A stretch of 64,000 nt of DNA from NCBI RefSeq assembly GCF_001899645.1, contig NZ_MKVV01000044.1, positions 192,544 to 256,543 on the forward strand, read 5' to 3'. Source of the stretch: Pseudonocardia sp. 73-21 (lineage in GTDB: Bacteria > Actinomycetota > Actinomycetes > Mycobacteriales > Pseudonocardiaceae). The position numbers were made by a program, and so were the translations under genes. Below the pieces are notes generated by a model. That model saw nothing but the letters and a program-made list of their open reading frames with translations. It made no database searches and was not told where the DNA came from. This document shows positions 1 through 64,000 of the stretch, in pieces (the stretch's first letter is position 1; the number at the start of each line of letters is the position of its first letter).

Positions 1-798
1 GCCGTCAGCCTCAACTCGGTGCTGGTCAACGTCGCGCGGGCCGTCGGCCCGGCCATCGCCGGCATCGTGATCGCGCTGGGCGGTATCGGGCTGTGCTTCC
101 TGCTCAACGCCGTGAGCTTCGTGGCCGTCGTGGCCTCGCTGGCCCGGCTCGACGTCAGCAGGCTGAGCCGGTCGGTCCCCACGCCGCGCGCTCCCGGGCA
201 GCTGCGCGAGGGGCTCGCCTACGTGCGTCGCACCCCGGAGCTGGCCGTGCCGCTGCTGATGATGGCGCTGGTGGGCTGCCTGGCCTACGAGTTCCAGGTG
301 GTGCTGCCGGTGTTCGCGCAGCAGACCTTCGCCGGTGACGCGTCCACCTACGGCTTCCTGACCGCCGCGATGGGCGTCGGAGCGGTGGTCGGCGGGCTGT
401 ACGTGGCCGCGCGCGGCCGCACCGGGCTCCACGCCCTGGTGGTGGCGGCCACGCTGTTCGGGCTGGCGATGGTGGCCACCGCCCTCGCCCCGAACCTGCC
501 TGTCGCCCTGGTCGGGATGGGGCTGATCGGCGCGTTCAGCGTCGCGTTCCTCTCGACGGGCAACAGCACGCTGCAGCTGGCCGCCGACCCGCAGATGCGC
601 GGGCGCGTGATGGCGCTGTGGGCCGTGGCGTTCCTCGGCTCCACGCCGATCGGTGGCCCGATCGCGGGCGTCGTCGTGCAGTCCTTCGGCAGCCGCGCCG
701 GCCTCATGCTGGGCGCGGTGGCCTGCCTGCTCGCCGCAGCACTGGGCTCGGTGGTGGCCCGCAGGTCACGGGTTGGGCGCGCCGAAGTCCTCCGGTGA
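1..798 (+). CDS. MFS transporter, C-terminal part (5' end outside window)
   Basis: The reading frame is open from base 1 and ends with TGA at 796-798, so only the last ~265 residues of a major facilitator superfamily exporter are present. Strings of 18-22 hydrophobic residues alternate with short basic loops: about seven membrane segments are visible, including GIVIALGGIGLCFLLNAVSF near the start and a final LGAVACLLAAALGSVVARR. The signature-like GPAIAGIVIALGG and GGPIAGVVVQSFGSRAG resemble the EntS/DHA3 drug or siderophore exporters. The GTG at 19 is internal, not the true start. The substrate cannot be told. Its 3' end overlaps the convergent nuclease-domain gene by 33 bases. Confidence 0.85.
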   Translation, partial: AVSLNSVLVNVARAVGPAIAGIVIALGGIGLCFLLNAVSFVAVVASLARLDVSRLSRSVPTPRAPGQLREGLAYVRRTPELAVPLLMMALVGCLAYEFQVVLPVFAQQTFAGDASTYGFLTAAMGVGAVVGGLYVAARGRTGLHALVVAATLFGLAMVATALAPNLPVALVGMGLIGAFSVAFLSTGNSTLQLAADPQMRGRVMALWAVAFLGSTPIGGPIAGVVVQSFGSRAGLMLGAVACLLAAALGSVVARRSRVGRAEVLR

Positions 799-1260
799 CA
801 CGCCTTCCAGGAAGTCCTTGAAGTCCTGGAGCTGCTTCTCCGGCGGCGCGTCCGTGCCGTCGGGGAAGAACTGCGAGATGGGCTGGCCGACGTCGTCGAG
901 GATGTCGTCGGCCACGCCGATCGGCAGACCCTCCCGCACCGCGATCGCCAGCGCGTCGCTGGGCAGCACGGCCACGCGGGTGTCGCCGTCGAACACCAGC
1001 TCGGCCGTGTAGATGCTGTCGACCAGCGCCGTCAGCTCCGCGCGTTCCAGCTTGTGCCCGAGACCGCTGATGATCGGGATCAGCACGTCCTGCGGCAGCA
1101 GCGGGTCCTTCTCGGACCGCGTGCCCACCGAGATGACGTCGGCCTGGGCGCGGCGCAGGAACACCGGCAGGCAGCGGTCGCCGTCCTCCTCGCCGAGCAG
1201 CAGCACCGGCTCCCGGGTCCGGGAGTGCACGACCAGCCGCAGCACCCGCATCTCTCTCAT
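766..1260 (-). CDS. Bifunctional nuclease (BFN, DUF151) domain protein
   Basis: A 164-residue soluble protein that is almost entirely one BFN/DUF151 domain. It begins MREMRVLRLVV and contains the family hallmarks PVLLLGEEDGDRCLPVFL, YTAELVFDGDTRVAVLPSDA and IAVREGLPIGVADDILDD. Family members have been linked to nuclease activity in plants and Thermotoga, but the role in actinobacteria is unproven. I placed the start at the first of two nearby ATGs (1260 or 1251); longer upstream coding is not family-like. The last 33 bases overlap the convergent MFS gene, so the acidic tail ending FGAPNP lies in shared DNA. Confidence 0.85.
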   Translation of the reverse strand: MREMRVLRLVVHSRTREPVLLLGEEDGDRCLPVFLRRAQADVISVGTRSEKDPLLPQDVLIPIISGLGHKLERAELTALVDSIYTAELVFDGDTRVAVLPSDALAIAVREGLPIGVADDILDDVGQPISQFFPDGTDAPPEKQLQDFKDFLEGVSPEDFGAPNP

Positions 1261-1332
1261 GCCATCGACCTCATCCGGGCATTCTCGCCTACCGGTCGCT
1301 CGCCGCCCGGCTCGAATTGACACACTCCACGG

Positions 1333-2022
1333 GTGCAGAGCCTAGAGTTCGCGGCCGGGTTGTACCGGAAGTACGCCTCCGACCTCATGCCCGTCATCGA
1401 GCAGCAGCGCGCGTTCCACGCGGAGAACCGCGAGCGCATGACGCCCCAGCTCGACGACATCGAGGCCGAGCTCACCTACCTCCACCTGCGGGAGCTGCGG
1501 CCCGCCACGGTGATGGAGCTGGGCACGTTCCACGGGTGGTCCACCACGTGGATCCTGTCGGCCCTGCGCGACAACGGCACCGGCACGCTGCACTCGTTCG
1601 ACCGGATCGACAACGTGGTGCGCAACGTCCCCACCGCGCTGGCCGACGGACGCTGGACGTTCGTACAGGGCGACGTCCAGAAGGCCCTCGACCTCGTGCC
1701 GCCCGACGTCGACTTCCTGTTCGTCGACGCCGACCACAGCCGCCGCTTCGGCCGCTGGTACCTCGCGCACCTGTTCCCGCTGATGCGCAGCGGCACCACG
1801 GTGAGCGTCCACGACGTCTTCCACGGGAAGAACGCGCGGATCCTCTCCGAGGGCCGCGAGGTGGTGTCCTGGCTGGACGAGCGCGGCGTCGAGCTGTTCA
1901 CGGCAGCCCGCCGGCACGCGCCGGAGACGTTCGCGGCGCTCAACGAGGTGCGGGCCGAGGTGGGCATCGAGGGCGCGAGGGGCGCAGGAGTGAACCCGAT
2001 GATCTGGTTCACCCTCCCCTGA
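1333..2022 (+). CDS. Class I SAM-dependent methyltransferase (Methyltransf_24-like)
   Basis: A 229-residue protein with a Rossmann-type SAM-binding core: motif I reads VMELGTFHGWSTTWIL around residues 60-75, the acidic end of strand 2 is SFDRIDNV, and motif IV is DFLFVDADHSRRF near 130. The VDADH form is typical of the Methyltransf_24 group acting on small molecules such as sugars or natural products. Translation most likely starts at GTG 1333, 72 bases from the divergent BFN gene, with no strong ribosome-binding site. No acceptor substrate can be assigned, as the neighbours do not form a pathway with it. Confidence 0.75.
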   Translation: MQSLEFAAGLYRKYASDLMPVIEQQRAFHAENRERMTPQLDDIEAELTYLHLRELRPATVMELGTFHGWSTTWILSALRDNGTGTLHSFDRIDNVVRNVPTALADGRWTFVQGDVQKALDLVPPDVDFLFVDADHSRRFGRWYLAHLFPLMRSGTTVSVHDVFHGKNARILSEGREVVSWLDERGVELFTAARRHAPETFAALNEVRAEVGIEGARGAGVNPMIWFTLP

Positions 2023-2046
2023 CCGGCCCCGGGCGGAAGGGTCAGG
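2018..2046. terminator. Shared hairpin between convergent genes
   Basis: CCTGACC (2018-2024) pairs perfectly with GGTCAGG (2040-2046) across a GC-rich loop. It overlaps the stop codons of the methyltransferase (+) and the lysyl-oxidase-like gene (-), so it could terminate both transcripts. There is no T-tract, which is normal for actinobacteria. The stem is only 7 bp. Confidence 0.4.
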
Positions 2047-2998
2047 CGGCGCAGGTGGCCGATCCGGGGCAGCTGCGCAGCATCTTCACGGTCGGCGGGG
2101 AGACGATGACCCTCGGCGCCGCTCCGCCACCCGGCCACTGCACCGACACCGCCATCGACGACGAGTTGTTGTCGTAGTCGGACTCGGTGATGCTGCGGTC
2201 CGAATTCACCGTGTTGACCACCGTGTACGTGCCGGAGGCGACCTTGGTGAGGTCGAGCCACTGGAAGTCCACCGTGTAGTCGTAGTTGTCGCCCTGGCCC
2301 ACGGAGATGCCCTCGGTGACGTCGAGCGTGGCGGGCTCACGGCGCTTGCAGGTGCTCTCGGCCAGCTTCGCGGCCAGCTCGTCCTCGGGGGTGCCGCTCT
2401 GCGGGGTCGCGGCCAGGCCGGCGGCGGACGGGGCGGTGTAGCGGTCGCCCAGGCAGAAGCCGTTCTTGCGGTCGGTGACCACCGTGGCCCCCTTCTGCGT
2501 GCGCAGCTGGAACCGGTCGAAGTCGAGCAGGTGCCAGTGCTGGTGCATGGCCGCGGGCTCGTAGTACGTGGTGGCCGCCGTGGCGTGCTGCGCCTCGGCG
2601 AACGACTGCGGGATGGCGCCGTGCACGCCGTCCTGGAACGCCTGCCGCACCGCCATCTTCGGGGTGCCGGTGCTGTCGCGGTGGCCGTAGAGCAGCAGCG
2701 GTCCGGCTCCGACGTTCTCCTCCGACGACGTGAAGCGCAGCCGGACGGCCTGGATCGGGCCGGACGTGACGCACGTGCCGTTCGGCGCGGACGCGTCGAG
2801 GACGGGGCAGACGTCCCAGTCGGTGCAGCCCATCGGGTCGCCGTCCCAGCCCGCGGCACAGCCGATGGGCGCCTGACGCAGATCGGGCAGCAACGCCTGA
2901 TCGGCGGCCTGGGCCGGGGCGACCACCAGCGCGGCCAGTGTGGTGGCCGCGAGGACGACGGCGGCACCGCCGATCCACGCGAACGCTCTGCGACTCAT
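2042..2998 (-). CDS. Secreted lysyl-oxidase-family protein
   Basis: A 318-residue exported protein. Residues 1-31 form a Sec signal peptide (MSRR, hydrophobic core, cleavage near APAQA-A). The mature part carries the lysyl oxidase copper-site motif MHQHWHLLDFDRFQL with His152, His154 and His156, and the family C-terminal pattern VTEGISVGQGDNYDYTVDFQ followed by a conserved ESDYDNNSS stretch. In animals this fold holds Cu(II) and a lysyl-tyrosyl quinone and deaminates peptidyl lysine; bacterial members are extracellular, usually with unknown substrates. Several paired cysteines suggest disulfides. The start is the ATG before SRRAFAW, because the upstream MLVGCG would spoil the signal peptide. 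Confidence 0.82.
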   Translation of the reverse strand: MSRRAFAWIGGAAVVLAATTLAALVVAPAQAADQALLPDLRQAPIGCAAGWDGDPMGCTDWDVCPVLDASAPNGTCVTSGPIQAVRLRFTSSEENVGAGPLLLYGHRDSTGTPKMAVRQAFQDGVHGAIPQSFAEAQHATAATTYYEPAAMHQHWHLLDFDRFQLRTQKGATVVTDRKNGFCLGDRYTAPSAAGLAATPQSGTPEDELAAKLAESTCKRREPATLDVTEGISVGQGDNYDYTVDFQWLDLTKVASGTYTVVNTVNSDRSITESDYDNNSSSMAVSVQWPGGGAAPRVIVSPPTVKMLRSCPGSATCAA

Positions 2999-3059
2999 GC
3001 CGCACCCAACGAGCACCCTGCCCGGGAGTGACGAGACTGTTGCGCGGAGTAGTACCTGC

Positions 3060-4043
3060 TCAGTCCAGCGTCAGCGGCAAACCGAACATCGGGAACAGAA
3101 CGGCGGTGTCGAGGAACGAGTTGAGGCCGATGATGCGGCCGTCCCGGATCTCGACGACCTGGATCGCCCACGCCTCGAACCGCCCGCCGGGCGTGGCCCG
3201 GTACTGGCCCCAGCCGGGCGCACCGTTGACCGTGACGGGCAGCATCCGCGAGCCCTCGCAGGCCGCCCCCGGCCCGAGCCACCACGTGCGGACGTCGGTC
3301 GGGCCCTGCAGCCACAGCGCGTAGGGCGGCATCGACAGCACCACGTCCTCGTGCAGCAGCGCGACCATCGCCTCGATGTCGTAGCGCTCGAACGCGTGGG
3401 CGTAGCGGTCGAGCAGGGACTGCTGGTCGTCGCCCACCTCGGCGGCATGGCCCGCGTCGAGATCACGCTCGGCGAGGGTGGCACGGGCGCGCTGCAGCGC
3501 GCTGTTGACCGAGGCGACCGTGGTCTCCAGCAGTGCCGCCGTCTCGGCCGCGCTCCACTGCAGCACCTCGCGCAGGATCAGCACGGCCCGCTGCCGGGCC
3601 GGGAGGTGCTGCAGGGCCGCCACGAACGCGAGCCGGATGCTCTCCTTCGCCACCGCGGCCTCGGCCGGATCGCCACCGACCGGCACGACCATGGCGTCGG
3701 GCACGGGCAGCAGCCAGGTGGCCTCGCCGTGCTGCTCGCCCAGCGACTCCACCACCGGCGTGCCGGCCCCGCCGAAGTCCATCGGGCGGGCCCGTCGGCC
3801 GCGGCCCTCGAGCTGCGTGAGGCAGACGTTGGTGGCGATGCGGTAGAGCCACGACCGCAGCGAGGAACGGCCCTCGAACTTCGCGAGGTTGCGCCAGGCC
3901 CGGACCATCGTGTCCTGCACGGCGTCCTCGGCGTCGAAGCCGGACCCGAGCATCCGGTAGCAGTAGCCGGTGAGCTCCACGCGGTACTGCTCGAGCTGCT
4001 GCTGCAGCTCGCTCTCGGACAGGTCGGTGACGAGCTCGGTCAT
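3060..4043 (-). CDS. SigG-like ECF sigma factor with SnoaL-type C-terminal domain
   Basis: A 327-residue sigma factor. Region 2 is in ELTGYCYRMLGSGFDAEDAV through FEGRSSLRSWLYRIATNVCL (about residues 20-75). Region 4 is PARQRAVLILREVLQWSAAE (about 150-190). From about residue 205 an NTF2/SnoaL-like domain follows (RYAHAFERYDIEAMVALLHE), as in mycobacterial SigG and SigJ-type factors, where the extra domain replaces a classical anti-sigma factor. The start is ATG 4043 after a strong GAGGGGGAG ribosome-binding site. No anti-sigma gene lies beside it. Confidence 0.88.
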   Translation of the reverse strand: MTELVTDLSESELQQQLEQYRVELTGYCYRMLGSGFDAEDAVQDTMVRAWRNLAKFEGRSSLRSWLYRIATNVCLTQLEGRGRRARPMDFGGAGTPVVESLGEQHGEATWLLPVPDAMVVPVGGDPAEAAVAKESIRLAFVAALQHLPARQRAVLILREVLQWSAAETAALLETTVASVNSALQRARATLAERDLDAGHAAEVGDDQQSLLDRYAHAFERYDIEAMVALLHEDVVLSMPPYALWLQGPTDVRTWWLGPGAACEGSRMLPVTVNGAPGWGQYRATPGGRFEAWAIQVVEIRDGRIIGLNSFLDTAVLFPMFGLPLTLD

Positions 4044-4111
4044 ATCTCCCCCTCGGAAGTGACGTCGGTCTCCGAGACTAGAGGGGGCCACCGACAGTTC
4101 TCGACGAGGAA

Positions 4112-5083
4112 TCAGCCCCGCAGGGTCTCGCTCGGGGAGACCCCGAACCGCGACCGGTACTCCGACGCGAACCGTCCCGGATGGCCGAACCCCCACCTCG
4201 CGGCGACCGTGGCCACCGTGGTGCCGTCGCCGGGGTCGGCCGCCCGCAGGTCGGCCCGCGCCCGCTCGAGCCGGACCGAGCGCAGCTGGTGCAGCGGGGT
4301 GGTGTCCAGCGAGCGGCGGAAGGCCCGTTGCAGGGCACGCGGGCCCACACCGGCCGCCTCCGCGATCGTCGTGAGGTCGATGTCCTCACCGGCGTGCTCG
4401 TCGATGAAGGCCAGCGCCCGGCGCACGACGCCCGTCGACACCGGCCCGGCGCGGCCGGCGCGGTCGATCGCCGTGTGCGGGAACGTCTCGAGCGCGGTGG
4501 CGACGATGGTGCGGAACACCTGTCCCATGACGAGCGGGCTGCTCTGCACGACGGGACTGATCGCGACGTCGCTGGTCACGTACTGCATGAACCGCCGCCA
4601 GTGCGCCGCCTTGGCCTCGGTGACCGCCCGCGCCAGGTCGAACCCCGTGCTCACGCCGGGCCGGTCGTCGCCGAGCAGTTCGGCCGCGGTCCGGTCGAAC
4701 GCCGCGCGGTCGATCCGCACCTGCGCCATGCGGATGTCGGACCACTCGACGCCCATCGTGGCGTCCGGGTCGTAGGCGAACACGTCACCGGGGCCCGCGG
4801 CCACCTCCGAGCGGCTGCACCCGATCACGAACCGGCCCGAGAGCAGGTGGCTGAACAGCAGCTGGTCGTCGAGCGGCTCCCACTCCCCGTGCAGGGTCAT
4901 GGTGTGCCGGCAGACACCGACCTTGAACGACCCGCACTCGGCCACGCTGTGGGAGAAGCGGAAGGCCTCGGAACGACCGGAGAGCCGGGCCGAGTGGTCG
5001 GCGTAGGCGGAGCTGAGCCAGGTGTGGGCCTCGTCGGGGTCGGTCGTGGCGACCTGGAACTGGCCGGTCGAGACGGTCTGCAC
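4112..5083 (-). CDS. AraC-family transcriptional regulator
   Basis: A 323-residue regulator with an N-terminal AraC-binding-like sensor domain (about residues 20-190, PF14525 type) and a C-terminal double helix-turn-helix of about 100 residues: DIDLTTIAEAAGVGPRALQR for the first HTH and VATVAARWGFGHPGRFASEY for the second, ending SPSETLRG. The start is GTG 5083 behind AAGGGCGAAAG. It precedes the SigG-like gene on the same strand with a 68-base gap, so the two may be cotranscribed. The effector is unknown. Confidence 0.85.
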   Translation of the reverse strand: MQTVSTGQFQVATTDPDEAHTWLSSAYADHSARLSGRSEAFRFSHSVAECGSFKVGVCRHTMTLHGEWEPLDDQLLFSHLLSGRFVIGCSRSEVAAGPGDVFAYDPDATMGVEWSDIRMAQVRIDRAAFDRTAAELLGDDRPGVSTGFDLARAVTEAKAAHWRRFMQYVTSDVAISPVVQSSPLVMGQVFRTIVATALETFPHTAIDRAGRAGPVSTGVVRRALAFIDEHAGEDIDLTTIAEAAGVGPRALQRAFRRSLDTTPLHQLRSVRLERARADLRAADPGDGTTVATVAARWGFGHPGRFASEYRSRFGVSPSETLRG

Positions 5084-5261
5084 GCTTTCGCCCTTCTGCC
5101 CGTTCGGGGGAAGGCCCTGACCGTACGTCGTCGGGGGGCGGCGCGGAACTCCTCCGCGGCAGGGGTTCTGTCCGCGAAGCGGCACCGGCTGTCCAGTTCG
5201 CGAGCGCGGCCCGGGCGAAAGTTGTTCGCCGCAGCCTGCTCGGGATACCTATTTGCCCGGG

Positions 5262-5302
5262 CCGGAGAGACCTCGGCTGGAGGGGGCACGAGGTCTCTCC
5301 GG
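5262..5302 (-). terminator. Strong hairpin terminator after the SDR gene
   Basis: CCGGAGAGACCTCG (5262-5275) and CGAGGTCTCTCCGG (5289-5302) form perfect 14-bp arms around a 13-nt loop. The hairpin starts at the base after the SDR stop codon on the minus strand. No U-tract follows. The rest of the gap to the AraC gene (5084-5261) shows no gene and presumably holds the AraC promoter. Confidence 0.65.
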
Positions 5303-6040
5303 TCAGCCCCGTCCGACGAACGGCATCCCGGCCGCGGCGATCGTCATCGACGGCACGGTCACCCCCAGCGGCAGCCGGGCCATCGCCAGCACCGCGTCGG
5401 CCACGTGGGCGACGTCGAACGTCGGCTCCGGACGGATGCTCCCGTCGGCCTGCCGTGCCCCCGTGGCGATCCCCGCCGTCATCTCCGTGGCGGCGTTGCC
5501 GATGTCGATCTGCCCGCACATGATGGCGAAGGGCCTGCCGTCGAGCGACAGGGACTTGGTCAGCCCGGTGATCGCGTGCTTGGTGGCGGTGTACGCGGCG
5601 CTGCCCGGGCGGGGCACGTGCGCGGAGATCGAGCCGTTGTTGATGATCCGCCCGCCCTGGGGCCGCTGGGCCCGCATCGCCCCGAACGCCGCACGGGCGC
5701 AGAGGAACGACCCGGTGAGGTTGACGTCCACGGTGGCCCGCCACGCCGCGACGTCGATCTCGTCGACGAGCCCGGACGGGCCGAACCCGCCGGCGTTGTT
5801 GAACAGCAGGTCGACGCGACCCCAGCGTTCGTGCACGGCGGCGAAGAGGGCATCCACCGAGCCCTCGTCGGTGACGTCGGTGGGCACCACGAGCGCCGAC
5901 GGGTGACCGGCCGCGGTCTCGTCGAGGGGCTCCGGGCGACGGCCGGCGAGCGCCACCCGGAAGCCCGCTCCCAGCAGGGCGGCGGCCACCGCGCGTCCGA
6001 TGCCCGTGCCGGCCCCGGTCACCACGACCACGTCACCCAT
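5303..6040 (-). CDS. SDR-family NAD(P)-dependent dehydrogenase
   Basis: A 245-residue classical short-chain dehydrogenase. The cofactor motif TGAGTGIG lies at residues 8-15, NNAG at 81-84, catalytic Ser137 in NNGSIS, and the Tyr150-x3-Lys154 pair in [14 protein letters not shown]. The start is ATG 6040 with an excellent GAGGAGG site. It is divergent from a sugar-binding protein across a palindromic operator, so a sugar, polyol or sugar-acid dehydrogenase feeding from that importer is likely. The exact substrate is not visible. Confidence 0.87.
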
Positions 6041-6114
6041 CAGGTTCCTCCTCAGAGATCGGACGTCCAGAGCAAGAGCCTTGCGCACCTCGACCATCCA
6101 CCGCTATACATCCC

Positions 6115-6133
6115 TCAGACATCCGATGTTTGA
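6115..6133. promoter_or_regulatory. 19-bp palindromic operator between SDR and sugar ABC operon
   Basis: TCAGACATCCGATGTTTGA is palindromic around its central C except for one G/T pair (arms TCA-x-ACATC and GATGT-x-TGA). It lies in the 164-base divergent region between the SDR gene and the importer genes, 72 bases before the binding-protein start. The form suits a GntR- or LacI-type repressor. No such regulator is encoded beside it, so the regulator would act from elsewhere. Confidence 0.6.
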
Positions 6134-6204
6134 GCACGTCGCTTCCCGACGGCAGTGGTGTCGTTGACCTCTGCGACGGCCGTCCGTCCAGCCCAAGGAG
6201 ATCA

Positions 6205-7257
6205 ATGATGATTCCCGTTCCGGTACGCCGTGCCGTCGGCGCGGTCGCGGCCACGACGCTACTGATCGGCATGGCCGCCTGCAGCAAGGACGGTTCGACG
6301 GCGGCGGCGCCCGCGGCCGGTGGCTCCACCTCGATCGGCGTCGACCTCCCCCGCGCCGACTCCGACTTCTGGAACGCCTACGCCCGCTACGTGCCGCTGA
6401 AGGCCAAGGAACTCGGCGCGACGCTCGTCGGGCCCACCAACTCCCAGAACGACGTCCAGACGCTGATCAGCAACGCCGACAGCCTCGTCACGCAGGGGGC
6501 GGGCGCGCTCGTGATCGCCCCGCAGGACACCGGGGCCATCGGCCCCACCCTCGACCAGATGGCCGCGAAGAAGATCCCGGTGGTCACGGTGGACACGCGG
6601 CCGGACTCCGGGACCGTCTACATGGTGGTCCGCGCCGACAACCGGGCCTACGGGCAGAAGGCGTGCGAGTTCCTCGGCGCGAAGCTCGGCGGCAAGGGCA
6701 AGGTCGTGGAGTTCGAGGGCGCGCTGTCGTCGATCAACGGCCGCGACCGCTCCGAGGCCTTCGGCGACTGCATGAAGCAGAAGTACCCGGGCATCACGGT
6801 GTTCGCCGAGCCCACCGAGTGGGACGGGAGCAAGGCCCAGGCCGCCCTGCAGACCCGCCTGGCCACCGACCCCGACATCAACGGCATCTACATGCAGGCC
6901 GGCGGCGTCTACCTGGACGCGACGCTGCAGGTGCTCAAGCAGAAGAACCTCATCACGGCGCCGGGCGACCCCAGGCACATCACGATCGTCTCCAACGACG
7001 GCATCCCGCAGGAGTTCGCGGCCATCCGCGCCGGGGAGATCGACGCGACGGTCTCCCAGCCCGCCGACGCCTACGCGCAGTACGGCCTCTACTGGGCCCA
7101 GCAGGCGCTGGCCGGCGTGACGCCGAAGGAGGGGCCCACCGACCACGGCTCCACCGTCGTGAAGATCGCCAACGGTTTCGAGGACCAGCTCCCCGCGCCG
7201 CTCGTCACGAAGGACAACGTGGACGACAAGAGCCTGTGGGGCAACGCGACCTCATGA
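6205..7257 (+). CDS. Sugar ABC transporter substrate-binding lipoprotein
   Basis: A 350-residue periplasmic-binding protein of the ribose/galactose (PBP type I) class. The N-terminus is a lipoprotein signal with lipobox GMAAC (Cys at about residue 23), followed by an Ala/Gly linker. Typical features are SIGVDLPRADSDFWNAYARY, VIAPQDTGAIGPTLDQMAAK and the C-terminal SQPADAYAQYGLYWAQQAL. Translation starts at ATG 6205 (or 6208) with AAGGAG five bases upstream. It is the first gene of a three-gene importer, each gene overlapping the next by 4 bases. The ligand is probably a sugar or sugar derivative. Confidence 0.9.
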   Translation: MMIPVPVRRAVGAVAATTLLIGMAACSKDGSTAAAPAAGGSTSIGVDLPRADSDFWNAYARYVPLKAKELGATLVGPTNSQNDVQTLISNADSLVTQGAGALVIAPQDTGAIGPTLDQMAAKKIPVVTVDTRPDSGTVYMVVRADNRAYGQKACEFLGAKLGGKGKVVEFEGALSSINGRDRSEAFGDCMKQKYPGITVFAEPTEWDGSKAQAALQTRLATDPDINGIYMQAGGVYLDATLQVLKQKNLITAPGDPRHITIVSNDGIPQEFAAIRAGEIDATVSQPADAYAQYGLYWAQQALAGVTPKEGPTDHGSTVVKIANGFEDQLPAPLVTKDNVDDKSLWGNATS

Positions 7258-8744
7258 CCCCGGTAGTGGAGGCATCGGGCGTCGCCAAGCGGTTCGGCGC
7301 CACCGTCGCGCTGGCCGACGGGCGCCTGACCGTGCAGCCCGGCGAGACCCACGCGCTGGTGGGACGCAACGGCGCGGGCAAGTCGACCCTGGTCGGCGTG
7401 CTCACCGGGCTGCTGCGCCCCGACGGCGGTGAGGTGCGGTTCGGCGGGGAACCCGCCCCCGCCCCGGGCGACCGCGCGGCGTGGCGACGGCAGGTGGCGT
7501 GCGTCTACCAGAAGCCGTCGGTGGTGCCGGAGCTGTCGGTGGCGGAGAACCTGTTCCTGCACCGCCAGCCCCGCGGCCGGTTCGGGCTGCTCTCGCCGCG
7601 GAAGCTGCGCGCGGGTGCGGCCGGGCTGCTGGAGGAGTGGGCGGTGCACGTCGATCCCGACCTCCCGGCCCGCGAGCTGTCGGTGGAGCAGCGCCAGCTC
7701 GTCGAGATCGCCGGCGCGCTGTCGCTGGGCGCCCGGTTCGTCATCCTCGACGAGCCGACCGCCCAGCTGGAGGGCCGCGCGATCACCCGGCTGTTCGACC
7801 GGCTGCGCACGCTGCGGGAGCAGGGGGTCACGTTCCTGTTCATCTCCCACCACCTGCCGGAGATCTACGAGATCTGCCAGCGGGTGACGGTGTTCCGCGA
7901 CGCCCGCTACGTCCTCGACGCCGACGTCGCCACGCTGGGCCGCGACGAGCTGGTGGCCGCGATGATCGGCGAGGCCCGCGGGCTCGTGGACGTCGGCGCC
8001 GACCGGCCCACCGTGTCCGACGACGCCGAGCCCGCCCTCGAGCTGGTCGACGTGGCGGGGGTCGACCTCACCGTGCGCCGCGGCGAGATCGTCGGCGTCA
8101 CCGGGTCGGCGGCCAGCGGGAAGCGGGAGCTCGCCGAGGCCGTGGTCGGGCTGCGGCCGCGCACCGGCACCGTGCACGTCGACGGGCGGCGGATCCGGCC
8201 GAACGACGTGCCCGCCGCGCTGCGCGCCGGCGTCGGCTACCTGCCCGGTGACCGCAACGCCGACGGGTTCGTCGCCGGGCTGTCGGTGGCCGAGAACGCC
8301 ACCATGACCATCGCCGACCGGCTCGGCCCGGCCGGGCTGGTGCTGCCGTCACGGCGCACCGAACGGGCGCGCACGATGATCACCGACCTCGACGTCCACA
8401 CGTCCGGCCCCGAGCAGCCCGTCGGCGAGCTGTCGGGCGGCAACGCGCAGAAGGTCGTGATGGCGCGCGCCCTGGCCAGCGACCCGAAGGTGCTGGTACT
8501 GGTGCAGCCCACCGCAGGCGTGGACGTGCGCTCCAAGGAGTCGCTGCTCGGCGCGGTGGACGGCGAGACCCGCGGTGACCGCGCCGCACTGCTGGTGTCC
8601 GACGAGCTCGACGACCTGCGGCTGTGCGACCGCGTCGTCGTGATGGCGGGCGGGCGGATCGTCGCCGAGCACGGGCGCGGGTGGAGCGAGGCGGAGCTGG
8701 TGGCGGAGATCGAGGGCGTGGCGATGACGGGGGACGGCGAATGA
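7254..8744 (+). CDS. Sugar ABC transporter ATP-binding protein (RbsA/MglA type)
   Basis: A 496-residue protein with two fused nucleotide-binding domains. Domain 1 has Walker A GRNGAGKST near residue 38, signature LSVEQRQLVEI and Walker B FVILDEPT. Domain 2 has a degenerate Walker A (GSAASGKREL), a good signature LSGGNAQKVVMARAL, and an altered Walker B: LVLVQPTAGVDV, where the usual LLLDEPT has lost both acidic residues. Domain 2 may therefore bind but not hydrolyse ATP; degenerate second domains are known in this class. The start overlaps the upstream stop (ATGA). Confidence 0.9.
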   Translation: MTPVVEASGVAKRFGATVALADGRLTVQPGETHALVGRNGAGKSTLVGVLTGLLRPDGGEVRFGGEPAPAPGDRAAWRRQVACVYQKPSVVPELSVAENLFLHRQPRGRFGLLSPRKLRAGAAGLLEEWAVHVDPDLPARELSVEQRQLVEIAGALSLGARFVILDEPTAQLEGRAITRLFDRLRTLREQGVTFLFISHHLPEIYEICQRVTVFRDARYVLDADVATLGRDELVAAMIGEARGLVDVGADRPTVSDDAEPALELVDVAGVDLTVRRGEIVGVTGSAASGKRELAEAVVGLRPRTGTVHVDGRRIRPNDVPAALRAGVGYLPGDRNADGFVAGLSVAENATMTIADRLGPAGLVLPSRRTERARTMITDLDVHTSGPEQPVGELSGGNAQKVVMARALASDPKVLVLVQPTAGVDVRSKESLLGAVDGETRGDRAALLVSDELDDLRLCDRVVVMAGGRIVAEHGRGWSEAELVAEIEGVAMTGDGE

Positions 8745-9760
8745 CCGAGACGGCGCTGGAGAAGCCCGGGACCCCGCCCGTCAGCCGGCTCAGGCTGGGG
8801 CGGCTGCGGGACCTCGCGCTGATCCCGCCGATCATCGCGCTGCTGGTGATCGGCTACCTGATCAAGCCCGACGTGTTCCTGAGCCAGTCCTATCTGGTGG
8901 ACACGGTGCTCAAGTACCAGTCCGAGCTGGCGCTGGTGGTGCTGGCCGAGGCGCTCGTGCTGATCGTCGGCAAGTTCGACCTCTCGCTGGAGTCCGTGGT
9001 CGGCATCGCGCCGGCAGTGGCGATCTTCCTGGTCGTCGGCGACACGTCGGTGCTCGGCGCGCCGTGGCCCACCTGGACCGTGCTGCCCGTCGCGATCCTG
9101 TTCGGGGCCCTGATCGGCGCGTTCAACGGGCTGCTGATCGTCCGGTTCAAGCTCTCGGCGTTCATCGTCACCCTCGCCATGCTGATCGCGCTGCGCGGGC
9201 TGCAGCTCGCCATCGTCGGCGGGGCCACGATCTCCGACCTCGCCAACCGCATCCCCGTGATCGACGACCTGGGCAGCCTGCGGTTCGCCACGATCCCGAT
9301 CTCGCTGTGGATCGTGGTGATCGCGTTCGCGGTGGGCATCGTGGTGCTGGGCTACACCCGCGTCGGCCGCTCGCTCTACGCCGTCGGCGGCAACCCCGAC
9401 GCCGCCCGCGCCGCCGGCATCCGCGTCGAGCGCACGATCTGGCTCACCCTCGTCGTGGCCGGCGCACTGGCCGCGCTCGCCGGCGTCATGCTCTCGGCCC
9501 GGCTGGGCTCGGTGGCCGCGGCGCAGGGCAACGGCATGATCTTCACGGTGTTCGCGGCCGCGGTGATCGGCGGGATCTCGCTCGACGGCGGCAAGGGCTC
9601 GCTGTTCGGCGCTCTCTGCGGCGTGGTACTGCTCGGACTGATCCAGAACGTGCTCACCCTCGCGCAGGTCAAGGCCGACCAGATCCAGGCCGTCAACGGC
9701 ATCGTGATCCTCGTGGCGCTGCTGCTGGCCCGGCTCACGAGCGGGAAGGCGCAGGACTGA
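8741..9760 (+). CDS. Sugar ABC transporter permease (RbsC type)
   Basis: A 339-residue inner-membrane protein with 8-10 hydrophobic segments, starting after a short cytoplasmic lead at DLALIPPIIALLVIGYLI. It has the BPD_transp_2 pattern: VLIVGKFDLSLESVVGI in the first half, the conserved loop YAVGGNPDAARAAGI before the later helices, and AAVIGGISLDGGKGSLFGAL near the end. It presumably forms a homodimer with the two-domain ATPase. The gene overlaps the ATPase gene by 4 bases. Confidence 0.9.
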   Translation: MTETALEKPGTPPVSRLRLGRLRDLALIPPIIALLVIGYLIKPDVFLSQSYLVDTVLKYQSELALVVLAEALVLIVGKFDLSLESVVGIAPAVAIFLVVGDTSVLGAPWPTWTVLPVAILFGALIGAFNGLLIVRFKLSAFIVTLAMLIALRGLQLAIVGGATISDLANRIPVIDDLGSLRFATIPISLWIVVIAFAVGIVVLGYTRVGRSLYAVGGNPDAARAAGIRVERTIWLTLVVAGALAALAGVMLSARLGSVAAAQGNGMIFTVFAAAVIGGISLDGGKGSLFGALCGVVLLGLIQNVLTLAQVKADQIQAVNGIVILVALLLARLTSGKAQD

Positions 9761-9806
9761 CGGAGCGTGTGAAGTCCGTGTTTTGTACTCTCGGTCCGGG
9801 GGGAGC

Positions 9807-10769
9807 ATGGACGAGCTCGTCAGCCGTATCCGCATCGACCCGCGCGCCGCGGTCCGCGTCACGTTCGACCCGTACTCGAGCGTGCTCGCCCTGGCCTGCG
9901 CCGGGGCCCGGGACCACCGGCGCGGGCTCGCCACCGCACCCGCCCGGATCGCCGGCCGGTTCCCGCAACGGGGTCTGGCCGCGGTCGCGCGGATCGTCGC
10001 GCCCGGCAGCTCGGTGGCTCCCGACTGCCTGAGCCCGCACGACCCGGCCCACGACACCGACGTGCGCGCGGAGATCGGCCGGCTCCGTGACCTGTCGGCG
10101 TCGGAGCTGCTCGGCGACCTGCGCGAGACGTTCGACGACCGGCCGCCCCGGCAGTGGGAGGAGATCGCCGCCGCGCCGCAGCGGTGGGCGCACGACGTCG
10201 CCGACGTGCTCGACGCGCTGTGGGCCGTCGTCGAGCCGGTGTGGCGCCGCGAGGACGCGCTGCGCGGGCGCGAGGCCGAGCGCGTCGGGGCCGCCGCGGC
10301 GCGGGAGGCGCTCGACATCGTGCTGGCGCAGGCCCATCCGCGCGGTCGCGCCCAGGACGGCTGCCTGGTGTTCCCCGATCCCGAGGGCACCGAGCTCGAC
10401 GCGTCGGGCCGCACCGTGGTGCTGGCGCCCGTGCTCAGCGGGCTGGACGTCTCGATCTCCAACCTCGACCGCCCCGACCTCGTCTGGCTGGCCTACCCGG
10501 TGGCCGCGGGCGCCCCGCCCGACGACCCCACGGGCCTCGCCGCCCTGCTCACCCCGATGCGGGCGCAGCTGCTGGCCCGGCTCGACGGCGAGTGGGCGAT
10601 GGGCCGCATCGCCGGGGCACTGGGCACGACCGCGAGCGCCGCCACCCACCACGTCGACGCGCTGGTGGCCGCCGGCCTGGTGACGCGCCGTCGCGAGGGC
10701 CGTCACCACCTGGTGGCCCGCACCGCCCGCGGCGACGGCGTCCTCGACCTCTACGGGATGACCGGCTGA
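9807..10769 (+). CDS. ArsR-like winged-helix regulator with a large N-terminal domain (DUF5937 type)
   Basis: A 320-residue protein. Residues 1-240 form an uncharacterised domain typical of actinobacterial DUF5937 proteins. Residues ~250-310 form a winged helix: MGRIAGALGTTASAATHHVD followed by LVAAGLVTRRREGRHHLV, the ArsR/MarR recognition-helix and wing pattern. No metal-binding Cys motif is seen. The start is ATG 9807 behind GGGGGGAGC. It stands 46 bases after the sugar permease, so it might belong to that transcript, but no functional link is visible. Confidence 0.75.
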   Translation: MDELVSRIRIDPRAAVRVTFDPYSSVLALACAGARDHRRGLATAPARIAGRFPQRGLAAVARIVAPGSSVAPDCLSPHDPAHDTDVRAEIGRLRDLSASELLGDLRETFDDRPPRQWEEIAAAPQRWAHDVADVLDALWAVVEPVWRREDALRGREAERVGAAAAREALDIVLAQAHPRGRAQDGCLVFPDPEGTELDASGRTVVLAPVLSGLDVSISNLDRPDLVWLAYPVAAGAPPDDPTGLAALLTPMRAQLLARLDGEWAMGRIAGALGTTASAATHHVDALVAAGLVTRRREGRHHLVARTARGDGVLDLYGMTG

Positions 10770-10788
10770 CGGGTCGGGACGGGACGGG

Positions 10789-11751
10789 TCAGCCGTCGGG
10801 GGCGGGCACCGTGATCGACGCCGGCACGGGGCGGCCGAACAGCAGCGCCGCCACGTCGCTCACGGCGTGCACGCCGCCGGCGAGCGAGCCGGCCGGCCCC
10901 ACCTGATACATGATCGCCAACGTGTAGCGCTCGTCCGGCCCCGCGAAGCCGACGGTGTCGGTGACCCAGTGCTTGCCGTAGGAGTCCGACTCGAACGACC
11001 AGCCGTCCTTGTTGCCGGGCTGCTGCGCCGCGCCCGCTCCCCAGACGCCCCACTGCTGGTTGGACGCCACGCCGCGCATCGCCGGGACGAGGTGGTCGCG
11101 GTCGGGGCCCTGCAGGACGTGGGCCATCAGCGCCGCGAGGTCGTCGGTGGTGCACTTGACGAAGCCCCAGTACGTCGAGGAGGTGAAGCCCGGGACGAAG
11201 TGCAGGCCGGTCATCCCCAGGTCGTCGCGGAACCGCGCGAGCATGGCGTCGCCGCCGAACCTCTTCCACAGCCGGTCCGACGCGGCCTCGTCGGAGAAGT
11301 TCAGCATCGTGTCCATGTCGTGCCGGTCGGCCGCGGTGAGCGTGATGTCGCCGGTGCGGTTGCGCGCCAGCAGGTCGGACGCGATGGCCAGCTTGATCGT
11401 GGACGCCGTCCAGCCCTCGTGGGTGGTGTCGCCGGTGCGCCACACCGCGCCCGTCCGGCGGTCCGTGAACGCGACGGCCAGGTAGCCGTGGGCACCCACC
11501 GTGCGGCGGCTGTAGGCCTCGACGGCGGCGAACCGGCTCTGCTGCTCACAGCTCCAGGCGGACGCGGGGCAGGCCGGCGGGGCGGAGGTGGGAGCAGCGG
11601 TGGGAGCAGCGGTGGGAGCAGCGGTGGGCGCGACGGCCGTCGTGGTGACCGGAACGGTGGTGGCGACCGGCGACGCGACCGGGGCGGGCGCACCGCACCC
11701 GGTGAGCACGGCTCCGGCCAGCAGGACGGTCGCGGCGTGTCGGCGCATCAT
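10789..11751 (-). CDS. Class A beta-lactamase-like serine hydrolase, lipoprotein
   Basis: A 320-residue exported protein. The lipobox is VLTGC with Cys19, followed by a flexible Ala/Pro/Thr linker (about 30-60) built from repeated AAPT units. The hydrolase domain has the catalytic tetrad STIK with Ser117 and Lys120, an SDE-type second motif in LNFSDEAASDRLW, and NKDGWSFES where beta-lactamases have KTG. The missing KTG makes true beta-lactam hydrolysis doubtful; a cell-wall peptidase or esterase role is equally possible. The start is the first of two adjacent ATGs at 11751. Confidence 0.8.
   Translation of the reverse strand: MMRRHAATVLLAGAVLTGCGAPAPVASPVATTVPVTTTAVAPTAAPTAAPTAAPTSAPPACPASAWSCEQQSRFAAVEAYSRRTVGAHGYLAVAFTDRRTGAVWRTGDTTHEGWTASTIKLAIASDLLARNRTGDITLTAADRHDMDTMLNFSDEAASDRLWKRFGGDAMLARFRDDLGMTGLHFVPGFTSSTYWGFVKCTTDDLAALMAHVLQGPDRDHLVPAMRGVASNQQWGVWGAGAAQQPGNKDGWSFESDSYGKHWVTDTVGFAGPDERYTLAIMYQVGPAGSLAGGVHAVSDVAALLFGRPVPASITVPAPDG
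11588..11635. repeat. 12-bp in-frame tandem repeat coding for the AAPT linker
   Basis: Three perfect copies of GTGGGAGCAGCG (11588-11623) and a degenerate fourth copy encode the Ala-Ala-Pro-Thr repeats of the lipoprotein linker on the minus strand. In-frame 12-bp units would let linker length vary without breaking the gene. Confidence 0.8.
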
Positions 11752-11851
11752 CGCCGCGGACGGTACCCGCGGGCCCGGTCCGGCCCACCGCCCAGGGCCC
11801 GCCCCACGACCTGACGGCGCGCCGAAACGGTCGGGACCGCATCGGGGTCCA

Positions 11852-12063
11852 CGCCCGCGAGTCGGCACTTTCCCGCCCGCGAGTCGGCACTTTCCCGCCC
11901 GCGAGTCGGTGGTTTCCCGCCCGCGAGTCGGCACTTTCCCGCCCGCGAGTCGGCGGTTTCCCGCCCGCGAGTCGGCGGTTCGGGATGCCACGTCGGCGCC
12001 GGATCCGGTCAGGTCGTGCGCCCGAAACCGCCGACTCGGTCACCCGAAACCGCCGGCTCGCGG
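11852..12063. repeat. 22-bp tandem repeat array plus inverted copies
   Basis: Six direct copies of a 22-bp unit with core CGAGTCGGCACTTTCCCGC start every 22 bases (GAGTCGG at 11859, 11881, 11903, 11925, 11947, 11969). Copies alternate between a CACTTT and a GGTTTC inner sequence. Two inverted copies (CCCGAAACCGCCGACTCGG at 12021 and a variant at 12043) follow. The last direct copy can pair with the first inverted copy over about 16 bp with a 35-nt loop. The block fills most of the 257-base gap between the lipoprotein and molybdopterin genes and runs into the latter's coding end. Confidence 0.9.
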
Positions 12064-14291
12064 GGTGGGGTGCTGGCCGCCGGCTCCCCCGTCGCCGTCA
12101 CCGTCACCGGGATCGCGTTGAGGGCGGCGTTGCCCGAGAGCGGGTCGATCACCAGCTCGTCGGTGAGCAGGTTGCTGTTCACCCCGGGGTGGGCGGCCGC
12201 GACGGTGCCGGCGTGGGTGGCGTGACCCCAGCCGTGCGGGAGGCTGACCACCCCGGGTCGGATGTCGTCGGTGATCGTCACCGGCGCCTCCACCGACCCG
12301 ACCCGCGACGTCACGCGGGCGCGGTCGCCGTCGACCAGGCCGAGGGCGGCGGCGTCGACCGGGTTGACGTGCAGTGTGCAGCGGTCGGCGCCCCTCACCA
12401 TCGCGGGCAGGTTGTGCATCCAGGAGTTGTTGGAGCGCAGGTCCCGCCGCCCCACGAGCACCGGGCCGTCGGACGCGCCGAGCAGGTCGTGCAGGCGCTC
12501 CGCGTCGGCGATGATCACGGGCGGGGCGAGCTCCACCGTGCCGCTCGGCGTGCGCAGGACGTCGGGCAGCCGCGGCTGCAACGGGCCGAGGTCGACGCCG
12601 TGCGGGGCCGCGGCGAGCACGTCGAGCGTGAGGCCGTCCGGGTCGGCGCCGAAACCGTCGCCGTACGGACCGGTGCGCAGCAGCAGGTCGAGCAGCCGGT
12701 CGGCGCCACGGCGGGAGCCGAGTGCCGCCACCAGCTCCGCGGGGTCGCGGCCGTGCACCGGCGAACAGGGGTCGGCGACGGCCGCCGCGGCGGCCGTCAG
12801 CGTGACGGCATCGTCGAGGGCCTCGGCGGTGGTGCCGGCGGCGATCGCGGCGAGCCGCAGCAGCATCTCGCCGTCACCCGGCCGCGCGGGGTCGGCCGGG
12901 AACACCGGCGGCGACCAGCGCGCGACGTTCCGTGCGGCGAACTGCGCGAACACGATGTCGTAGTGCCCGCGGGTGAGCGGCGACGGCGCGGGCAGCACGA
13001 CGTCGGCGTGCCGCGTGGTCTCGTTGAGGTAGGCGTCCACCGAGACCATGAAATCCAGCTGTCCGAGCGCCGCCTCCAGCCGGGCGCTGTTGGGCGTGGA
13101 GAGCGCGGGGTTGCCGGCCACCGTGATCAGCGCCCGGACCCGGTCGGCGCCCGGCGTGTCGATCTCCTCGGCCAGTGCGGCCACGGGGAACTCCCCGAGC
13201 GCGCTGGGCAGGCCCCGCACGCGGGTGCGCCGGGAGCCGGGGATCCGCACGCCGCGCCCGGAGCCGTGCGGCCCGGCCGTGTTGGCCCCGCCCGCGGCGG
13301 CCGCGGGGAACAGCACGCCGCCGGGGCGGTCGAGGTTGCCCGTGAGCGTGTTGAGGACGTCCACCAGCCAGCTCGCGACGGTGCCGTGCGCGGTGGTGCA
13401 GGTGCCGATGCGCCCGTACACCGCGGCGGACGGGGCGGCGGCCAGCTCGTGGGCGAGCCGCCGGATCGTCGACGCCGGCACGCCGCACCCCTGCGCCACC
13501 ACCTCGGGCGGGAACGACGCCACCGCCTCCCGTACCTCCTCCACCCCGCTGACGTGCGGCAGCGACGACACGACGAGCCCGTCGGCGAACAGCGTCTGCG
13601 CCATGGCCGCCAGCAGCAGCGCGTCGGCGCCCGGGCGGATCGTGAGGTGCTCGTCGGCGGCCCGGGCGGTGCGCGTGCGGCGCGGGTCGACCACGACGAG
13701 CCGCCCGCCCCGGCGGCGCAGCGCACGCAACCGTCCCGGCATGTCCGGTGCGGTGAACAGGCTGCCGTTGCTCACCAGTGGGTTGGCCCCGAGCACGAGC
13801 AGGAACTGCGTGTGGTCGACGTCGGGGATCGCGATGGACAGGCCCGTGCCGAACATCAGCGCCGACGCCACCTGCTTGGGCATCTGGTCGACGGTGCTGG
13901 CCGAGTAGCGCTGGTCGGTGCCGAGTGCGCGGATGAGCACCGGCCCGTAGAGCGTGGCCGCGTGGTCGTGCGAGTTGGGGTTGCCCAGGTAGACGGCCAC
14001 GGCGTTGCGTCCGTGCCCGGCCAGCAGCGGCGGGAGCCGGGCCTCGATCTCGGCGTAGGCCTCGTCGAACGTGGCGGGCACGAGCACGCCGTCGCGGCGC
14101 ACCAGCGGGGTGGTGAGGCGGTCGGGATCGTGGTGCAGGTCGCCGAGGGCCACACCCTTGGGGCACAGGAAGCCGTGGCTGCCCACGTCGTCGGGATCGC
14201 CCCGGACGCTGAGCACGTCGGGGCCGTCGGTGGTGATCGTGAGCCCACAGGTGGCCTCGCACAACGGGCAGGTACGGAACGCGACGGTCAC
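12009..14291 (-). CDS. Molybdopterin-dependent oxidoreductase with [4Fe-4S] domain
   Basis: A 760-residue enzyme of the DMSO reductase superfamily. An N-terminal cluster site C-x2-C-x3-C-x27-C (Cys8, 11, 15, 43: CPLCEATCG and GFLCPKG) precedes the bis-MGD domains, including GANPLVSNGSLF and DPRRTRTA; the C-terminal molydop-binding domain contains RRDLRSNNSWMHNLP and LPHGWGH. There is no Tat signal, so it is cytoplasmic. No partner subunit is adjacent. The GTG start (14291) overlaps the TetR stop as GTGA, so translation is probably coupled. The final ~26 residues after NAIPVTVTATG are encoded largely by the inverted repeat copies and look added to the family's usual end. Confidence 0.88.
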   Translation of the reverse strand: MTVAFRTCPLCEATCGLTITTDGPDVLSVRGDPDDVGSHGFLCPKGVALGDLHHDPDRLTTPLVRRDGVLVPATFDEAYAEIEARLPPLLAGHGRNAVAVYLGNPNSHDHAATLYGPVLIRALGTDQRYSASTVDQMPKQVASALMFGTGLSIAIPDVDHTQFLLVLGANPLVSNGSLFTAPDMPGRLRALRRRGGRLVVVDPRRTRTARAADEHLTIRPGADALLLAAMAQTLFADGLVVSSLPHVSGVEEVREAVASFPPEVVAQGCGVPASTIRRLAHELAAAPSAAVYGRIGTCTTAHGTVASWLVDVLNTLTGNLDRPGGVLFPAAAAGGANTAGPHGSGRGVRIPGSRRTRVRGLPSALGEFPVAALAEEIDTPGADRVRALITVAGNPALSTPNSARLEAALGQLDFMVSVDAYLNETTRHADVVLPAPSPLTRGHYDIVFAQFAARNVARWSPPVFPADPARPGDGEMLLRLAAIAAGTTAEALDDAVTLTAAAAAVADPCSPVHGRDPAELVAALGSRRGADRLLDLLLRTGPYGDGFGADPDGLTLDVLAAAPHGVDLGPLQPRLPDVLRTPSGTVELAPPVIIADAERLHDLLGASDGPVLVGRRDLRSNNSWMHNLPAMVRGADRCTLHVNPVDAAALGLVDGDRARVTSRVGSVEAPVTITDDIRPGVVSLPHGWGHATHAGTVAAAHPGVNSNLLTDELVIDPLSGNAALNAIPVTVTATGEPAASTPPREPAVSGDRVGGFGRTT

Positions 14292-14869
14292 CAGGTCAGT
14301 CCTCTCAGCAGCAGGTCGGCGAACTGCCGCCCGACGTCCTCGGCGGTGAGCGCCCCGGCCGGCCGGTACCAGCTGCCGAGGTGGTGGACCGCCCCGAAGA
14401 AGTAGGAGACGGCCAGGTCGGCGTGCACGTCGGAGCGCAGCTCCCCCGAGGCCTGTCCGTCGTGCACCATCTCCCGGAACCGCTCGTGGTAGGCGCGGCG
14501 GCCCTGGCGCACCCGCTCGCGCGGCTCGGGGCCGAGCAGGTGCACGGAGCGCTGGAAGATCGTCGTGTCGTCGAGGTTCGCGATGCTGGTGAGCACGACG
14601 TCGCGGGCCGCGGCGTGCAGGCGCTCGGCAGGGGTCCCGGGCCCGTCCGCGATCTCGTCGAGCCGCCGGGACTGCAGGCGCAGCACACGGGCGTACACCT
14701 CGTGGAGCAGCTCGTCCTTGGACGAGAAGTAGTGGTAGAGCGCCCCCTTGGTGACGCCCGCCGCGTCCACGATCTGCGCCACCGACGTGCCGTCGTAGCC
14801 CTGCTTCGCGAACAGCTGCGTCGCGGCGGCGAGCAGCCGGTCGGGAACCGCCGTCCGCGTCGCCGTCAT
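14288..14869 (-). CDS. TetR-family transcriptional regulator
   Basis: A 193-residue repressor with a clear N-terminal HTH: LFAKQGYDGTSVAQIVDAAG then VTKGALYHYFSSKDELLHEV (residues ~20-60). The C-terminal ligand domain contains ERFREMVHDGQASGELR and YFFGAVHHLGSWY, resembling TetR proteins of fatty-acid or sterol metabolism (KstR2-like). It is divergent from an acyl-CoA ligase across a 125-base region with a palindrome and is the first gene before the molybdopterin enzyme, so it probably controls both units in response to an acyl-CoA. The start is ATG 14869. Confidence 0.85.
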   Translation of the reverse strand: MTATRTAVPDRLLAAATQLFAKQGYDGTSVAQIVDAAGVTKGALYHYFSSKDELLHEVYARVLRLQSRRLDEIADGPGTPAERLHAAARDVVLTSIANLDDTTIFQRSVHLLGPEPRERVRQGRRAYHERFREMVHDGQASGELRSDVHADLAVSYFFGAVHHLGSWYRPAGALTAEDVGRQFADLLLRGLTW

Positions 14870-14895
14870 GTCGCTCCGTCCGGGCCACATGGCAG

Positions 14896-14909
14896 ACCGA
14901 CCGGATGGT
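14896..14909. promoter_or_regulatory. Probable TetR operator in the divergent promoter region
   Basis: ACCGACCGGATGGT has the palindromic frame ACC-NN-CCGG-NN-GGT, close to the ACCGACCGGTCGGT-type site used by many actinobacterial TetR repressors of lipid metabolism. It lies 27 bases from the TetR start. A TTGACA box at 14937-14942 could be the -35 element for the ligase; I saw no convincing -10. Confidence 0.5.
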
Positions 14910-14994
14910 ATGCCAGGTGGTGCCCACTGTGCGTCCTTGACACCCGCCCGTCAACGCCGCTTCACTCGTGCGTTCGCACCGCGGAGGGACACGC

Positions 14995-16743
14995 ATGACC
15001 ACCGACATCGGCCTGCCGCAGACCGTCGCCGCCCTGCCCGCCGTCGCGGCGCGGCGCTACGGCGACCGCCCCGCCCAGCGCCACCTCGCCGGTGGCGTGT
15101 GGCAGGACGTGAGCTACGCCGAGCTGCGGGAGATCAGCACGGAGATCGGGCTGGGTCTGGTCGCGCTCGGGGTGGCACCGGGCGACCGCGTCTGCGTGCT
15201 GGCCGACACCCGCGCCGAGTGGGTGCAGGTCGAGTTCGGCATCGCGCTGGCCGGCGCCGTCACGGTGCCGATCTACCCCTCCAGCTCGGCCGACGAGTGC
15301 GAGTGGGTGCTCGGCGACTCGGGTGCCGTGGTCGTCGTGTGCGAGAACGCGGCCCTGCAGGCGAAGGTCGAGTCGGTGCGCGACCGGCTCCCGGCGCTGC
15401 GCGAGGTGGTCCTGATCGACGGGGAGGAGAACACCCTCGCCGAGCTGCGCGCCCGCGCCGGCGACCGCGACGACCTGGAACGACGGGCCACGGCGGTCGT
15501 CCCGGACGAGCCCGCACTGATCATCTACACGTCCGGCACCACCGGCCGCCCCAAGGGCTGCGTGCTCACCCACCGCAACCTCACCGAGTGCTGCCGGGTG
15601 TGCGATGCGATGGGCGTGATGGACGCCTCCGACGTCGTGTACCTGTTCCTGCCGCTCGCGCACGTGTTCGCGCAGGTCATCTCGCTGGGGTCGGCCGGGA
15701 TGGGCGCGGTCGTGGCGTACTGCAGCGACGGGGCGGCCGCGATCATGCCCGACCTCGCGGCGCTGTCGCCGACGCTGCTGCCGTCGGTGCCCCGGATCTT
15801 CGAGAAGGTCTACGCGACGGTCAGCGGGCTCGTCCCGGCGGAGATGCGCGCGAAGGCGGTGGCAGCCGGGATGGCCGTGCGGCAGCTCGAACGCGCCGGG
15901 CAGCCGGTGCCCGACGAGCTGGCAGCCGGTTACGCGCAGGCCGACGCGGCGCTGTTCACGAAGGTCCGCGCGGTCTTCGGGGGCGCGATCCGGCAGGCCA
16001 TCTCGGGAGCCGCTCCGATCGCGCCCGAGATCATCGAGTTCTTCCACGCCGCGGGCGTGCCGGTCAACGAGGGCTACGGCCTGTCGGAGTCCACGGCGAT
16101 GGGCACGCTCAACACCCTCGACGCGGTGCGGATCGGCTCCATCGGCCGCGCGGTGCCCGACTGCGACGTCCGCATCGCCGAGGACGGCGAGATCCTCATG
16201 CGCGGCCCCCACATCTTCGCCGGCTACTGGCAGAACCCCGGCGCCACCGCCGAGACCCTCGTCGACGGCTGGCTGCAGACCGGCGACCTCGGCACGATCG
16301 ACGACGACGGCTACGTGACGATCACCGGCCGCAAGAAGGACATCATCATCACCGCGGGCGGCAAGAACCTCTCGCCGGGCAACGTCGAGAACGACCTGCG
16401 CCTGTCCCCGTGGATATCCCAGGCCGTCATGCACGGCGACCGCAGGCCCTACCCCGTCGCCCTGATCACCCTCGACGCCGAGGCGGTCGGGCCGTGGGCG
16501 CAGGGCGAGGGGCTGCCCGCGGACATCCCCACCCTGGCGGCGCACCCGGCCGTCCGGGCGCTCGTCCAGCAGGTCGTCGACGAGGTCAACGCGCACTACG
16601 CCACGGTCGCGCAGATCAAGAGGTTCGCGATCCTCGACCACGACCTGTCGATCGAGACCGGTGAGCTCACCCCCACCCTGAAGGTCAAGCGGCGGGTCGT
16701 CGAACAGCAGTACGCGGGCCTCCTCGACGGTCTCTACGACTGA
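14995..16743 (+). CDS. Long-chain fatty-acid/acyl-CoA ligase (FadD15-like AMP-forming)
   Basis: A 582-residue ANL-superfamily enzyme that activates a carboxylic acid to its CoA thioester via an acyl-adenylate. The P-loop is IIYTSGTTGRPKGC (about 178-191), A5 is NEGYGLSES, A7 is GWLQTGDLGTIDDDGY, and A8 is ITGRKKDIIITAGGKNLSPG. The long insert and C-terminus match long-chain FadD15-like members. The start is ATG 14995 behind CGGAGGGA. Divergence from a TetR regulator points to substrate-induced expression. Confidence 0.88.
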   Translation: MTTDIGLPQTVAALPAVAARRYGDRPAQRHLAGGVWQDVSYAELREISTEIGLGLVALGVAPGDRVCVLADTRAEWVQVEFGIALAGAVTVPIYPSSSADECEWVLGDSGAVVVVCENAALQAKVESVRDRLPALREVVLIDGEENTLAELRARAGDRDDLERRATAVVPDEPALIIYTSGTTGRPKGCVLTHRNLTECCRVCDAMGVMDASDVVYLFLPLAHVFAQVISLGSAGMGAVVAYCSDGAAAIMPDLAALSPTLLPSVPRIFEKVYATVSGLVPAEMRAKAVAAGMAVRQLERAGQPVPDELAAGYAQADAALFTKVRAVFGGAIRQAISGAAPIAPEIIEFFHAAGVPVNEGYGLSESTAMGTLNTLDAVRIGSIGRAVPDCDVRIAEDGEILMRGPHIFAGYWQNPGATAETLVDGWLQTGDLGTIDDDGYVTITGRKKDIIITAGGKNLSPGNVENDLRLSPWISQAVMHGDRRPYPVALITLDAEAVGPWAQGEGLPADIPTLAAHPAVRALVQQVVDEVNAHYATVAQIKRFAILDHDLSIETGELTPTLKVKRRVVEQQYAGLLDGLYD

Positions 16744-16780
16744 CCCGGAAAAATCTTCGCGACCGGTGTCGATTTCCGGG
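16744..16780 (+). terminator. Hairpin after the acyl-CoA ligase
   Basis: CCCGGAAA (16744-16751) and TTTCCGGG (16773-16780) pair perfectly just after the stop codon, and the flanking AATC/GAT can extend the stem with a bulge. It is a plausible terminator of the ligase transcript. Confidence 0.5.
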
Positions 16781-16842
16781 GTGGCCCGTTCGACGCATCG
16801 GTGAGGCAGCCACACGGCCGCCCGCGAAACAGGGAGTCGATC

Positions 16843-17211
16843 ATGCGCTACTTCTTCTACACCTTCGGTGACGAGTCCGTTCCCACCCCGCCGCCCACGC
16901 CCGAGCTCATGGAGGAGATGGGGAAGTTCATGGCGGAGGCGGTCGCGAACGGCTCGATGGTGGCCACCGGCGGGATGGGCCCGACGGCGATGGGCGCGAA
17001 GGTCCGCCGCCAGGGCGACGAGTACACCGTCACCGACGGGCCGTTCGCCGAGGCCAAGGAGCTGATCGGGGGATGGGCGCTGATGGACCTGCCCGACCAC
17101 GACGCCGCCGTCGAGATCGCCAAGCGCTTCCTCGCGATCGCGGGCGAGGGCGAGTCCCGCTTCCGCCCGGTCTTCGGCCCGGAGGACGCGGACCCGACGC
17201 TCGACGCCTGA
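16843..17211 (+). CDS. YCII-related DGPF-domain protein
   Basis: A 122-residue protein beginning MRYFFYTFGDES. It carries the defining motif TDGPFAEAKELIGGW and the tail FRPVFGPED. DGPF proteins are small dimeric ferredoxin-like-fold proteins repeatedly found next to ECF42 sigma factors, which is the case here; the pair may sense a metabolic or toxic signal. The start is ATG 16843 with AGGGAG upstream. Confidence 0.85.
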   Translation: MRYFFYTFGDESVPTPPPTPELMEEMGKFMAEAVANGSMVATGGMGPTAMGAKVRRQGDEYTVTDGPFAEAKELIGGWALMDLPDHDAAVEIAKRFLAIAGEGESRFRPVFGPEDADPTLDA

Positions 17212-17240
17212 CCCGCCCGCCCGCCCCACCCTCCCGCGCT

Positions 17241-17296
17241 GATCAAGGCATGGATGTCGCTCCCCGCGCACGACCGACGACGTCCACGCCTTGATC
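17241..17296. repeat. Imperfect 18-bp inverted repeat between DGPF and ECF42 genes
   Basis: GATCAAGGCATGGATGTC (17241-17258) and GACGTCCACGCCTTGATC (17279-17296) pair at 16 of 18 positions with a 20-nt loop. It lies between two codirectional genes and could be a terminator for the DGPF gene, or a dispersed palindromic element of the genome. It is not where the ECF42 ribosome-binding site lies. Confidence 0.7.
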
Positions 17297-17351
17297 GCCG
17301 CAGTCGGGGCGCCGCTTGCCCCGGTGATCGGGCAGGTGGTGGGATCGCGGC

Positions 17352-18602
17352 GTGCCGGCCCGGGATGCGGTGGAGGACGTCGTCCGTGCGGAGTGGGCCC
17401 GGGTGGTGGCCGGCGTCGCCCGGTTCACCGGTGACGTCGGGCTGGCCGAGGAGCTCGCGCAGGACGCCGTGGTGGCCGCGCTGGAGCAGTGGCCCGACTC
17501 GGGCGTCCCGCGCAACGCCGGCGCCTGGCTCACCACCGTCGCGAAGCGCCGGGCCGTTGATGTGTTCCGGCGCACCGAGAACGAGCAGCGCAAGTACGCG
17601 GAGCTCGGCCGGGACCTGGAGATCGACGGGGAAGGGGCGGACATGGAGCTCCCCGACCTCGACGATTCCGGGGACCACATCGACGACGATCTGCTCCGCC
17701 TCGTGTTCGTGTCCTGCCACCCGGCGCTGGCGGTCCCGTCCCGGGTCGCGCTGACCCTGCGCCTGCTCGGCGGCCTCACCACGGCCGAGATCGCGCGGGC
17801 CTACCTGACCTCCGAGCCGACGGTGGCCGCCCGCATCACCCGCGCCAAGAAGGCGCTGGCCGCCGCGGGCGTCCCGTTCGAGGTGCCGCCCGTGGCCGAG
17901 CGCAGGGAGCGCCTGGGGTCCGTCCTGGAGGTCATCTACCTGATCTTCAACGAGGGCTACTCGGCCACCACGGGCGACGACTGGCTGCGCCCCGGGCTGT
18001 GCGACGACGCCATCCGGCTCGGGCGGGTGCTGGCCGGTCTCACCCCGGACGAGCCGGAGGTGCACGGCCTGCTGGCGCTGATGGAGATCCAGGCGTCGCG
18101 GGCGGCCGCGCGCACCGGCCCGTCCGGGGAGCCGGTGCTGCTGCTCGACCAGGACCGCACCCTGTGGGACCGGCCGATGATCGACCGCGGCCTGACCGCG
18201 CTCGACCGCGCCGACCGGCTCGGCGGGGGCCCCTACACACTTCAGGCGGCGATCGCGGCCTGTCACGCCCGCGCCGCCCGTCCCGAGGACACCGACTGGG
18301 ACCGCATCGCCGCGATCTACGCGGTGCTGGCGGCGATGACGGGCTCCCCGGTGGTGGAGCTGAACCGGGCGGTGGCCGTGTCGATGGCCTCGGGGCCGCA
18401 GGCCGGCCTCGACCTGCTCGACACCCTCGCCGACGCCCCGGCCCTGCGCGGCTACCACCTGCTCTCCAGCGTGCGCGGCGACCTGCTCGCCAAGCTCGGG
18501 CGCGCCGACGAAGCCCGCGCCGAGTTCGAACGCGCCGCGGAGCTGACCCGCAACACCCGCGAGCGCGAGCTGTCCCTGGAGCGGGCCCGCAGCTTGGGCT
18601 GA
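17352..18602 (+). CDS. ECF42-family RNA polymerase sigma factor
   Basis: A 416-residue sigma factor: region 2 (VGLAEELAQDAVVAALEQWP), region 4 (LRLLGGLTTAEIARAYLTSE), then the long ECF42-specific C-terminal extension (about 190-416) with FNEGYSATTGDDWLRP, LDRADRLGGGPYTLQAAIAA and a TPR-like end. The extension is thought to replace an anti-sigma factor. The start is GTG 17352. The paired DGPF gene lies directly upstream. Confidence 0.9.
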   Translation: MPARDAVEDVVRAEWARVVAGVARFTGDVGLAEELAQDAVVAALEQWPDSGVPRNAGAWLTTVAKRRAVDVFRRTENEQRKYAELGRDLEIDGEGADMELPDLDDSGDHIDDDLLRLVFVSCHPALAVPSRVALTLRLLGGLTTAEIARAYLTSEPTVAARITRAKKALAAAGVPFEVPPVAERRERLGSVLEVIYLIFNEGYSATTGDDWLRPGLCDDAIRLGRVLAGLTPDEPEVHGLLALMEIQASRAAARTGPSGEPVLLLDQDRTLWDRPMIDRGLTALDRADRLGGGPYTLQAAIAACHARAARPEDTDWDRIAAIYAVLAAMTGSPVVELNRAVAVSMASGPQAGLDLLDTLADAPALRGYHLLSSVRGDLLAKLGRADEARAEFERAAELTRNTRERELSLERARSLG

Positions 18603-18689
18603 TCGGGTGAGTCGGCCATTCCCACCGAGCGTCACGGGCGGGACGGGAGCACGCTTCCCGGCAGCCGTTCGCCCACCCGTGGAGGATCG

Positions 18690-20372
18690 ATGCCCGCACT
18701 GCTGCTGGCCGACTACCAACAGGTCTACGACCCGCTCGGCGGCTCCCTCGGGCTGTCGTCGATCGTCGCGGTCCTGCCGCTCGTCGTGCTGTTCGTCCTG
18801 CTGGGCGTGGTGCGGATGCGGGCGTGGCTGGCGTCCGTGATCGGGCTGGTCGTCGCGCTCGTGGTGGCGGTCGTGTTCTACTCGATGCCCGCGGGCGACG
18901 CGCTCAACAGTGGTCTGCTCGGCGCCGCATTCGGCTTCTTCCCCATCATGTGGATCGTCATCAACGCGATCTGGGTCTACAACCTCACCGTCGAGACCGG
19001 ACACTTCGACGTCCTGCGCCGCTCGTTCGCCTCCGTCAGCGACGACCAACGGATCCAGGCGATCATCATCGCGTTCTGCTTCGGCGCGCTGATGGAGGCG
19101 CTCGCCGGGTTCGGCACACCCGTCGCGATCAGCTCGGTCATGCTCATCGCGCTCGGGTTCCGCCCGCTCAAGGCGGCGACGGTGGCGCTGGTGGCCAACA
19201 CCGCGCCCGTCGCGTTCGGCGCGCTCGCGGTGCCCATCACGACGCTCGCCACCGTCACGAAACTGCCGGTCGAGGACCTCGGCGCGATGGTGGGGCGGCA
19301 GACCCCGATCCTGTCGGTGTTCGTCCCGCTCGCGCTGGTGTTCATCATCGACGGCAAGCGGGGGCTCAAGCAGGTGTGGCCGCCCGCGCTGCTCTGCGGG
19401 GTGGTGTTCGGCGTCTTCCAGTACCTGTCGTCGAACTTCTGGTCCATCCCGCTCGCCGACATCATCGCCTCGCTCGCAGCCGCCGCGGCGGTGCTGCTGT
19501 TCACGCGCGTCTGGCACCCGGCCGAGCACTACGAGGAGGCCGACACCGACGGCCGGCCCGTCGACGTGGACGGGGGCGGCGTCAGCACCCGCACCGACAC
19601 GCGCAGCGAGGTGCTCCGCGCCTACGCGCCGTACCTGATCATCATCCTGGTGTTCGTGCTGGCCACCCGCGTGCCCCCGATCACGGGCGTGGCCCCGACG
19701 AAGCCCGGCGCCCACGGCACGGGCCTCGAGGTGGCCACCTGGATCTACAACTGGCCCGGGCTCACCATCACCAGCCAAACCGGCAAGGCCGTCGCCACCA
19801 CGTTCAAGCTCAACATCCTCTCCGCGGCCGGCACGCTGCTGCTGATCTCCGGGCTGCTCACGCTGCCGGTACTGAAGGTCGGCCTCGGCCAGGCCCTGCG
19901 GACCTACGGCAAGAGCCTCGCCCAGCTCAAGTTCGCGATCCTCACGGTGATGGCCGTGCTGGCGCTCGGGTTCGTCATGAACGAGTCGGGCCAGACCACC
20001 ACGCTGGGCCTCTGGCTCGCCGGCGCCGGTGGGCTGTTCGCGCTGCTGTCGCCGATCCTCGGCTGGCTGGGCGTGGCCGTCACGGGCTCCGACACCTCGT
20101 CGAACTCGCTGTTCGGGGCCCTGCAGATCAGCGCCGCGCAGTCGGTGAACCTCCCGCCGGTGCTGCTGGCGGCCGCGAACTCCTCCGGCGGCGTGCTCGG
20201 CAAGATGATCTCGCCGCAGAACCTGGCGATCGCGGCGGGCGCGGTCGGGCTGGAGGGCAAGGAGGGCGAGATCTTCCGCCGGGTGCTGGTATGGAGCCTG
20301 GTGTTCCTCGTCTTCATGTGCGTGCTGGTGTACCTGCAGTCGACGCCGGTGCTGAGCTGGATGGTCGCCTGA
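18690..20372 (+). CDS. lldP: L-lactate permease family transporter (LctP/LldP)
   Basis: A 560-residue integral membrane protein with about 13 hydrophobic segments that fits the lactate permease family end to end: YDPLGGSLGLSSIVAVLPLV at the start, FGALMEALAGFGTPVAISS, ALVANTAPVAFGALAVP, VTGSDTSSNSLFGALQ and GGVLGKMISPQNLAIA. It imports L- or D-lactate or glycolate with protons. The central loop (~285-310) is acidic. The start ATG 18690 follows GGAGGATCG. No lactate dehydrogenase lies beside it, so the symbol rests on family only. Confidence 0.88.
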   Translation: MPALLLADYQQVYDPLGGSLGLSSIVAVLPLVVLFVLLGVVRMRAWLASVIGLVVALVVAVVFYSMPAGDALNSGLLGAAFGFFPIMWIVINAIWVYNLTVETGHFDVLRRSFASVSDDQRIQAIIIAFCFGALMEALAGFGTPVAISSVMLIALGFRPLKAATVALVANTAPVAFGALAVPITTLATVTKLPVEDLGAMVGRQTPILSVFVPLALVFIIDGKRGLKQVWPPALLCGVVFGVFQYLSSNFWSIPLADIIASLAAAAAVLLFTRVWHPAEHYEEADTDGRPVDVDGGGVSTRTDTRSEVLRAYAPYLIIILVFVLATRVPPITGVAPTKPGAHGTGLEVATWIYNWPGLTITSQTGKAVATTFKLNILSAAGTLLLISGLLTLPVLKVGLGQALRTYGKSLAQLKFAILTVMAVLALGFVMNESGQTTTLGLWLAGAGGLFALLSPILGWLGVAVTGSDTSSNSLFGALQISAAQSVNLPPVLLAAANSSGGVLGKMISPQNLAIAAGAVGLEGKEGEIFRRVLVWSLVFLVFMCVLVYLQSTPVLSWMVA

Positions 20373-20392
20373 CCGTGCAGACCTGATGGTGC

Positions 20393-21382
20393 TCAGAGGT
20401 CGGCCGGGCCCTCCCGGGGGACCATCCCGAGCTGGTCCGCCACCTGCCCCAGCACGTCCTGGACGGCCACCGTGTCGGCCAGCGGCATCACCGCGCTCTC
20501 GGCGCGTCCGGCCGCCACGCACTCCGTCACCTCGATCAGCTCGTGCGCGTACCCACCGCCCACGTGGCCGGTCCGGATCTCCTCCGGCTCGGCGCCCGCC
20601 CGGTGCAGGACGATCGCGTCGGGGTGGTGGAAACGCGGGGGCACGTCGATCCAGCCGGCCGTGCCGAACACCCGCATCTGGCCGGGGGTGGCGCAGCGCA
20701 GCGACGTGAACAGCGACGCCGCGCGGCCGTCCGACCAGCCCAGCTGCACGGCCTCCTCGACGTCCACGCCGCGGGCGTCGAGCAGGCCGGTGGCGGTGAC
20801 GGTGTCGGGCGTGCCCAGCACCATCTGGGCGAACGAGATCGGGTAGACGCTCAGGTCGAACAGCGCGCCGCCGCCGATCGCGGGGTTGTAGAAGCGGTCG
20901 TCGGGGTCCGTGGGGGCGTTGACGCCCAGCTCGCCCTGCACGGCGCGCACCTCTCCGACGGCACCCTCGGCGATCAGTTCGCGCAGGCGCACGACGGCGG
21001 GCTGGAAGCGGGTCCACATGGCCTCCATCGCGAACACGCCGCCGGCGCGGGCGACGTCGACGATCTCGCGGGTCGCCTCGGGCGTCACCGTGAAGGCCTT
21101 CTCCACCAGCACCGCCTTGCCCGCCCGCAGCGCCGCGAGCGTGACGGCGCGGTGCTGGGGGTGCGGGGTGGCGATGTAGAGGACGTCGACCTCGGGGTCG
21201 TCGACGATGCCCTGGTACGAGTCGTGCACACGCGAGGCGCCGTACTCGGCGGCGAACGCCGTCGCCCGGTCCGCCGACCGCGACGCCACCGCCACCAGCT
21301 CGGCGCCCGGCACGTGCGGGAAGTCCTTGGCGACCCCCGACGCGATCCGGCCCGGACCCACCACACCCCACCGCACAGTCAT
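20393..21382 (-). CDS. Gfo/Idh/MocA-family oxidoreductase
   Basis: A 329-residue NAD(P)-dependent dehydrogenase. The Rossmann domain starts VRWGVVGPGRIASGVAKDF, with SRSADRATAFAAEY after it and VLVEKAFTVT at ~95, the family catalytic-Lys loop (EKA instead of EKP, as in dihydrodiol dehydrogenase-like members). The C-terminal domain includes DDRFYNPAIGGGALFDLSVY. The substrate is probably a sugar or cyclic diol. It lies tail to tail with the lactate permease, 20 bases apart. Confidence 0.86.
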   Translation of the reverse strand: MTVRWGVVGPGRIASGVAKDFPHVPGAELVAVASRSADRATAFAAEYGASRVHDSYQGIVDDPEVDVLYIATPHPQHRAVTLAALRAGKAVLVEKAFTVTPEATREIVDVARAGGVFAMEAMWTRFQPAVVRLRELIAEGAVGEVRAVQGELGVNAPTDPDDRFYNPAIGGGALFDLSVYPISFAQMVLGTPDTVTATGLLDARGVDVEEAVQLGWSDGRAASLFTSLRCATPGQMRVFGTAGWIDVPPRFHHPDAIVLHRAGAEPEEIRTGHVGGGYAHELIEVTECVAAGRAESAVMPLADTVAVQDVLGQVADQLGMVPREGPADL

Positions 21383-21409
21383 GACGCCATCCTGTCCGAC
21401 GGCGGCGAG

Positions 21410-21526
21410 CTACATGAAGTAGGCGCCCGGCGCGGTGAGGAGCGGGGCGTTCGCGGTGACGGCCACGGCGACGGCCGCGGCCAGGCCGGACACCGCCAGG
21501 GCGAGAAGGCGACGGGACAGGGGCAC
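21410..21526 (-). CDS. Putative 38-residue secreted or membrane peptide
   Basis: A short frame from GTG 21526 to TAG with a GGAG ribosome-binding site five bases before the start. It reads as a basic lead (PLSRR), a hydrophobic stretch LLALAVSGLAAAVAVAV and a short tail TANAPLLTAPGAYFM. This could be a signal-peptide-bearing or single-span peptide. I recognise no family. It lies 27 bases upstream of the dehydrogenase gene on the same strand. Confidence 0.4.
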   Translation of the reverse strand: MPLSRRLLALAVSGLAAAVAVAVTANAPLLTAPGAYFM

Positions 21527-21622
21527 GGGTACTCCGGGATGCGCGTAGTTCGGGGGAGGCGGGGAGCGTCCGGCCAGTCCGTCGCTGCCCGGGCCCGGGC
21601 CGTTACGCCGTAGGTTCCCCCC

Positions 21623-22618
21623 ATGGCACGGACGATCAGGTTCCACGAGCTGGGCGGTCCCGAGGTGCTGCGCATCGAGGAGCTGCCGGTGCGGTCACCG
21701 GACGCGGGCGAGGTGCGGATCCGCGTCGACGCGATCGGGCTCAACCGGGCCGAGGTCAACTTCCGCCGCGGCACCTACCTCGAACAGCCCGTGCTGCCGG
21801 CCGGGCTGGGCAGCGAGTGCGCGGGTGAGGTGCTGGAGGTCGGGCCGGGCGTGGAGCGGTGGGCCCCGGGCGACGCCGTCAGCGTCGTGCCGGCGTTCTC
21901 CCAGAACGACTACCCGGTCTACGCCGAGGAGGCCGTGGTGCCCGCGTCCGCGCTGGTGGCGCGGCCGCCGGGCATGGACGCGATCACCGGTGCGGCGATC
22001 TGGATGCCGTACGTGACGGTCTACGGGATGGTCTGCGAGACCGTCCGCGTCCGGCCCGGCGACCACGTCGTGATCACCGCGGCCAGCAACAGCATCGGCC
22101 TGGCCGCGATCCAGGTGGTGCGCCACCTCGGCGCGGTCCCGATCGCCACCACCCCGGCCGCGGCCCAGCGCCGGGCGCTGCTCGACGGCGGTGCGGAGGC
22201 CGTGATCGTCACCGGTGAGGACGACCTCGTGGCCGCGATCCGCGACGCCACCGGCGGCCGCGGCGCGGCGCTCGTCCTCGACGCCGAGGGCGGGCCGCAG
22301 GTGGAGCAGCTCGTGCGGGCCTGCGCCGACGACGCCACCGTGATCGTGCACGGCGGCCTGTCCGGGCAGCCGACGCCGCTGCCCGCCGGGAACTACGCCG
22401 CGGTCTGGCTGCGCCGCTTCCACGTCGTCGCGATCACCGGCGATCCCGGGGCGCTGCGCCGCGCCGAGCACTTCGTCCGGGCCGGACTGGCGACCGGTGG
22501 CTTCACGCCCACCGTCGACCGGGTCTTCGACTTCGACGACGTGGCCGCCGCGCACGCCTACGTCGACTCGCCCGACCGCGCGCCGGGCAAACCGGTGCTG
22601 CGCGTCAGCTCCCGCTGA
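21623..22618 (+). CDS. Zinc-independent MDR-family quinone/alcohol oxidoreductase
   Basis: A 331-residue medium-chain dehydrogenase/reductase. The GroES-like half contains VDAIGLNRAEVNFRRG and GSECAGEVLEVGPGV; the cofactor half has VVITAASNSIGLAAIQVVR, a serine- and asparagine-rich variant of the NADPH-binding AxxGxxG loop. It lacks the zinc-ligand Cys cluster, so it resembles quinone oxidoreductases (NADPH:quinone or enoyl reductases). ATG 21623 follows TAGGTTCCCCCC without a good ribosome-binding site. Confidence 0.85.
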   Translation: MARTIRFHELGGPEVLRIEELPVRSPDAGEVRIRVDAIGLNRAEVNFRRGTYLEQPVLPAGLGSECAGEVLEVGPGVERWAPGDAVSVVPAFSQNDYPVYAEEAVVPASALVARPPGMDAITGAAIWMPYVTVYGMVCETVRVRPGDHVVITAASNSIGLAAIQVVRHLGAVPIATTPAAAQRRALLDGGAEAVIVTGEDDLVAAIRDATGGRGAALVLDAEGGPQVEQLVRACADDATVIVHGGLSGQPTPLPAGNYAAVWLRRFHVVAITGDPGALRRAEHFVRAGLATGGFTPTVDRVFDFDDVAAAHAYVDSPDRAPGKPVLRVSSR

Positions 22619-22627
22619 GCGCCTCGA

Positions 22628-23087
22628 TCACCCGTTGACCGTGACGAAGGAGAAGCCGAAGCGCTCGCGGCCCAGCGGCAACGTGCCGTCCCGCGGAGTG
22701 ACGACCGCCCCCGGGTACGCGACGGCGTCGGCGTGCCGCGCGCCAGGGTCGGCATCCGGTGCCCAGCCCGAGCTCCGGCCGCCCGCCGGTGAGCTCGTCG
22801 ATCGCGGCCACCTCGCGGGCGAGCAGCGCCGACCTCCAGAACCGGCGTTGAGCACGAACGGCCCACCCCCGGGCGCACCGTGACCTCCGCGGCCCGGACC
22901 AGGGCCGGGAACGGGGCCGGTAGGTGCGGGTGGTCGGGCGCGTGGATCGTGTCGTCATCGTCGTCACCGTCGTCACCGTCGTCACCGTCGTCACCGTCGT
23001 CACCGTCGTCTCGGCGAGCCGGCACTGTGTCGGTCCCGCCCGGCGCGAACATGTGATCCCGAACCGGAACGGCCGGATGTCGATCAC
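22628..23087 (-). pseudogene. Decayed luciferase-like (F420-type) oxidoreductase
   Basis: Fragments of a LLM-class flavin/F420-dependent oxidoreductase can be read in different frames: RPFRFGIT at the GTG start (23087), HAPDHPHLPAPFPALVRAAE, then LLAREVAAIDELTGGRPELG, and finally RERFGFSFVTVNG. About half the usual ~300 residues, including the middle of the barrel, are missing, and at least two frameshifts separate the pieces. A 9-bp repeat expansion replaces residues after the first strand. The old start overlaps the FUSC stop (GTGA), so it was once the second gene of that operon. Confidence 0.75.
22951..23010. repeat. 9-bp microsatellite (GTCGTCACC)n
   Basis: Five perfect tandem copies of GTCGTCACC (22960-23004), one degenerate copy before and a partial one after. 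They lie inside the decayed oxidoreductase. On the minus strand the unit reads as repeated Thr-Thr-Val or Asp-Asp-Gly depending on frame. Confidence 0.9.
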
Positions 23088-25546
23088 ACTCCCGCGCCGA
23101 CCCCGATCTCGTCCAGCGTGACGTCGTGGCGGCGCAACCGGTCGGGATCCGCGGCCACGCGCGCCACCGCCGAGTCGTGGTGCGGCGCCCCGACCACCAC
23201 GAGGTAGGTGCCCGGGCACGGGACGTCGAGGTGGTAGCGGCCGGCGCGGTCGAGCCGCGTGCCACCCACCTGGCTGCCGCGCTCGTCCACCAGCGTGACG
23301 GCGCCGTCGACGACGGGGCCGCCCGACGGGCCGGTGACCACCCCGGCCAGCCCCGTCCCGACGGCCGGGGTCTCCCGGCGCGGCGCGACGAGCGCGACGT
23401 CGAGGACGGCGTCGGAGCCGAAGTCGCTGGTGGTGAGCCGGTGCAGCAACTGCTGCAGGTGGATCAGGGTGCGGCCGACGTGGCCGGGCTCGTCGGTCGC
23501 GAACAGCACGGCGTCGGCGCGTGCGAGGGCGTCGAGCACCTCGGGATCGGCGCTGGCCGCGGTGAGCCCGGCGAGGTCGCGGGTGGCCGCGGCCAGCGCC
23601 GCGGTCGCCTGCGCCAGGTGGGTGGGCACGGCCGGGTCCCGGCGCACCTGGGACGCCAGCGCGCGGGAGTGGGTGGCCGCCGCCGCGTAGAGCGTGAGCG
23701 CGCGGCGGACCTTCGTGGGGTCGTTGTCGAACAGCATCGGCCGGGTCAACGGCGCGGCCACGAGGTTCAGCTGCCGCAGCGCGTTCTCGACGGTGCGGGC
23801 GAGCCCGTCGAGGTCGGTGGTCTCGGCCTCGTCGTCGGGCACCTCGACGGTCGGGTCGACCCGCCGGGTCACGGCGGCCAGCATGTCGGCCAGCGAGTTC
23901 AGCAGCGTCGCCCGGGCGGCCCGGACGGTGTCGCGGGTGCTCACCGGGGCCACCAGCAGCGCCACCAGGATGCCGACGGCCGCCCCGATCGCGGTCTCCT
24001 CCAGCCGCAGCACGAGCAGCCCGTCGCTGAACTCGTTGAGCACGCTGTAGAGCTGCCCCACCATGATCGTGATGAAGAAGATCATGAAGGCGTAGGAGAC
24101 CTTGATCAGGTAGAAGCCGAAGAACATGCAGAGCAGGATCGTGATCAGCACCAGGGAGGTGCTGCCCACCGTCAGGCTCGCCACCCAGATCGAGGCGAAC
24201 AGCCCCACCAGCGTGCCGACCACGCGGTTGACGGCCTTGATCGCGGTCTCCGACCGCGTGGCCGTGCCGGTGAACGCGAGGAACGCGGCGAGCACCGCCC
24301 AGTAGTAGCGCTGCTGCGAGAGCAGGCTGCCGAGCACGATCGCGAGGCCACCGGCGAGGGCGACCTGCACGGCCTGGCGGGAGACCAGGTCGAGCCGGCC
24401 CAGCGGGTTCCAGCGCCCGGTGCGCGGGGCGACGTCGCGGGCGACGGCGGGCGAGCCCGGAAGGTTGCCCATCATCATCACGACGGCCGGCTCGAACGAC
24501 TCGGCCGCGTCCGGCGTGGTCGCGGGCACGCGGCTGTTGCGCCGCAGGTCGCAGTACTCCAGGACCGCCGTGGCGGCGCGGCGCACGGCGACCTCGGTCG
24601 CCCGGTCCCGCAACAGCCGCGCCTCCCGCTCGGCCGCCGCGTGGTCGCCGGCGGCGAGCCGGCGGGCGACGTGGGCCACCTGTGCCGACGCGGCCCGGGG
24701 ACCGGCTCCGGCGTCGAGGGTGAGCGCCGAGTGCGCGACGGCGTCGATCGCGAGCTGCGCGTCGACGAGGTGGCGGCGCAGTGCCGGGGCCGACCATCCC
24801 GTAGGGGTCGCGTCGACGTCGGCCAGCGAGCTGTCCACCATCAGCGCGCACTCCGCCAGCCGCAGCTGCCGGTCGTGCAGCCGGGCGCGGATCCGGCGAC
24901 GGCGCCGGACCTCACGCGGCTCAGCCTCCAGCAGCTCCGCCGCCAGCCCTACGACCTCGCGACTGCGGGCGCCGAACGAGCGCCGCATCCGCGTGACGGT
25001 CCGGCGCGGGTTCGCCTTCAGCACCGTGACCGACAGCAGCAGGATCCACGCCGAGGCGACGACGACGAACAGCAGCAGCCCCGGCAGCATGGCCAGGGTC
25101 GCCCCGAGGAACGAGGCGAAGAAGTAGCCCATCCAGCCCATGAAGCCGTAGAAGAAGAACGACGGACCGAAGCGCCGCACGAACACCGCGGCGAACATGA
25201 CCACCACGAACACGGCGAGCATCACGACGTGGCTGCCCGCGACGGCGACGCCCGCGAGCATGCCGACCCCGATGGCCACCGGGAAGAACACGGCCGTGCG
25301 CGCCTTCTCCAGCGCCGACCCGCTGGCCAGCCCCATCGACCCCATCATCGCCATGACGGCGCCCAGCAGCATCGCGATCAGCGTGCCCTGGGCCCCGGCG
25401 TGGGTCGCCGTGGCGACGAGGTACTCCACCCCCATCGCCGTCGCCAGCGCGACGACCGCGTTGCCCGCCATCCGCAGGCGGCCCAGACCCGGGTCGGAGG
25501 CGACCACGCGGTCCCTGACCCGCCGTCCCCGCTCACGTAGTGCCAT
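23084..25546 (-). CDS. FUSC-family membrane protein with C-terminal carboxypeptidase-regulatory-like domain
   Basis: An 820-residue protein. Two blocks of membrane helices (about 25-165 and 390-540) flank a soluble alpha-helical region, the plan of fusaric-acid-resistance/AaeB-type proteins; ALEKARTAVFFPVAIGVGM and QRYYWAVLAAFLAFTGTATR are typical. Residues ~540-725 are helical. The last ~85 residues form a beta-sandwich of the carboxypeptidase-regulatory/CnaB kind: LAGVVTGPSGGPVVDGAVTL then GRYHLDVPCPGTYLVVVG. The role is probably export of aromatic acids or envelope-stress relief. The start is ATG 25546, divergent from a MarR gene. Confidence 0.85.
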   Translation of the reverse strand: MALRERGRRVRDRVVASDPGLGRLRMAGNAVVALATAMGVEYLVATATHAGAQGTLIAMLLGAVMAMMGSMGLASGSALEKARTAVFFPVAIGVGMLAGVAVAGSHVVMLAVFVVVMFAAVFVRRFGPSFFFYGFMGWMGYFFASFLGATLAMLPGLLLFVVVASAWILLLSVTVLKANPRRTVTRMRRSFGARSREVVGLAAELLEAEPREVRRRRRIRARLHDRQLRLAECALMVDSSLADVDATPTGWSAPALRRHLVDAQLAIDAVAHSALTLDAGAGPRAASAQVAHVARRLAAGDHAAAEREARLLRDRATEVAVRRAATAVLEYCDLRRNSRVPATTPDAAESFEPAVVMMMGNLPGSPAVARDVAPRTGRWNPLGRLDLVSRQAVQVALAGGLAIVLGSLLSQQRYYWAVLAAFLAFTGTATRSETAIKAVNRVVGTLVGLFASIWVASLTVGSTSLVLITILLCMFFGFYLIKVSYAFMIFFITIMVGQLYSVLNEFSDGLLVLRLEETAIGAAVGILVALLVAPVSTRDTVRAARATLLNSLADMLAAVTRRVDPTVEVPDDEAETTDLDGLARTVENALRQLNLVAAPLTRPMLFDNDPTKVRRALTLYAAAATHSRALASQVRRDPAVPTHLAQATAALAAATRDLAGLTAASADPEVLDALARADAVLFATDEPGHVGRTLIHLQQLLHRLTTSDFGSDAVLDVALVAPRRETPAVGTGLAGVVTGPSGGPVVDGAVTLVDERGSQVGGTRLDRAGRYHLDVPCPGTYLVVVGAPHHDSAVARVAADPDRLRRHDVTLDEIGVGAGV

Positions 25547-25580
25547 CAGTCGCAACCCCGAATTCCTGAAGCATGTATGG

Positions 25581-25598
25581 TACCGACAATAGCCGGTA
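25581..25598. promoter_or_regulatory. Probable MarR operator in FUSC/MarR divergent region
   Basis: TACCG (25581-25585) and CGGTA (25594-25598) form an 18-bp palindrome; a second GCCGGTA follows at 25602. They lie in the 84-base gap between the FUSC and MarR starts, the normal place for a MarR site controlling both genes. Confidence 0.6.
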
Positions 25599-25630
25599 TC
25601 GTGCCGGTAATCGACAGGAGGAGGGCTCCT

Positions 25631-26086
25631 GTGAGGACGAGCACCACGCAGCCGGTCGACGTGATCGAGCTGCAGACGGCGGTACTCCGGCGCAACGTCG
25701 AGATGGTGCGCCGCCGCGGCGAGGTCTACGTCGAGCTCGACCCCGCCGAGTACCTGCTGCTCCGCACGCTCGACGACCTCGGCCCCATGGACATCCGCAC
25801 GCTGGCCTCGGCGGTCGGGGTCGACCCGTCCACCGCGGGCCGGCAGATCGGGGCGATGCACGCCGCCGGGTTCGTCGACCGCGCCCCCGCCGCCGAGGAC
25901 CGCCGCCGCACGATCATCAGCGTCACGGCCGAGGGCCTGCGCCGCACCGAGGCCGTCCGCGACCGCCGCCGCGAGAACATCCGCGAGCTCCTCGAGGACT
26001 GGTCCCCGGAGGACCTGGAGACGCTCGGCGTCATGTTCGGCCGCTACAACGCGGCGGTCTCGGACAGGTACGTCACCCACACGTAG
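25631..26086 (+). CDS. MarR-family transcriptional regulator
   Basis: A 151-residue winged-helix protein: LLRTLDDLGPMDIRTLASAV, then VDPSTAGRQIGAMHAAGFVD for the recognition helix and AAEDRRRTIISVTAEG for the wing. The start is GTG 25631 behind a strong AGGAGG; the frame is open farther upstream but would run through the operator. It is likely the local repressor of the divergent FUSC gene. The 2OG-oxygenase operon begins 34 bases downstream and may be partly cotranscribed. Confidence 0.85.
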   Translation: MRTSTTQPVDVIELQTAVLRRNVEMVRRRGEVYVELDPAEYLLLRTLDDLGPMDIRTLASAVGVDPSTAGRQIGAMHAAGFVDRAPAAEDRRRTIISVTAEGLRRTEAVRDRRRENIRELLEDWSPEDLETLGVMFGRYNAAVSDRYVTHT

Positions 26087-26120
26087 CGCCGCCACCCACC
26101 GGTGTTGTTGACTCGGGTCC

Positions 26121-26933
26121 GTGATCGACCCAGACATGATCGATGTGGATCTGTCCGACCCGACCCTGGTGGCCCGGGTCCGTGAGGAGCTGGTGGCCAC
26201 CGGCTGCTGCGTGATCCCCGACCTCGTGCGGGCCGACCTCCGCGAGACCCTGCGGCGGGAGGGCGCCGCCGTGGCGCCGCTCGCCTACTACGACGTCGAG
26301 ACGGTGAACGTCTACAACACCGAACCCGACGACACGCTGCCCGCCGACCACCCCGCCCGCATCCCGATGCGGCGCGGCAACGCCTTCGTCGCGCGCGACA
26401 CGATCCCGGCCGGCGCGCTGATCCAGCAGCTCTACACGGACGCGGCGTTCCAGGCGTTCGTCGCCGCCTGCTTCGGGCTGCCCCAGGTCCACCCGCTGGC
26501 CGACCCGCTCTCGGGCCTGACCCTCAACGTCGTGACGCCCGGCCGCAGCCACCCGTGGCACTTCGACACCAACGAGTTCACCGTCAGCATGCTGACGCAG
26601 GAACCCGAGGGCGGCGGGGTCTTCGAGTACTGCCCGAACATCCGGACCGCCCGGGCGGAGAACGTGGCCGACGTGCGCGCCGTGCTGGACGGCGACCGGG
26701 AACGGGTCCGCGGCCTCACCCTGCGGCCAGGCGATCTCCAGCTGTTCCGGGGCCGCTACTCGCTGCACCGCGTGAGCCCCGTGGAGGGCGGTACCGACCG
26801 CCACTCGGCGATCTTCGCCTACAGCGAGCGGCCCGACGTGATCGGTTCGCCCGCCCGCACGCGGCAGCTGTTCGGCCGCGTCACCCCCGCGCACCTGGGC
26901 GCTACGTCCCGGGTCGACCAGCTGATGGACTAG
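26121..26933 (+). CDS. 2-oxoglutarate/Fe(II) oxygenase, HalD/BesD-like hydroxylase
   Basis: A 270-residue non-haem iron oxygenase. The facial triad is visible as His147-x-Asp149 in HPWHFDTNEF and His216 in SLHRVSP, with Arg227 as the probable 2OG-binding residue. The layout (AYYDVETVNVYNTEPDD, then IPMRRGNAFVARDTIPAGAL) resembles proteins near the free-amino-acid radical halogenases HalD/BesD. Those halogenases have Gly in place of the Asp; here Asp149 is kept, so hydroxylation is expected. GTG 26121 is the likely start (ATG 26136 possible). It is the first gene of a tight trio; the next gene starts at the base after its stop. Confidence 0.8.
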   Translation: MIDPDMIDVDLSDPTLVARVREELVATGCCVIPDLVRADLRETLRREGAAVAPLAYYDVETVNVYNTEPDDTLPADHPARIPMRRGNAFVARDTIPAGALIQQLYTDAAFQAFVAACFGLPQVHPLADPLSGLTLNVVTPGRSHPWHFDTNEFTVSMLTQEPEGGGVFEYCPNIRTARAENVADVRAVLDGDRERVRGLTLRPGDLQLFRGRYSLHRVSPVEGGTDRHSAIFAYSERPDVIGSPARTRQLFGRVTPAHLGATSRVDQLMD

Positions 26934-28679
26934 ATGAGGACGAACGTGGATCTGTCGACCCGCACCTTCGGCAACGAGGACCACCTCCCGCGCGTGCCGC
27001 TCCCCACCCTCGACGACACCTGCGACCGGTTCCTGGAGTGGTGCGCACCGCTGCTGACCGCCGACGAGCTGGCCACCACCGAGAAGACCGTCGCGGCGTT
27101 CCGCGACGGGCCGGGCCCGGACCTGCACGCCCAGCTCGCGGCCTACGACGCCCGGCCCGACACGGCGAGCTGGCTCGACGCGTTCTGGAGGCAGCGCTAC
27201 CTGGGCCGACGCGACCGCATCGCGCTCAACGCCAACTTCTTCTTCCTCTTCGAGGACTCCCCGCTGGGCCAGATCGAGCGGGCGGCCCGGCTCGTCGCCG
27301 CGTCGGTGGCGTACAAGCTCAGCATCGACGACGAGACCCTGCCGCCGGTCGTCCAACGCGGGCAGGCCTTGTCGATGGAGCAGAACAAGTACCTGTTCTC
27401 CGCCACCCGCATCCCCGGTGACCCGTTGGACAGCTCCCGCAACCCGTACTCCGACGCGTGGCCGGGCCCGTCGCAGGCGCGGCACATCCTCGTCCTGCAC
27501 GACGGCAACGCCCTCGCGGTCGACGTGATCAGCCCCGAGGGCCGGCCCTACGCCGTCGACGAGATCGCGGCCGGGCTGCGCGCCGCGGTGGCCGCGAGCC
27601 CGACCCGCGGGCCCGCGGTCGGGCACCTGACGACGAAGGCGCGCGCCGAGTGGGCGGCGAGCCGGACGACGCTGCTGCCGGCCAACGCCGACGCGCTCGA
27701 CACCCTCGAGACGGCCCTGTTCTGCGTCTGCCTCGAGGACCTCACGCCGTCGAGCCCCCTCGAAGCCTCCGACCAGCTCCTGCACGGCGACAGCGGCAAC
27801 CGGTGGTTCGACAAGTCCGTCTCGCTCATCGTGTTCGCCGACGGCACCGCCGGCTACAACGGCGAGCACTGCAAGCTCGACGGCACGACCGTGATCGCCT
27901 ACCTCGACACCGTCCTGGAGACCCCCGAACCCACCGACCCGGCCGGGCTCGGCGAGACACCCGCCGTCGCGCCCGTCGCGTTCGTGCTCGACGACGCCCA
28001 GCGCGCCGACATCGACACCGCCGGGAAGGCGTTCGCCGACTACGCCGCCGACACCGCCACCTCCACGCTGTCGGTGGACTTCAGCGCCGAGCGCGCCAAG
28101 GCGCTGAAGTGCTCGCCCGACGCGTTCGCGCAGATGGCGTTCCAGCTCGCCCACGTCCGTGCGAAAGGCCACGTCGGCGCCACCTACGAGTCGATCGCCA
28201 CGCGCGCGTTCAGGCACGGGCGGACCGAGGCGATGCGGGTGGTGACGCCGGAGATCCTGGCGTTCACGGCGGCGACCGGACCCGACGAACGTCGCAGGGC
28301 CTTCCGGGCCGCCGCCGACAAGCACGTCGCCCGCGCCAAGGAGTGCCAGGCCGGGCTCGCCCCCGAGCAGCACCTGTGGGAGCTGCAGCTGATCGCGGCG
28401 CGGCAGGGCCACGACGTCGACCCCCTGTACGGCTCGCCGGGCTGGACGATCATGCGCGACGACTACCTGTCGACCAGCGCCGTGCCGTCACCGCACGTGA
28501 AGTACTGGGGGTTCGGCTCCACCAGCGAGAAGTGCATCGGGGTGGGCTACGCGATGATGCCGGGCCGCTTCGACCTCTACCTGAGCACGCCGCGGGCCGT
28601 GAGCGAGCAGATGGGCATCTTCGCCGTGGCGCTCGCCGACGCCGTGCGCGAACTGGAGGAGCTGCTCGCCGATGCCTGA
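26934..28679 (+). CDS. Choline/carnitine O-acyltransferase family enzyme
   Basis: A 581-residue member of the carnitine acyltransferase family (PF00755), full length for the fold. It has catalytic His312 in YNGEHCKLDGT, the carnitine-binding block TYESIATRAFRHGRTE (417-432), and the STS motif in DYLSTSAVPSP (513-515), plus LPRVPLPTLDDTCDRFLEW at the start as in the eukaryotic enzymes. It would move an acyl group between CoA and the hydroxyl of carnitine or a carnitine-like hydroxy-betaine. Such enzymes are uncommon in bacteria. There is no targeting signal, so it is cytosolic. It starts directly after the oxygenase stop and overlaps the methyltransferase by 8 bases. Confidence 0.88.
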   Translation: MRTNVDLSTRTFGNEDHLPRVPLPTLDDTCDRFLEWCAPLLTADELATTEKTVAAFRDGPGPDLHAQLAAYDARPDTASWLDAFWRQRYLGRRDRIALNANFFFLFEDSPLGQIERAARLVAASVAYKLSIDDETLPPVVQRGQALSMEQNKYLFSATRIPGDPLDSSRNPYSDAWPGPSQARHILVLHDGNALAVDVISPEGRPYAVDEIAAGLRAAVAASPTRGPAVGHLTTKARAEWAASRTTLLPANADALDTLETALFCVCLEDLTPSSPLEASDQLLHGDSGNRWFDKSVSLIVFADGTAGYNGEHCKLDGTTVIAYLDTVLETPEPTDPAGLGETPAVAPVAFVLDDAQRADIDTAGKAFADYAADTATSTLSVDFSAERAKALKCSPDAFAQMAFQLAHVRAKGHVGATYESIATRAFRHGRTEAMRVVTPEILAFTAATGPDERRRAFRAAADKHVARAKECQAGLAPEQHLWELQLIAARQGHDVDPLYGSPGWTIMRDDYLSTSAVPSPHVKYWGFGSTSEKCIGVGYAMMPGRFDLYLSTPRAVSEQMGIFAVALADAVRELEELLADA

Positions 28680-29505
28680 CCCGCTGAGCGCCGAGAGCAA
28701 GGCGGACTTCAGCACGATCTACACGCAGACCGATCCGCGCGGCTACTTCCGCACGCTGCGGCTGCTGGACTACCAGGTGCCGCAGCACGCGAAGCCGGTG
28801 ATCGAGGCGGCGCTGGAGGCGTCCGGGAACCGCACGGTGCTCGACGTCTGCTGCTCGTACGGCATCAACGCGGCGCTGCTGCGCCTCGACGTCGACCTGG
28901 AGACGCTCGGCGCCCGGGCGGCCGACCCGGCGCGGGTCGGGCTGGACCCGGAGTCGGTGATCACCTCCGACGCGGCCTTCCACGCCGAGCACCTGCGCCG
29001 CCCCGACCTGACGGTCCTCGGCCTCGACGCCTCCGCGCCCGCCATCGACTACGGCGTGCGCACCGGGCTGCTCGCGAACGGCTGGGCCGAGGACCTGGAG
29101 TCGACCGCCCCGTCCCCGGCGCTGGCCACGGGGCTGCGCGACGTCGGGCTCGTCGTCTGCACGGGCGGGGTGGGCTACGTCGGCCGCGACACGTTCGCCC
29201 GCATCCTGGGCGCCGTCGGAGCACCGCAGCAGCTCCGGCTCGCGGTGTTCGTCCTGCGCGTCTTCGACTACACGGAGATCTCGGCGGTGTTCGAGCCCTA
29301 CGGCCTGGTGACGGAGAAGCTGCCCGGCACGTACCGGCAACGCCGCTTCGCCGACCGCGGCGAGCAGGACGCGGCGGTCCACGACGTGCGGGCGCGGGGC
29401 CTGGACCCGACGGGCAAGGAGGCCGCGGGCTGGTACCACGCCGACTGCTGGCTGACCCGCCCGGTGACGGCGGCCCCGGTCAGGATCCCGCCGGCCGCAG
29501 GCTGA
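28672..29505 (+). CDS. Class I SAM-dependent methyltransferase-like protein of the acyltransferase operon
   Basis: A 277-residue protein with a SAM-binding motif I VLDVCCSYGINAALLR (56-71), motif II VLGLDASAPAIDYG (115-128) and DVGLVVCTGGVGYVG at the post-II strand. The Cys-Cys in motif I and the CTGG-type motif are unusual. The N-terminal helical region (SKADFSTIYTQTDPRGYFRT) probably caps the substrate. Its ATG lies inside the acyltransferase end (8-base overlap), so the genes must work together. N-methylation of an amino acid is my inference from context. Confidence 0.75.
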   Translation: MPDPLSAESKADFSTIYTQTDPRGYFRTLRLLDYQVPQHAKPVIEAALEASGNRTVLDVCCSYGINAALLRLDVDLETLGARAADPARVGLDPESVITSDAAFHAEHLRRPDLTVLGLDASAPAIDYGVRTGLLANGWAEDLESTAPSPALATGLRDVGLVVCTGGVGYVGRDTFARILGAVGAPQQLRLAVFVLRVFDYTEISAVFEPYGLVTEKLPGTYRQRRFADRGEQDAAVHDVRARGLDPTGKEAAGWYHADCWLTRPVTAAPVRIPPAAG

Positions 29506-29791
29506 CGCCGATCGCGAACGCCACCGCGGCCGCGAGGACGGCACCCACCACGACGAGCTGCGCGAGCTGCCCGGGGGTGCCGAGCGGGGCCGGCAGGCCG
29601 AGCACCGCGAGCACCTGGTCGCGCAGCACCGCCGACAGCGGCAGCGCGAGGAACAGCGTGCACGAGACGGCGCCGCGGTAGGGGTCGTCCTGCCACGGGC
29701 TGCCCGCCCGGACGGCGGCCAGGCCGAGCGTGAGTCCGAGCGCACGGGCCGCTGCCCTACGGGCGGGATGTCCCGCGTCGGGGATGCCCAT
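29480..29791 (-). CDS. Small membrane protein of unknown family
   Basis: A 103-residue protein with two likely membrane helices, around AVSCTLFLALPLSAVL and LAQLVVVGAVLAAAVAFAIG, joined by a Gly/Pro-rich loop. The start is ATG 29791 next to the PadR operator region, so PadR may control it. The 3' end overlaps the methyltransferase by 26 bases. No family recognised. Confidence 0.6.
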   Translation of the reverse strand: MGIPDAGHPARRAAARALGLTLGLAAVRAGSPWQDDPYRGAVSCTLFLALPLSAVLRDQVLAVLGLPAPLGTPGQLAQLVVVGAVLAAAVAFAIGVSLRPAGS

Positions 29792-29799
29792 CTGACAGA

Positions 29800-29846
29800 T
29801 AGTACACAGCACATACTACTTGCTGCGTACCACTCGTCGCGTAGTA
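29800..29846. promoter_or_regulatory. PadR operator region with TACTA/TAGTA repeats
   Basis: The 67-base divergent gap contains TAGTA (29800-29804), TACTAC (29814-29819) and GTAGTA (29841-29846), which form nested inverted repeats: TAGTA-N9-TACTA and TACTAC-N21-GTAGTA. This AT-richer island in GC-rich DNA is the likely PadR site and promoter for both flanking genes. Confidence 0.5.
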
Positions 29847-29858
29847 GAGTCCGGCGAC

Positions 29859-30158
29859 ATGCAGGCCAACGACGCCCAGACGCTCGTGCTCTACGCGCTG
29901 GCCGACGGGCCACTGCACGGTTACGCCGTCAACACCGCCATCCAGGAGCTCACCGGGGCACGGCTCGGCGCCGGTAGCCTCTACGGGGCGCTCACGCGCC
30001 TGGAGGCGAAGGGGCTCGTCGAGCCGCTCGACGAGCAGGGACGCCAGCGCCCGGTCCGGATCACCGACGAGGGGCGCGCCGTGCTGGAGCGGGAGCTGCG
30101 CGCCATGCAACGGGTGGCCTCGGCCGGCCTGCACCGGCTCGGGGTAGCGCCGGCATGA
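29859..30158 (+). CDS. PadR-family transcriptional regulator
   Basis: A 99-residue winged-helix repressor: VLYALADGPLHGYAVNTAIQ, then GSLYGALTRLEAKGLVEPL and RPVRITDEGRAVLERELRAM, the PadR domain with a short C-terminal helix for dimerisation. It overlaps the following membrane protein by 4 bases (ATGA), the usual PadR-plus-membrane-partner arrangement in actinobacteria. Confidence 0.88.
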   Translation: MQANDAQTLVLYALADGPLHGYAVNTAIQELTGARLGAGSLYGALTRLEAKGLVEPLDEQGRQRPVRITDEGRAVLERELRAMQRVASAGLHRLGVAPA

Positions 30159-30862
30159 GCGTCGAGGCCCGGCTGGTGCGGCTCTACCCCGCCGCGTTCC
30201 GGCGGGCGTGGGGCCCCGACGTCGAGACCGAGGCCCGCGCCGCCGGATGGCGGTCGTGGCCGAGCCTCGTCGCCGGCGTCGTCGACATGTGGCTGCACCC
30301 GGCGATCTGGCCGGCGCGCAGCACGGCCGAGCGGCGGGCCCGGGTCACCACGGCACTGGTCGCCGTCGGGCTCGCGGGGTGGCTCGTCGGCCACGCCGGG
30401 GCGGAGCAACACGCCCTGCCCGCCCATACCGCCTGCACCACGCTGCTGCTCCTCGGCCTCGGCCTCGCCGCCCCCTGGCCACGCGCGCTGGTGGCCACCG
30501 CCCGCCGCGTCGCACACCTGCTCGCGGCGCCGGCACTCCTCGGCGCCGCCGCCGTGGCCATGGCCCGGTCCGACCTTCCGCCACCGGCCGCGGTCACGGT
30601 GCTGGCCACCTGGTGGATGGCGCTCGGCATCGGCGCGGTCCAGGTGTGCCGAGTCCTGGCCTCCCTCGGACCGGACGCACTGGTTCCCCCGTCGCCCGTC
30701 CGGCTCCGTGCCGCGGGCCACGCGCTGGTCGCCGCGCTCGCCACGGCCGGCGCCCTGTTCCTGGTCACCGGCGACGTGCCGGCGGCGACCGGCGTCCTGC
30801 TGCTCGCGGCGGTCGGCGTCGGCACCCTGCGCGACCTCGAGCCGCAGGGGAAACAGGGATGA
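30155..30862 (+). CDS. Hypothetical multi-span membrane protein coupled to PadR
   Basis: A 235-residue protein. The first ~60 residues are cytoplasmic (VRLYPAAFRRAWGPDVETEA, a permease-prefix-like motif often seen after PadR genes). Then come about five or six hydrophobic segments, e.g. VTTALVAVGLAGWLVG and ALVAALATAGALFLVTG. No transporter signature is seen. Its likely role is as the target or partner of the PadR regulator. Confidence 0.75.
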   Translation: MSVEARLVRLYPAAFRRAWGPDVETEARAAGWRSWPSLVAGVVDMWLHPAIWPARSTAERRARVTTALVAVGLAGWLVGHAGAEQHALPAHTACTTLLLLGLGLAAPWPRALVATARRVAHLLAAPALLGAAAVAMARSDLPPPAAVTVLATWWMALGIGAVQVCRVLASLGPDALVPPSPVRLRAAGHALVAALATAGALFLVTGDVPAATGVLLLAAVGVGTLRDLEPQGKQG

Positions 30863-31310
30863 TCGGCCCGCTGCGTGTCCACCGGGGCCGCCCGCGGCGA
30901 GACCACGGCCGAGGTGGGCGCGACGCTCACCACGGACGACATCGGCGCACACCGGCGCACACCTCTGCACCACGGGGCAGCCGGACCCGGACCTGGTGAT
31001 CCTCACCGGCGGTGAGCAGCGGAGGTCGAACTTCATACCCCGGCAGAGCGCCCACGCCGAGCTGCATTTCCGCGACGCCTACCGGCCCGCGTTCCACGAG
31101 ATCGACTTCCTTTGCGCGCTCCGCAGGTTCGCCCCCCGGGGATGACCACGGTCAGCCGCGTGGGCGCAGCGGGAGCAGGTCGCGGACGGGAGGGTCGCGC
31201 AGGTACGGGCCGCCCCCAGCGCGATGTCGACGTAGACGCCCGAGAGCACGGTGCCGAACAGGGGCGTGTCGACGCGGAGGTCCGCGAGCACGGCCCCGCC
31301 CGACGATTCT
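30863..31310. other. Gene-poor gap with possible coding relics
   Basis: No convincing gene in 448 bases. Two stretches look like worn coding sequence: plus-strand SAHAELHFRDAYRPAFHEID (about 31047-31106) and minus-strand TPLFGTVLSGVYVDIALG (about 31215-31270), which after a frameshift continues GGPYLRDPPVRDLLPL. I cannot assign either to a family. Confidence 0.4.
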
Positions 31311-31742
31311 TCAGCCCCGCAGGCGACGCAGGATGCGGCCCAGCTCGGCGCGGTCGGCGTCGTCGAGGACGCCGAAGAAGCCCTCCGCGTCGGCGACGCG
31401 GGCGGCGCGGATCGCCGTGGCGAGCTCGGTGCCCTTGTCCGTCAGCCGCACGAGGGTGGCTCGCCGGTCGTGCGGGTCGGGGAGCCGTTCGACGAGGCCG
31501 CGCTCCTGCAGGCCGTCCACCACCTCGGTGACCGACCGCGGCGCGATACGCAGGTGCTCCGACAGCGCGCTGAGCCGCACGGTGCCGTGGCGGGCCAACG
31601 TCATGACCGCGCGGGACTGCGACGGCGTGATGTCCCACGGCGCCAGGGACTCCTTGGACCGGTGGCGCAGCGTGCGCGCGACCGCCCAGAACGCCTCGGC
31701 CAGGGACTCGTCCTCCTCCACGGGGAATAGCCTACCCAGCAC
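31311..31742 (-). CDS. MarR-family transcriptional regulator of the adjacent ABC exporter
   Basis: A 143-residue winged-helix protein: WDITPSQSRAVMTLARHGTV, LSALSEHLRIAPRSVTEVVD for the recognition helix, and DPHDRRATLVRLTDKG for the wing. GTG 31742 has a GAGGGAG site eight bases upstream and is preferred to the farther in-frame codon at 31778, which would run through the operator. It is divergent from the exporter gene across a 13-bp palindrome, so it is almost certainly that gene's repressor. Confidence 0.85.
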   Translation of the reverse strand: MLGRLFPVEEDESLAEAFWAVARTLRHRSKESLAPWDITPSQSRAVMTLARHGTVRLSALSEHLRIAPRSVTEVVDGLQERGLVERLPDPHDRRATLVRLTDKGTELATAIRAARVADAEGFFGVLDDADRAELGRILRRLRG

Positions 31743-31761
31743 TGGTGTTGCTCCCTCATGT

Positions 31762-31774
31762 TGAGGTAACCTCA
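31762..31774. promoter_or_regulatory. MarR operator TGAGGTAACCTCA
   Basis: TGAGGTAACCTCA is a perfect palindrome around the central A, in the 61-base gap between the MarR and ABC exporter genes. A bound dimer here would block both promoters. Confidence 0.65.
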
Positions 31775-31803
31775 GCATCTACCCGGACAGAAGGAGCCCT
31801 TTA

Positions 31804-33579
31804 TTGGAACCGCCACGCATCAAGAACCGCCCCGTCTCCGCTGCCGAGAAGAAGCAGGCCCGCGAGGTCTCCCTGCGTCGCATCGGGCAGCTCTTCACCC
31901 CCTACCGCTGGCCGCTCGCGATCGTCGTCGGGATCATCGTGATCTCCTCGATCGTCGGCCTGGCCTCGCCGTTCCTGCTCCGCGCCGTCATCGACACCGC
32001 GCTGCCGGACCGCAACCTCACCCTGCTCGTCTGGCTGGTGATCGGCATGGTCGCCGTCGCCGCCGTGAGCTCCGCGCTCGGAGTGGTGCAGACCTGGATC
32101 AGCACGCGCATCGGCCAGCAGGTCATGCACGGCCTGCGTACCAGCGTGTTCGCCCACCTGCAGCGCCAGTCCGTCGCGTTCTTCACGCGCACCCGCACCG
32201 GTGAGGTGCAGTCGCGCATCACCAACGACATCGGCGGCATGCAGTCCGTCGTCACCTCGACGGCCACGTCCGTCGCCTCGAACCTCACCACGGCCGTCGC
32301 CACCGCCGTCGCCATGGCCGCGCTGTCGTGGCAGCTCTCCCTCATCTCGCTCGTCGTGATGCCGCCGGCGATCTACCTGACGCGCCGCGTCGCGACGATG
32401 CGCCGCTCCATCACCACGGCGCAGCAGCGCGAGCTGGCCGACCTCAACGTCACCGTCGAGGAGGGGCTGTCGATCAGCGGCATCCAGCTCTCCAAGACCA
32501 TGGGCGCCGGCCCCGCGCTGGTGGAGCGCTTCACCGGCTCGTCCGAGCGGCTGATCGACCTGGAGCTGCGCTCCCAGCTCGCCGGCCGCTGGCGGATGGC
32601 CTCGATGAGCGTCATCTTCGCCGCGATCCCCGCGGTCATCTACCTCGCCGCCGGGTTGCCCGGCACCACCCTGTCCATCGGCACGCTGATCGCGTTCACC
32701 ACGCTGCAGTCCGGCCTGTTCCGGCCGATCATGGGCCTGCTCAACGTCGGGGTCTCGCTGGTCAGCTCGCTGGCCCTGTTCGCGCGGATCTTCGAGTACC
32801 TGGACCTGCCCGTCGAGGTCGACGACCCGGAGCACCCGGTCGTGATCGACCCGTCGCAGGTGGCCGGCCACGTCCGCTTCGAGGACGTCACGTTCGCCTA
32901 CGGCGGCGCCGACCACGCGGCCGTCGCGGGCGTCAACCTCGACGTGCCCGCCGGCTCCACGCTGGCCCTGGTCGGCGAGACCGGCTCCGGCAAGAGCACC
33001 CTCGCGTCACTGGTCGCCCGCCTCTACGACCCGGGCTCCGGGCGCGTCACCATCGACGGCGTCGACCTGCGCGACATGCGCCTGGCCGATCTCGCCGACA
33101 TCGTGGGCGTCGTCAGCCAGGAGACCTACCTGCTGCACACCACCGTGCGCGAGAACCTGCGCTACGCCCGGCCCGACGCGAGCGACGCCGAGATCGAGGC
33201 CGCGGCCCGCGCCGCCCAGGTCCACGACCTGATCGCGAGCCTGCCCGAGGGCTACGACACCGTCGTCGGCTCACGCGGCCACCGCTTCTCCGGCGGCGAG
33301 AAACAGCGCATCGCCATCGCCCGCACGCTCCTGCGCAACCCGCGTGTCCTCGTCCTCGACGAGGCCACGAGCGCGTTGGACAACGAGACCGAGCGCGCCG
33401 TCCAGAAGGCGTTCGACGTCCTGGCGCAGGGCCGCACGACGATCACCATCGCTCACCGCCTGTCCACCGTCCGCGACGCCGACCAGATCGTGGTGATCGA
33501 CCACGGCCGCGTGGTGGAGCAGGGCACGCACGCGACGCTGGTGGAGCGCGAAGGCCGCTATGCCGCCCTGGCCGCGTGA
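31804..33579 (+). CDS. ABC exporter, fused membrane and ATPase domains
   Basis: A 591-residue half-transporter of the ABCB/MsbA type. Six membrane helices lie within residues ~35-310. The ATPase domain has Walker A GETGSGKST (~391), the Q-loop VGVVSQETYLLH, signature FSGGEKQRIAIAR (~495), Walker B VLVLDEATSALD and the H-loop TIAHRLSTVRD. It would work as a homodimer, exporting drugs or lipids. TTG 31804 is the start, supported by AAGGAG at 31791. Control by the divergent MarR suggests inducible efflux. Confidence 0.9.
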   Translation: MEPPRIKNRPVSAAEKKQAREVSLRRIGQLFTPYRWPLAIVVGIIVISSIVGLASPFLLRAVIDTALPDRNLTLLVWLVIGMVAVAAVSSALGVVQTWISTRIGQQVMHGLRTSVFAHLQRQSVAFFTRTRTGEVQSRITNDIGGMQSVVTSTATSVASNLTTAVATAVAMAALSWQLSLISLVVMPPAIYLTRRVATMRRSITTAQQRELADLNVTVEEGLSISGIQLSKTMGAGPALVERFTGSSERLIDLELRSQLAGRWRMASMSVIFAAIPAVIYLAAGLPGTTLSIGTLIAFTTLQSGLFRPIMGLLNVGVSLVSSLALFARIFEYLDLPVEVDDPEHPVVIDPSQVAGHVRFEDVTFAYGGADHAAVAGVNLDVPAGSTLALVGETGSGKSTLASLVARLYDPGSGRVTIDGVDLRDMRLADLADIVGVVSQETYLLHTTVRENLRYARPDASDAEIEAAARAAQVHDLIASLPEGYDTVVGSRGHRFSGGEKQRIAIARTLLRNPRVLVLDEATSALDNETERAVQKAFDVLAQGRTTITIAHRLSTVRDADQIVVIDHGRVVEQGTHATLVEREGRYAALAA

Positions 33580-33595
33580 CCCCCGATGACAGGAA

Positions 33596-34192
33596 CTACG
33601 CGCGCCCCAGGAGCGCCGCCGCTTGCCCTGGCATCTGTTCTGCCGCACCCACCAGGAAGTCCACCAGCGCCTCCCGCGGCACCGGGCGCTGCGGCAGCCA
33701 CTCCAGCACCGCCTCCTCGATCAGCCCCAGGTAGCCGCGGAGCACCACGAGCAGGGCCGGCGGGGGCGCGTCGACGCCGACCCAGCCGCCGATCAGCCGG
33801 GCCAGCCGGTCGCGCGTGGCGTGCATGGCGCGGCGCAGCTTCTCGTCCGTCGCCCCGCCGCGCATGACGTGCAGGTACATCTCCGCGTGCCGGTCGGCGG
33901 CGTCGATGAACGCCTCGATCCCGGCCCGGAGCCGGTCGGGCAGGGCGACGTCGCTGGTGCGCTCCAGCCGCTCGACGAGGCTGTCGGCGACCTGGTCGAA
34001 CACGGCCAGCTGCAGGTCGCCGATGGTGGGGAAGTAGTGGAAGACCAGCGGTTTCGACACGCCCGCCCCGGCCGCGACGGCGTCCGGGGAGAGCGCGGCG
34101 AGGGGGTGCTCGCGCATCCACGCGTACGCGACGTCGACGAGCTGTGCGCGCCGCGCCGCCGCGCTCAGCCGCCGCTCGGAGGTCCCTGCCAC
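33596..34192 (-). CDS. TetR-family transcriptional regulator
   Basis: A 198-residue repressor. HTH: VDVAYAWMREHPLAALSPDA then VAAGAGVSKPLVFHYFPTIG, typical of TetR. The C-terminal half (PALLVVLRGYLGLIEEAVLE) is ligand-binding. It follows the ferritin-like hydrolase gene by 10 bases on the same strand, so it is cotranscribed and probably autoregulates through the twin TGACC-N3-GGTCA sites upstream of that gene. Confidence 0.85.
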   Translation of the reverse strand: MAGTSERRLSAAARRAQLVDVAYAWMREHPLAALSPDAVAAGAGVSKPLVFHYFPTIGDLQLAVFDQVADSLVERLERTSDVALPDRLRAGIEAFIDAADRHAEMYLHVMRGGATDEKLRRAMHATRDRLARLIGGWVGVDAPPPALLVVLRGYLGLIEEAVLEWLPQRPVPREALVDFLVGAAEQMPGQAAALLGRA

Positions 34193-34202
34193 ACAGTCGA
34201 GC

Positions 34203-35084
34203 CTAGGCTCGTCTCCGGAGCTGGTCGCGCAGCGTGCCGTCGGGACCGAACAGGCGCTCGCGCCACTCGGCCTCCAGGGCGGTCGTGTCGTGGCGGTCCG
34301 GGTGGAAGTCCGGCTTCCGGAACACCCCGACGCGCGGGATGATCCGCCCGACGAAACCGCCGGGTCCGAACAGCATGCGCACGCCGTCGCGGATGTCGCG
34401 CGGCCGGCGCCACACGCCCTCGGCCAGCACCAGCCAGATCCAGCTCACCAGCGCGGCCGGGATGATCGTCGCGTCCACCAGCACCTCGGCGAGCACGCGT
34501 TCGCGGCGGCTGTTGCCGATGGTCTCGTACACCTCGTAGCTGACGGACTTGTGCTCCAGCTCCTCCAGGGCGTGCCAGATCCACAGCTCGGTGAGGTCGT
34601 CGTGGATGCGGGTGCGGAAGTCCTCGTGCGAGAGCAGCTCCTCGGCCAGCAGCGCCGTGAGGTGCTCCATCTGGGCCGTGCACGCGAGCCGTTGCCGCGC
34701 GGGGAGCAGGTCGAGCAGGCGCAGGGCCAGCGCGATCGCCTTCTCGGGCACGTCGACGTCGATGTCGCGGGAGCGGAAGACGTCGTTGAGCCGGTCGTGT
34801 TCGCGGCTGTGGATCACCTCCTGGCCGGTGAACCCGGCGACCTGCGCGCGCAGTGTCGGATCGGTGACCCGGTGCTTGAACCGGTTCACCGACTGCACGA
34901 AGAAGTCCTCCCCCGGCGGGAACGCACCGGAGAGCACCACCAGGAACAGCGTGGCCGTCGCGTTGCCGGCGTAGAGCCAGCGCGGCATCTCCTCGTTGAG
35001 CCGGAAGTCCAGCTGACGTGGGGGGATGCCGACGTCAGCGCCCCGCAGTGTTTTCTTCTGCTCGCCCACCGTGATCCCCCGCAT
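34203..35084 (-). CDS. Predicted metal-dependent hydrolase (PF10118 family)
   Basis: A 293-residue protein of the PF10118 family with an all-helical, ferritin-like plan. Probable metal ligands are in GQEVIHSREHDRLND and WHALEELEHKSVSYEVYETI, with a further Glu in LAEELLSHEDF; the two E-x2-H motifs resemble diiron sites. One hydrophobic segment (IIPAALVSWIWLVLAEGVW) may associate with membrane. The reaction is unknown. The start is ATG 35084; GTG 35069 with GGGGGA upstream is the alternative. Confidence 0.8.
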   Translation of the reverse strand: MRGITVGEQKKTLRGADVGIPPRQLDFRLNEEMPRWLYAGNATATLFLVVLSGAFPPGEDFFVQSVNRFKHRVTDPTLRAQVAGFTGQEVIHSREHDRLNDVFRSRDIDVDVPEKAIALALRLLDLLPARQRLACTAQMEHLTALLAEELLSHEDFRTRIHDDLTELWIWHALEELEHKSVSYEVYETIGNSRRERVLAEVLVDATIIPAALVSWIWLVLAEGVWRRPRDIRDGVRMLFGPGGFVGRIIPRVGVFRKPDFHPDRHDTTALEAEWRERLFGPDGTLRDQLRRRA

Positions 35085-35094
35085 CGTCGCGTAC

Positions 35095-35138
35095 TGACCA
35101 GTGGTCAACACGATGACACGGTTACTGACCTCCGGTCA
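35095..35138. promoter_or_regulatory. Twin TetR-type operators TGACC-N3-GGTCA
   Basis: TGACCAGTGGTCA (35095-35107) and TGACCTCCGGTCA (35126-35138) share the arms TGACC/GGTCA with three bases between and are 31 bases apart centre to centre, close to three DNA turns. They lie just upstream of the hydrolase-TetR operon; the second touches the stop codon of the upstream phosphotransferase-like gene. Confidence 0.7.
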
Positions 35139-37676
35139 ACGACGGCGTCGACGTACCCACCACGCGAGGCCGAGCCCGGCCGCCGCGGCGGCCACCCACC
35201 GGCCGCGCTGCGACGGCGCCACCGGCTCGGCCTCCACCGCCTCGCTCTCCGGCAGCGTCACCGTCCCGGCGTCGCCGTCGACGTGGATGCGCTCGCCGTC
35301 GGCGATCCGGCGCGTGGCCACCGCCGTGCCCAGCACAGCGGGGATGCCGTACTCGCGGGCCACGATCGAGCTGTGGGAGAGCGGCCCGCCGATGTCGGTG
35401 ACCACCGCCGACGCCATCGCGAACAGCGTGGTCCACGCGGGCGTGGTGATGCTCGCGACCAGCACGTCGCCGGGCTGCATGCGGCCGAAGTCCTCCGGCC
35501 CGGTGAGCACGCGGGCGGTGGCCGTGACCTGCCCGGCGCTGGCGCCGGTACCCGTGAGGACGGACCCGGTCTGGTCCTGCAACGTCGCGGGCAGGAAGCT
35601 CTCCATCAGCCGCCAGGCCGCGCGGTCGGGGAGGATCTGCGGCGGGGTGACGCGGCGTTGCCCCCGCCAGACCATCCGGCGCTGCCCGACGTCGCCCGCC
35701 TTCCCGGCCAGGATCTCCTCGCGACGCAGCCAGAACACGTCGTCGGGCTGCTCGATCACCCCGGCCGCCACGAGGCGCGAGCCCAGCTCCCGCAGCATCC
35801 GGCGCAGCTGGGGCCAGGCCAGCCCGATGTCGCCCAGCGCGTCCTCCCGCACCGGCGCCACGCCCTGCGCCCACCGCAGCAGGCGGTTGAAGAGGTTGCG
35901 GCGCAACGGGTCCAACCGGGCGAGCACCGCGGCGGTCTCCTCCTCGCGGCGCTGCGCCGACCGGCGCTGCCGCTCGTAGGGGTCGGCGCCGCCCCCGCCC
36001 AGGTAGAACCGCAGCGTGTCGAGGACGGGCGCCGGGTCGTCGGCGGGCACGGCGTTGGCGAAATCGAGGTTGTAGATGGTGTGCCCGAAGCGGTCGAGGT
36101 GGGCGCGGAACCGCTGCTCCCACTCCGGGTCCCCCACCGGGATGGTCCCGTCGAACCCCGGCCGGTCGCGTACCCACGTGGCCAGGTCGTAGAGCGACTT
36201 CTCCGCCAGGATCGGCATGCTGTCGAACCCGAGCAGGAACGTGGCCGCGGGCGGGTCGCCGTCGCGGCGCACCAGCCGCTCGTAGAACTGCGTGAACGCC
36301 ACCTCGCTCGACGCCGCGAGCGGGATGATCGCCTGCACCGCCGTGTAGTACTCCGCCCCCGCGTCCAGCAGGTCGACGACGCCGGCGAGCAGGTCCTCGT
36401 CGCTCAGGGCGTCGAGCGGGCGGTCCTTCCAGCCCTCCACGATCCCGGCGTAGTGCGGGTGCGCGCGGTCCCGCCAGCGCAGCAGCCCGCTGTGCTCACC
36501 GCTGGTGGTGAGGACCTTCAACGCCGCCGGACTGCGCAGCGAGATCCGGATCAGCCCCGCGCGGGTGTAGCGGTAGTAGGCGTACCCGTTGACGGTCGGC
36601 AGCCCGACATCTCCCGGACGGACGGCGCCCTCGCTGATGAACTCGCTCATGAGCTTCTGCAGCGAGCGGCTGACCGCACCGTCGATCAGGTCGGCGAACA
36701 GCGGCGTCAGCGGGTCGGGCAGCTGCTCGACGATGCTGGCGCGCACGTACATCGCGGTGGGATCGGCCACCGTCCAGTCCGTCGGCGGCTCGGCCTCGGG
36801 CTCGGGCAGCGCCGTGACCGGCCGCGACTGCACGATCCAGAACGTGCCGTCGGCCCGGGCCCACTCGATGTCCTGCGGCGCCCCGAAGTGCGCCTCGATC
36901 CGGGCGCCCAGCGCGGCGAGCTCGACGGCCGCGGCGTCGTCCAGCACGGCCGCCGTCCGCCGCGAGGCCGGCACCGGGCGTTCCTCCGTGCCTGCTGCCA
37001 GCGTCACCGTCATGACGGCCTTGTCGGCGGTGGCCCGGCTGCGCACGTTTCCGGCCCGGTCCACCACGACGTCGTCGGTGGTGACCGACCCGCTCACCAC
37101 CGACTCCCCGAGTCCCCACGCCGCGGAGACCACCGACTCGTCGGGGCGACCGTTGGTGGGGTTGGCGGTGAACAGCACGCCCGCGGAGTCGGCGTCGACC
37201 ATCCGCTGCACCACCACCGCGAGGGCGACGGACGCGGGGTCGATCCCCTGCCGCGCGCGGTAGGCCACGGCACGGTCCGTCCAGAGCGACGCCCAGCAGT
37301 CCCGCACCGCGACGAGCACCGCGTCCGCCCCGACGACGTGCAGGAACGTGTCCTGCTGGCCGGCGGAGCTGGCGTCGGCGAGGTCCTCGGCGGTGGCCGA
37401 CGACCGCACGGCCACGGCGTCGGCCCCGAGGGCGGCGTGGGCCGCGAGCAGCTCGGCCTCCATCGCCGCGGGGATCGCAGCACCGGCGAACCGGTCGCGC
37501 GCGTTCTCCGGGATCTCGTTGACCGTCACGAACTCCCGGTAGGCGTCCGTCGTCAGCACGAACCCCGGTGGCACCGGGAAGCCGGCCCGCGTCAGCTCCC
37601 CGAGGTTCGCCCCCTTGCCGCCCGCGACGTCGACGTCACCCCGCCCCAGCTCCCCGAACCCCCGGATGAACCCCAT
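35136..37676 (-). CDS. PEP/pyruvate-binding phosphotransferase, rifampin phosphotransferase (RPH)-like, with membrane tail
   Basis: An 846-residue three-domain enzyme. The ATP-binding domain (1-~300) has GGKGANLGELTRAGFPVPPG, AVRSSATAEDLADASSAGQQ and a final DIEWARADGTFWIVQSRPV. A large middle domain follows. The swivelling His domain is at the C-terminus, with the phospho-accepting His768 in TDIGGPLSHSSIVAREYG. This order (ATP domain, middle domain, His domain last) is that of RPH antibiotic kinases rather than PEP synthase. Unusually, residues ~824-846 form one hydrophobic helix ending in RRRRR, so it may be membrane-anchored. The substrate is unknown. Confidence 0.82.
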   Translation of the reverse strand: MGFIRGFGELGRGDVDVAGGKGANLGELTRAGFPVPPGFVLTTDAYREFVTVNEIPENARDRFAGAAIPAAMEAELLAAHAALGADAVAVRSSATAEDLADASSAGQQDTFLHVVGADAVLVAVRDCWASLWTDRAVAYRARQGIDPASVALAVVVQRMVDADSAGVLFTANPTNGRPDESVVSAAWGLGESVVSGSVTTDDVVVDRAGNVRSRATADKAVMTVTLAAGTEERPVPASRRTAAVLDDAAAVELAALGARIEAHFGAPQDIEWARADGTFWIVQSRPVTALPEPEAEPPTDWTVADPTAMYVRASIVEQLPDPLTPLFADLIDGAVSRSLQKLMSEFISEGAVRPGDVGLPTVNGYAYYRYTRAGLIRISLRSPAALKVLTTSGEHSGLLRWRDRAHPHYAGIVEGWKDRPLDALSDEDLLAGVVDLLDAGAEYYTAVQAIIPLAASSEVAFTQFYERLVRRDGDPPAATFLLGFDSMPILAEKSLYDLATWVRDRPGFDGTIPVGDPEWEQRFRAHLDRFGHTIYNLDFANAVPADDPAPVLDTLRFYLGGGGADPYERQRRSAQRREEETAAVLARLDPLRRNLFNRLLRWAQGVAPVREDALGDIGLAWPQLRRMLRELGSRLVAAGVIEQPDDVFWLRREEILAGKAGDVGQRRMVWRGQRRVTPPQILPDRAAWRLMESFLPATLQDQTGSVLTGTGASAGQVTATARVLTGPEDFGRMQPGDVLVASITTPAWTTLFAMASAVVTDIGGPLSHSSIVAREYGIPAVLGTAVATRRIADGERIHVDGDAGTVTLPESEAVEAEPVAPSQRGRWVAAAAAGLGLAWWVRRRRR

Positions 37677-37702
37677 GCGGGCGGATTGTGCGCCTGCCGG
37701 AT

Positions 37703-38041
37703 TCAGGCGTCGAGGGCCCCCGCGACGAGACCGCGCAGATCCTCGTCGGTGATGTCCGCCGCGGCGGCGGGCGGGAGCCGGATGGTGCCCTTGTCACTGC
37801 TCAGCTCGGGGTGCCGGGCCGTGAAACCCCCGTCGTGGTCGGCGCGCCAGCCGTAGAACGACAGCCCGTGCCTCCAGACGCCGACGTGCAACCGCCGGTC
37901 CCCCACGACGTAGGTGGGCATCTTGTAGGCGATCACCATCTCGGCGCCGGGATGGGCGTCGAGGACGAGCCGGTGCACGCGGTCGAACAACGGCCGGTGC
38001 TCCGGGGAGATCGCGTCGATGTACTCCTGCACCGCGTCCAC
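37703..38041 (-). CDS. DUF1801 (YdhG-like) protein
   Basis: A 112-residue protein with the DUF1801 pattern: EYIDAISPEHRPLFDRVHRL, MVIAYKMPTYVVGDRRLHVG, GLSFYGW and a C-terminal KGTIRLPP element. The family has a frataxin-like/YdhG fold with unproven function. The start is GTG 38041. It lies 26 bases upstream of the phosphotransferase gene and may share its transcript. Confidence 0.8.
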   Translation of the reverse strand: MDAVQEYIDAISPEHRPLFDRVHRLVLDAHPGAEMVIAYKMPTYVVGDRRLHVGVWRHGLSFYGWRADHDGGFTARHPELSSDKGTIRLPPAAAADITDEDLRGLVAGALDA

Positions 38042-38098
38042 GGCCGACAGGCTATGCGGACGCCCGGCGCCGGGCCACCAGCCCTCGGTCCCGAGCCC

Positions 38099-38168
38099 TC
38101 ATGATCGTTCCGGGAGAGGCCTCGTCGTCGTCGGAGCAGCACTGGGCCCCACCTCGGAACGATCATGA
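38099..38168. repeat. Perfect 14-bp inverted repeat in divergent intergenic region
   Basis: TCATGATCGTTCCG (38099-38112) and CGGAACGATCATGA (38155-38168) are perfect complements with a 42-nt loop. They sit in the 282-base gap between divergent genes, so this is not a terminator. The rest of the gap shows only a plausible promoter stretch for the cyclase gene. Confidence 0.8.
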
Positions 38169-38323
38169 TGCGCGACCCCACCGGTCGCGGCCCGGTGGAC
38201 GCGTGAGGCGTCGGCACCCCGTCACCATTCATGGCGCTGAGCGGACGAGCTCCGCGTTCACGGGATGCGCCACCCCCGTCGACGGGCCATCGTGGCGGAC
38301 AACCCCGACCGCCAGGAGTCGCC

Positions 38324-39097
38324 ATGTCCGTCCTGACCGCCGTCCTCGACGCCGCGCGCTCCGGCGCGGTGGAGATCGTCGACCTCACCACGCCCCTGCA
38401 GTCCTCCACCCCGATCCTGGAGCTGCCGCCGCCCTTCGCCAACACCAGCCGCTTCCAGCTGGAGGAGCTCTCGCGCTACGACGACCGCGGCCCGGCCTGG
38501 TACTGGAACGACATCCACACCGGCGAGCACACCGGCACCCACCTCGACGCGCCCGTGCACTGGGTGTCGGGCAAGGACGGCCCGGACGTCTCGCAGGCCC
38601 CGCTGAGCACGCTCGTCGCGGCCGCCGTCGTGATCGACGTGACGTCCGAGGTGGAGAAGAACGCCGACTTCCTGCTGGAGGTGGAGCACGTGCAGGCCTG
38701 GGAGGCTTCGCACGGGCCCCTCCCGGAAGGCGGGTGGTTGCTCTACCGCACGGGCTGGTCCTCGCGCGGGGACGACGCCGCCGCGTTCGCCAACGCCGAC
38801 GAGAACGGCCCGCACACGCCCGGCGTCTCGCCGGAGTGCGCGAAGTGGCTGGCGCAGGAGTCGCCGATCAGCGGCTTCGGCACGGAGACGGTCGGCACGG
38901 ACGCGGGCGCGGCCCACTCCTTCGACCCGCCCTTCGCGTGCCACAACTTCCTGATGGGCGCGAACAAGTGGGGCCTGACGAGCCTGCGCAACCTCGACGC
39001 CCTGCCCCCGACGGGCACGCTGCTGGTGGTGTCGCCGCTGCCGATCGTCGGGGGCTCGGGCAGCCCCGCCCGCGTGCTGGCACTGGTGGAGAGATGA
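38324..39097 (+). CDS. Cyclase-family metal-dependent hydrolase (isatin hydrolase/kynurenine formamidase-like)
   Basis: A 257-residue protein of the PF04199 cyclase family. The metal-binding signature EHTGTHLDAPVHW spans residues 68-80 (His69, His73, Asp75, His79), followed by WVSGKDGPDVS. The C-terminal part contains GTDAGAAHSFDPPFACHNFL, the usual second metal/substrate loop. Members open cyclic amides or formamides: isatin hydrolase makes isatinate, kynurenine formamidase makes kynurenine. The DAPVHW-SGKD form, more than the kynurenine formamidase form, recalls isatin hydrolases. ATG 38324 follows CCAGGAG. A ThDP decarboxylase gene follows 61 bases later. Confidence 0.8.
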   Translation: MSVLTAVLDAARSGAVEIVDLTTPLQSSTPILELPPPFANTSRFQLEELSRYDDRGPAWYWNDIHTGEHTGTHLDAPVHWVSGKDGPDVSQAPLSTLVAAAVVIDVTSEVEKNADFLLEVEHVQAWEASHGPLPEGGWLLYRTGWSSRGDDAAAFANADENGPHTPGVSPECAKWLAQESPISGFGTETVGTDAGAAHSFDPPFACHNFLMGANKWGLTSLRNLDALPPTGTLLVVSPLPIVGGSGSPARVLALVER

Positions 39098-39158
39098 GCC
39101 GTGCGCGGATAACAGTGTTCCCGCACCGATTTCCGCGCACGACCCCGGAGGGGACGTC

Positions 39159-40781
39159 GTGAGCACGGTCGCCGAGGTCGTCGGCGCCGTGATCGCGCAG
39201 CTCGGCGTCGGACACGCGTTCGGGGTCGTGGGCAGCGGCAACTTCCACGTCACCAACGCGTTGCGCGGGCACGGCGTCCCGTTCACCGCCGCGCGTCACG
39301 AGGGCGGGGCGGCGACGATGGCCGACGCCTTCGCGCGGACCTCCGGCGATGTCGCCGTCCTGACGCTGCACCAGGGCTGCGGGCTGACCAACGCGATCAC
39401 CGGCATCACCGAGGCCGCCAAGAGCCGCACGCCGCTGCTGGTGCTGGCCGCCGACACCGGTGGGGCCGCGGTACGGTCGAACTTCCGCATCGACCAGGAC
39501 GCGCTGGTCGCGTCCGTCGGCGCCGTCGCGGAGCGGGTGCACTCGGCCGCGTCCGCGGTGGCCGACGTCGTGCGCGCCTACGGGACCTGCCGCGGGCAGC
39601 GTCGGACGGTGGTGCTCAGCCTGCCGCTCGACGTGCAGGAACAGCCCTGCGCACTCACCGAGGCGACGTTCGTCGAACGTCTTCCGGCCCGACCCCACGC
39701 CGACGCCGTGACGGCCCTGGCCGCGCTGCTCGACAGCGCCGAGCGACCCGTGTTCATCGCGGGCCGCGGCGCCCGGCACGCCGGCCCGGAGCTGGCCGCG
39801 CTCGCCGACACCTGCGGGGCGCTGGTGGCCACCTCCGCCGTCGCGAACGGGCTGTTCACCGGCCACGAGTGGAGCCTCGGCATCTCCGGCGGGTTCGCCA
39901 CCGACCTGGCGGCGGAGCTGATCACGGGCGCCGACCTCGTCGTGGCCTGGGGCGCGTCGCTGACGATGTGGACCACCCGCCACGGCGCCCTGCTCGGCGA
40001 CGGGGCCACGGTCGTGCAGGTGGACGACACGCCGTCGGCGATCGGCGCGCACCGTCCCGTGGACCTGGGGGTGCTCGGGGACGTGACGCTCACGGCAGCC
40101 GACGTCGCGGCGGTGATCAGCGCGAGGCCGGGATACCGGACGTCCGAGATCGGGAAGCGGATCGCCGCCGAGGGCCGGTGGACGCAGATCCCGGTGCCCA
40201 CCTCGTCCGAGCCGTCGCGGATCGACCCGCGCACGCTGTCCGCGGCCCTCGACGCCCTGCTGCCCGCCGAGCGCACGGTGGCGGTCGACTCCGGCAACTT
40301 CATGGGCTATCCCAGTGCCTACCTGGCCGTGCCCGACGCAGCGGGGTTCTGCTTCACGCAGAGCTTCCAGTCGATCGGGCTCGGCCTGGCCACCGCTCTC
40401 GGGGCCGCCATCGCCCGCCCGGACCGGCTCACCGTCGCGGCGTTGGGCGACGGCGGGTTCCTCATGGGGATCTCCGAGCTGGAGACGGCCGTCCGGCTCG
40501 GCCTGGGGATGCTGATCGTGGTCTACGACGACGCCGGCTACGGGGCGGAGTTCCACCACTTCGAGGGCGCCGACCACGGCACCGTCCGCTTCCCGGACGC
40601 CGACCTGGCCGCGATCGCCGCGGGGTACGGCTGCGACGCCGTCACGGTGCGGTCCGAGGGCGACCTCGACGCCCTCCGCAAGTGGCTGGACGGGCCGCGG
40701 GAGCGTCCGATGTTCGTCGACGCCAAGGTCCGCACGGACGAGGCGTCCTGGTGGCTGGTGGAGGCGTTCCGTGGGCACTGA
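39159..40781 (+). CDS. Thiamine-diphosphate-dependent decarboxylase/synthase-like enzyme
   Basis: A 540-residue enzyme with the three domains of the acetolactate synthase/benzoylformate decarboxylase family. Catalytic Glu48 is in AARHEGGAATMADAFAR. The central domain includes RPVFIAGRGARHAG. The ThDP/Mg site runs from GDGGFLMGISELETAV (~430) to DDAGYGAEFHHFEG, where the usual final Asn of the GDG-N motif is Asp. GTG 39159 follows CGGAGGGGA. Lying between a cyclic-amide hydrolase and an FAD oxidoreductase, it could decarboxylate an aryl-glyoxylate such as isatinate; this is inference. Confidence 0.8.
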   Translation: MSTVAEVVGAVIAQLGVGHAFGVVGSGNFHVTNALRGHGVPFTAARHEGGAATMADAFARTSGDVAVLTLHQGCGLTNAITGITEAAKSRTPLLVLAADTGGAAVRSNFRIDQDALVASVGAVAERVHSAASAVADVVRAYGTCRGQRRTVVLSLPLDVQEQPCALTEATFVERLPARPHADAVTALAALLDSAERPVFIAGRGARHAGPELAALADTCGALVATSAVANGLFTGHEWSLGISGGFATDLAAELITGADLVVAWGASLTMWTTRHGALLGDGATVVQVDDTPSAIGAHRPVDLGVLGDVTLTAADVAAVISARPGYRTSEIGKRIAAEGRWTQIPVPTSSEPSRIDPRTLSAALDALLPAERTVAVDSGNFMGYPSAYLAVPDAAGFCFTQSFQSIGLGLATALGAAIARPDRLTVAALGDGGFLMGISELETAVRLGLGMLIVVYDDAGYGAEFHHFEGADHGTVRFPDADLAAIAAGYGCDAVTVRSEGDLDALRKWLDGPRERPMFVDAKVRTDEASWWLVEAFRGH

Positions 40782-42369
40782 CAGCGCTGATGCGGTCGTG
40801 ATCGGGGCCGGGATCAACGGCATGGCCGCCGCGGCCCGGCTCGCGGCCGGTGGGTGGAGCGTCGCCCTGGTGGACGGCGCCGACGACATCGGCGGCTTCA
40901 TCGCCACCGGGGAGCGCACGCTGCCCGGTTACCGCCACGACACCTACTCGTCGTGGCACCCGCTGTTCGTCACCGGGCCCGTGTACGCGGAGTTCGGCGA
41001 GGCGCTGCTCCGGCACGGGCTGTCCTACGCCAACACCGACGGCCCGCTGACGGCGTCGGTGGCCGACGACGGCGCGGTCGCCCTCGCGCACCGCGACGTC
41101 GAGGAGACGGTGGCCGGGTTCGAGCACGCCGAGGATCGCGACGCCTACCGGGCGATGATCGCCGGGTTCTTCGCGCACGCGGAGCAGATCGGCGGCCTGC
41201 TCGGAACGGAGCTGCACTCGACGGCGGCGTGGAAGCCGCTGTTCGGGCTGGTCCGGGGCGGACGCCCGGTCGTGGAGGGCTACGTCCGCGACGCCGCCAC
41301 GAGCGGCCGGTCCTGGATGCGCGGCCGGTTCCGCGGCCCCGAGACCGACCACCTCTGGGCCCCCTGGCTGCTGCACGCCGGCCTCGCCCCCGACGCGGCG
41401 TCGGGTGGGCTGATGGTGCCGATCTTCGCCGCGACGATGCACGCCGCCGGGCTGCCCGTGGTGGTCGGTGGGGCCGGCAACTTCACGGCGGCCTGGCGCG
41501 GACTGCTCGACGAGCTCGGCGTCACCATCCACACCGGACGGACGGTGGAGCGGATCCTGCTGCGCGACGGGACGGCCGCGGGGGTGGCCGGGGACGGCTG
41601 GAGCCTGGCGGCGAACCGGGCCGTGATCGCGTCGGTGACCCCGACGGCGCTGTACGGGTCGCTGCTGCCGGCGGGGTCGGTCCCTTCCCCGGTCTCGGAG
41701 CAGGCCGCCGCCTACCGCCCGGGCCGCGCCGCCGCCCAGCTGCACGTGGCGCTGTCGGGCCCGGTCCCGTGGCGGGACGCCCGGCTGGCGGCGGTGCCGC
41801 TCGTCCACCTCTCGGACGGGTCCGCGTCCACCGGCATCGCGTGCGCCGAGGCCGAGGCGGGGCTGGTCCCGCGGCGCCCGACGGTGGTGGTCGGGCAGCA
41901 GCACGTGCTCGACCCGTCCCGCGTCCCGGCCGGTGCCGCGGCCCTGTGGCTGCAGCTGCAGGAGCTGCCGTTCGCGCCGGTGGGCGACGCGGCCGGGGCC
42001 CTGGACACCGCGCAGGGCTGGGACGAGAAGCTGGCGGCCGGCCTGGCCGACCGGGTTCTGGGCCGGTTGGAGGCCCAGGCCCCGGGCCTGCGCGAGCTGG
42101 TCCTGGGCGTCGACGTGATCACCCCACCGGACCTGTTGTCCCGCAACCCCAACGCCCTCGCCGGCGACCCCTACGGTGGCTCGGCCGAGCTGGACCAGAA
42201 CTTCCTCTGGCGCCCGCTGGCCGCGGCGCCGAAGCACGCCACGCCCGTCGCCCGGCTCTGGCACATCGGCGCGAGCACCCACCCGGGTCCCGGCCTGGGC
42301 GGGGCGAGCGGCCACCTCGTGGCGGGGACGCTCCTGAAGCCGACGATGCGATCCCGCCTGCGCCGCTAG
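40771..42369 (+). CDS. FAD-dependent oxidoreductase, phytoene-desaturase-like
   Basis: A 532-residue flavoprotein. The dinucleotide-binding motif AVVIGAGINGMAAAARLAAG is at residues 8-27, and a C-terminal FAD segment WHIGASTHPGPGLGGASGHL closes the fold, as in CrtI-type amine or carotenoid oxidoreductases. GTG 40771 overlaps the decarboxylase end by 11 bases, which implies coupling. It may oxidise the aldehyde-, amine- or hydroxy-type intermediate of the same pathway; no carotenoid genes are near. Confidence 0.82.
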   Translation: MGTDSADAVVIGAGINGMAAAARLAAGGWSVALVDGADDIGGFIATGERTLPGYRHDTYSSWHPLFVTGPVYAEFGEALLRHGLSYANTDGPLTASVADDGAVALAHRDVEETVAGFEHAEDRDAYRAMIAGFFAHAEQIGGLLGTELHSTAAWKPLFGLVRGGRPVVEGYVRDAATSGRSWMRGRFRGPETDHLWAPWLLHAGLAPDAASGGLMVPIFAATMHAAGLPVVVGGAGNFTAAWRGLLDELGVTIHTGRTVERILLRDGTAAGVAGDGWSLAANRAVIASVTPTALYGSLLPAGSVPSPVSEQAAAYRPGRAAAQLHVALSGPVPWRDARLAAVPLVHLSDGSASTGIACAEAEAGLVPRRPTVVVGQQHVLDPSRVPAGAAALWLQLQELPFAPVGDAAGALDTAQGWDEKLAAGLADRVLGRLEAQAPGLRELVLGVDVITPPDLLSRNPNALAGDPYGGSAELDQNFLWRPLAAAPKHATPVARLWHIGASTHPGPGLGGASGHLVAGTLLKPTMRSRLRR

Positions 42370-42415
42370 ACGCGCGGGAAGGGGTGGGCGTGCCCCCGTC
42401 GGTTATCGTGCTCTC

Positions 42416-43255
42416 GTGACCATCGCTGAGGATGCGGTAGGCGTCTCCGCCCCGCTGCAGCCCCGGGCGCTGATCGTGTCGCTCTACGGGTTGTACGCGC
42501 GCCAGCAGTCGGGGTGGCTGTCCGTCGCCTCCGTCGTGCGGCTGATGGCCCCGTTCGGCGTCGACGGCCAGGCCGTGCGGTCGTCGGTGTCGCGGCTCAA
42601 GCGCCGCGGGCTGCTGATCCCGGAGAAGTCCGGCACCACCGCCGGCTACCGCCTCTCCGACGCCGGCCGCGACATCCTCGCCGAGGGCGACACGCGGATC
42701 TTCGCCCGCCGCCGTGGCACGCTGGACGAGGGCTGGCTGCTCGTCACGTTCTCGGTGCCCGAGTCGGAGCGGGAGAAGCGCCACCTGCTGCGCACGCTGC
42801 TGACCCGGCTGGGCCTGGGGACGGTGGGGGCGGGGCTGTGGATCGCTCCGGCGCACCTCGAACCGGAGGTCACCACCGCGCTGGAACGGGCGGGGCTGCG
42901 CGGGTTCACCGACCTGTTCCGCAGCCACCACGTCACGTCGCGGCCGGCGCGGGAGACCGTGCGCACGTGGTGGGACCTCGACGCCCTCGACGCCGTGTAC
43001 GCGGAGTTCCTCGACCGGTTCGAGCCGGTCCGGGCCCGCTGGACGGCCGACCCGGGCCCGGACTCCCGCGCGTTCACCGACTTCGTGGAGGTCGTGACGG
43101 CCTGGCGCCGCCTGCCCTACCTCGACCCGGGCCTGCCGCTGGAGGTGCTGCCCGTCGGCTGGATCGGGGTGGCGGCGGAGGAGCTGTTCGCCGCCCTGCG
43201 CGAGCGCCTGGCCACCCCGGCCGCCACCCATGCCCGCGCGGTGCTCGCGGGATAG
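42416..43255 (+). CDS. PaaX-family transcriptional regulator
   Basis: A 279-residue regulator of the PaaX type: N-terminal winged helix (ALIVSLYGLYARQQSGWLSV, VDGQAVRSSVSRLKRRGLLI), a PaaX central domain (GWLLVTFSVPESEREKRHLL) and the C-terminal domain with RLPYLDPGLPLEVLPVGWIG. PaaX proteins repress aromatic degradation genes until an aryl-CoA binds; the E. coli ligand is phenylacetyl-CoA. It sits centrally between the isatin-like and aryl-CoA gene blocks, so an aryl-CoA of this pathway is the likely inducer. The start is GTG 42416. Confidence 0.9.
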   Translation: MTIAEDAVGVSAPLQPRALIVSLYGLYARQQSGWLSVASVVRLMAPFGVDGQAVRSSVSRLKRRGLLIPEKSGTTAGYRLSDAGRDILAEGDTRIFARRRGTLDEGWLLVTFSVPESEREKRHLLRTLLTRLGLGTVGAGLWIAPAHLEPEVTTALERAGLRGFTDLFRSHHVTSRPARETVRTWWDLDALDAVYAEFLDRFEPVRARWTADPGPDSRAFTDFVEVVTAWRRLPYLDPGLPLEVLPVGWIGVAAEELFAALRERLATPAATHARAVLAG

Positions 43256-43306
43256 CGACGGCACGAGCGTGGCCACGTCCGCACGGGCGTCACGGCAGGC
43301 GTGCGC

Positions 43307-43717
43307 TCATGGCGACGCTTGTGCGGTGCCCGTCCGGACCGCCGCCACCCCCTGGATCTCGATGAGTGCCTCCGGCTGCCACAACGACGTGACGCCGATG
43401 CCCGCCATCGCCGGGTAGTCGGTGCCCGCCAGCTCCCGCCACACGCGCCCGATCTCCCGGCCGCATCTCTGGTAGTCGGGGATGTCGGTCAGGTAGATCG
43501 TGACGCCGAGCAGGTCCGGCGGCTGCCCACCCGCCGCCCGCAGCGCCGTCAGGAGGTTGGTGAACGCCTGGCGGAACTGCTCGACGATTCCGCCCGGAAC
43601 GATCTTGCCGTCGCCGTCCATCGCGGTCTGCCCCGAGAGGTGGATGGCGTCCCCGTGCCGCACGGCGTGGGTGAAACCGGAGGGCCGGGCCAGCTCCGGC
43701 GGGTTGACGTACTCCAT
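43307..43717 (-). CDS. RidA-family imine/enamine deaminase
   Basis: A 136-residue trimeric YjgF/YER057c/UK114-type protein. Family hallmarks: GFTHAVRHGDAIHLSGQTAM, VEQFRQAFTNLLTALRAAGG, and Arg plus Glu in LIEIQGVAAVR near the C-terminus (the consensus has Glu beside the Arg that binds the carboxylate; here EIQGVAAV). RidA proteins hydrolyse reactive enamines and imines. It is divergent from the cupin gene. In this context it could hydrolyse the amino-cyclohexene product of the monooxygenase-reductase. Confidence 0.87.
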   Translation of the reverse strand: MEYVNPPELARPSGFTHAVRHGDAIHLSGQTAMDGDGKIVPGGIVEQFRQAFTNLLTALRAAGGQPPDLLGVTIYLTDIPDYQRCGREIGRVWRELAGTDYPAMAGIGVTSLWQPEALIEIQGVAAVRTGTAQASP

Positions 43718-43761
43718 CGGCTACTCCTCGACGCGTCGCTCCTGATGTGTTTTCATGACTA

Positions 43762-43783
43762 CCGTAACGAAGACGACATACGG
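43762..43783. promoter_or_regulatory. Inverted repeat CCGTA-N12-TACGG in the RidA/cupin divergent promoter
   Basis: CCGTA (43762-43766) and TACGG (43779-43783) lie 13 bases before the cupin start and 45 bases from the RidA start, in an unusually AT-rich stretch. It is a candidate PaaX site for the aryl-CoA genes; the short arms make this tentative. Confidence 0.35.
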
Positions 43784-43795
43784 AAGCGAGGGTTC

Positions 43796-44227
43796 ATGTC
43801 CACCGATCTGAAGGTCGTCCCGGTCGTCACCCGCAAGGGCCAGGAGTTCGGCGGCACCGAGCAGTCCGGCGGTGCGGTCCGCATCTCCGGCGTCTCCCCC
43901 CAGCACACGCCCGCCACGCGCATCTGGTTCGGCAAGGTGAGCAACGAGCCCGGTTACCGCTCGCTGCCCCACCACCACGGCGAGGCCGAGACCGGCGGCT
44001 ACGTGCTCACCGGCTCCGCCCGCATCTACTTCGGCGAGAACTACTCCGAGTACCTCGACATGACCGAGGGCGACTTCGTGTTCGTGCCGCCGTACATGCC
44101 GCACGTCGAGGCCAACATGAGCACCACCGAGGAGCTCGTCTGGCTCACCTGCCGCACGCCGGACAACATCGTGGTCAACCTCGACGAGGTCGACGACGCC
44201 ACCCTGGCCGGATTCCGGCGCGCATGA
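43796..44227 (+). CDS. Cupin-domain protein of the aryl-CoA cluster
   Basis: A 143-residue single cupin. Motif 1 is LPHHHGEAETGGYVLTGSAR with metal ligands His59-61 and Glu63 and motif 2 is GDFVFVPPYMPHVEAN with His103. It may be a small dioxygenase, isomerase or metal-dependent hydrolase; the cluster context favours a step in ring cleavage or a regulator-like role. ATG 43796 follows CGAGGG. It overlaps the thioesterase by 4 bases. Confidence 0.78.
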   Translation: MSTDLKVVPVVTRKGQEFGGTEQSGGAVRISGVSPQHTPATRIWFGKVSNEPGYRSLPHHHGEAETGGYVLTGSARIYFGENYSEYLDMTEGDFVFVPPYMPHVEANMSTTEELVWLTCRTPDNIVVNLDEVDDATLAGFRRA

Positions 44228-45069
44228 GCACCTCGAAGCCGTTGCTGGAAGTCCTGACCCTGACGCCGGACGGCGACGACACCTTCGTCGGCCACCCCCA
44301 GGTGATCCCGTCCGGCCGCATCTACGGCGGCGAGCTCGTCGCCCGGGCCCAGGTCGCGATGGCCCACACCGTCGGCGACGACAGACGCGTCCACTCGCTC
44401 CACGGGTACTTCCTCCGCGCCGGCGACGTCCACCAGCCCACGCGCTGGGTCGTGCAGCGCCTGCGCGACGGCCGCAGCTTCTCCGCCCGCACCGTCTCGG
44501 CGATGCAGGGCGACCGTGTGCTCTTCCACGCGATGGCGTCGTTCCAGGTACCGGGTCCGGGCGTCGAGCACCAGGACCCGATCCCGGATCTCCCCGACCC
44601 CGAGACGCTGCCGACCTCCGAGGAAGCCCTCAGGGGCACGGACGTCCGGGACACCCACTACTGGTCCCACGACCGCAGCTTCGACATCCGCCACAGCCCC
44701 ACCGCCGTCTACACCGCCGCCGACGGCGAGCCCTCCACCCGTCAGACGGTGTGGCTGCGCGCCTGGGAGTCCCTGCCCGACGACCCGGCCCTGCACCGCA
44801 GCGCCCTCGCCTACGTCTGCGACTACACGATGCTCGAGCCGGTACTGCGCCGGCACGGCGCCGCGTGGGCGGACGACGGCGTCGTCACCGCCAGCCTCGA
44901 CCACGCCATGTGGTGGCACCACGACGGCCGCATGGACGGCTGGGTGGCGCTGGTGCAGGAGTCGCCGATCGCCACCCGCGGACTCGGTCTCGGTACCGCC
45001 CGCCTCTACACCCACGACGGCACTCTGCTGGCCAGCGTCGTCCAGGAAGGCCTCGTGCACCTCCCCTGA
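44224..45069 (+). CDS. Acyl-CoA thioesterase II (TesB-like double hotdog)
   Basis: A 281-residue TesB-type thioesterase. The first hotdog has RIYGGELVARAQVAMAHTVG and SLHGYFLRAGDVHQPTRWVV; the second has ALAYVCDYTMLEPVLRRHG and SLDHAMWWHHDGRMDGWVAL, ending with the family's GLGTARLYTHDGTLLASVVQ. The Asp in CDYT is at the usual catalytic site. It probably releases CoA from dead-end or final acyl-CoAs of the aryl-CoA pathway. It starts with ATGA on the cupin stop. Confidence 0.87.
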   Translation: MSTSKPLLEVLTLTPDGDDTFVGHPQVIPSGRIYGGELVARAQVAMAHTVGDDRRVHSLHGYFLRAGDVHQPTRWVVQRLRDGRSFSARTVSAMQGDRVLFHAMASFQVPGPGVEHQDPIPDLPDPETLPTSEEALRGTDVRDTHYWSHDRSFDIRHSPTAVYTAADGEPSTRQTVWLRAWESLPDDPALHRSALAYVCDYTMLEPVLRRHGAAWADDGVVTASLDHAMWWHHDGRMDGWVALVQESPIATRGLGLGTARLYTHDGTLLASVVQEGLVHLP

Positions 45070-45084
45070 TCTGGAGAATCACCG

Positions 45085-46401
45085 ATGACCGAGCGGCCCT
45101 TCTGGAACCCCAAGACCGAGCAACTGCCCCGCGGGGAGCTGCGCGCCCTCCAGCTCACCAAGCTGCGCCTGCTCGCCGAGTGGGCGCAGGCCCGCAGCCC
45201 GCACTACGAGCGCACGTTCGCCGAGGCCGGGTTCCGCCCCGAGCAGCTGCGCACCTGGGCCGACATCGACCGCATCCCGTTCCTCACCCGCGAGGAGTGG
45301 ATGCGCAGCCAGGACGAGCACCCGCCCTACGGCGAGCTGCCCGTCGTCGGGCCCGAGGCCGCGATCCGCGTCCACACCACCAGCGGCACGTCCGGCCGCA
45401 CGCCGTTGCGGGCTCTGGACAGCCGCAAGGACTGGTCGTGGGCCGCCGAGATGTGGTGCTACGCGCTGTGGGCAGCGGGCGTCCGGCCACGCGACGTCGG
45501 TTACGTCGCGTTCGGCTACGGCTCGTTCATCGGCTTCTGGGGTCTGCACAACGGCCTGGAGAAGCTCGGCGCGCTGACCGTCCCCGGCGGGGCGCAGACC
45601 ACCCCGAGCCGGATCAGGCAGATCGTCGACTTCGGCGCCACCGTCGTCGCGTCCACCCCCACGTACGCGTTGCGTCTGAGCGCCGAGGCCGGGGCGATGG
45701 GCGTCGACCTGCGCAGCGGGTCGGTGCACACCGTGATCCTGTCCGGTGAGCCCGTCGTGGCGGAGACGAAGGCGCTCATCGAGGAGCGCTGGGGCGCCCG
45801 GGCCTACGACACGGCGGGGATGACGGAGATCTCGACGATCTTCATGTTCGAGGCGGCCGACCAGCCCGGCGGCAGCCACGTGATCGAGGACCACTTCATC
45901 GAGCAGGTGATCGACCCCGTGACGGGGGCCGAGGTCGGCTACGGCGAGCGCGGCGAACGCGTCTGCACCTCCTTCGGCCGCAGCACCACACCGCTGCTGC
46001 GCTACCGCACCGCCGACATGGTGGTGAAGGTCCCCAGCCGCACCGCCCGCACCTGGGACCTCTACCAGGGCGGCATCATCGGCCGCGTCGACGACATGAA
46101 GCTCGTGCGCGGCACCAACGTCTACCCCGGCGCGATCGAGGCCATCGTCCGCGGCTTCGACCACATCGAGGAGTTCCAGGTCCGCATCGAGCGGCAGGGC
46201 GACCGCGACGAGATCGTCCTGTGCGTCGAGCCCGTCGCGACGATGGGCGACGAGCCGTGGGGCCGCCTCGCCGCGGATCTCGCGCGCGACCTCGCCGGCG
46301 CCCACGAGGGCCTCCGGTTCCACATCGAGCGCGCCCCGTGCGGCGCCCTGCCCCGCTTCGAGCTCAAGGCCAAGCGGCTGACCGACCTGAGGAGCGTGTG
46401 A
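45085..46401 (+). CDS. PaaK-like aryl-CoA ligase (AMP-forming)
   Basis: A 438-residue enzyme of the phenylacetate-CoA ligase branch of the ANL family. P-loop HTTSGTSGRTPLRAL (~96-110), YDTAGMTEISTIF (A5, around 235) and YRTADMVV (A7), with the C-terminal GRVDDMKLVRGTNVYPGAIE loop that carries the mobile domain. The size and YPGAIE motif fit 2-aminobenzoate- or phenylacetate-CoA ligases. It activates an aromatic acid with ATP and CoA for the downstream monooxygenase-reductase. ATG 45085 follows TGGAGAA. Confidence 0.87.
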   Translation: MTERPFWNPKTEQLPRGELRALQLTKLRLLAEWAQARSPHYERTFAEAGFRPEQLRTWADIDRIPFLTREEWMRSQDEHPPYGELPVVGPEAAIRVHTTSGTSGRTPLRALDSRKDWSWAAEMWCYALWAAGVRPRDVGYVAFGYGSFIGFWGLHNGLEKLGALTVPGGAQTTPSRIRQIVDFGATVVASTPTYALRLSAEAGAMGVDLRSGSVHTVILSGEPVVAETKALIEERWGARAYDTAGMTEISTIFMFEAADQPGGSHVIEDHFIEQVIDPVTGAEVGYGERGERVCTSFGRSTTPLLRYRTADMVVKVPSRTARTWDLYQGGIIGRVDDMKLVRGTNVYPGAIEAIVRGFDHIEEFQVRIERQGDRDEIVLCVEPVATMGDEPWGRLAADLARDLAGAHEGLRFHIERAPCGALPRFELKAKRLTDLRSV

Positions 46402-46667
46402 TGGCGACCGAGCGGAGCTTGCCGGAGCGAGCAGGCAACACCGAGCGGAGCCTGCCGGAGCGAGCAAGCAGCACCGATCTCCTGGGACGCACGACCACCG
46501 CCGACGAGGACGCCGTGCTCGCCGTCTACGACCAGCTCCGCGAGCTCGTCCGCAGCGACCTCCCGCCGTGCGCCGCCGCCGGCCTCCGCGCCGCGCTCGC
46601 GAGCGTCGCCGTCGTCGTCACCGACCTCGGGCTGCGGTTCGAGCACCTGCTGGACGAGGGGTTCTGA
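46401..46667 (+). CDS. Small unknown protein between ligase and monooxygenase-reductase
   Basis: An 88-residue protein whose ATG shares one base with the ligase stop (TGATG) and whose stop is two bases before the next ATG. Residues 3-24 are two copies of TERSLPERA-xx. The rest (DEDAVLAVYDQLRELVRSDL, then VAVVVTDLGLRFEHLLDEGF) looks helical and real. Its position between the two catalytic genes suggests an accessory or chaperone-like role. I do not recognise the family. Confidence 0.65.
   Translation: MATERSLPERAGNTERSLPERASSTDLLGRTTTADEDAVLAVYDQLRELVRSDLPPCAAAGLRAALASVAVVVTDLGLRFEHLLDEGF
46407..46472 (+). repeat. 33-bp in-frame tandem duplication
   Basis: Two 33-base units (46407-46439 and 46440-46472), each beginning ACCGAGCGGAGC, differ at four bases. 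They encode the duplicated TERSLPERA segment at the start of the small protein. The inner ACCGAGCGGAGC...GCCGGAGCGAGC is itself partly self-complementary-like and occurs as a recurring motif type in GC-rich actinobacteria. Confidence 0.85.
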
Positions 46668-46669
46668 GC

Positions 46670-48946
46670 ATGAAGATCGCATCCGTCGGGGGCGGCCCGG
46701 GCGGGCTGTTCAGCGCGATCCTGCTGAAGAAGTCCGACCCCACCCGCGAGATCACCGTCTACGAGCGCAACGCCGCCGACGACACGTTCGGCTTCGGCGT
46801 CGTGTTCTCCCAGGAGACGCTCGACAACATCGCCGACGCCGACCCGGAGTCGTTCGGGCGCATCGAGGCCGGGTTCCGGCACTGGAGCGCGATCGACACC
46901 GACTTCCTCGGCGTCCGCGAGCGCTCCGACGGCCACGCGTTCGCCGCGCTGGAGCGCAAGCGGCTGCTGGCCATCCTCGGCGAGCGGGCGCTGGAGCTGG
47001 GCGTCGACGTCCGGTACCGCACCCCGGCTCCGGCTCTCGCGGACCTCCAGCGCGACAACGACCTCGTCATCGCCTCCGACGGCGTGAACTCCCCGATCCG
47101 GACGGCGCTGGCGGAGCACCTCCACCCGAGCGTCGACCGCCGCTCGGCCAAGTACGTCTGGTTCGGCACCACGCGCCCGTTCGACTGCTTCACGTTCCTG
47201 TTCGTGGAGACCGAGTTCGGCCTGTTCTGGGCCCACATCTACCCCTTCGACTCCCGACGCGCCACGTTCATCGTGGAGACCGACGAGCAGACGTGGCGCC
47301 GCGCCGGCCTCGACGCGTACGCCACCGTCGCCCGCAAGCCGGGTGAGAACGACGAGGCCACGATGGCCTTCTGCGAGCGGATCTTCGCCGAGCACCTCGA
47401 CGGCCACGCGCTGATCGGCAACAACTCCGGCTGGCTGTCGTTCACGGTCATCCGCAACCGCAGCTGGTCGGCCGACAACGTCGCGCTCGTCGGCGATGCC
47501 GCTCACACCGCGCACTTCTCCATCGGCTCGGGCATCAAACTCGCGCTGGAGGACGCGATCAGCCTCGCCGCCTCCGTCCACCGCGAGCCCAGCATCGAGG
47601 CCGCGCTCAAGGCGTACGAGGACGACCGGCAGCCGGTTGTCGCGTCGCTGCAGCGCTCGGCGCAGACCAGCCTGGAGTGGTTCGAGGGCGCGGCGCGCTA
47701 CCGCGACCTGCCGCCCGAGCAGTTCGTGTTCCAGCTGCTCACGCGCAGCCAGCGCGTCACGTACGACAACCTCAAGCTGCGCGACGTGTCCTATGTGGAC
47801 CGGCTGGACCGTTGGCTGGCCGACCGCACCCGCGCGCTGGGTCTGTCCGTTGTGGACGGAACGCCGCCGATGTTCCACCCCTACACGCTCCGCGGCGTGG
47901 AGCTGGCCAACCGGATCGTCGTCTCGCCGATGGCGCAGTACTCCGCCGTCGACGGGATGCCTACCGACTGGCACCTCGTGCACCTCGGCGGGCGGGCGGT
48001 CGGCGGGGCGGGGCTGGTCATGACCGAGATGACCTGCACGTCGCCGGACGCGCGGATCACGCCCGGCTGCCCCGGCATCTGGAACGACGAGCAGGCCGCC
48101 GCGTGGGGCCGTGTCGTCGAGTTCGTGCACGCCAACAGCGAGGCGAAGATCGGGCTGCAGCTGGGCCACGCCGGCCGCAAGGGCTCCACCAAGGTCATGT
48201 GGGAGGGCATCGACGACCCGCTCGACGACGGCAACTGGGAGATCCTCGGCCCGTCGCCGATCCCGTACCGCTCCGACTCCGAGGTACCGCGGGAGATGAG
48301 GCAGGACGACATCGACGCCGTGATCACCGACCACGTCGCCGCTGCGCAGCGTGCCGCCGCGGTCGGCTTCGACCTGCTGGAGCTGCACTTCGCGCACGGC
48401 TACCTGGTCTCGAGCTTCCTGTCGCCGCTGTCGAACCACCGCACCGACGGCTACGGCGGCGACCTCGCCGGCCGCGCCCGCTTCGGCCTCGAGATCCTCG
48501 ACGCCGTGCGCGCCGGGTGGACCGGCCCGATCAGTGTGCGGATCAGCGCCACCGACTGGGTGGACGGCGGCTTCACCGGCGACGACGCCGTCGCGCTCGC
48601 CCGGATGCTGGCCGAGCACGGCGCCGACATCGTCGACGTCTCCACCGGCCAGACCAGCACCGACGCGGAGCCCGCGTACGGGCGGCTCTACCAGACGCCG
48701 TTCGCGGACCGGATCCGTCAGGAGACCGGGATCCCGACCATGACCGTCGGCGCCATCGCCTCGGTCGAGGACGCCAACACGATCATCGCCAGCGGCCGCG
48801 CGGACCTGTGCTGCCTGGCCCGCCCGCACCTGGTCGACCCGTACTGGACGCTCAACGCGGCGCTGGACCAGGACTACCGCGGCCACCCCGCACCGAAGCA
48901 GTACCGGGCGGGGATGGGAGCGCGGCGACGCGCACAACAGCCCTGA
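46670..48946 (+). CDS. Bifunctional aryl-CoA monooxygenase/reductase (2-aminobenzoyl-CoA or salicylyl-CoA type)
   Basis: A 758-residue fusion. Residues 1-~385 are an FAD aromatic hydroxylase: [15 protein letters not shown] at the start and [18 protein letters not shown] (~273-290). Residues ~400-750 are an Old-Yellow-Enzyme-type flavin reductase: [58 protein letters not shown] and [18 protein letters not shown]. This pairing is known from 2-aminobenzoyl-CoA monooxygenase/reductase, which hydroxylates and then reduces the ring, and from salicylyl-CoA 5-hydroxylase. The upstream ligase supplies the aryl-CoA. The 3' end overlaps a convergent gene by 95 bases. Confidence 0.9.
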
Positions 48947-49484
48947 GCCGGCTCTCCAGGTGCGGAGCCCCGATCCGGTTGTCGATCTCCGTGTGCGGCA
49001 CCGGTGGCGGCACGTCCGGCCGCATCCGGGCCAGGAACGCGTCGAAGCCGGCCTGTTTGCCCAGGTCCTGGGCCCGACCCCGGCCGGCCAGTCGCGCGCG
49101 GAGCGTCGCGGCGTCGCTGCGCACCCACAGCAGCCGGACGGGATCACCGCCCAGCTCCGCCACCCACGACGCCCACCGCGCCGGGTCGCGGATCTGCCCG
49201 GTGAAGGGCGCCACGAGCATCACCGGGCAGCCGTGGGCGCGGATCTCCCGCGCCGTAACCGTCAGCCCGCCGTACTCGTGGACCTTGACGTGGTCGTCGT
49301 ACCAGTCGCCCTCGCGCTCACCGTCGGACCGCCCGGCGGCGGCGAGCGCGGCCGCGACGAACCCGCCGTAGACGGTGTCCTTGTCCAGCAACGCCGGGAC
49401 GGGGAACAGGAGCGGCAGCAGCAACGACGCCACCGTGCTCTTGCCCGCACCGGGTGGACCCGCGACCACCCAGACCGGCAGCAT
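48852..49484 (-). CDS. P-loop kinase-like ATPase
   Basis: A 210-residue P-loop protein. Walker A is [20 protein letters not shown] at the N-terminus. An acidic element is in [10 protein letters not shown], and [20 protein letters not shown] follows, as in small kinases of nucleosides, shikimate or antibiotics. No substrate is clear. It starts at ATG 49484 or 49493; the longer one shares CATG with the hydratase start. Its proline-rich tail overlaps the monooxygenase-reductase end by 95 bases. Confidence 0.7.
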
Positions 49485-49491
49485 CCCCGTC

Positions 49492-50271
49492 ATGGCCCCT
49501 CCCATCAGCGTGCAGCAGGACGGCGGTCTCGCCGTCGTCACGATCGACCACCCGCCGCTCAACCTCTACGACGAGGCTATGGGCACCGCGCTCGTCGCCG
49601 CCCTCGACGAGCTGGAATCGATCACCCCGCGAGCGGTGCTGTTCCGGTTCGAGGGCCGGATCGTGACGGGCGGCGTGGACGTCAGCACCTTCGACGCGCT
49701 GGCCGACGCCGAGGCGGCCTCGGCGATGTTCGCCGGGCTGGTGTCCGTCGCGCAGCGGGTGGCCGCACTGGCCTGCCCCACGGTGTTCGCCGCCCACCAC
49801 ACGTGCCTGACCTGGGGGTTCGAGCTCGCACTCGCCTGCGACCTCATCCTGGCCACCGACCGGGCGTCGTTCGGGCTGGTGGAGGCCACCGTCGGGCTGA
49901 CGCCGGCGATGGGCGGCACGCAGCGCCTCGCGGAGCGCGCCGGCAGCGGCCGGGCCCGCGAGTTCGTCATGACCGCCGACCGCTACGACGCCGCCACGAT
50001 GCACGCCTGGGGCGTGGTCAACCGGGTGCTGCCCGTCGAGGGGTTCGACGAGGCGGCCCGCGCGTTCGCCCGGAAGCTCGCCGACGGCCCCACGGTGGCC
50101 CACGCCGCCACGAAGAAGGTGATCGCGGCCTACCTGGAGGGCGGCGTCGCGCAGGCCGACGCCGATGTGCCCTCCATCGCGGGGCCGTTGTTCGACACGA
50201 GCGACCTGCGTGGCGCCATTCGGACGTTCCTCACCGAGGGACCCGGCCACGCGGTGTTCGAGGGCCGTTGA
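49492..50271 (+). CDS. Enoyl-CoA hydratase/isomerase family protein
   Basis: A 259-residue crotonase. [17 protein letters not shown] at the start; the oxyanion segment is [16 protein letters not shown] and [20 protein letters not shown], and the later Glu region [20 protein letters not shown]. The usual first catalytic Glu site reads HTCLTWGFE. It would hydrate or cleave a CoA-bound intermediate after ring dearomatisation. The start ATG 49492 overlaps the divergent kinase start. It ends just before the perfect hairpin. Confidence 0.85.
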
Positions 50272-50280
50272 TCCAGGTCT

Positions 50281-50343
50281 GGTCCTTTCGGTGGGAATCG
50301 TGGATCATCCGATTCCACGATTCCCACCGAAAGGACCGACGCC
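50281..50343 (+). promoter_or_regulatory. Perfect 24-bp hairpin enclosing the ribosome-binding site
   Basis: Bases 50281-50304 and 50314-50337 are exact reverse complements with a 9-nt loop. The right arm contains the only good Shine-Dalgarno sequence (AAGGA, 50331-50335) for the DUF4332 gene at 50344, so folded RNA would hide it. In the other view it is the terminator of the hydratase transcript. Confidence 0.8.
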
Positions 50344-50568
50344 ATGGCCGACGGACATGTCGAGAACGACCTCGCCCACCTCAAGGGCATCGGACCGAAG
50401 CATTCCGAGATGCTCAAGTCCATCGGGGTGGACTCCATCAAGGAGCTGCGCCACCGCAACCCGGCGAGCCTCAAGGAGATGATCGAGACCCGGCACGGCA
50501 AGGTCGTCGGCCTGTCGGAGAAGACGGTCCAGACCTGGATCGACGAGGCCAAGGCCTACGCCGGCTGA
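50344..50568 (+). CDS. DUF4332 helix-hairpin-helix protein
   Basis: A 74-residue protein: HLKGIGPKHSEMLKSIGVDS is a helix-hairpin-helix, followed by KELRHRNPASLKEMIE and EKTVQTWIDEAKAYAG. This is the DUF4332 pattern found as short stand-alone proteins in actinobacteria; a DNA- or RNA-binding or scaffold role is possible. Expression is probably controlled by the hairpin over its start. Stop codons of this gene and the convergent lipoprotein are adjacent. Confidence 0.82.
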   Translation: MADGHVENDLAHLKGIGPKHSEMLKSIGVDSIKELRHRNPASLKEMIETRHGKVVGLSEKTVQTWIDEAKAYAG

Positions 50569-51123
50569 TCACCCCGAGGCGAGCTGGCCGTCGCTCGGCA
50601 CCTGGTCGGGCACGGCCACCCCGTCGGCCTTCGAGTCGTTCTGCACGGCGTCGACGGCGCTGCTCACCCCGTTGATGTCCTGGTCGGTGGCCTTGCCGCC
50701 CTTGATCTTCGCCAGGGCCCCGGTCACCGCCGCACCGGCCGCGTCGAAGGGCGCGGCGAGCTTGCACAGCGTCGGCGACGACTCGGCGTCGGCCTTCGCG
50801 AGCTTCAGCTCGTGCACGGTGAAAAGCCCGGCCAACCCCGCTTTGACGGTGGCCCCGACGCCGTGCAGCGACCCCGCCTTGTACGGGTTGTAGATGAAGT
50901 GGTGGAACGCGCCGAACGCGAGGCCCGCGTGCAGCACGAACTTCGTCTTGTCGAAGTTCACACTGCCGACCTGCTGGCATCCCGCACCGCTCGATGCCGC
51001 CGCCGTCGCCGGAGCGGAATTCGCGGACGAAGCGGACGGACCGCACCCGGCCACCACAATCAACCCGACAATGGACAACGCACCCGCAAGTACGCGAATC
51101 TTCCCCCGAAGAATGGTCTGCAC
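50569..51123 (-). CDS. Secreted lipoprotein of unknown function
   Basis: A 184-residue protein. The N-terminus GKIRVLAGALSIVGLIVVAG ends in lipobox VAGC (Cys27), then a Ser/Ala linker. The mature part (FVLHAGLAFGAFHHFIYNPY, then alternating small and charged residues) is helical. Two Cys remain (CQQVG, LCKL) and may pair. Family not recognised. GTG 51123 start. Confidence 0.68.
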   Translation of the reverse strand: MQTILRGKIRVLAGALSIVGLIVVAGCGPSASSANSAPATAAASSGAGCQQVGSVNFDKTKFVLHAGLAFGAFHHFIYNPYKAGSLHGVGATVKAGLAGLFTVHELKLAKADAESSPTLCKLAAPFDAAGAAVTGALAKIKGGKATDQDINGVSSAVDAVQNDSKADGVAVPDQVPSDGQLASG

Positions 51124-51179
51124 AACGGCATCATCACACGACCGGAATGGGTGACCCGGTGGCCGGGTACCGTCCGCGC

Positions 51180-52028
51180 GTGATCGATCCCGTCGACCGG
51201 CACGTCCTGCGCGCGTTCGCCATCGCCCGCACCACCGGCGCCCCTGCCCTCGCCTGTCTGGCCGGCGTCGGCGCCACGCCGGAGGGCACGTTCGGGCTCA
51301 CCGGAGCCCCCGACGGGTGGACGGCCCCGGTCGGGCTCCTGGAGATCGCGGTCCTCGCCGATCTCGCGCTCGGCGCCGCGGCGCGGGCCGAGGCGGGGTC
51401 CGACCGCCGGATGCCGACGCTGGGCCTGACGATCGACCTGGCCGGGGGGTTGCCTCCCGCGGCGCGGCTCACCGTGGCGGCCGACGAGCCCGCGATCGAC
51501 GACGGCTTCGTCTCCACCGCGGGCACCGTGCGCGACGGCGACCGGGCCGTCGGGCACTGCGCGGCCACCTTCGCGCTCGGCTCGGCGGGGTTCGCCGTGC
51601 TGCCGTGGGAGCTCCGCGACGCGGCGTCGGTCGACCCGCTCGCGGAGCCCGACCTGGATGCCGCCGAGACCGGGATGCTCGCGGCGGTCCGGGCCGCGAC
51701 GGGCTCTTCCTGGAGCGACGCCGTCCTCGACGACGCGATCCGCGACGGCCGGCTCCACGCCTCGCCGCTGCTCGCGAACCGGGCCGGCACCGTGCAGGGC
51801 GGGGTGCTGTTCGCCCTCGCCGCCCGGGCCGCGGCGTCAGCCGTCGACGGGCCGGTCCGGATGCGCGGCGGCCACCTCGACTTCCTCTCGGCCGGCGACG
51901 TCGCCCACCCGCTCGACACGACGTCCACGCTGCTCGGTGCGGGTCGCCGCACCTCCTTCGCCCGGGCCGAGATCAGCCAGGACGGGCGGCTCGTCGCGGT
52001 CGGATCCTTCGTCCAGCACGCGGGCTAG
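51180..52028 (+). CDS. Double hotdog-fold thioesterase-like protein (PaaI type)
   Basis: A 282-residue protein with two hotdog halves. The first has VGLLEIAVLADLALGAAARA and RMPTLGLTIDLAGG; the second NRAGTVQGGVLFALAARAAA, GGHLDFLSAGDVAHPLDTT and SFARAEISQDGRLVAVGSF, all PaaI/acyl-CoA-thioesterase-like. Catalytic Asp/Glu residues are not clear in the first half, so one half may be structural. GTG 51180 is the likely start, ATG 51147 the alternative. Its end overlaps the transglutaminase gene by 4 bases. Confidence 0.75.
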   Translation: MIDPVDRHVLRAFAIARTTGAPALACLAGVGATPEGTFGLTGAPDGWTAPVGLLEIAVLADLALGAAARAEAGSDRRMPTLGLTIDLAGGLPPAARLTVAADEPAIDDGFVSTAGTVRDGDRAVGHCAATFALGSAGFAVLPWELRDAASVDPLAEPDLDAAETGMLAAVRAATGSSWSDAVLDDAIRDGRLHASPLLANRAGTVQGGVLFALAARAAASAVDGPVRMRGGHLDFLSAGDVAHPLDTTSTLLGAGRRTSFARAEISQDGRLVAVGSFVQHAG

Positions 52029-52849
52029 CCGACCCGCTCGTCCGCCTTCACCACCATGGACTCCAGCCACGGCGCGCCGAACGTCGTGGTCATGGCGACG
52101 TCGGAGGCGTCGCGGCCGCGTCCGATGAGGACGCGGCCCTTGCGCGGCCGGTTGTTGCGGGGGTCGAAGGTCCACCACCGGTCGCCCAGCCACACCTCCA
52201 TCCAGGCGGCGAAGTCCATGGGCGCCGGGTCCACCGACACGTCGACGTCGGGGAGGTAGCCGAACACGTAGCGGGCCGGGATGTTCAGGGCCCGGCAGAA
52301 CGAGATGGCGAGCTGCGTGAAGTCCCGGCACACCCCGAACCCCGACGCGTTGACGTCGGCGGCGGTGCTCAGCGGGCCGCTGCTGCCGTACCGGAACTGC
52401 AGGTGCCCGTTGACGTGGTCGCAGATGGCCTGCACCCGCGTGTAGTCGCGCGGCAGGTCCCCGAAGCGCCCCCACGCCTCGTTGCCGAGCATGTCGGGCA
52501 GGCAGAACCGGCTGGGCAGCGTGTAGATCAGCACGTCGTCGGGGAGGTCGTCGGGGGCGCACTGCTGCGCGGTGACGTCGACGTCCTCGGTGGCGTCGGG
52601 CACCTCCACCAGCGCGTCGTAGCGGATGACCGAACGGCCGGCCGGGATCACGAGCCGCTGGCAGGGGTTGCCGTAGAGATCGGTGTAGGTGCGGACGGGG
52701 GTGTCCGGCGCCACCGAGGTGGCGGCGCTGAGCACCGTCACCGGGCCCTCCTGCAGGGGCTGCACCTGGATCACCGCAGGGGTGGGGACCTGCGCCGAGT
52801 AGTGGAACTCACAGCCCACGTCGATCTGTCGCACCGTCACCGCGACCAT
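52025..52849 (-). CDS. Transglutaminase-like protein with altered triad
   Basis: A 274-residue protein: N-terminal beta domain (VRQIDVGCEFHYSAQVPTPA) and a C-terminal transglutaminase-like core with Cys174 in ASGFGVCRDFTQLAISFCRA and Asp229 in WWTFDPRNN. The usual His (DFHAW) is replaced by Ala214 in MDFAAWMEVW. An N is found at FDPRNN where relatives often have His. The protein is probably inactive or uses another residue. The start is ATG 52849, divergent from the response regulator. Confidence 0.78.
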   Translation of the reverse strand: MVAVTVRQIDVGCEFHYSAQVPTPAVIQVQPLQEGPVTVLSAATSVAPDTPVRTYTDLYGNPCQRLVIPAGRSVIRYDALVEVPDATEDVDVTAQQCAPDDLPDDVLIYTLPSRFCLPDMLGNEAWGRFGDLPRDYTRVQAICDHVNGHLQFRYGSSGPLSTAADVNASGFGVCRDFTQLAISFCRALNIPARYVFGYLPDVDVSVDPAPMDFAAWMEVWLGDRWWTFDPRNNRPRKGRVLIGRGRDASDVAMTTTFGAPWLESMVVKADERVG

Positions 52850-53028
52850 CGTCCGGCAGTGGACCGCGGTTGACCAGCGGGAGCAGGTATCTGCACGGCG
52901 CTGTGCCGGCTCCTCCCGCTGTGCCGGCCACCACCACCTTCTACCGCCCCGCGGTGATCTCGGAGGACACCTGGCTGCCGGTCCTCGCCGCGCTCCGGCG
53001 CGAGCCGGAACGAGGGCAGGATGGGCGG

Positions 53029-53718
53029 GTGCCCCACCGCGTCCTGGTCGCCGATGACGACCGTGCCATCCGCGAGTCCCTCGCGCGCGCCCTCGACCTC
53101 GAGGGCTACGAGGTCGTCACCGTCGTCGACGGGGTGGAGTCGCTGACGCGGGTCCACAAGGAGAGCTTCGACGCGCTCGTGCTCGACGTGATGATGCCCG
53201 GGGTGGACGGGCTGGCGGTCTGCCGCGTGCTGCGCGCGGAGGGTGACCGCACCCCGGTCCTGATGCTGACGGCCCGGGTCGAGACGCCGGACCGGGTCGC
53301 CGGCCTCGACGCGGGCGCCGACGACTACCTGCCCAAACCCTTCGAGCTCGACGAGCTGCTGGCCCGGCTGCGGGCGCTGCTGCGCCGGGCCGCGTTCGTC
53401 CCCGAGAACGGGACGGCGGACGTCCTGCGGCTCTCCGCGCTGCGGCTGGACCCCGCGGCCCGGCGCGCCTGGTGGGCCGAGGAGGAGCTGCAGCTGTCGA
53501 AGACCGAGTTCGACCTGCTGGAGCTGCTGCTGCGCAACGAGGGCATCGTGCTCGACCACTCCACCGTCTACCAGCGCATCTGGGGCTACGACTTCGGCGT
53601 CGACTCGAAGAACCTCGCCGTCTACATCGGCTACCTGCGCCGCAAGCTCACCGCCGTGGGCGCCCCGGCCCTGATCCACACCGTCCGCGGTGTGGGCTAC
53701 ACGCTGAGGGTGTCGTGA
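53029..53718 (+). CDS. OmpR-family response regulator (MprA-like)
   Basis: A 229-residue regulator. Receiver: [20 protein letters not shown] with phospho-acceptor Asp53 in [14 protein letters not shown] and Lys in [11 protein letters not shown]. Winged-helix: [20 protein letters not shown] and [17 protein letters not shown] 53029 is preferred to the open upstream frame, which runs over the promoter. It overlaps the kinase (GTGA), and the pair leads straight into the flavin electron-transfer genes, so it probably controls them. Confidence 0.9.
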
Positions 53719-55154
53719 GTCTCCGGTCCCGGTTCGCGCTGGCGTTCGCCCTGGTCAGCGCGGTCGTAGCCGGGCTCGTCGGGGTGCTGAGCTACCAGGC
53801 CGCGTCCGACCGCATCGGGCAGGAGATCGACCGGACCCTGAGCTCAGCGACGGCCTCGGTCGCCGCGGGCGAGACCGGGGTGCTGACGGTGGCCGGGGTG
53901 CCGCCGGAGGACGGCGGCCGCGGGCGCGGCGGCGACCCCGGCCGCGCCCCGGACGGCGCCCGGGCGCTGGTCGGGTGGGCGGTGGCCGCGGACGGCACCA
54001 CCACGTTCATCGGGGGCAGGCCGGTACCGCTCCCGCTCACCGACACGGCCCGGGCACTGGCCGCCTCGGGCCCCGACGGTGCCACCGACAGCACCCAGTT
54101 CACCCTCGGCCGCGGCACCTACCGGGTGCTGACCACCGCGCTCGGCGACGGGCGGGGCGCGTTGCAGGTGGCCGCCGACGTCGACGACTCCGAGCGGGTG
54201 CTGCGGGGGATGGCCATCGAGGTCACCCTCGTCGGCCTGGTGGTGCTGGTGGTGGCGGCCGGCGCGGGATGGCTGCTGGCGGGCCGGATCACGCGGCGGC
54301 TGGTGCGGCTCACCGCGATCGCCGAGGACGTGAGCGCGCACGGCGGGGTGGAGCAGGAGGTGCCCGTCGACGGGCGCGACGAGGTCGGGCGGCTCTCGGC
54401 GTCGTTCAACACGATGCTCGGCCGGCTGGCCGCGGCCCGGGCGGCGCAGGACCGGCTCGTGCAGGACGCGGCGCACGAGCTGCGCACCCCGCTCACCAGC
54501 CTGCGCACCAACGCGAGCGTGCTGCGCCGCGTCGACGAGCTCTCCCCCGACGCGCGGACGCGGCTCATCGACGACGTCCAGGGTGAGACGCGCGAGCTCA
54601 GCAACCTCGTCGACGAGCTGGTCGAGCTCGCGCTGTCGCAGCGCGGCGAGGAGGCCGAGGAGCCGGTGGACCTGGCCGCGGTGGCCCAGCACGCGGCCGA
54701 GCGCGTCCACCGCCGGACCGGCCGGGCGGTGCACATCGACACCGACGGCTCGATCGTGCACGGGCGGCGCCAGGCGCTGGAGCGCGCCGTCGGCAACCTG
54801 CTGGAGAACGCCGCCAAGTTCGACGGCGACGGCGACGGCCCCATCGGGGTCCGGATCCGCCGGGGCGCCACCACGGTCACCGACCACGGGCCGGGCATCG
54901 AGGCGGCCGACTCCGCGCGCGTGTTCGACCGGTTCTACCGCTCCGACGCCGCCCGCGGCCTGCCCGGATCCGGGCTCGGCCTGTCGATCGTCCGCGACGT
55001 CGCCGAGGGCCACGGCGGCACGGTGTCGGTCTCGACGCCGCCCGGCGGAGGCGCGGCCGTGGGCTTCACCGTGGACGCCGCGCGGCTCTTACCTTCTTCC
55101 GAATCGGATCACGTCGAGGTTTCACCCCGGTCGATCACGGTGGGAGCTACCTGA
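53715..55154 (+). CDS. Sensor histidine kinase (MprB-like)
   Basis: A 479-residue membrane kinase. Helices at residues ~8-28 and ~168-190 flank an extracellular sensor of about 140 residues. HAMP (~190-245), then H-box [16 protein letters not shown] with His254, N-box [10 protein letters not shown] and G-boxes [10 protein letters not shown] and [15 protein letters not shown] 53715 start. The family senses envelope stress. The C-terminal RSITVGAT is short. Confidence 0.9.
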
Positions 55155-55174
55155 CCGACCACCCCGGGAGTCCG

Positions 55175-55585
55175 ATGTCCGCCGCAGCTCCACTGAGCTC
55201 CCTCCCCCAGTCCGACCTCCGCCGGGCCGACCTCCGCGCCTCCGACGCCGAGCGGGAGGCCACCGTCGCCCGGCTCCACCAGGCCCTCGGCGACGGCTTC
55301 CTGGATCTCGACGAGACCGACCAGCGGGTGGCCGCCGCCTACGCCGCCCGCCACCTCTCCGAGCTCGAACCCCTCACCGCCGACATCCCCCGCCGTCCCG
55401 GCTCCGGGACGACGGCCCCGGCCTGGTCGGACGTGTGGATCTCGGCCGTGTGGCGCTCCCGCGTCACGCTGCTGGGCGACGCGCCCGAGAAGCCGACGGC
55501 CCGCCAGTGCCGGACGGCCGCCGTGCTGGCCGTCCTCGTCGTGCTGTGGCTGGTCGTGTGCTTCGTCCTCGGCGCCGTGCTGTGA
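55175..55585 (+). CDS. DUF1707 protein with C-terminal membrane helix
   Basis: A 136-residue protein. The DUF1707 domain is LRASDAEREATVARLHQALG with the family's DGFLDLDETDQRVAAAYAAR and HLSELEPLTADIP. A helix (AAVLAVLVVLWLVVCFVLGA) ends the protein. It lies 20 bases after the kinase; DUF1707 proteins are common near actinobacterial two-component systems and membrane redox genes. Confidence 0.82.
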   Translation: MSAAAPLSSLPQSDLRRADLRASDAEREATVARLHQALGDGFLDLDETDQRVAAAYAARHLSELEPLTADIPRRPGSGTTAPAWSDVWISAVWRSRVTLLGDAPEKPTARQCRTAAVLAVLVVLWLVVCFVLGAVL

Positions 55586-55611
55586 CCACCCCCGAGCCCG
55601 AAAGGCCAGCA

Positions 55612-55998
55612 ATGAACTCCCCCCACAGCGGCTCCCGCTGGGAGCCGTCGGCCACCGACGCCCCCACCCGGGACACCTCGGCCCCGGCCGCCTCCGCCAC
55701 GGGTGACGGCACGTCCACCGTCGCGGCTGCCGAGCCGGTCGCGCCGCGTCCGCGGCGCCGACGCCGTGGGCTCGTGGTGGCGGCCATCGTCGCCGGTGTC
55801 CTCGCGGTCGCCGGAGCCGGCGCCGCCGCGATCGGCCACGCCGTCGCCGGGACCGGCGGCTCCTCCGTCGGAGTCGGGCGGGACGGCGGTGGCCCGATGA
55901 TGGGCGGCCGCGACGGGCACCCCCACGGGCCCGACCTCGACGGCGACGGCGGCCCGGGCCCCGGTGCCGGCACGCCGGGAACCGGTCCCTCCACGTGA
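55612..55998 (+). CDS. Single-span protein with Gly/Asp-rich tail
   Basis: A 128-residue protein: a disordered N-terminal half (~1-45), a basic patch PRPRRRRRG, one helix LVVAAIVAGVLAVAGAGAAA, and an extracellular low-complexity tail with MMGGRDGHPHGPDLDGDGG. His/Asp/Met content hints at metal binding. No family recognised. The stop overlaps the next gene (GTGA). Confidence 0.6.
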   Translation: MNSPHSGSRWEPSATDAPTRDTSAPAASATGDGTSTVAAAEPVAPRPRRRRRGLVVAAIVAGVLAVAGAGAAAIGHAVAGTGGSSVGVGRDGGGPMMGGRDGHPHGPDLDGDGGPGPGAGTPGTGPST

Positions 55999-57395
55999 CC
56001 ACCATCCAGATGCAGCCCGTACCCGCGACGCACCGGGCCGGGCCCGCCCGCACCCCCGACCGCGGGGTGCGCCTCGGCGCCACGACGGCCCTCGGCGCCG
56101 CCCTCGCCCTGGTCACGTGGTGGTGGGCCACCGGCGGTGGCCTCGGCGACCTGGGGGGCTGGGAGTCGGGGCTGACCTCGACGGGCCGGTTGACCGGCCT
56201 GCTCGCCTCCGTGCTGCTGCTCGCCCAGGTGATCCTCATGGCGCGCCTCCCCCTGCTGGAGGGCGCGTTCGGCCAGGACCGCCTCGCGCAGGTGCACCGG
56301 CTCGTCGGCTTCACCTCGTTCACTCTCATGATCGCCCACATCGGACTGATCGTCTGGGGCTACGCCGCCGGCGACCTGCTGAAGGCGCCCGGGGAGACCT
56401 GGGACCTCACCGTGGACTACCCGGGCATGCTGCTGGCCGTCGCCGGCACGTTCTGCCTGGTGATGGTCGTGGTCACCAGCATCCGGGCGGCCCGGGTGCG
56501 GCTGCGCTACGAGTCGTGGCACCTCCTGCACCTCTACGCCTACCTCGGCGTGGGTCTCGCGCTGCCGCACCAGCTCTGGACGGGTCAGGAGTTCCTCTCC
56601 TCCACCGCCCGCACCGTGTTCTGGTGGACGCTCTGGGCGGCGGCCGCCGGGTCGGTGCTGGTCTGGCGCGTCGCGCTGCCGTTGTGGCGCAGCGCCCGCC
56701 ATCACGTGCGCGTCACGTCCGTCGTTTCCGAGGGCGACGGGTGCGTCTCGGTGTACCTGACCGGACGCGATCTCGACGCACTCCAGGCGCGGGCCGGCCA
56801 GTTCTTCACCTGGCGCTTCCTCGCCGGCACCGGCTGGACCCGCGGCCACCCCTACTCCCTCTCGGCCGCACCCGACGGTCGCAGCCTGCGCATCACCGTC
56901 AAGGACCTCGGCGACGGCAGCGCGGCCCTGCGCGGCGTGCGGCCCGGCACGCGGGTGCTCGTCGAGGGGCCCTTCGGTCGCCTCTCCGAGCGCGTCCGCA
57001 CCCGGGGGAAGGTGGCGCTCATCGGCGCCGGCGTCGGGGTCACCCCGCTGCGGGCACTCGCCGAGGAGCTCGAGCAGCACCGGCCCGGTGAGGTCGTGCT
57101 GCTGCACCGCTTCACCGACCAGCCGCTGTTCGCCCGCGAGCTCGACACGCTGGCCCGCGAGCGTGGCCTCACGGTCGTGCCGCTGCCCGGCCGCCGGCGC
57201 GCGCCCGACTCCTGGCTCGGCGACGGCATCGGGCGGGTCGACGACCTCACCGCGCTGCGCGCCCGCGTCCCCGACATCGCCGAGCGTGACGTCTACGTCT
57301 GCGGGCCCGAGGTCTGGACCGGGCTCGTGCGCCGCACCCTCACGGCCGCCGGCGTCCCGGACGGCTCCATTCACACCGAGACGTTCGGCTGGTGA
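55995..57395 (+). CDS. Ferric-reductase-like transmembrane oxidoreductase
   Basis: A 466-residue protein: about six membrane helices (30-235) with haem-ligand-type histidines in AQVHRLVGFTSF, IAHIGLIVWG and SWHLLHLYAYLGVGLALPHQ, then an FAD domain (RGHPYSLSAAPDGRSLRITV) and an NAD(P) domain (GAGVGVTPLRALAEELEQH and DVYVCGPEVWTGLV). It would move electrons from cytosolic NAD(P)H across the membrane. The next two genes provide an FMN-carrying acceptor and its loading enzyme. Confidence 0.88.
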   Translation: MTTIQMQPVPATHRAGPARTPDRGVRLGATTALGAALALVTWWWATGGGLGDLGGWESGLTSTGRLTGLLASVLLLAQVILMARLPLLEGAFGQDRLAQVHRLVGFTSFTLMIAHIGLIVWGYAAGDLLKAPGETWDLTVDYPGMLLAVAGTFCLVMVVVTSIRAARVRLRYESWHLLHLYAYLGVGLALPHQLWTGQEFLSSTARTVFWWTLWAAAAGSVLVWRVALPLWRSARHHVRVTSVVSEGDGCVSVYLTGRDLDALQARAGQFFTWRFLAGTGWTRGHPYSLSAAPDGRSLRITVKDLGDGSAALRGVRPGTRVLVEGPFGRLSERVRTRGKVALIGAGVGVTPLRALAEELEQHRPGEVVLLHRFTDQPLFARELDTLARERGLTVVPLPGRRRAPDSWLGDGIGRVDDLTALRARVPDIAERDVYVCGPEVWTGLVRRTLTAAGVPDGSIHTETFGW

Positions 57396-57470
57396 CCTGG
57401 GTGAACGACATCGCTCTGCGGGGACCTCACCACCCGCACCACGAACGAACCCTTCGGTTGGTGACCTGAC

Positions 57471-57935
57471 ATGCGCCGCATCGTCCTGTTGTTCCTCGCC
57501 ACGCTCGCCACGGTGGTCCTGCTGTTCGGCTACCGCACGTCCACGTCGTCGACGATGCCGTCCACGGTCGCGGTCGCCGCACCGGCCGCCGCGGCGGCCC
57601 CCTCGACGGGCACCCCCTCCGCCGGCACCCCCTCCACCGGCACCCCCGCCGCCGGCACCACGACCGTCACCGGCACCACGGCGTCGACCCGCTGGGGTCC
57701 GGTGCAGGTGCAGCTCACCGTCGCGGGCAAGAAGATCACCGCCGTCGACGTCGTCCAGTACCCGAACGGCAACGGCCGCGACCAGGAGATCAACTCCTAC
57801 GCCATCCCGACGCTCGTGCAGGAGACGCTCTCGGCCCAGAGCGCGAACATCGACATGGTCAGCGGGGCCACCGTCACCAGCGACGGCTACCTCACGTCGC
57901 TGCAGAGCGCGCTCGACCAGGCCGGCATCGCGTGA
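57471..57935 (+). CDS. FMN-binding-domain protein with covalent flavin site
   Basis: A 154-residue exported protein. Signal-anchor RRIVLLFLATLATVVLLFGY, an Ala/Thr/Pro/Gly-rich linker with repeated STGTP units (~35-70), then the FMN-bind domain ending VSGATVTSDGYLTSLQSAL. Thr134 in SGAT is the expected residue for phosphoester-linked FMN. ApbE-type transferase lies directly downstream, overlapping by 4 bases. It should accept electrons outside the membrane. Confidence 0.9.
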   Translation: MRRIVLLFLATLATVVLLFGYRTSTSSTMPSTVAVAAPAAAAAPSTGTPSAGTPSTGTPAAGTTTVTGTTASTRWGPVQVQLTVAGKKITAVDVVQYPNGNGRDQEINSYAIPTLVQETLSAQSANIDMVSGATVTSDGYLTSLQSALDQAGIA

Positions 57936-58660
57936 TCCGGCGACACGTCGAGCACGTCATGGGCATGCCGGTCAGCCTCGCCCAGCGCGGGCGGCACGCC
58001 GACGACACCGCGGCCTGGGAGCAGGTCCTCGCCGAGCTTCGCCACGTCGACGCGGTGTTCAGCACCTACCGGCCCGAGTCGGTGATCTCCCGCCTCGGCC
58101 GCGGCGAGATCACCGAGGACGAGTGCCCGCCGGAGGTCCACGAGGTCCTCGCGCTGGCCCGGCGGGCCGAACGGGCCTCCGGGGGCGCGTTCTCCGCGTG
58201 GCGGGACGGCGCCCTCGACCCCAGCGGCGTGGTCAAGGGCTGGGCGGTCGAGCGCGCCGCCGCGCCACTGTCGGCGTTGGCGGACACCGACTTCTGCCTC
58301 TCCGCCGGCGGCGACATGGTCTGCCGCGGGCTGGAGCAGCCGTGGCGGATCGGGATCGAGGACCCCCACGACCACACCCGCGTCCTCGCCACCCTCGACG
58401 TCCGCGTCGGCGCCGTCGCCACCTCCGGCACCAGCCGCCGGGGCCAGCACATCGCCGACGCCCGCACCGGCCGGCCGCCCACGGCCGTCGCGTCGGTCAC
58501 GGTCGTCGCGGGACGCCTCACGTGGGCGGACATCGACGCCACCGCCGCCTACGCCCAGGGCGCCGACGCAGCGGCCTGGCTCGGGCACCGCGTCGGGCGC
58601 ACGGGGCTGGTGGTGTGGGCCGACGGCTCGACCACCACCGTCGGGGGCACCGCACCGTAG
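57932..58660 (+). CDS. apbE: FAD:protein FMN transferase (ApbE)
   Basis: A 242-residue enzyme that attaches FMN to the threonine of FMN-bind proteins. Motifs: EHVMGMPVSLAQRG, FSTYRPESVISRLGRGE, LDPSGVVKGWAVERA and CLSAGGDMVCRG, then ATSGTSRRGQHIADARTGRP and TWADIDATAAYAQG, all typical of ApbE. It is short for the family but complete at both ends. The GTGA overlap couples it to its substrate. No signal peptide is visible. Confidence 0.88.
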   Translation: MIRRHVEHVMGMPVSLAQRGRHADDTAAWEQVLAELRHVDAVFSTYRPESVISRLGRGEITEDECPPEVHEVLALARRAERASGGAFSAWRDGALDPSGVVKGWAVERAAAPLSALADTDFCLSAGGDMVCRGLEQPWRIGIEDPHDHTRVLATLDVRVGAVATSGTSRRGQHIADARTGRPPTAVASVTVVAGRLTWADIDATAAYAQGADAAAWLGHRVGRTGLVVWADGSTTTVGGTAP

Positions 58661-58675
58661 ATGCCACCATCCACC

Positions 58676-59556
58676 ATGCCCGACACCGCAGGACTGACGG
58701 AGAACGAGGCCCGGGAGCTCGCCCGCCAGGGCCATGCGAACACCGCGGTGTCGGGCTCGTCGCGCACCACCGCGCGCATCCGCCCGCCCGCATCGAAGGG
58801 CGGCGCATCATCGCCGGCGTCGGCTCGTCGATGTACCTGTTCCTCGCCCGGGTCGCGACCCAGATGCTGGTGATCCTCACCGTCACGCTGCTCGGGCTCG
58901 GGTTCCCCTACACCCCGACGCAGGTGGGGCTGACGCTGTTCACCGTCGGCGTCCTGACGTTCTCCCTGACGCTCTGGGCCCGGCCGACACCGACGCGGAA
59001 GGACCTGCTGATCTCGTTGGCGCGCTTCGTGATCCCCGTCGGTCTGGTCACTGCCGGTTTCGCCACGGCGGTCTACACGATCCTCTACCAGCTGGTCAGC
59101 ACCGGACTCGCGAGCGCGGGCAGCCAGTCCGCCGAGGGCATCGCCCTGTTCGAGCGCTCCACCGGGCTGACCTACGGCGTCGACGCGGACTTCCTCACCG
59201 CCTCGGCCACCCTCGGCGCGCAGTCCGGGCTGTCGGTGTTCGTCTCCGTCACCGCGTTCGCCCTGATCCTGCTGCTCGAACCGCCGGCGAGGCTCTTCAC
59301 GGCCTGGGTCCCGGTCACCGACGACCGCCGCCCCGTCCTGCTCGCGGCGGGCCTGTTCGTGGCGTTCGCGCTGGTTCTGGCGTTCCCGGTGACGCAGGCC
59401 TACTTCGGACTCACCGCCCCCGACCCACCCGTCATCTGGGTCGCCGCTCCCGCCGTCGTGCTGTGGTTCGGCACCCTCAGCCTCGTCCTGCGCTTCGAGG
59501 TGCTCGAACGCACGCTCGGCCTGCTGCGCCCCGATCCCGAGATCGTCCCGGCATGA
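58676..59556 (+). pseudogene. P-type cation ATPase with catalytic core deleted
   Basis: The first ~35 codons (GLTENEARELARQGHANTAV) match the cytoplasmic start of a cation-transporting P-type ATPase. After about 58785 the frame shifts and the sequence continues with the C-terminal membrane region (EGRRIIAGVGSSMYLFLARV, GFPYTPTQVGLTLFTVGV). The actuator, phosphorylation and nucleotide domains, about 400-500 residues, are gone. Residues from ATG 58831 (~241 residues, six helices) stay open and could still be made, but cannot pump. Confidence 0.8.
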
Positions 59557-60437
59557 CCGTCGCCGCGGTCGCGCTGGCCACCCTCGCGGCCGTCATGTTC
59601 GCCGTCTCCGCGGTGCTGCAGAACGGCGCGGTGTCCGACATCGTGGCCACCGGCCCCGCCATCGTGGGCCGGACCGGCTTCGCCACCCTCGCCCGCACCC
59701 GCGGCTGGCTGGCCGGAGCGGTCCTCGCCGGAGCCGGCTCGGTCACCCACGCCGGTGCGCTCGTGCTCGCCCCGGTGGCGATCGTGCAGCCCATCGGTGT
59801 GCTGGCGGTGCCGTTCGCGGTGGTGATCGGGGCCTGGCGCACGCGGGTACGGCCGTCGGCGGGGCTCGTGCTCACCGTGGCGACCTGCCTGGCGGCCGTC
59901 GCCGGCTTCGTCACGCTGGCGGACGTCCGGCTCGGGGCCGGCACCCAGCCGCGCTTCGCCGGTGCCGTCCTCGCCGCGGCCACCGCCGCGGGGCTCGCCG
60001 GCATCCTCGCCGCGCTGGGGAGCCGCAGCACCGGCTGGCTGCGGTGCGTGGCGTTCGCCGCGTCGGGCGCCACCGCTTTCGGGCTCGTCTCGGCGCTGAT
60101 GCGGCTCGTCTCGCTGCACCTCACGACCGGCGCCGACGACCTCGACGACATCGGGGTGCTGCTGCCCGTGGCCGGGATCGTCGTGGCGCTGGTCGGCGGG
60201 GGCTGGGCCGTGCAGCAGGCGCACGCGGCGGGCGTGCCGTCGGTGGTGGTCGGGTGCCTGACCGTGCTCGACCCGCTGGTCGCGGTGGTCCTGGGCGTCA
60301 CCATGCTGGGCGAGGGCGGCTCCACCTCGCCGGGCGCGGTCGCCGGCCTGGTCGGCTTCGCGGTGCTCGGGCTCGGCGCGGTGCTCGTGCTGGCCCGCCA
60401 CCACCCCGAGGCCCGGGCCGCCGCTCCGCGGCGGTGA
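59553..60437 (+). CDS. DMT-superfamily (EamA/NIPA-like) transporter
   Basis: A 294-residue membrane protein with 9-10 short helices and the drug/metabolite or magnesium-transporter (NIPA) arrangement: ALATLAAVMFAVSAVLQNGA, APVAIVQPIGVLAVPFAVVI and LTVLDPLVAVVLGVTMLGEG. Substrate unknown. It starts with ATGA overlapping the end of the decayed ATPase, so it was cotranscribed with it, and stops one base before the convergent PH gene. Confidence 0.82.
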   Translation: MTVAAVALATLAAVMFAVSAVLQNGAVSDIVATGPAIVGRTGFATLARTRGWLAGAVLAGAGSVTHAGALVLAPVAIVQPIGVLAVPFAVVIGAWRTRVRPSAGLVLTVATCLAAVAGFVTLADVRLGAGTQPRFAGAVLAAATAAGLAGILAALGSRSTGWLRCVAFAASGATAFGLVSALMRLVSLHLTTGADDLDDIGVLLPVAGIVVALVGGGWAVQQAHAAGVPSVVVGCLTVLDPLVAVVLGVTMLGEGGSTSPGAVAGLVGFAVLGLGAVLVLARHHPEARAAAPRR

Positions 60438-61010
60438 TCAGCGACGCCAGCGCGGGCGGGCCAGCATGCCGGTGGCGCGGGTCTTGCCCTGCTCCCCGAA
60501 GATCAGCTCGGACAGCGCCTCGTAGACCTCCTCCGGGCGGGGGAGGTAGTCGATCCGGTTGAGTGCCTGGATCTGGCCCGCCGACTCCACGACCACGGTG
60601 CCGTAGCCGAAGATGCGCCCGCCGAGCGACCGTTCGAACGTCAGGTCGGTCACCTTGCTGATCGGCATCATTCCCACTTTGTGCACGATGAAGCCCTCGG
60701 CGAGAATCACCCGTTTGTCCGTGACCACGAGCTTCTCGATCCACCACAGGATCGTGAAGATCGTGAACCGTAGCACCGCCACGAGCGCCAGGTAGAACAT
60801 GATGTTGTCGCCGAGCACGGTGTCGGGCAGCAGGCGTTGCACCACCACGAGCACGAGCAGCACCACCGCGGTCTGGGCGACGTCCACCGCGATGAACGCC
60901 CAGTGCCGCCGCACCCGGATCACCCGCCGCTCCGTCGGCAACAGGTACTCGTCGATCTCGCGGGGGGCCAGCACCGCGCCGACTTTCTCAGACCCGGACC
61001 GGTGACGCAC
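60438..61010 (-). CDS. Bacterial PH-domain (DUF304-like) membrane protein
   Basis: A 190-residue protein: a basic N-terminal stretch (YLLPTERRVIRVRRHWAFIA), two adjacent helices (~40-85) with LVLVVVQRLLPDTVLG between, then a PH domain: WIEKLVVTDKRVILAEGFIV, VGMMPISKVTDLTFERSLGG and RIFGYGTVVVESAG. Such proteins sit in actinobacterial membranes with undefined roles. GTG 61010 start. Confidence 0.82.
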   Translation of the reverse strand: MRHRSGSEKVGAVLAPREIDEYLLPTERRVIRVRRHWAFIAVDVAQTAVVLLVLVVVQRLLPDTVLGDNIMFYLALVAVLRFTIFTILWWIEKLVVTDKRVILAEGFIVHKVGMMPISKVTDLTFERSLGGRIFGYGTVVVESAGQIQALNRIDYLPRPEEVYEALSELIFGEQGKTRATGMLARPRWRR

Positions 61011-61074
61011 GCCGTCACCGACATTGCGGCCGTTCGGAGCAGCCGATCGGTGACACCCGCCGCTTATCGGGCAT

Positions 61075-61533
61075 CTATCCGGCTGCCGCCAACGGGTCGG
61101 GGGTGCGGCGCGTCCGGGCGATCACGTCGGTCAACACGGCGTGCAGCTTCTCGAGGTCGGCCAGGGGCATTCCGAGCCGCTCCACGACGGCCGGCGGGAT
61201 GCGTTCCGCGGACGCGCGCAGGGCGCGTCCGGCGTCGGTGAGCGTGACGGCGAGGGTGCGCTCGTCGCCGGGCACGCGGCGCCGCTCGACCAGCCCGGCC
61301 GCCTCCAGTCGTTTGAGCAGCGGCGAGAGCGTGCCCGGATCCAGCGCCAGGGCGCCGCTGAGGTCCGTGACCGACCGGGGCGAGCGCTCCCACAGCGCCA
61401 GCATCACGAGGTACTGCGGGTGGGTGAGCCCCATCGGCTCGAGCAGCGGCCGGTAGAGCGCGACCACGTTGCGCGCCGCGACCGACAGCGCGAAACACAC
61501 CTGCCGGTCGAGCTGGAGGAGGTTCTCGGGCAC
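61075..61533 (-). CDS. MarR-family regulator, OhrR-like
   Basis: A 152-residue winged-helix protein with the OhrR-type Cys13 in LDRQVCFALSVAAR, the thiol that senses organic peroxides. HTH and wing: YLVMLALWERSPRSVTDLSG, LDPGTLSPLLKRLEAAGLVE and GDERTLAVTLTDAG. The GTG at 61533 gives the family's short lead before the Cys and is near a TACACT box, so translation may be leaderless. No ohr-like peroxidase gene is in the window; the divergent gene encodes DUF5313. Confidence 0.82.
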   Translation of the reverse strand: MPENLLQLDRQVCFALSVAARNVVALYRPLLEPMGLTHPQYLVMLALWERSPRSVTDLSGALALDPGTLSPLLKRLEAAGLVERRRVPGDERTLAVTLTDAGRALRASAERIPPAVVERLGMPLADLEKLHAVLTDVIARTRRTPDPLAAAG

Positions 61534-61543
61534 TGGACCAGTG
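61531..61543. promoter_or_regulatory. Palindrome CACTGGACCAGTG over the OhrR-like start
   Basis: CACTGGACCAGTG is a perfect palindrome around the central A and covers the GTG start, a good position for autorepression. A direct repeat ATTGGGG at 61551 and 61566 lies farther out. The classical OhrR TACAATT-type site is absent. Confidence 0.45.
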
Positions 61544-61580
61544 TAGCCTGATTGGGGCACAAAACATTGGGGTGATAAGC

Positions 61581-61979
61581 ATGGACGGCATCCGCCGACC
61601 GAACCCGTTCCGCTGGGTGGCCTACGCGTTCGGCGCCCGCCTCCCGGCCCGCAACCGGGAGTGGGTGTTGTTCGACGCCACCACGCGCACCTGGGTGCTG
61701 CGCCACTTCGCCCGCACCACCGTCCAGCTCGCGCCGTTCGTGATCGTGCTCTTCGTCCTCATCCCGGGCGAGCCATGGGTCCGCGGCTGTGCGGTGCTGG
61801 CCGGCATCCTCCTCGGCTTCTTCTACTCCGCCTCGTACATGCACCAGACCGCCGAGCTGCACGTCATGAAGGCCGGGTACCCGCGCGGCACCGCCGAGGC
61901 CACGCGCGCCGCCGCGCACCCCGACGAGGAACGCGAACGCCAGGAGCGCTACCAGCAGCGCTGGCGCACCGGATCCTGA
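61581..61979 (+). CDS. DUF5313 membrane protein
   Basis: A 132-residue actinobacterial protein: RRPNPFRWVAYAFGARLPAR and WVLFDATTRTWVLRHFARTT, then helices FVIVLFVLIPG and AVLAGILLGFFYSASYM and a basic charged tail ending in RERQERYQQRW. This is the DUF5313 plan. Divergent from the OhrR-like gene, so it is the probable regulated target. Confidence 0.78.
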   Translation: MDGIRRPNPFRWVAYAFGARLPARNREWVLFDATTRTWVLRHFARTTVQLAPFVIVLFVLIPGEPWVRGCAVLAGILLGFFYSASYMHQTAELHVMKAGYPRGTAEATRAAAHPDEERERQERYQQRWRTGS

Positions 61980-61989
61980 GCGGCCCACC

Positions 61990-62448
61990 GTGAGCGCTCC
62001 GCCGCGCCGGGCCCCCGACGACCAGCTGGTGCACCTGCGCCGGACCCGCGACCACATCGACCGGCACTACGCCGAACCTCTGGACCTCGACGCGCTCGCG
62101 GCCGTCGCGGGGATCAGCAAGTACCACTTCCAGCGGCTGTTCACGGCCACCTACGGCCTCTCTCCGGCGGCCCACCTCTCGCAGCGGCGCGTCGAACGCG
62201 CCCAGGACCTGCTGCGCGCCACCAACCTCACCGTCACCGAGGTCTGCCACGCGGTCGGCTTCTCGAGCCTCGGCTCGTTCAGCAGCCGGTTCCGTGAGCT
62301 CGTCGGGGAGACGCCGAGCGAGTTCCAGCGCCGCTGGGCGGCCACCGGTGCGCCGCACATCCCGGGCTGCTTCATCCTGATGTGGGGGCTCGCGGAGCGT
62401 AGAGGGTCCGCAACGGAGGAGAAGCATCCGGGGCCCGGCCCGTCCTAA
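61990..62448 (+). CDS. AraC-type HTH regulator, short form
   Basis: A 152-residue DNA-binding domain: LDLDALAAVAGISKYHFQRL and VTEVCHAVGFSSLGSFSSRF, then GETPSEFQRRW. There is no separate sensor domain; the ~45-residue tail after FQRRWAATG is not family-like. GTG 61990 is 10 bases past the DUF5313 stop, so probably one transcript with it and the VOC gene 9 bases downstream. Confidence 0.83.
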   Translation: MSAPPRRAPDDQLVHLRRTRDHIDRHYAEPLDLDALAAVAGISKYHFQRLFTATYGLSPAAHLSQRRVERAQDLLRATNLTVTEVCHAVGFSSLGSFSSRFRELVGETPSEFQRRWAATGAPHIPGCFILMWGLAERRGSATEEKHPGPGPS

Positions 62449-62457
62449 CCTTCCCGC

Positions 62458-62874
62458 ATGATCACCCACATCTCCATCGCCACCGTTTTCGTGAAGGACG
62501 TCGAGGAGTCGAAGGCCTTCTACGTCGACGTCCTCGGCTTCGCCGAGCACACCGACATCACCCTCGGCGAGGGCTATCGCTGGTGCACCGTGAAGCACCC
62601 GAGCCAGCCGGAGCTGCAGGTCCACCTCGCCCAGCCCGGCCCGCCCCTGTCCCCGGACATGGTGGGGGCGATGCAGCGCGCACTGGACGGCGGCGGCCTG
62701 AACGGCCTCGGCATGAACGTCGACGACTGCCGCACGACCTACGACGACCTGGCGGCCAAGGGCGTCCAGTTCATCCAGGAGCCGCAGGAGCGTCCGTACG
62801 GCATCGAGGCCGTGGCGCGCGACAACTCCGGCAACTGGATGGTGCTCGTCGAGCCGAAGGAGTTCACGCTGTAG
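62458..62874 (+). CDS. VOC-family (glyoxalase/dioxygenase-like) protein
   Basis: A 138-residue single-module VOC protein: ISIATVFVKDVEESKAFYVD, VDVLGFAEHTDITLGEGYRW, QPELQVHLAQPGPPL and ARDNSGNWMVLVEPKEF. Metal ligands of the lyase group are His4, plausibly His54 or Gln52, and Glu133. Paired with the short AraC gene as is common in actinobacteria; stress detoxification is likely. ATG 62458 start. Confidence 0.85.
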   Translation: MITHISIATVFVKDVEESKAFYVDVLGFAEHTDITLGEGYRWCTVKHPSQPELQVHLAQPGPPLSPDMVGAMQRALDGGGLNGLGMNVDDCRTTYDDLAAKGVQFIQEPQERPYGIEAVARDNSGNWMVLVEPKEFTL

Positions 62875-63214
62875 AGGTCCGACAACGGAAACGGGGGGGT
62901 TGGCCTACCAGCGCACGGGGGACCCGATCACCATCGGCGTCGAGTTCCCCGACGTCGAGAACTGATGGCGCAACTTCGACGGCGAGGGCGGCCCGCTCTC
63001 GCTGCATCTGGACGGCACGGACCGTCCTGGGCACGCCATCGCCCGGCGTGACGGGCGCGGCGCGTGACCGTGTCGGTGCACTGGGGCCAGTGCTCCCGGT
63101 ATGTCCCTGCTGTTCTGGCCACCGGGACCTGTGGTGCGCCGTCGGACCACGGCCGGGCAACTCGGCGGTGCTGCAGGTGGTGGCCCCGGGCGGTGCGTAG
63201 AGGTGCGGACCTTT
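62875..63214. other. Gap with possible coding relic
   Basis: No intact gene. Around 62900-62960 the plus strand reads LAYQRTGDPITIGVEFPDVE before a TGA, and continues in frame with NFDGEGGPLSLHLDGTDRPG after it, which looks like a broken gene of unknown family. The rest is featureless up to the IS remnant. Confidence 0.35.
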
Positions 63215-63698
63215 AGACCTGGTCTCATAACCCGGTCTCGATCAGTTGCCGGACGTTGATCAGGCGCAGGCGAGGGTCAGCAGCGGGACGGTCGTGCGCT
63301 CAGTGCGGTCGTAGCGCAGCCCGAGCCGCTTGAACCTCGATGCAGCCCGCGACCAGTCCAGCAGCTGCGCCTCAGACAGCTCGTCGAGCACGAGTTGGTG
63401 CAGCCGGCTCCGCACACCGGCGTCCTGCCACTCCCGCAGCCCAGCCCCTCCGGCAGGTCCCGTCAGCGGCAGCCATGTCGAGCACGAACAAGATCCCTTC
63501 CGGCGCGGCCCGATCGTCGATCTGCGGCCGCCCACCCGGTCCACGAAGCGCTGGACGCGCGGGATCAGCGGCTCGATCAGCTCCCAGAGTCGATCTTCGA
63601 CCAACCGCTGCTGCTTGCTCTTCGCCACGACCGACGACGATCAACGATCAGAGACCGAAGATCACGTAGCGACTCGCCCGGTTTTGAGACCAGGTCTC
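63215..63698. mobile_element. Degenerate IS5-type insertion sequence remnant
   Basis: Terminal inverted repeats AGACCTGGTCTCATAAC (63215-63231) and GTTTTGAGACCAGGTCT (63681-63697) match at 16 of 17 positions. Between them a transposase relic fills the minus strand. At ~484 bp the element is well under the usual 800-900 bp, so its middle has been lost. No target-site duplication is evident. Confidence 0.78.
63260..63628 (-). pseudogene. IS5-family transposase relic
   Basis: Open for 122 codons but made of shifted pieces: VEDRLWELIEPLIPRVQRFV at the N-terminus, then in another frame GRPQIDDRAAPEGILFVLDM, then GLREWQDAGVRSRLHQLVLD and finally RLGLRYDRTERTTVPLLTLA. The catalytic DDE core is deleted (the C-terminal end follows directly on the N-terminal HTH part). 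It cannot be active. Confidence 0.8.
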
Positions 63699-64000
63699 AA
63701 GGACACTCGTGCAGGCGATGAATCAGTTGGTGTGGCTGGCGGAGCACGTCCTGGTACCCGGCGCCGCGGGCGGGTGCGGCGGGGCAGAGCGTCGGCTGCT
63801 GCAGCGGCCCGGTGACGCGGCCCGGTGACGCGGCCCGGTGACGCGCCGGTTGCGCGCGAACCCGAGCTGTCCGCTACCCGGGCGCCGGGGAGGTCACCGG
63901 GGCCGGGTTGGTGTCGGGGATCTCCGCGCCCCGGTCGCCGGCCGCGACACTCCTTTCACCTGGGCTCGCGGGTCGTGATCGCCGGGTGCTGAACGCCGAG
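63699..64000. other. Window end: no gene recognised
   Basis: No convincing coding sequence. It contains three tandem copies of CGGCCCGGTGACG (63804-63842, 13-bp unit). A short open stretch from ATG 63719 (NQLVWLAEHVLVPGAAGG) is not family-like. Confidence 0.4.

Follow-up and report, generated by a model that had tools for sequence, protein, structure and literature searches.

A conserved actinobacterial gene unit pairing a HalD-type oxygenase with a carnitine acyltransferase relative and a predicted methyltransferase, and its possible role in making a hydroxy-betaine ester

The stretch of DNA analyzed here (hereafter the window) comprises 64,000 nucleotides of contig NZ_MKVV01000044.1 of Pseudonocardia sp. 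73-21. At positions 26121-29505, it carries three genes, OX, CAT, and MT, arranged head to tail and all on the + strand. The ORF coordinates agree with the layout described in the earlier note, with a gap of 0 bp between OX and CAT followed by an 8 bp stop-start overlap of CAT with MT. The start of OX is perhaps five codons further in; a 265-aa cluster (P0001) shows 100% identity to OX. No NCBIfam match was found for OX, CAT, or MT. The features of the locus are given below, with residue counts made on sequences covering 80% of the query after contained copies were dropped (75 OX sequences, among them the distant relatives L106 and L209, and 78 CAT sequences, the window's own being counted in each case).

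25577..26086, + strand: MarR-type regulator (PF01047), 34 bp upstream of OX
26121..26933, + strand: OX, Fe(II)/2-oxoglutarate oxygenase with HalD/BesD fold, hydroxylase type (HxD...H); 270 aa, GTG start; assigned by PF23169 and predicted fold
26508..26510, + strand: Leu130 of OX, Glu in HalB, HalD, HalA, and Hydrox; Leu in 74/75 sequences
26559..26567, + strand: His147-x-Asp149 of OX, iron ligands, with Asp replacing the halogenase Gly; 75/75 sequences (coordinates computed from the OX start)
26568..26570, + strand: Thr150 of OX, Asp in HalB, HalD, HalA, and Hydrox; Thr in 69/75 sequences
26766..26768, + strand: His216 of OX, third iron ligand; 75/75 sequences
26934..28679, + strand: CAT, choline/carnitine O-acyltransferase family protein; 581 aa, ATG start; PF00755
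27867..27869, + strand: His312 of CAT, catalytic base position; 78/78 sequences
28368..28370, + strand: Gln479 of CAT; the aligned residue is Arg in carnitine transferases and Asn in choline acetyltransferase; Gln in 77/78 sequences
28506..28508, + strand: Trp525 of CAT; the aligned residue is Met in carnitine acetyltransferase and Gly in CPT2; Phe or Trp in 76/78 sequences
28672..29505, + strand: MT, predicted class I SAM-dependent methyltransferase; 277 aa, ATG start; assigned by predicted fold
28843..28863, + strand: motif I of MT, DVCCSYG, residues 58-64

The three genes are genuinely conserved as a unit. In three pooled samples, OX is located beside CAT in 64 of the 67 distinct genomes carrying CAT, and MT also belongs to the cluster in 52 of these 64; the counts rest on homology matches, the hand-made gene finder mis-sizing some ORFs. 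Linkage in other actinobacterial genomes, which the earlier note had set as a test, is thus confirmed and chance linkage is excluded by these counts. Within the sample of 60 relatives, CAT adjoins OX in all 18 genomes having a close OX match (330 bits or more, the window's own genome included), with MT as well in 13 of them; the query here was the CAT of the window and not the Pfam family, so that divergent PF00755 genes could be missed. At the level of the class (246 genomes), a HalD match lies within 2 kb of PF00755 in 20/21 cases, and 19 of these 20 clusters also contain MT. The order sample contributes 29 further genomes with PF00755; OX is beside CAT in 28 of them and MT stands between the two in 22/28. 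The Pfam search alone gives a HalD-like oxygenase beside PF00755 in 20/21 (class) and 33/35 (order) cases.

Two gene orders are observed among the loci, OX-CAT-MT and OX-MT-CAT. OX and CAT are on the same strand in 61/64 genomes. In the three others (G010, G012, and G408), they have opposite directions and hence do not form one operon. The genes flanking the trio in the window are found again in no more than 3 of 78 loci, a set that includes six loci without the OX-CAT pair (L093, L094, L095, L132, L148, and L204), some repeats of one genome and contig-limited flanks. A larger biosynthetic cluster was set aside on this ground, and no transporter or regulator was seen to be kept with the trio across loci. 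A relative of the MarR-type regulator occurs in 1/78 loci (L024); the MarR-type protein of the window is possibly a local regulator, outside the conserved unit.

MT had been taken as an obligatory part of the unit, a view that the counts do not bear out. Indeed, it is absent from the cluster in 12 of the 64 OX-CAT genomes. A profile search (E cut-off 0.001) in 11 of these genomes found no MT in nine (G001, G002, G010, G012, G027, G486, G544, G433, and G408) and an MT elsewhere in the genome in two. The twelfth, G075, has an MT remnant at OX-CAT, and its second CAT has an MT next to it. Since an MT of the trio family is missing from 9/11 searched genomes, OX and CAT constitute the core, and the methylation step carried out by MT is either dispensable or taken over in some other way. 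CAT is kept without OX in two genomes, G052, which has MT, and G324, which does not.

The OX protein passes the HalD family profile (PF23169) with 57 bits for a cut-off of 26. Its structure is predicted with a pLDDT of 93, and the best PDB matches of the model in a fold search are BesD (8.5e-16), HalB (3.0e-15), and HalD (4.1e-15), HalA and Hydrox being also among the best. The first 41 PDB matches are all BesD, Hal, or Hydrox chains, and WelO5 comes in position 42. OX is therefore to be grouped with BesD/HalD rather than with an unrelated PhyH family, an assignment that had been proposed as a test. As compared with BesD, HalB, HalD, HalA, and the BesD-like lysine hydroxylase (PDB 6nie, 7u6j, 7u6h, 7jsd), OX agrees in its predicted fold and in where the iron site lies, at 16-20% identity in structural alignments. 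The three iron-site residues named in the earlier note, His147, Asp149, and His216, are invariant (the alignment took in 39/46 OX rows). A radical halogenase was set aside because of Asp149, present in every sequence where halogenases have Gly (or Ala). Because the HxD...H triad is common to OX and the BesD-like hydroxylase 7jsd, we infer that OX would hydroxylate instead of halogenating.

The Glu and Asp of HalB, HalD, HalA, and Hydrox, which we take to be contacts to the substrate amine, are common to these four lysine- or ornithine-acting relatives, whereas OX has Leu130 and Thr150 in their place. With both acidic positions lost, recognition of a lysine/ornithine-type substrate as in BesD/HalD, as first suggested, is no longer upheld. 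A more distant HalD-family gene (G268) adjoins a polar amino-acid ABC importer, which is in keeping with an amino-acid-like substrate. To our knowledge, the bes cluster has no acyltransferase beside its oxygenase, unlike OX next to CAT.

CAT matches PF00755 (Carn_acyltransf) with 510 bits over residues 21-563 (cut-off 22.3). As stated in the earlier note, it is a full-length protein with the catalytic His312 and the TYES, GRTE, and STS motifs; GRTE Thr is found in 78/78 CATs and the final STS Ser in 77/78 (29/49 CAT rows were taken into the alignment). CAT is homologous over its full length to CrAT and CPT2 (PDB 1nm8, 2h4t), with which it shares the catalytic His, TYES, GRT, STS, and the paired Asp and Glu at the CoA site. 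In contrast, CrAT and CPT2 have a PVVPDG loop where the window CAT has STSxxC, and their Arg and Thr are replaced in CAT by Gln479 and by the Ala located two residues past the GRT Thr (Ala in 77/78 CATs). The roles of pocket residues in CAT and OX are assumed here by reference to CrAT, ChAT, and BesD. The Arg, which belongs to a DRHL motif, is presumably the contact to the carnitine carboxylate, and the bulky Trp525 would occupy what we take to be the gate of the acyl pocket.

The Gln is also carried by the CATs of G052 and G324, which have no OX, and the CAT of L204 reads PEQHL at this position. A PF00755 outlier without OX (L127, G138) keeps Arg, so the Arg-to-Gln change goes with the trio CAT clade. 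Choline O-acetyltransferase (PDB 2fy2) likewise lacks the Arg and has Asn in 'IDNHL', as expected since its acceptor has no such carboxylate. However, it carries V-D-N vs. T-E-A in the trio CAT, and CAT scores 163 bits to choline O-acetyltransferase vs. 245 bits to CPT2. Thus, the carnitine-type acceptor of the earlier note is not supported: judged from these aligned residues, carnitine itself is disfavored and the acceptor is probably a small amine other than carnitine.

No Pfam family is found for MT. Its structure, predicted with a pLDDT of 94, has a Rossmann-type class I SAM-methyltransferase fold with motif I. The Cys-Cys of this motif, described as odd in the earlier note, is indeed present but not peculiar to this gene. 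It occurs in 14/15 MTs of the window's group and in 23/23 unlinked relatives, vs. 0/15 in the other CAT-linked group, where motif I has Gly-Cys (13/15) or Gly-Ser (2/15). These two subfamilies of CAT-linked MT are placed apart from each other in the MT tree, in which L021 and L128 are labeled as linked and have loci with CAT and no OX (53/84 MT rows entered the alignment). Grouping of all CAT-linked MTs in a single clade is not rejected (p_AU 0.088, 22 loci common to both alignments), and two separate recruitments are not proven. In the fold search, EgtD and N-, O-, and C-methyltransferases score about equally, with no substrate-discriminating match among the best 50 rows of each method, and the MT sequence profile gave nothing significant against the PDB (best E 0.28). 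For 51 of 64 loci of MT relatives, neither OX nor CAT is found in the surrounding DNA, which is short for some loci. Clustering of unannotated neighbor ORFs, which yielded no anchored ORF for L059 and L083, revealed no partner gene shared by unlinked MT relatives beyond groups of close relatives. At a guess, MT may methylate nitrogen.

Methylation, hydroxylation, then acylation is supported as the simplest reading of the parts. MT would N-methylate a small amino-acid-like amine, OX would hydroxylate that amine close to the nitrogen, and CAT would move a short acyl group from CoA to the new hydroxyl. We give an even chance to the trio being one pathway of this kind. The acceptor would be choline- or carnitine-like, with an N-C-C-OH unit, and without a carboxylate at carnitine's place because the Arg there is Gln in CAT. 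The output would be an O-acyl hydroxy-betaine with an intracellular role as acyl carrier, solute, or signal. We infer from the parts the substrate, the order of the steps, the acyl group and its short chain, and the use of the OX-made hydroxyl as the CAT acceptor; an acylcarnitine-like ester as the product is reasonable but unproven. Overall, the earlier reading keeps its conserved unit and its BesD/HalD oxygenase, and loses its carnitine acceptor, its lysine/ornithine recognition, and its obligatory methyltransferase.

In eukaryotes, carnitine is synthesized from trimethyllysine via 2-oxoglutarate-dependent hydroxylation, and its hydroxyl is then acylated. The proposed pathway resembles this route by its methylated amine and its 2-oxoglutarate-dependent hydroxylation. 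It differs by having no aldolase or aldehyde dehydrogenase, by a HalD-type oxygenase, and by an acyltransferase devoid of the carnitine Arg; trimethyllysine dioxygenase, aldolase, dehydrogenase, and BBOX are all missing among the three genes of the trio. A prokaryotic carnitine route might nevertheless be considered, with gamma-butyrobetaine or another betaine as the product of MT, OX standing in for gamma-butyrobetaine hydroxylase, and CAT acting as a normal carnitine acetyltransferase that buffers acyl-CoA. The conserved catalytic His, GRTE Thr, and STS Ser of CAT and the linkage of the three genes agree with it. However, the Gln in place of the carnitine-transferase Arg, the Ala instead of the Thr of CrAT and CPT2, and the Arg kept by the outlier without OX make it improbable, and ordinary carnitine acetylation coupled to carnitine synthesis is set aside for the Arg-to-Gln change.

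Other explanations concern MT. It might cap a carboxylate, another oxygen, or a carbon, creating no quaternary nitrogen. In that case, the substrate of OX and CAT would be a free amino acid, hydroxylated by the one and acylated by the other, with MT as a later or separate tailoring enzyme. The lack of an MT family, the even matches to O-, C-, and N-methyltransferases, the persistence of OX-CAT without MT, and the variable order of MT relative to CAT would fit such a role. It is possible, if on the unlikely side, given that OX lacks both acidic residues kept in the four lysine- or ornithine-acting relatives and that relatives of CAT act on the quaternary amines choline and carnitine (PMC11852590). 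A further alternative is that OX and CAT are a functional pair using a substrate from elsewhere, for example a betaine that is imported or comes from other enzymes, with MT as a separate methyltransferase that travels nearby. The genomes with OX-CAT and no MT and the many MT relatives found alone are in its favor. We regard it as rather improbable, for MT is in most of the clusters, in two positions and from two subfamilies, overlaps CAT stop-to-start in the window, and is kept where other neighbors seldom are.

The reading of the trio as a methylating, hydroxylating, and acylating pathway extends to a broader and more speculative view, which we hold with low confidence: the unit may be a self-contained actinobacterial counterpart of the carnitine system. 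It would turn an amino acid into a new hydroxy-betaine and charge this acceptor with short acyl groups taken from CoA, giving a bacterial acyl carrier that is chemically akin to acetylcarnitine and acetylcholine but differs from both. No publication on the OX-CAT-MT trio was found among the best-ranked literature matches, in a search with most subscription journals outside its coverage, which is no proof of novelty. The presence of a HalD-like oxygenase beside a CAT-family gene in nearly all sampled genomes carrying the latter suggests a purpose for this bacterial branch of the acyltransferase family. The target is well defined, with three enzymes and a short-chain ester whose acceptor is probably not carnitine and probably not lysine. 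If a hydroxy-betaine ester were found, bacteria, among them soil actinomycetes and Frankia, known for its nitrogen-fixing symbiosis, would possess an acylcarnitine-like metabolite whose synthesis does not follow the eukaryotic route.

The unit considered here is made up of three genes arranged head to tail:

26121-26933, + strand, HalD-type oxygenase (OX)
26934-28679, + strand, relative of the carnitine acyltransferases (CAT)
28672-29505, + strand, predicted methyltransferase (MT)

The three open reading frames lie where the earlier note had placed them, in an assembly of 7.09 Mb and 111 contigs; CAT follows OX directly (0 bp gap), and its end overlaps MT by 8 bp. OX belongs to the HalD family (PF23169, 57 bits vs. 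a cut-off of 26) and CAT matches PF00755 over its full length (510 bits); MT has no family match in Pfam or NCBIfam. Pseudonocardia is found among the close named relatives of both OX and MT. Public records label close OX relatives "arpA protein" or "HalD/BesD family halogenase," whereas the HxD site predicts a hydroxylase instead.

The survey of actinobacterial genomes proposed in the earlier note shows that the trio is conserved. Among 67 distinct CAT genomes, pooled from three samples, OX is adjacent in 64 and MT is also present in 52. The first sample, 60 genomes made up of the window's own and its relatives, was queried with every trio protein; OX scores at least 330 bits in 18 of them, leaving out weak or distant matches, one in G050 (20 bits) and a second copy in G009 (111 bits). 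CAT adjoins OX in all 18 (19 loci, G031 having two), MT is next to the pair in 13, and one extra genome, G052, carries CAT and MT without OX. A Pfam search of 246 genomes of the class found PF00755 in 21, with a HalD match at most 2 kb away in all except G138; of these 20, 19 also have MT within the cluster. PF00755 also occurs in 35 of 298 genomes of the order; six of these belong to the samples above, and in the remaining 29 OX adjoins CAT in 28, with MT sitting between them in 22 of the 28. OX and CAT share a strand in 61/64 genomes and are on opposite strands in G010, G012, and G408. In G075, the unit is split over two contigs: the OX-CAT copy retains a mere MT remnant (L131), and another copy of CAT is paired with MT but lacks OX (L132).

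HalD matches without CAT occur in four genomes of the class. With the trio OX profile, G268 and G288 score 219 and 146 bits, compared with 453 bits for G075's trio OX, while G199 and G259 give no match; on these scores, the four HalD members rank as more distant or different. The G268 gene (L211:2786-6374) adjoins a polar amino-acid ABC importer. Among transporter models, the importer's binding protein scores best for the Lys/Arg/Orn subfamily (136 bits, cut-off 256); its score is higher still, 202 bits (cut-off 900), for a kinase model that contains a similar domain. This context hints weakly at an amino-acid-like substrate for the wider HalD-family group. Another distant HalD-family oxygenase (L212:4866-7279) is flanked by a DUF6817 gene and a second 2OG oxygenase (DIOX_N).

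Conservation stops at the trio, whose neighbors in the window rarely recur: among 78 loci, which include six without the OX-CAT pair and some with flanks cut by contig ends, the MDR dehydrogenase is found in three, the MarR and FUSC genes in one each, and the PadR, 235-aa, and 110-aa proteins in none. The FUSC-type membrane protein (23084-25645), with a C-terminal CarboxypepD_reg domain, lies beside the MarR regulator and accompanies the trio only in L024. Further along, a + strand run (39159-46401) encodes a thiamine-diphosphate enzyme, an FAD oxidoreductase, an acyl-CoA thioesterase, and an AMP-ligase with an AMP-binding_C_2 domain.

Two gene orders exist. The order OX-CAT-MT is that of the MT-bearing Pseudonocardia and Saccharopolyspora loci inspected by name; OX-MT-CAT is that of other loci, including genomes matching Frankia, and of G498. 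If G498 is Saccharopolyspora erythraea, as we take it to be, this genus contains both orders. The Cys-Cys of MT motif I is present in 14/15 members of the OX-CAT-MT group, in 23/23 unlinked MTs, and in 0/15 of the OX-MT-CAT group. In a 53-row tree of the MTs, the OX-MT-CAT group forms a single clade (support 100), the OX-CAT-MT group and two unlinked MTs form a 17-row clade (support 99), and the remaining 21 unlinked MTs fall outside both. This topology suggests that MT was recruited to the unit twice; a single clade of all CAT-linked MTs was not rejected (p_AU 0.088). In the OX+CAT tree (22 loci), the four MT-less loci lie among OX-MT-CAT loci (side support 93, several forks open), which points to MT loss. 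A profile of the MT family, run on 14 genomes, found it in three, beside CAT in G052 and elsewhere in the genome in G529 and G483; there was no match in nine of the 11 OX-CAT genomes searched, nor in G138 and G324. The family also occurs in Streptomyces, Salinispora, Rubrobacter, and others (L039-L087), with no OX or CAT in the DNA examined.

The structural comparison bears out the HalD/BesD likeness of OX. Its AlphaFold2 model (pLDDT 93) has BesD, HalB, HalD, HalA, and Hydrox chains as its best 41 PDB matches (E 8.5e-16 to 3.2e-11), followed by WelO5. The iron residues claimed earlier, His147, Asp149, and His216, are invariant in 75/75 sequences; hence OX has a hydroxylase-type iron site, like that of the BesD-like lysine hydroxylase Hydrox (7jsd). 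At two positions where HalB, HalD, HalA, and Hydrox have Glu and Asp, trio OX has Leu (74/75) and Thr (69/75). In BesD, these acidic residues presumably grip the amino groups of lysine. If so, the amines of the OX substrate would be absent, masked, or methylated. The pocket disfavors lysine itself. Glu152, nearly invariant (70/75), could, speculatively, bind a cation in place of the lost acidic residues.

In CAT, the catalytic His312 named in the earlier note is identical in 78/78 sequences, as are Asp396, Glu419, and Thr431. Gln479 aligns with Arg in carnitine acetyltransferase (CrAT) and CPT2 and with Asn in choline acetyltransferase. It is kept in 77/78, Arg occurring solely in L127, in whose genome neither OX nor MT was found. 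Gln479 is also present in G052 and G324, although no OX was found there; thus, it marks the CAT clade rather than the presence of OX. Two residues past the GRT Thr, 77/78 sequences have Ala. At what we take to be the gate of the acyl pocket, CAT has Phe or Trp (76/78) where CrAT has Met and CPT2 has Gly, which favors a short acyl group. Given the Gln, carnitine itself is disfavored as acceptor.

The trio is a well-conserved, apparently undescribed three-enzyme unit: no description was found among the best matches in the open-access literature. The component families are known, and their combination appears new. Linkage strongly supports a single pathway. The earlier proposal of methylation, hydroxylation, and acylation holds as the simplest pathway using all parts, with both carnitine and lysine disfavored as the compounds concerned. 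MT would convert a precursor to a betaine, OX would then hydroxylate it near the quaternary nitrogen, and CAT would esterify the new hydroxyl; we infer how MT acts chemically, in which order the steps run, and what the substrate is. Since OX-CAT survives without MT, the methylated precursor may come from elsewhere in some strains.
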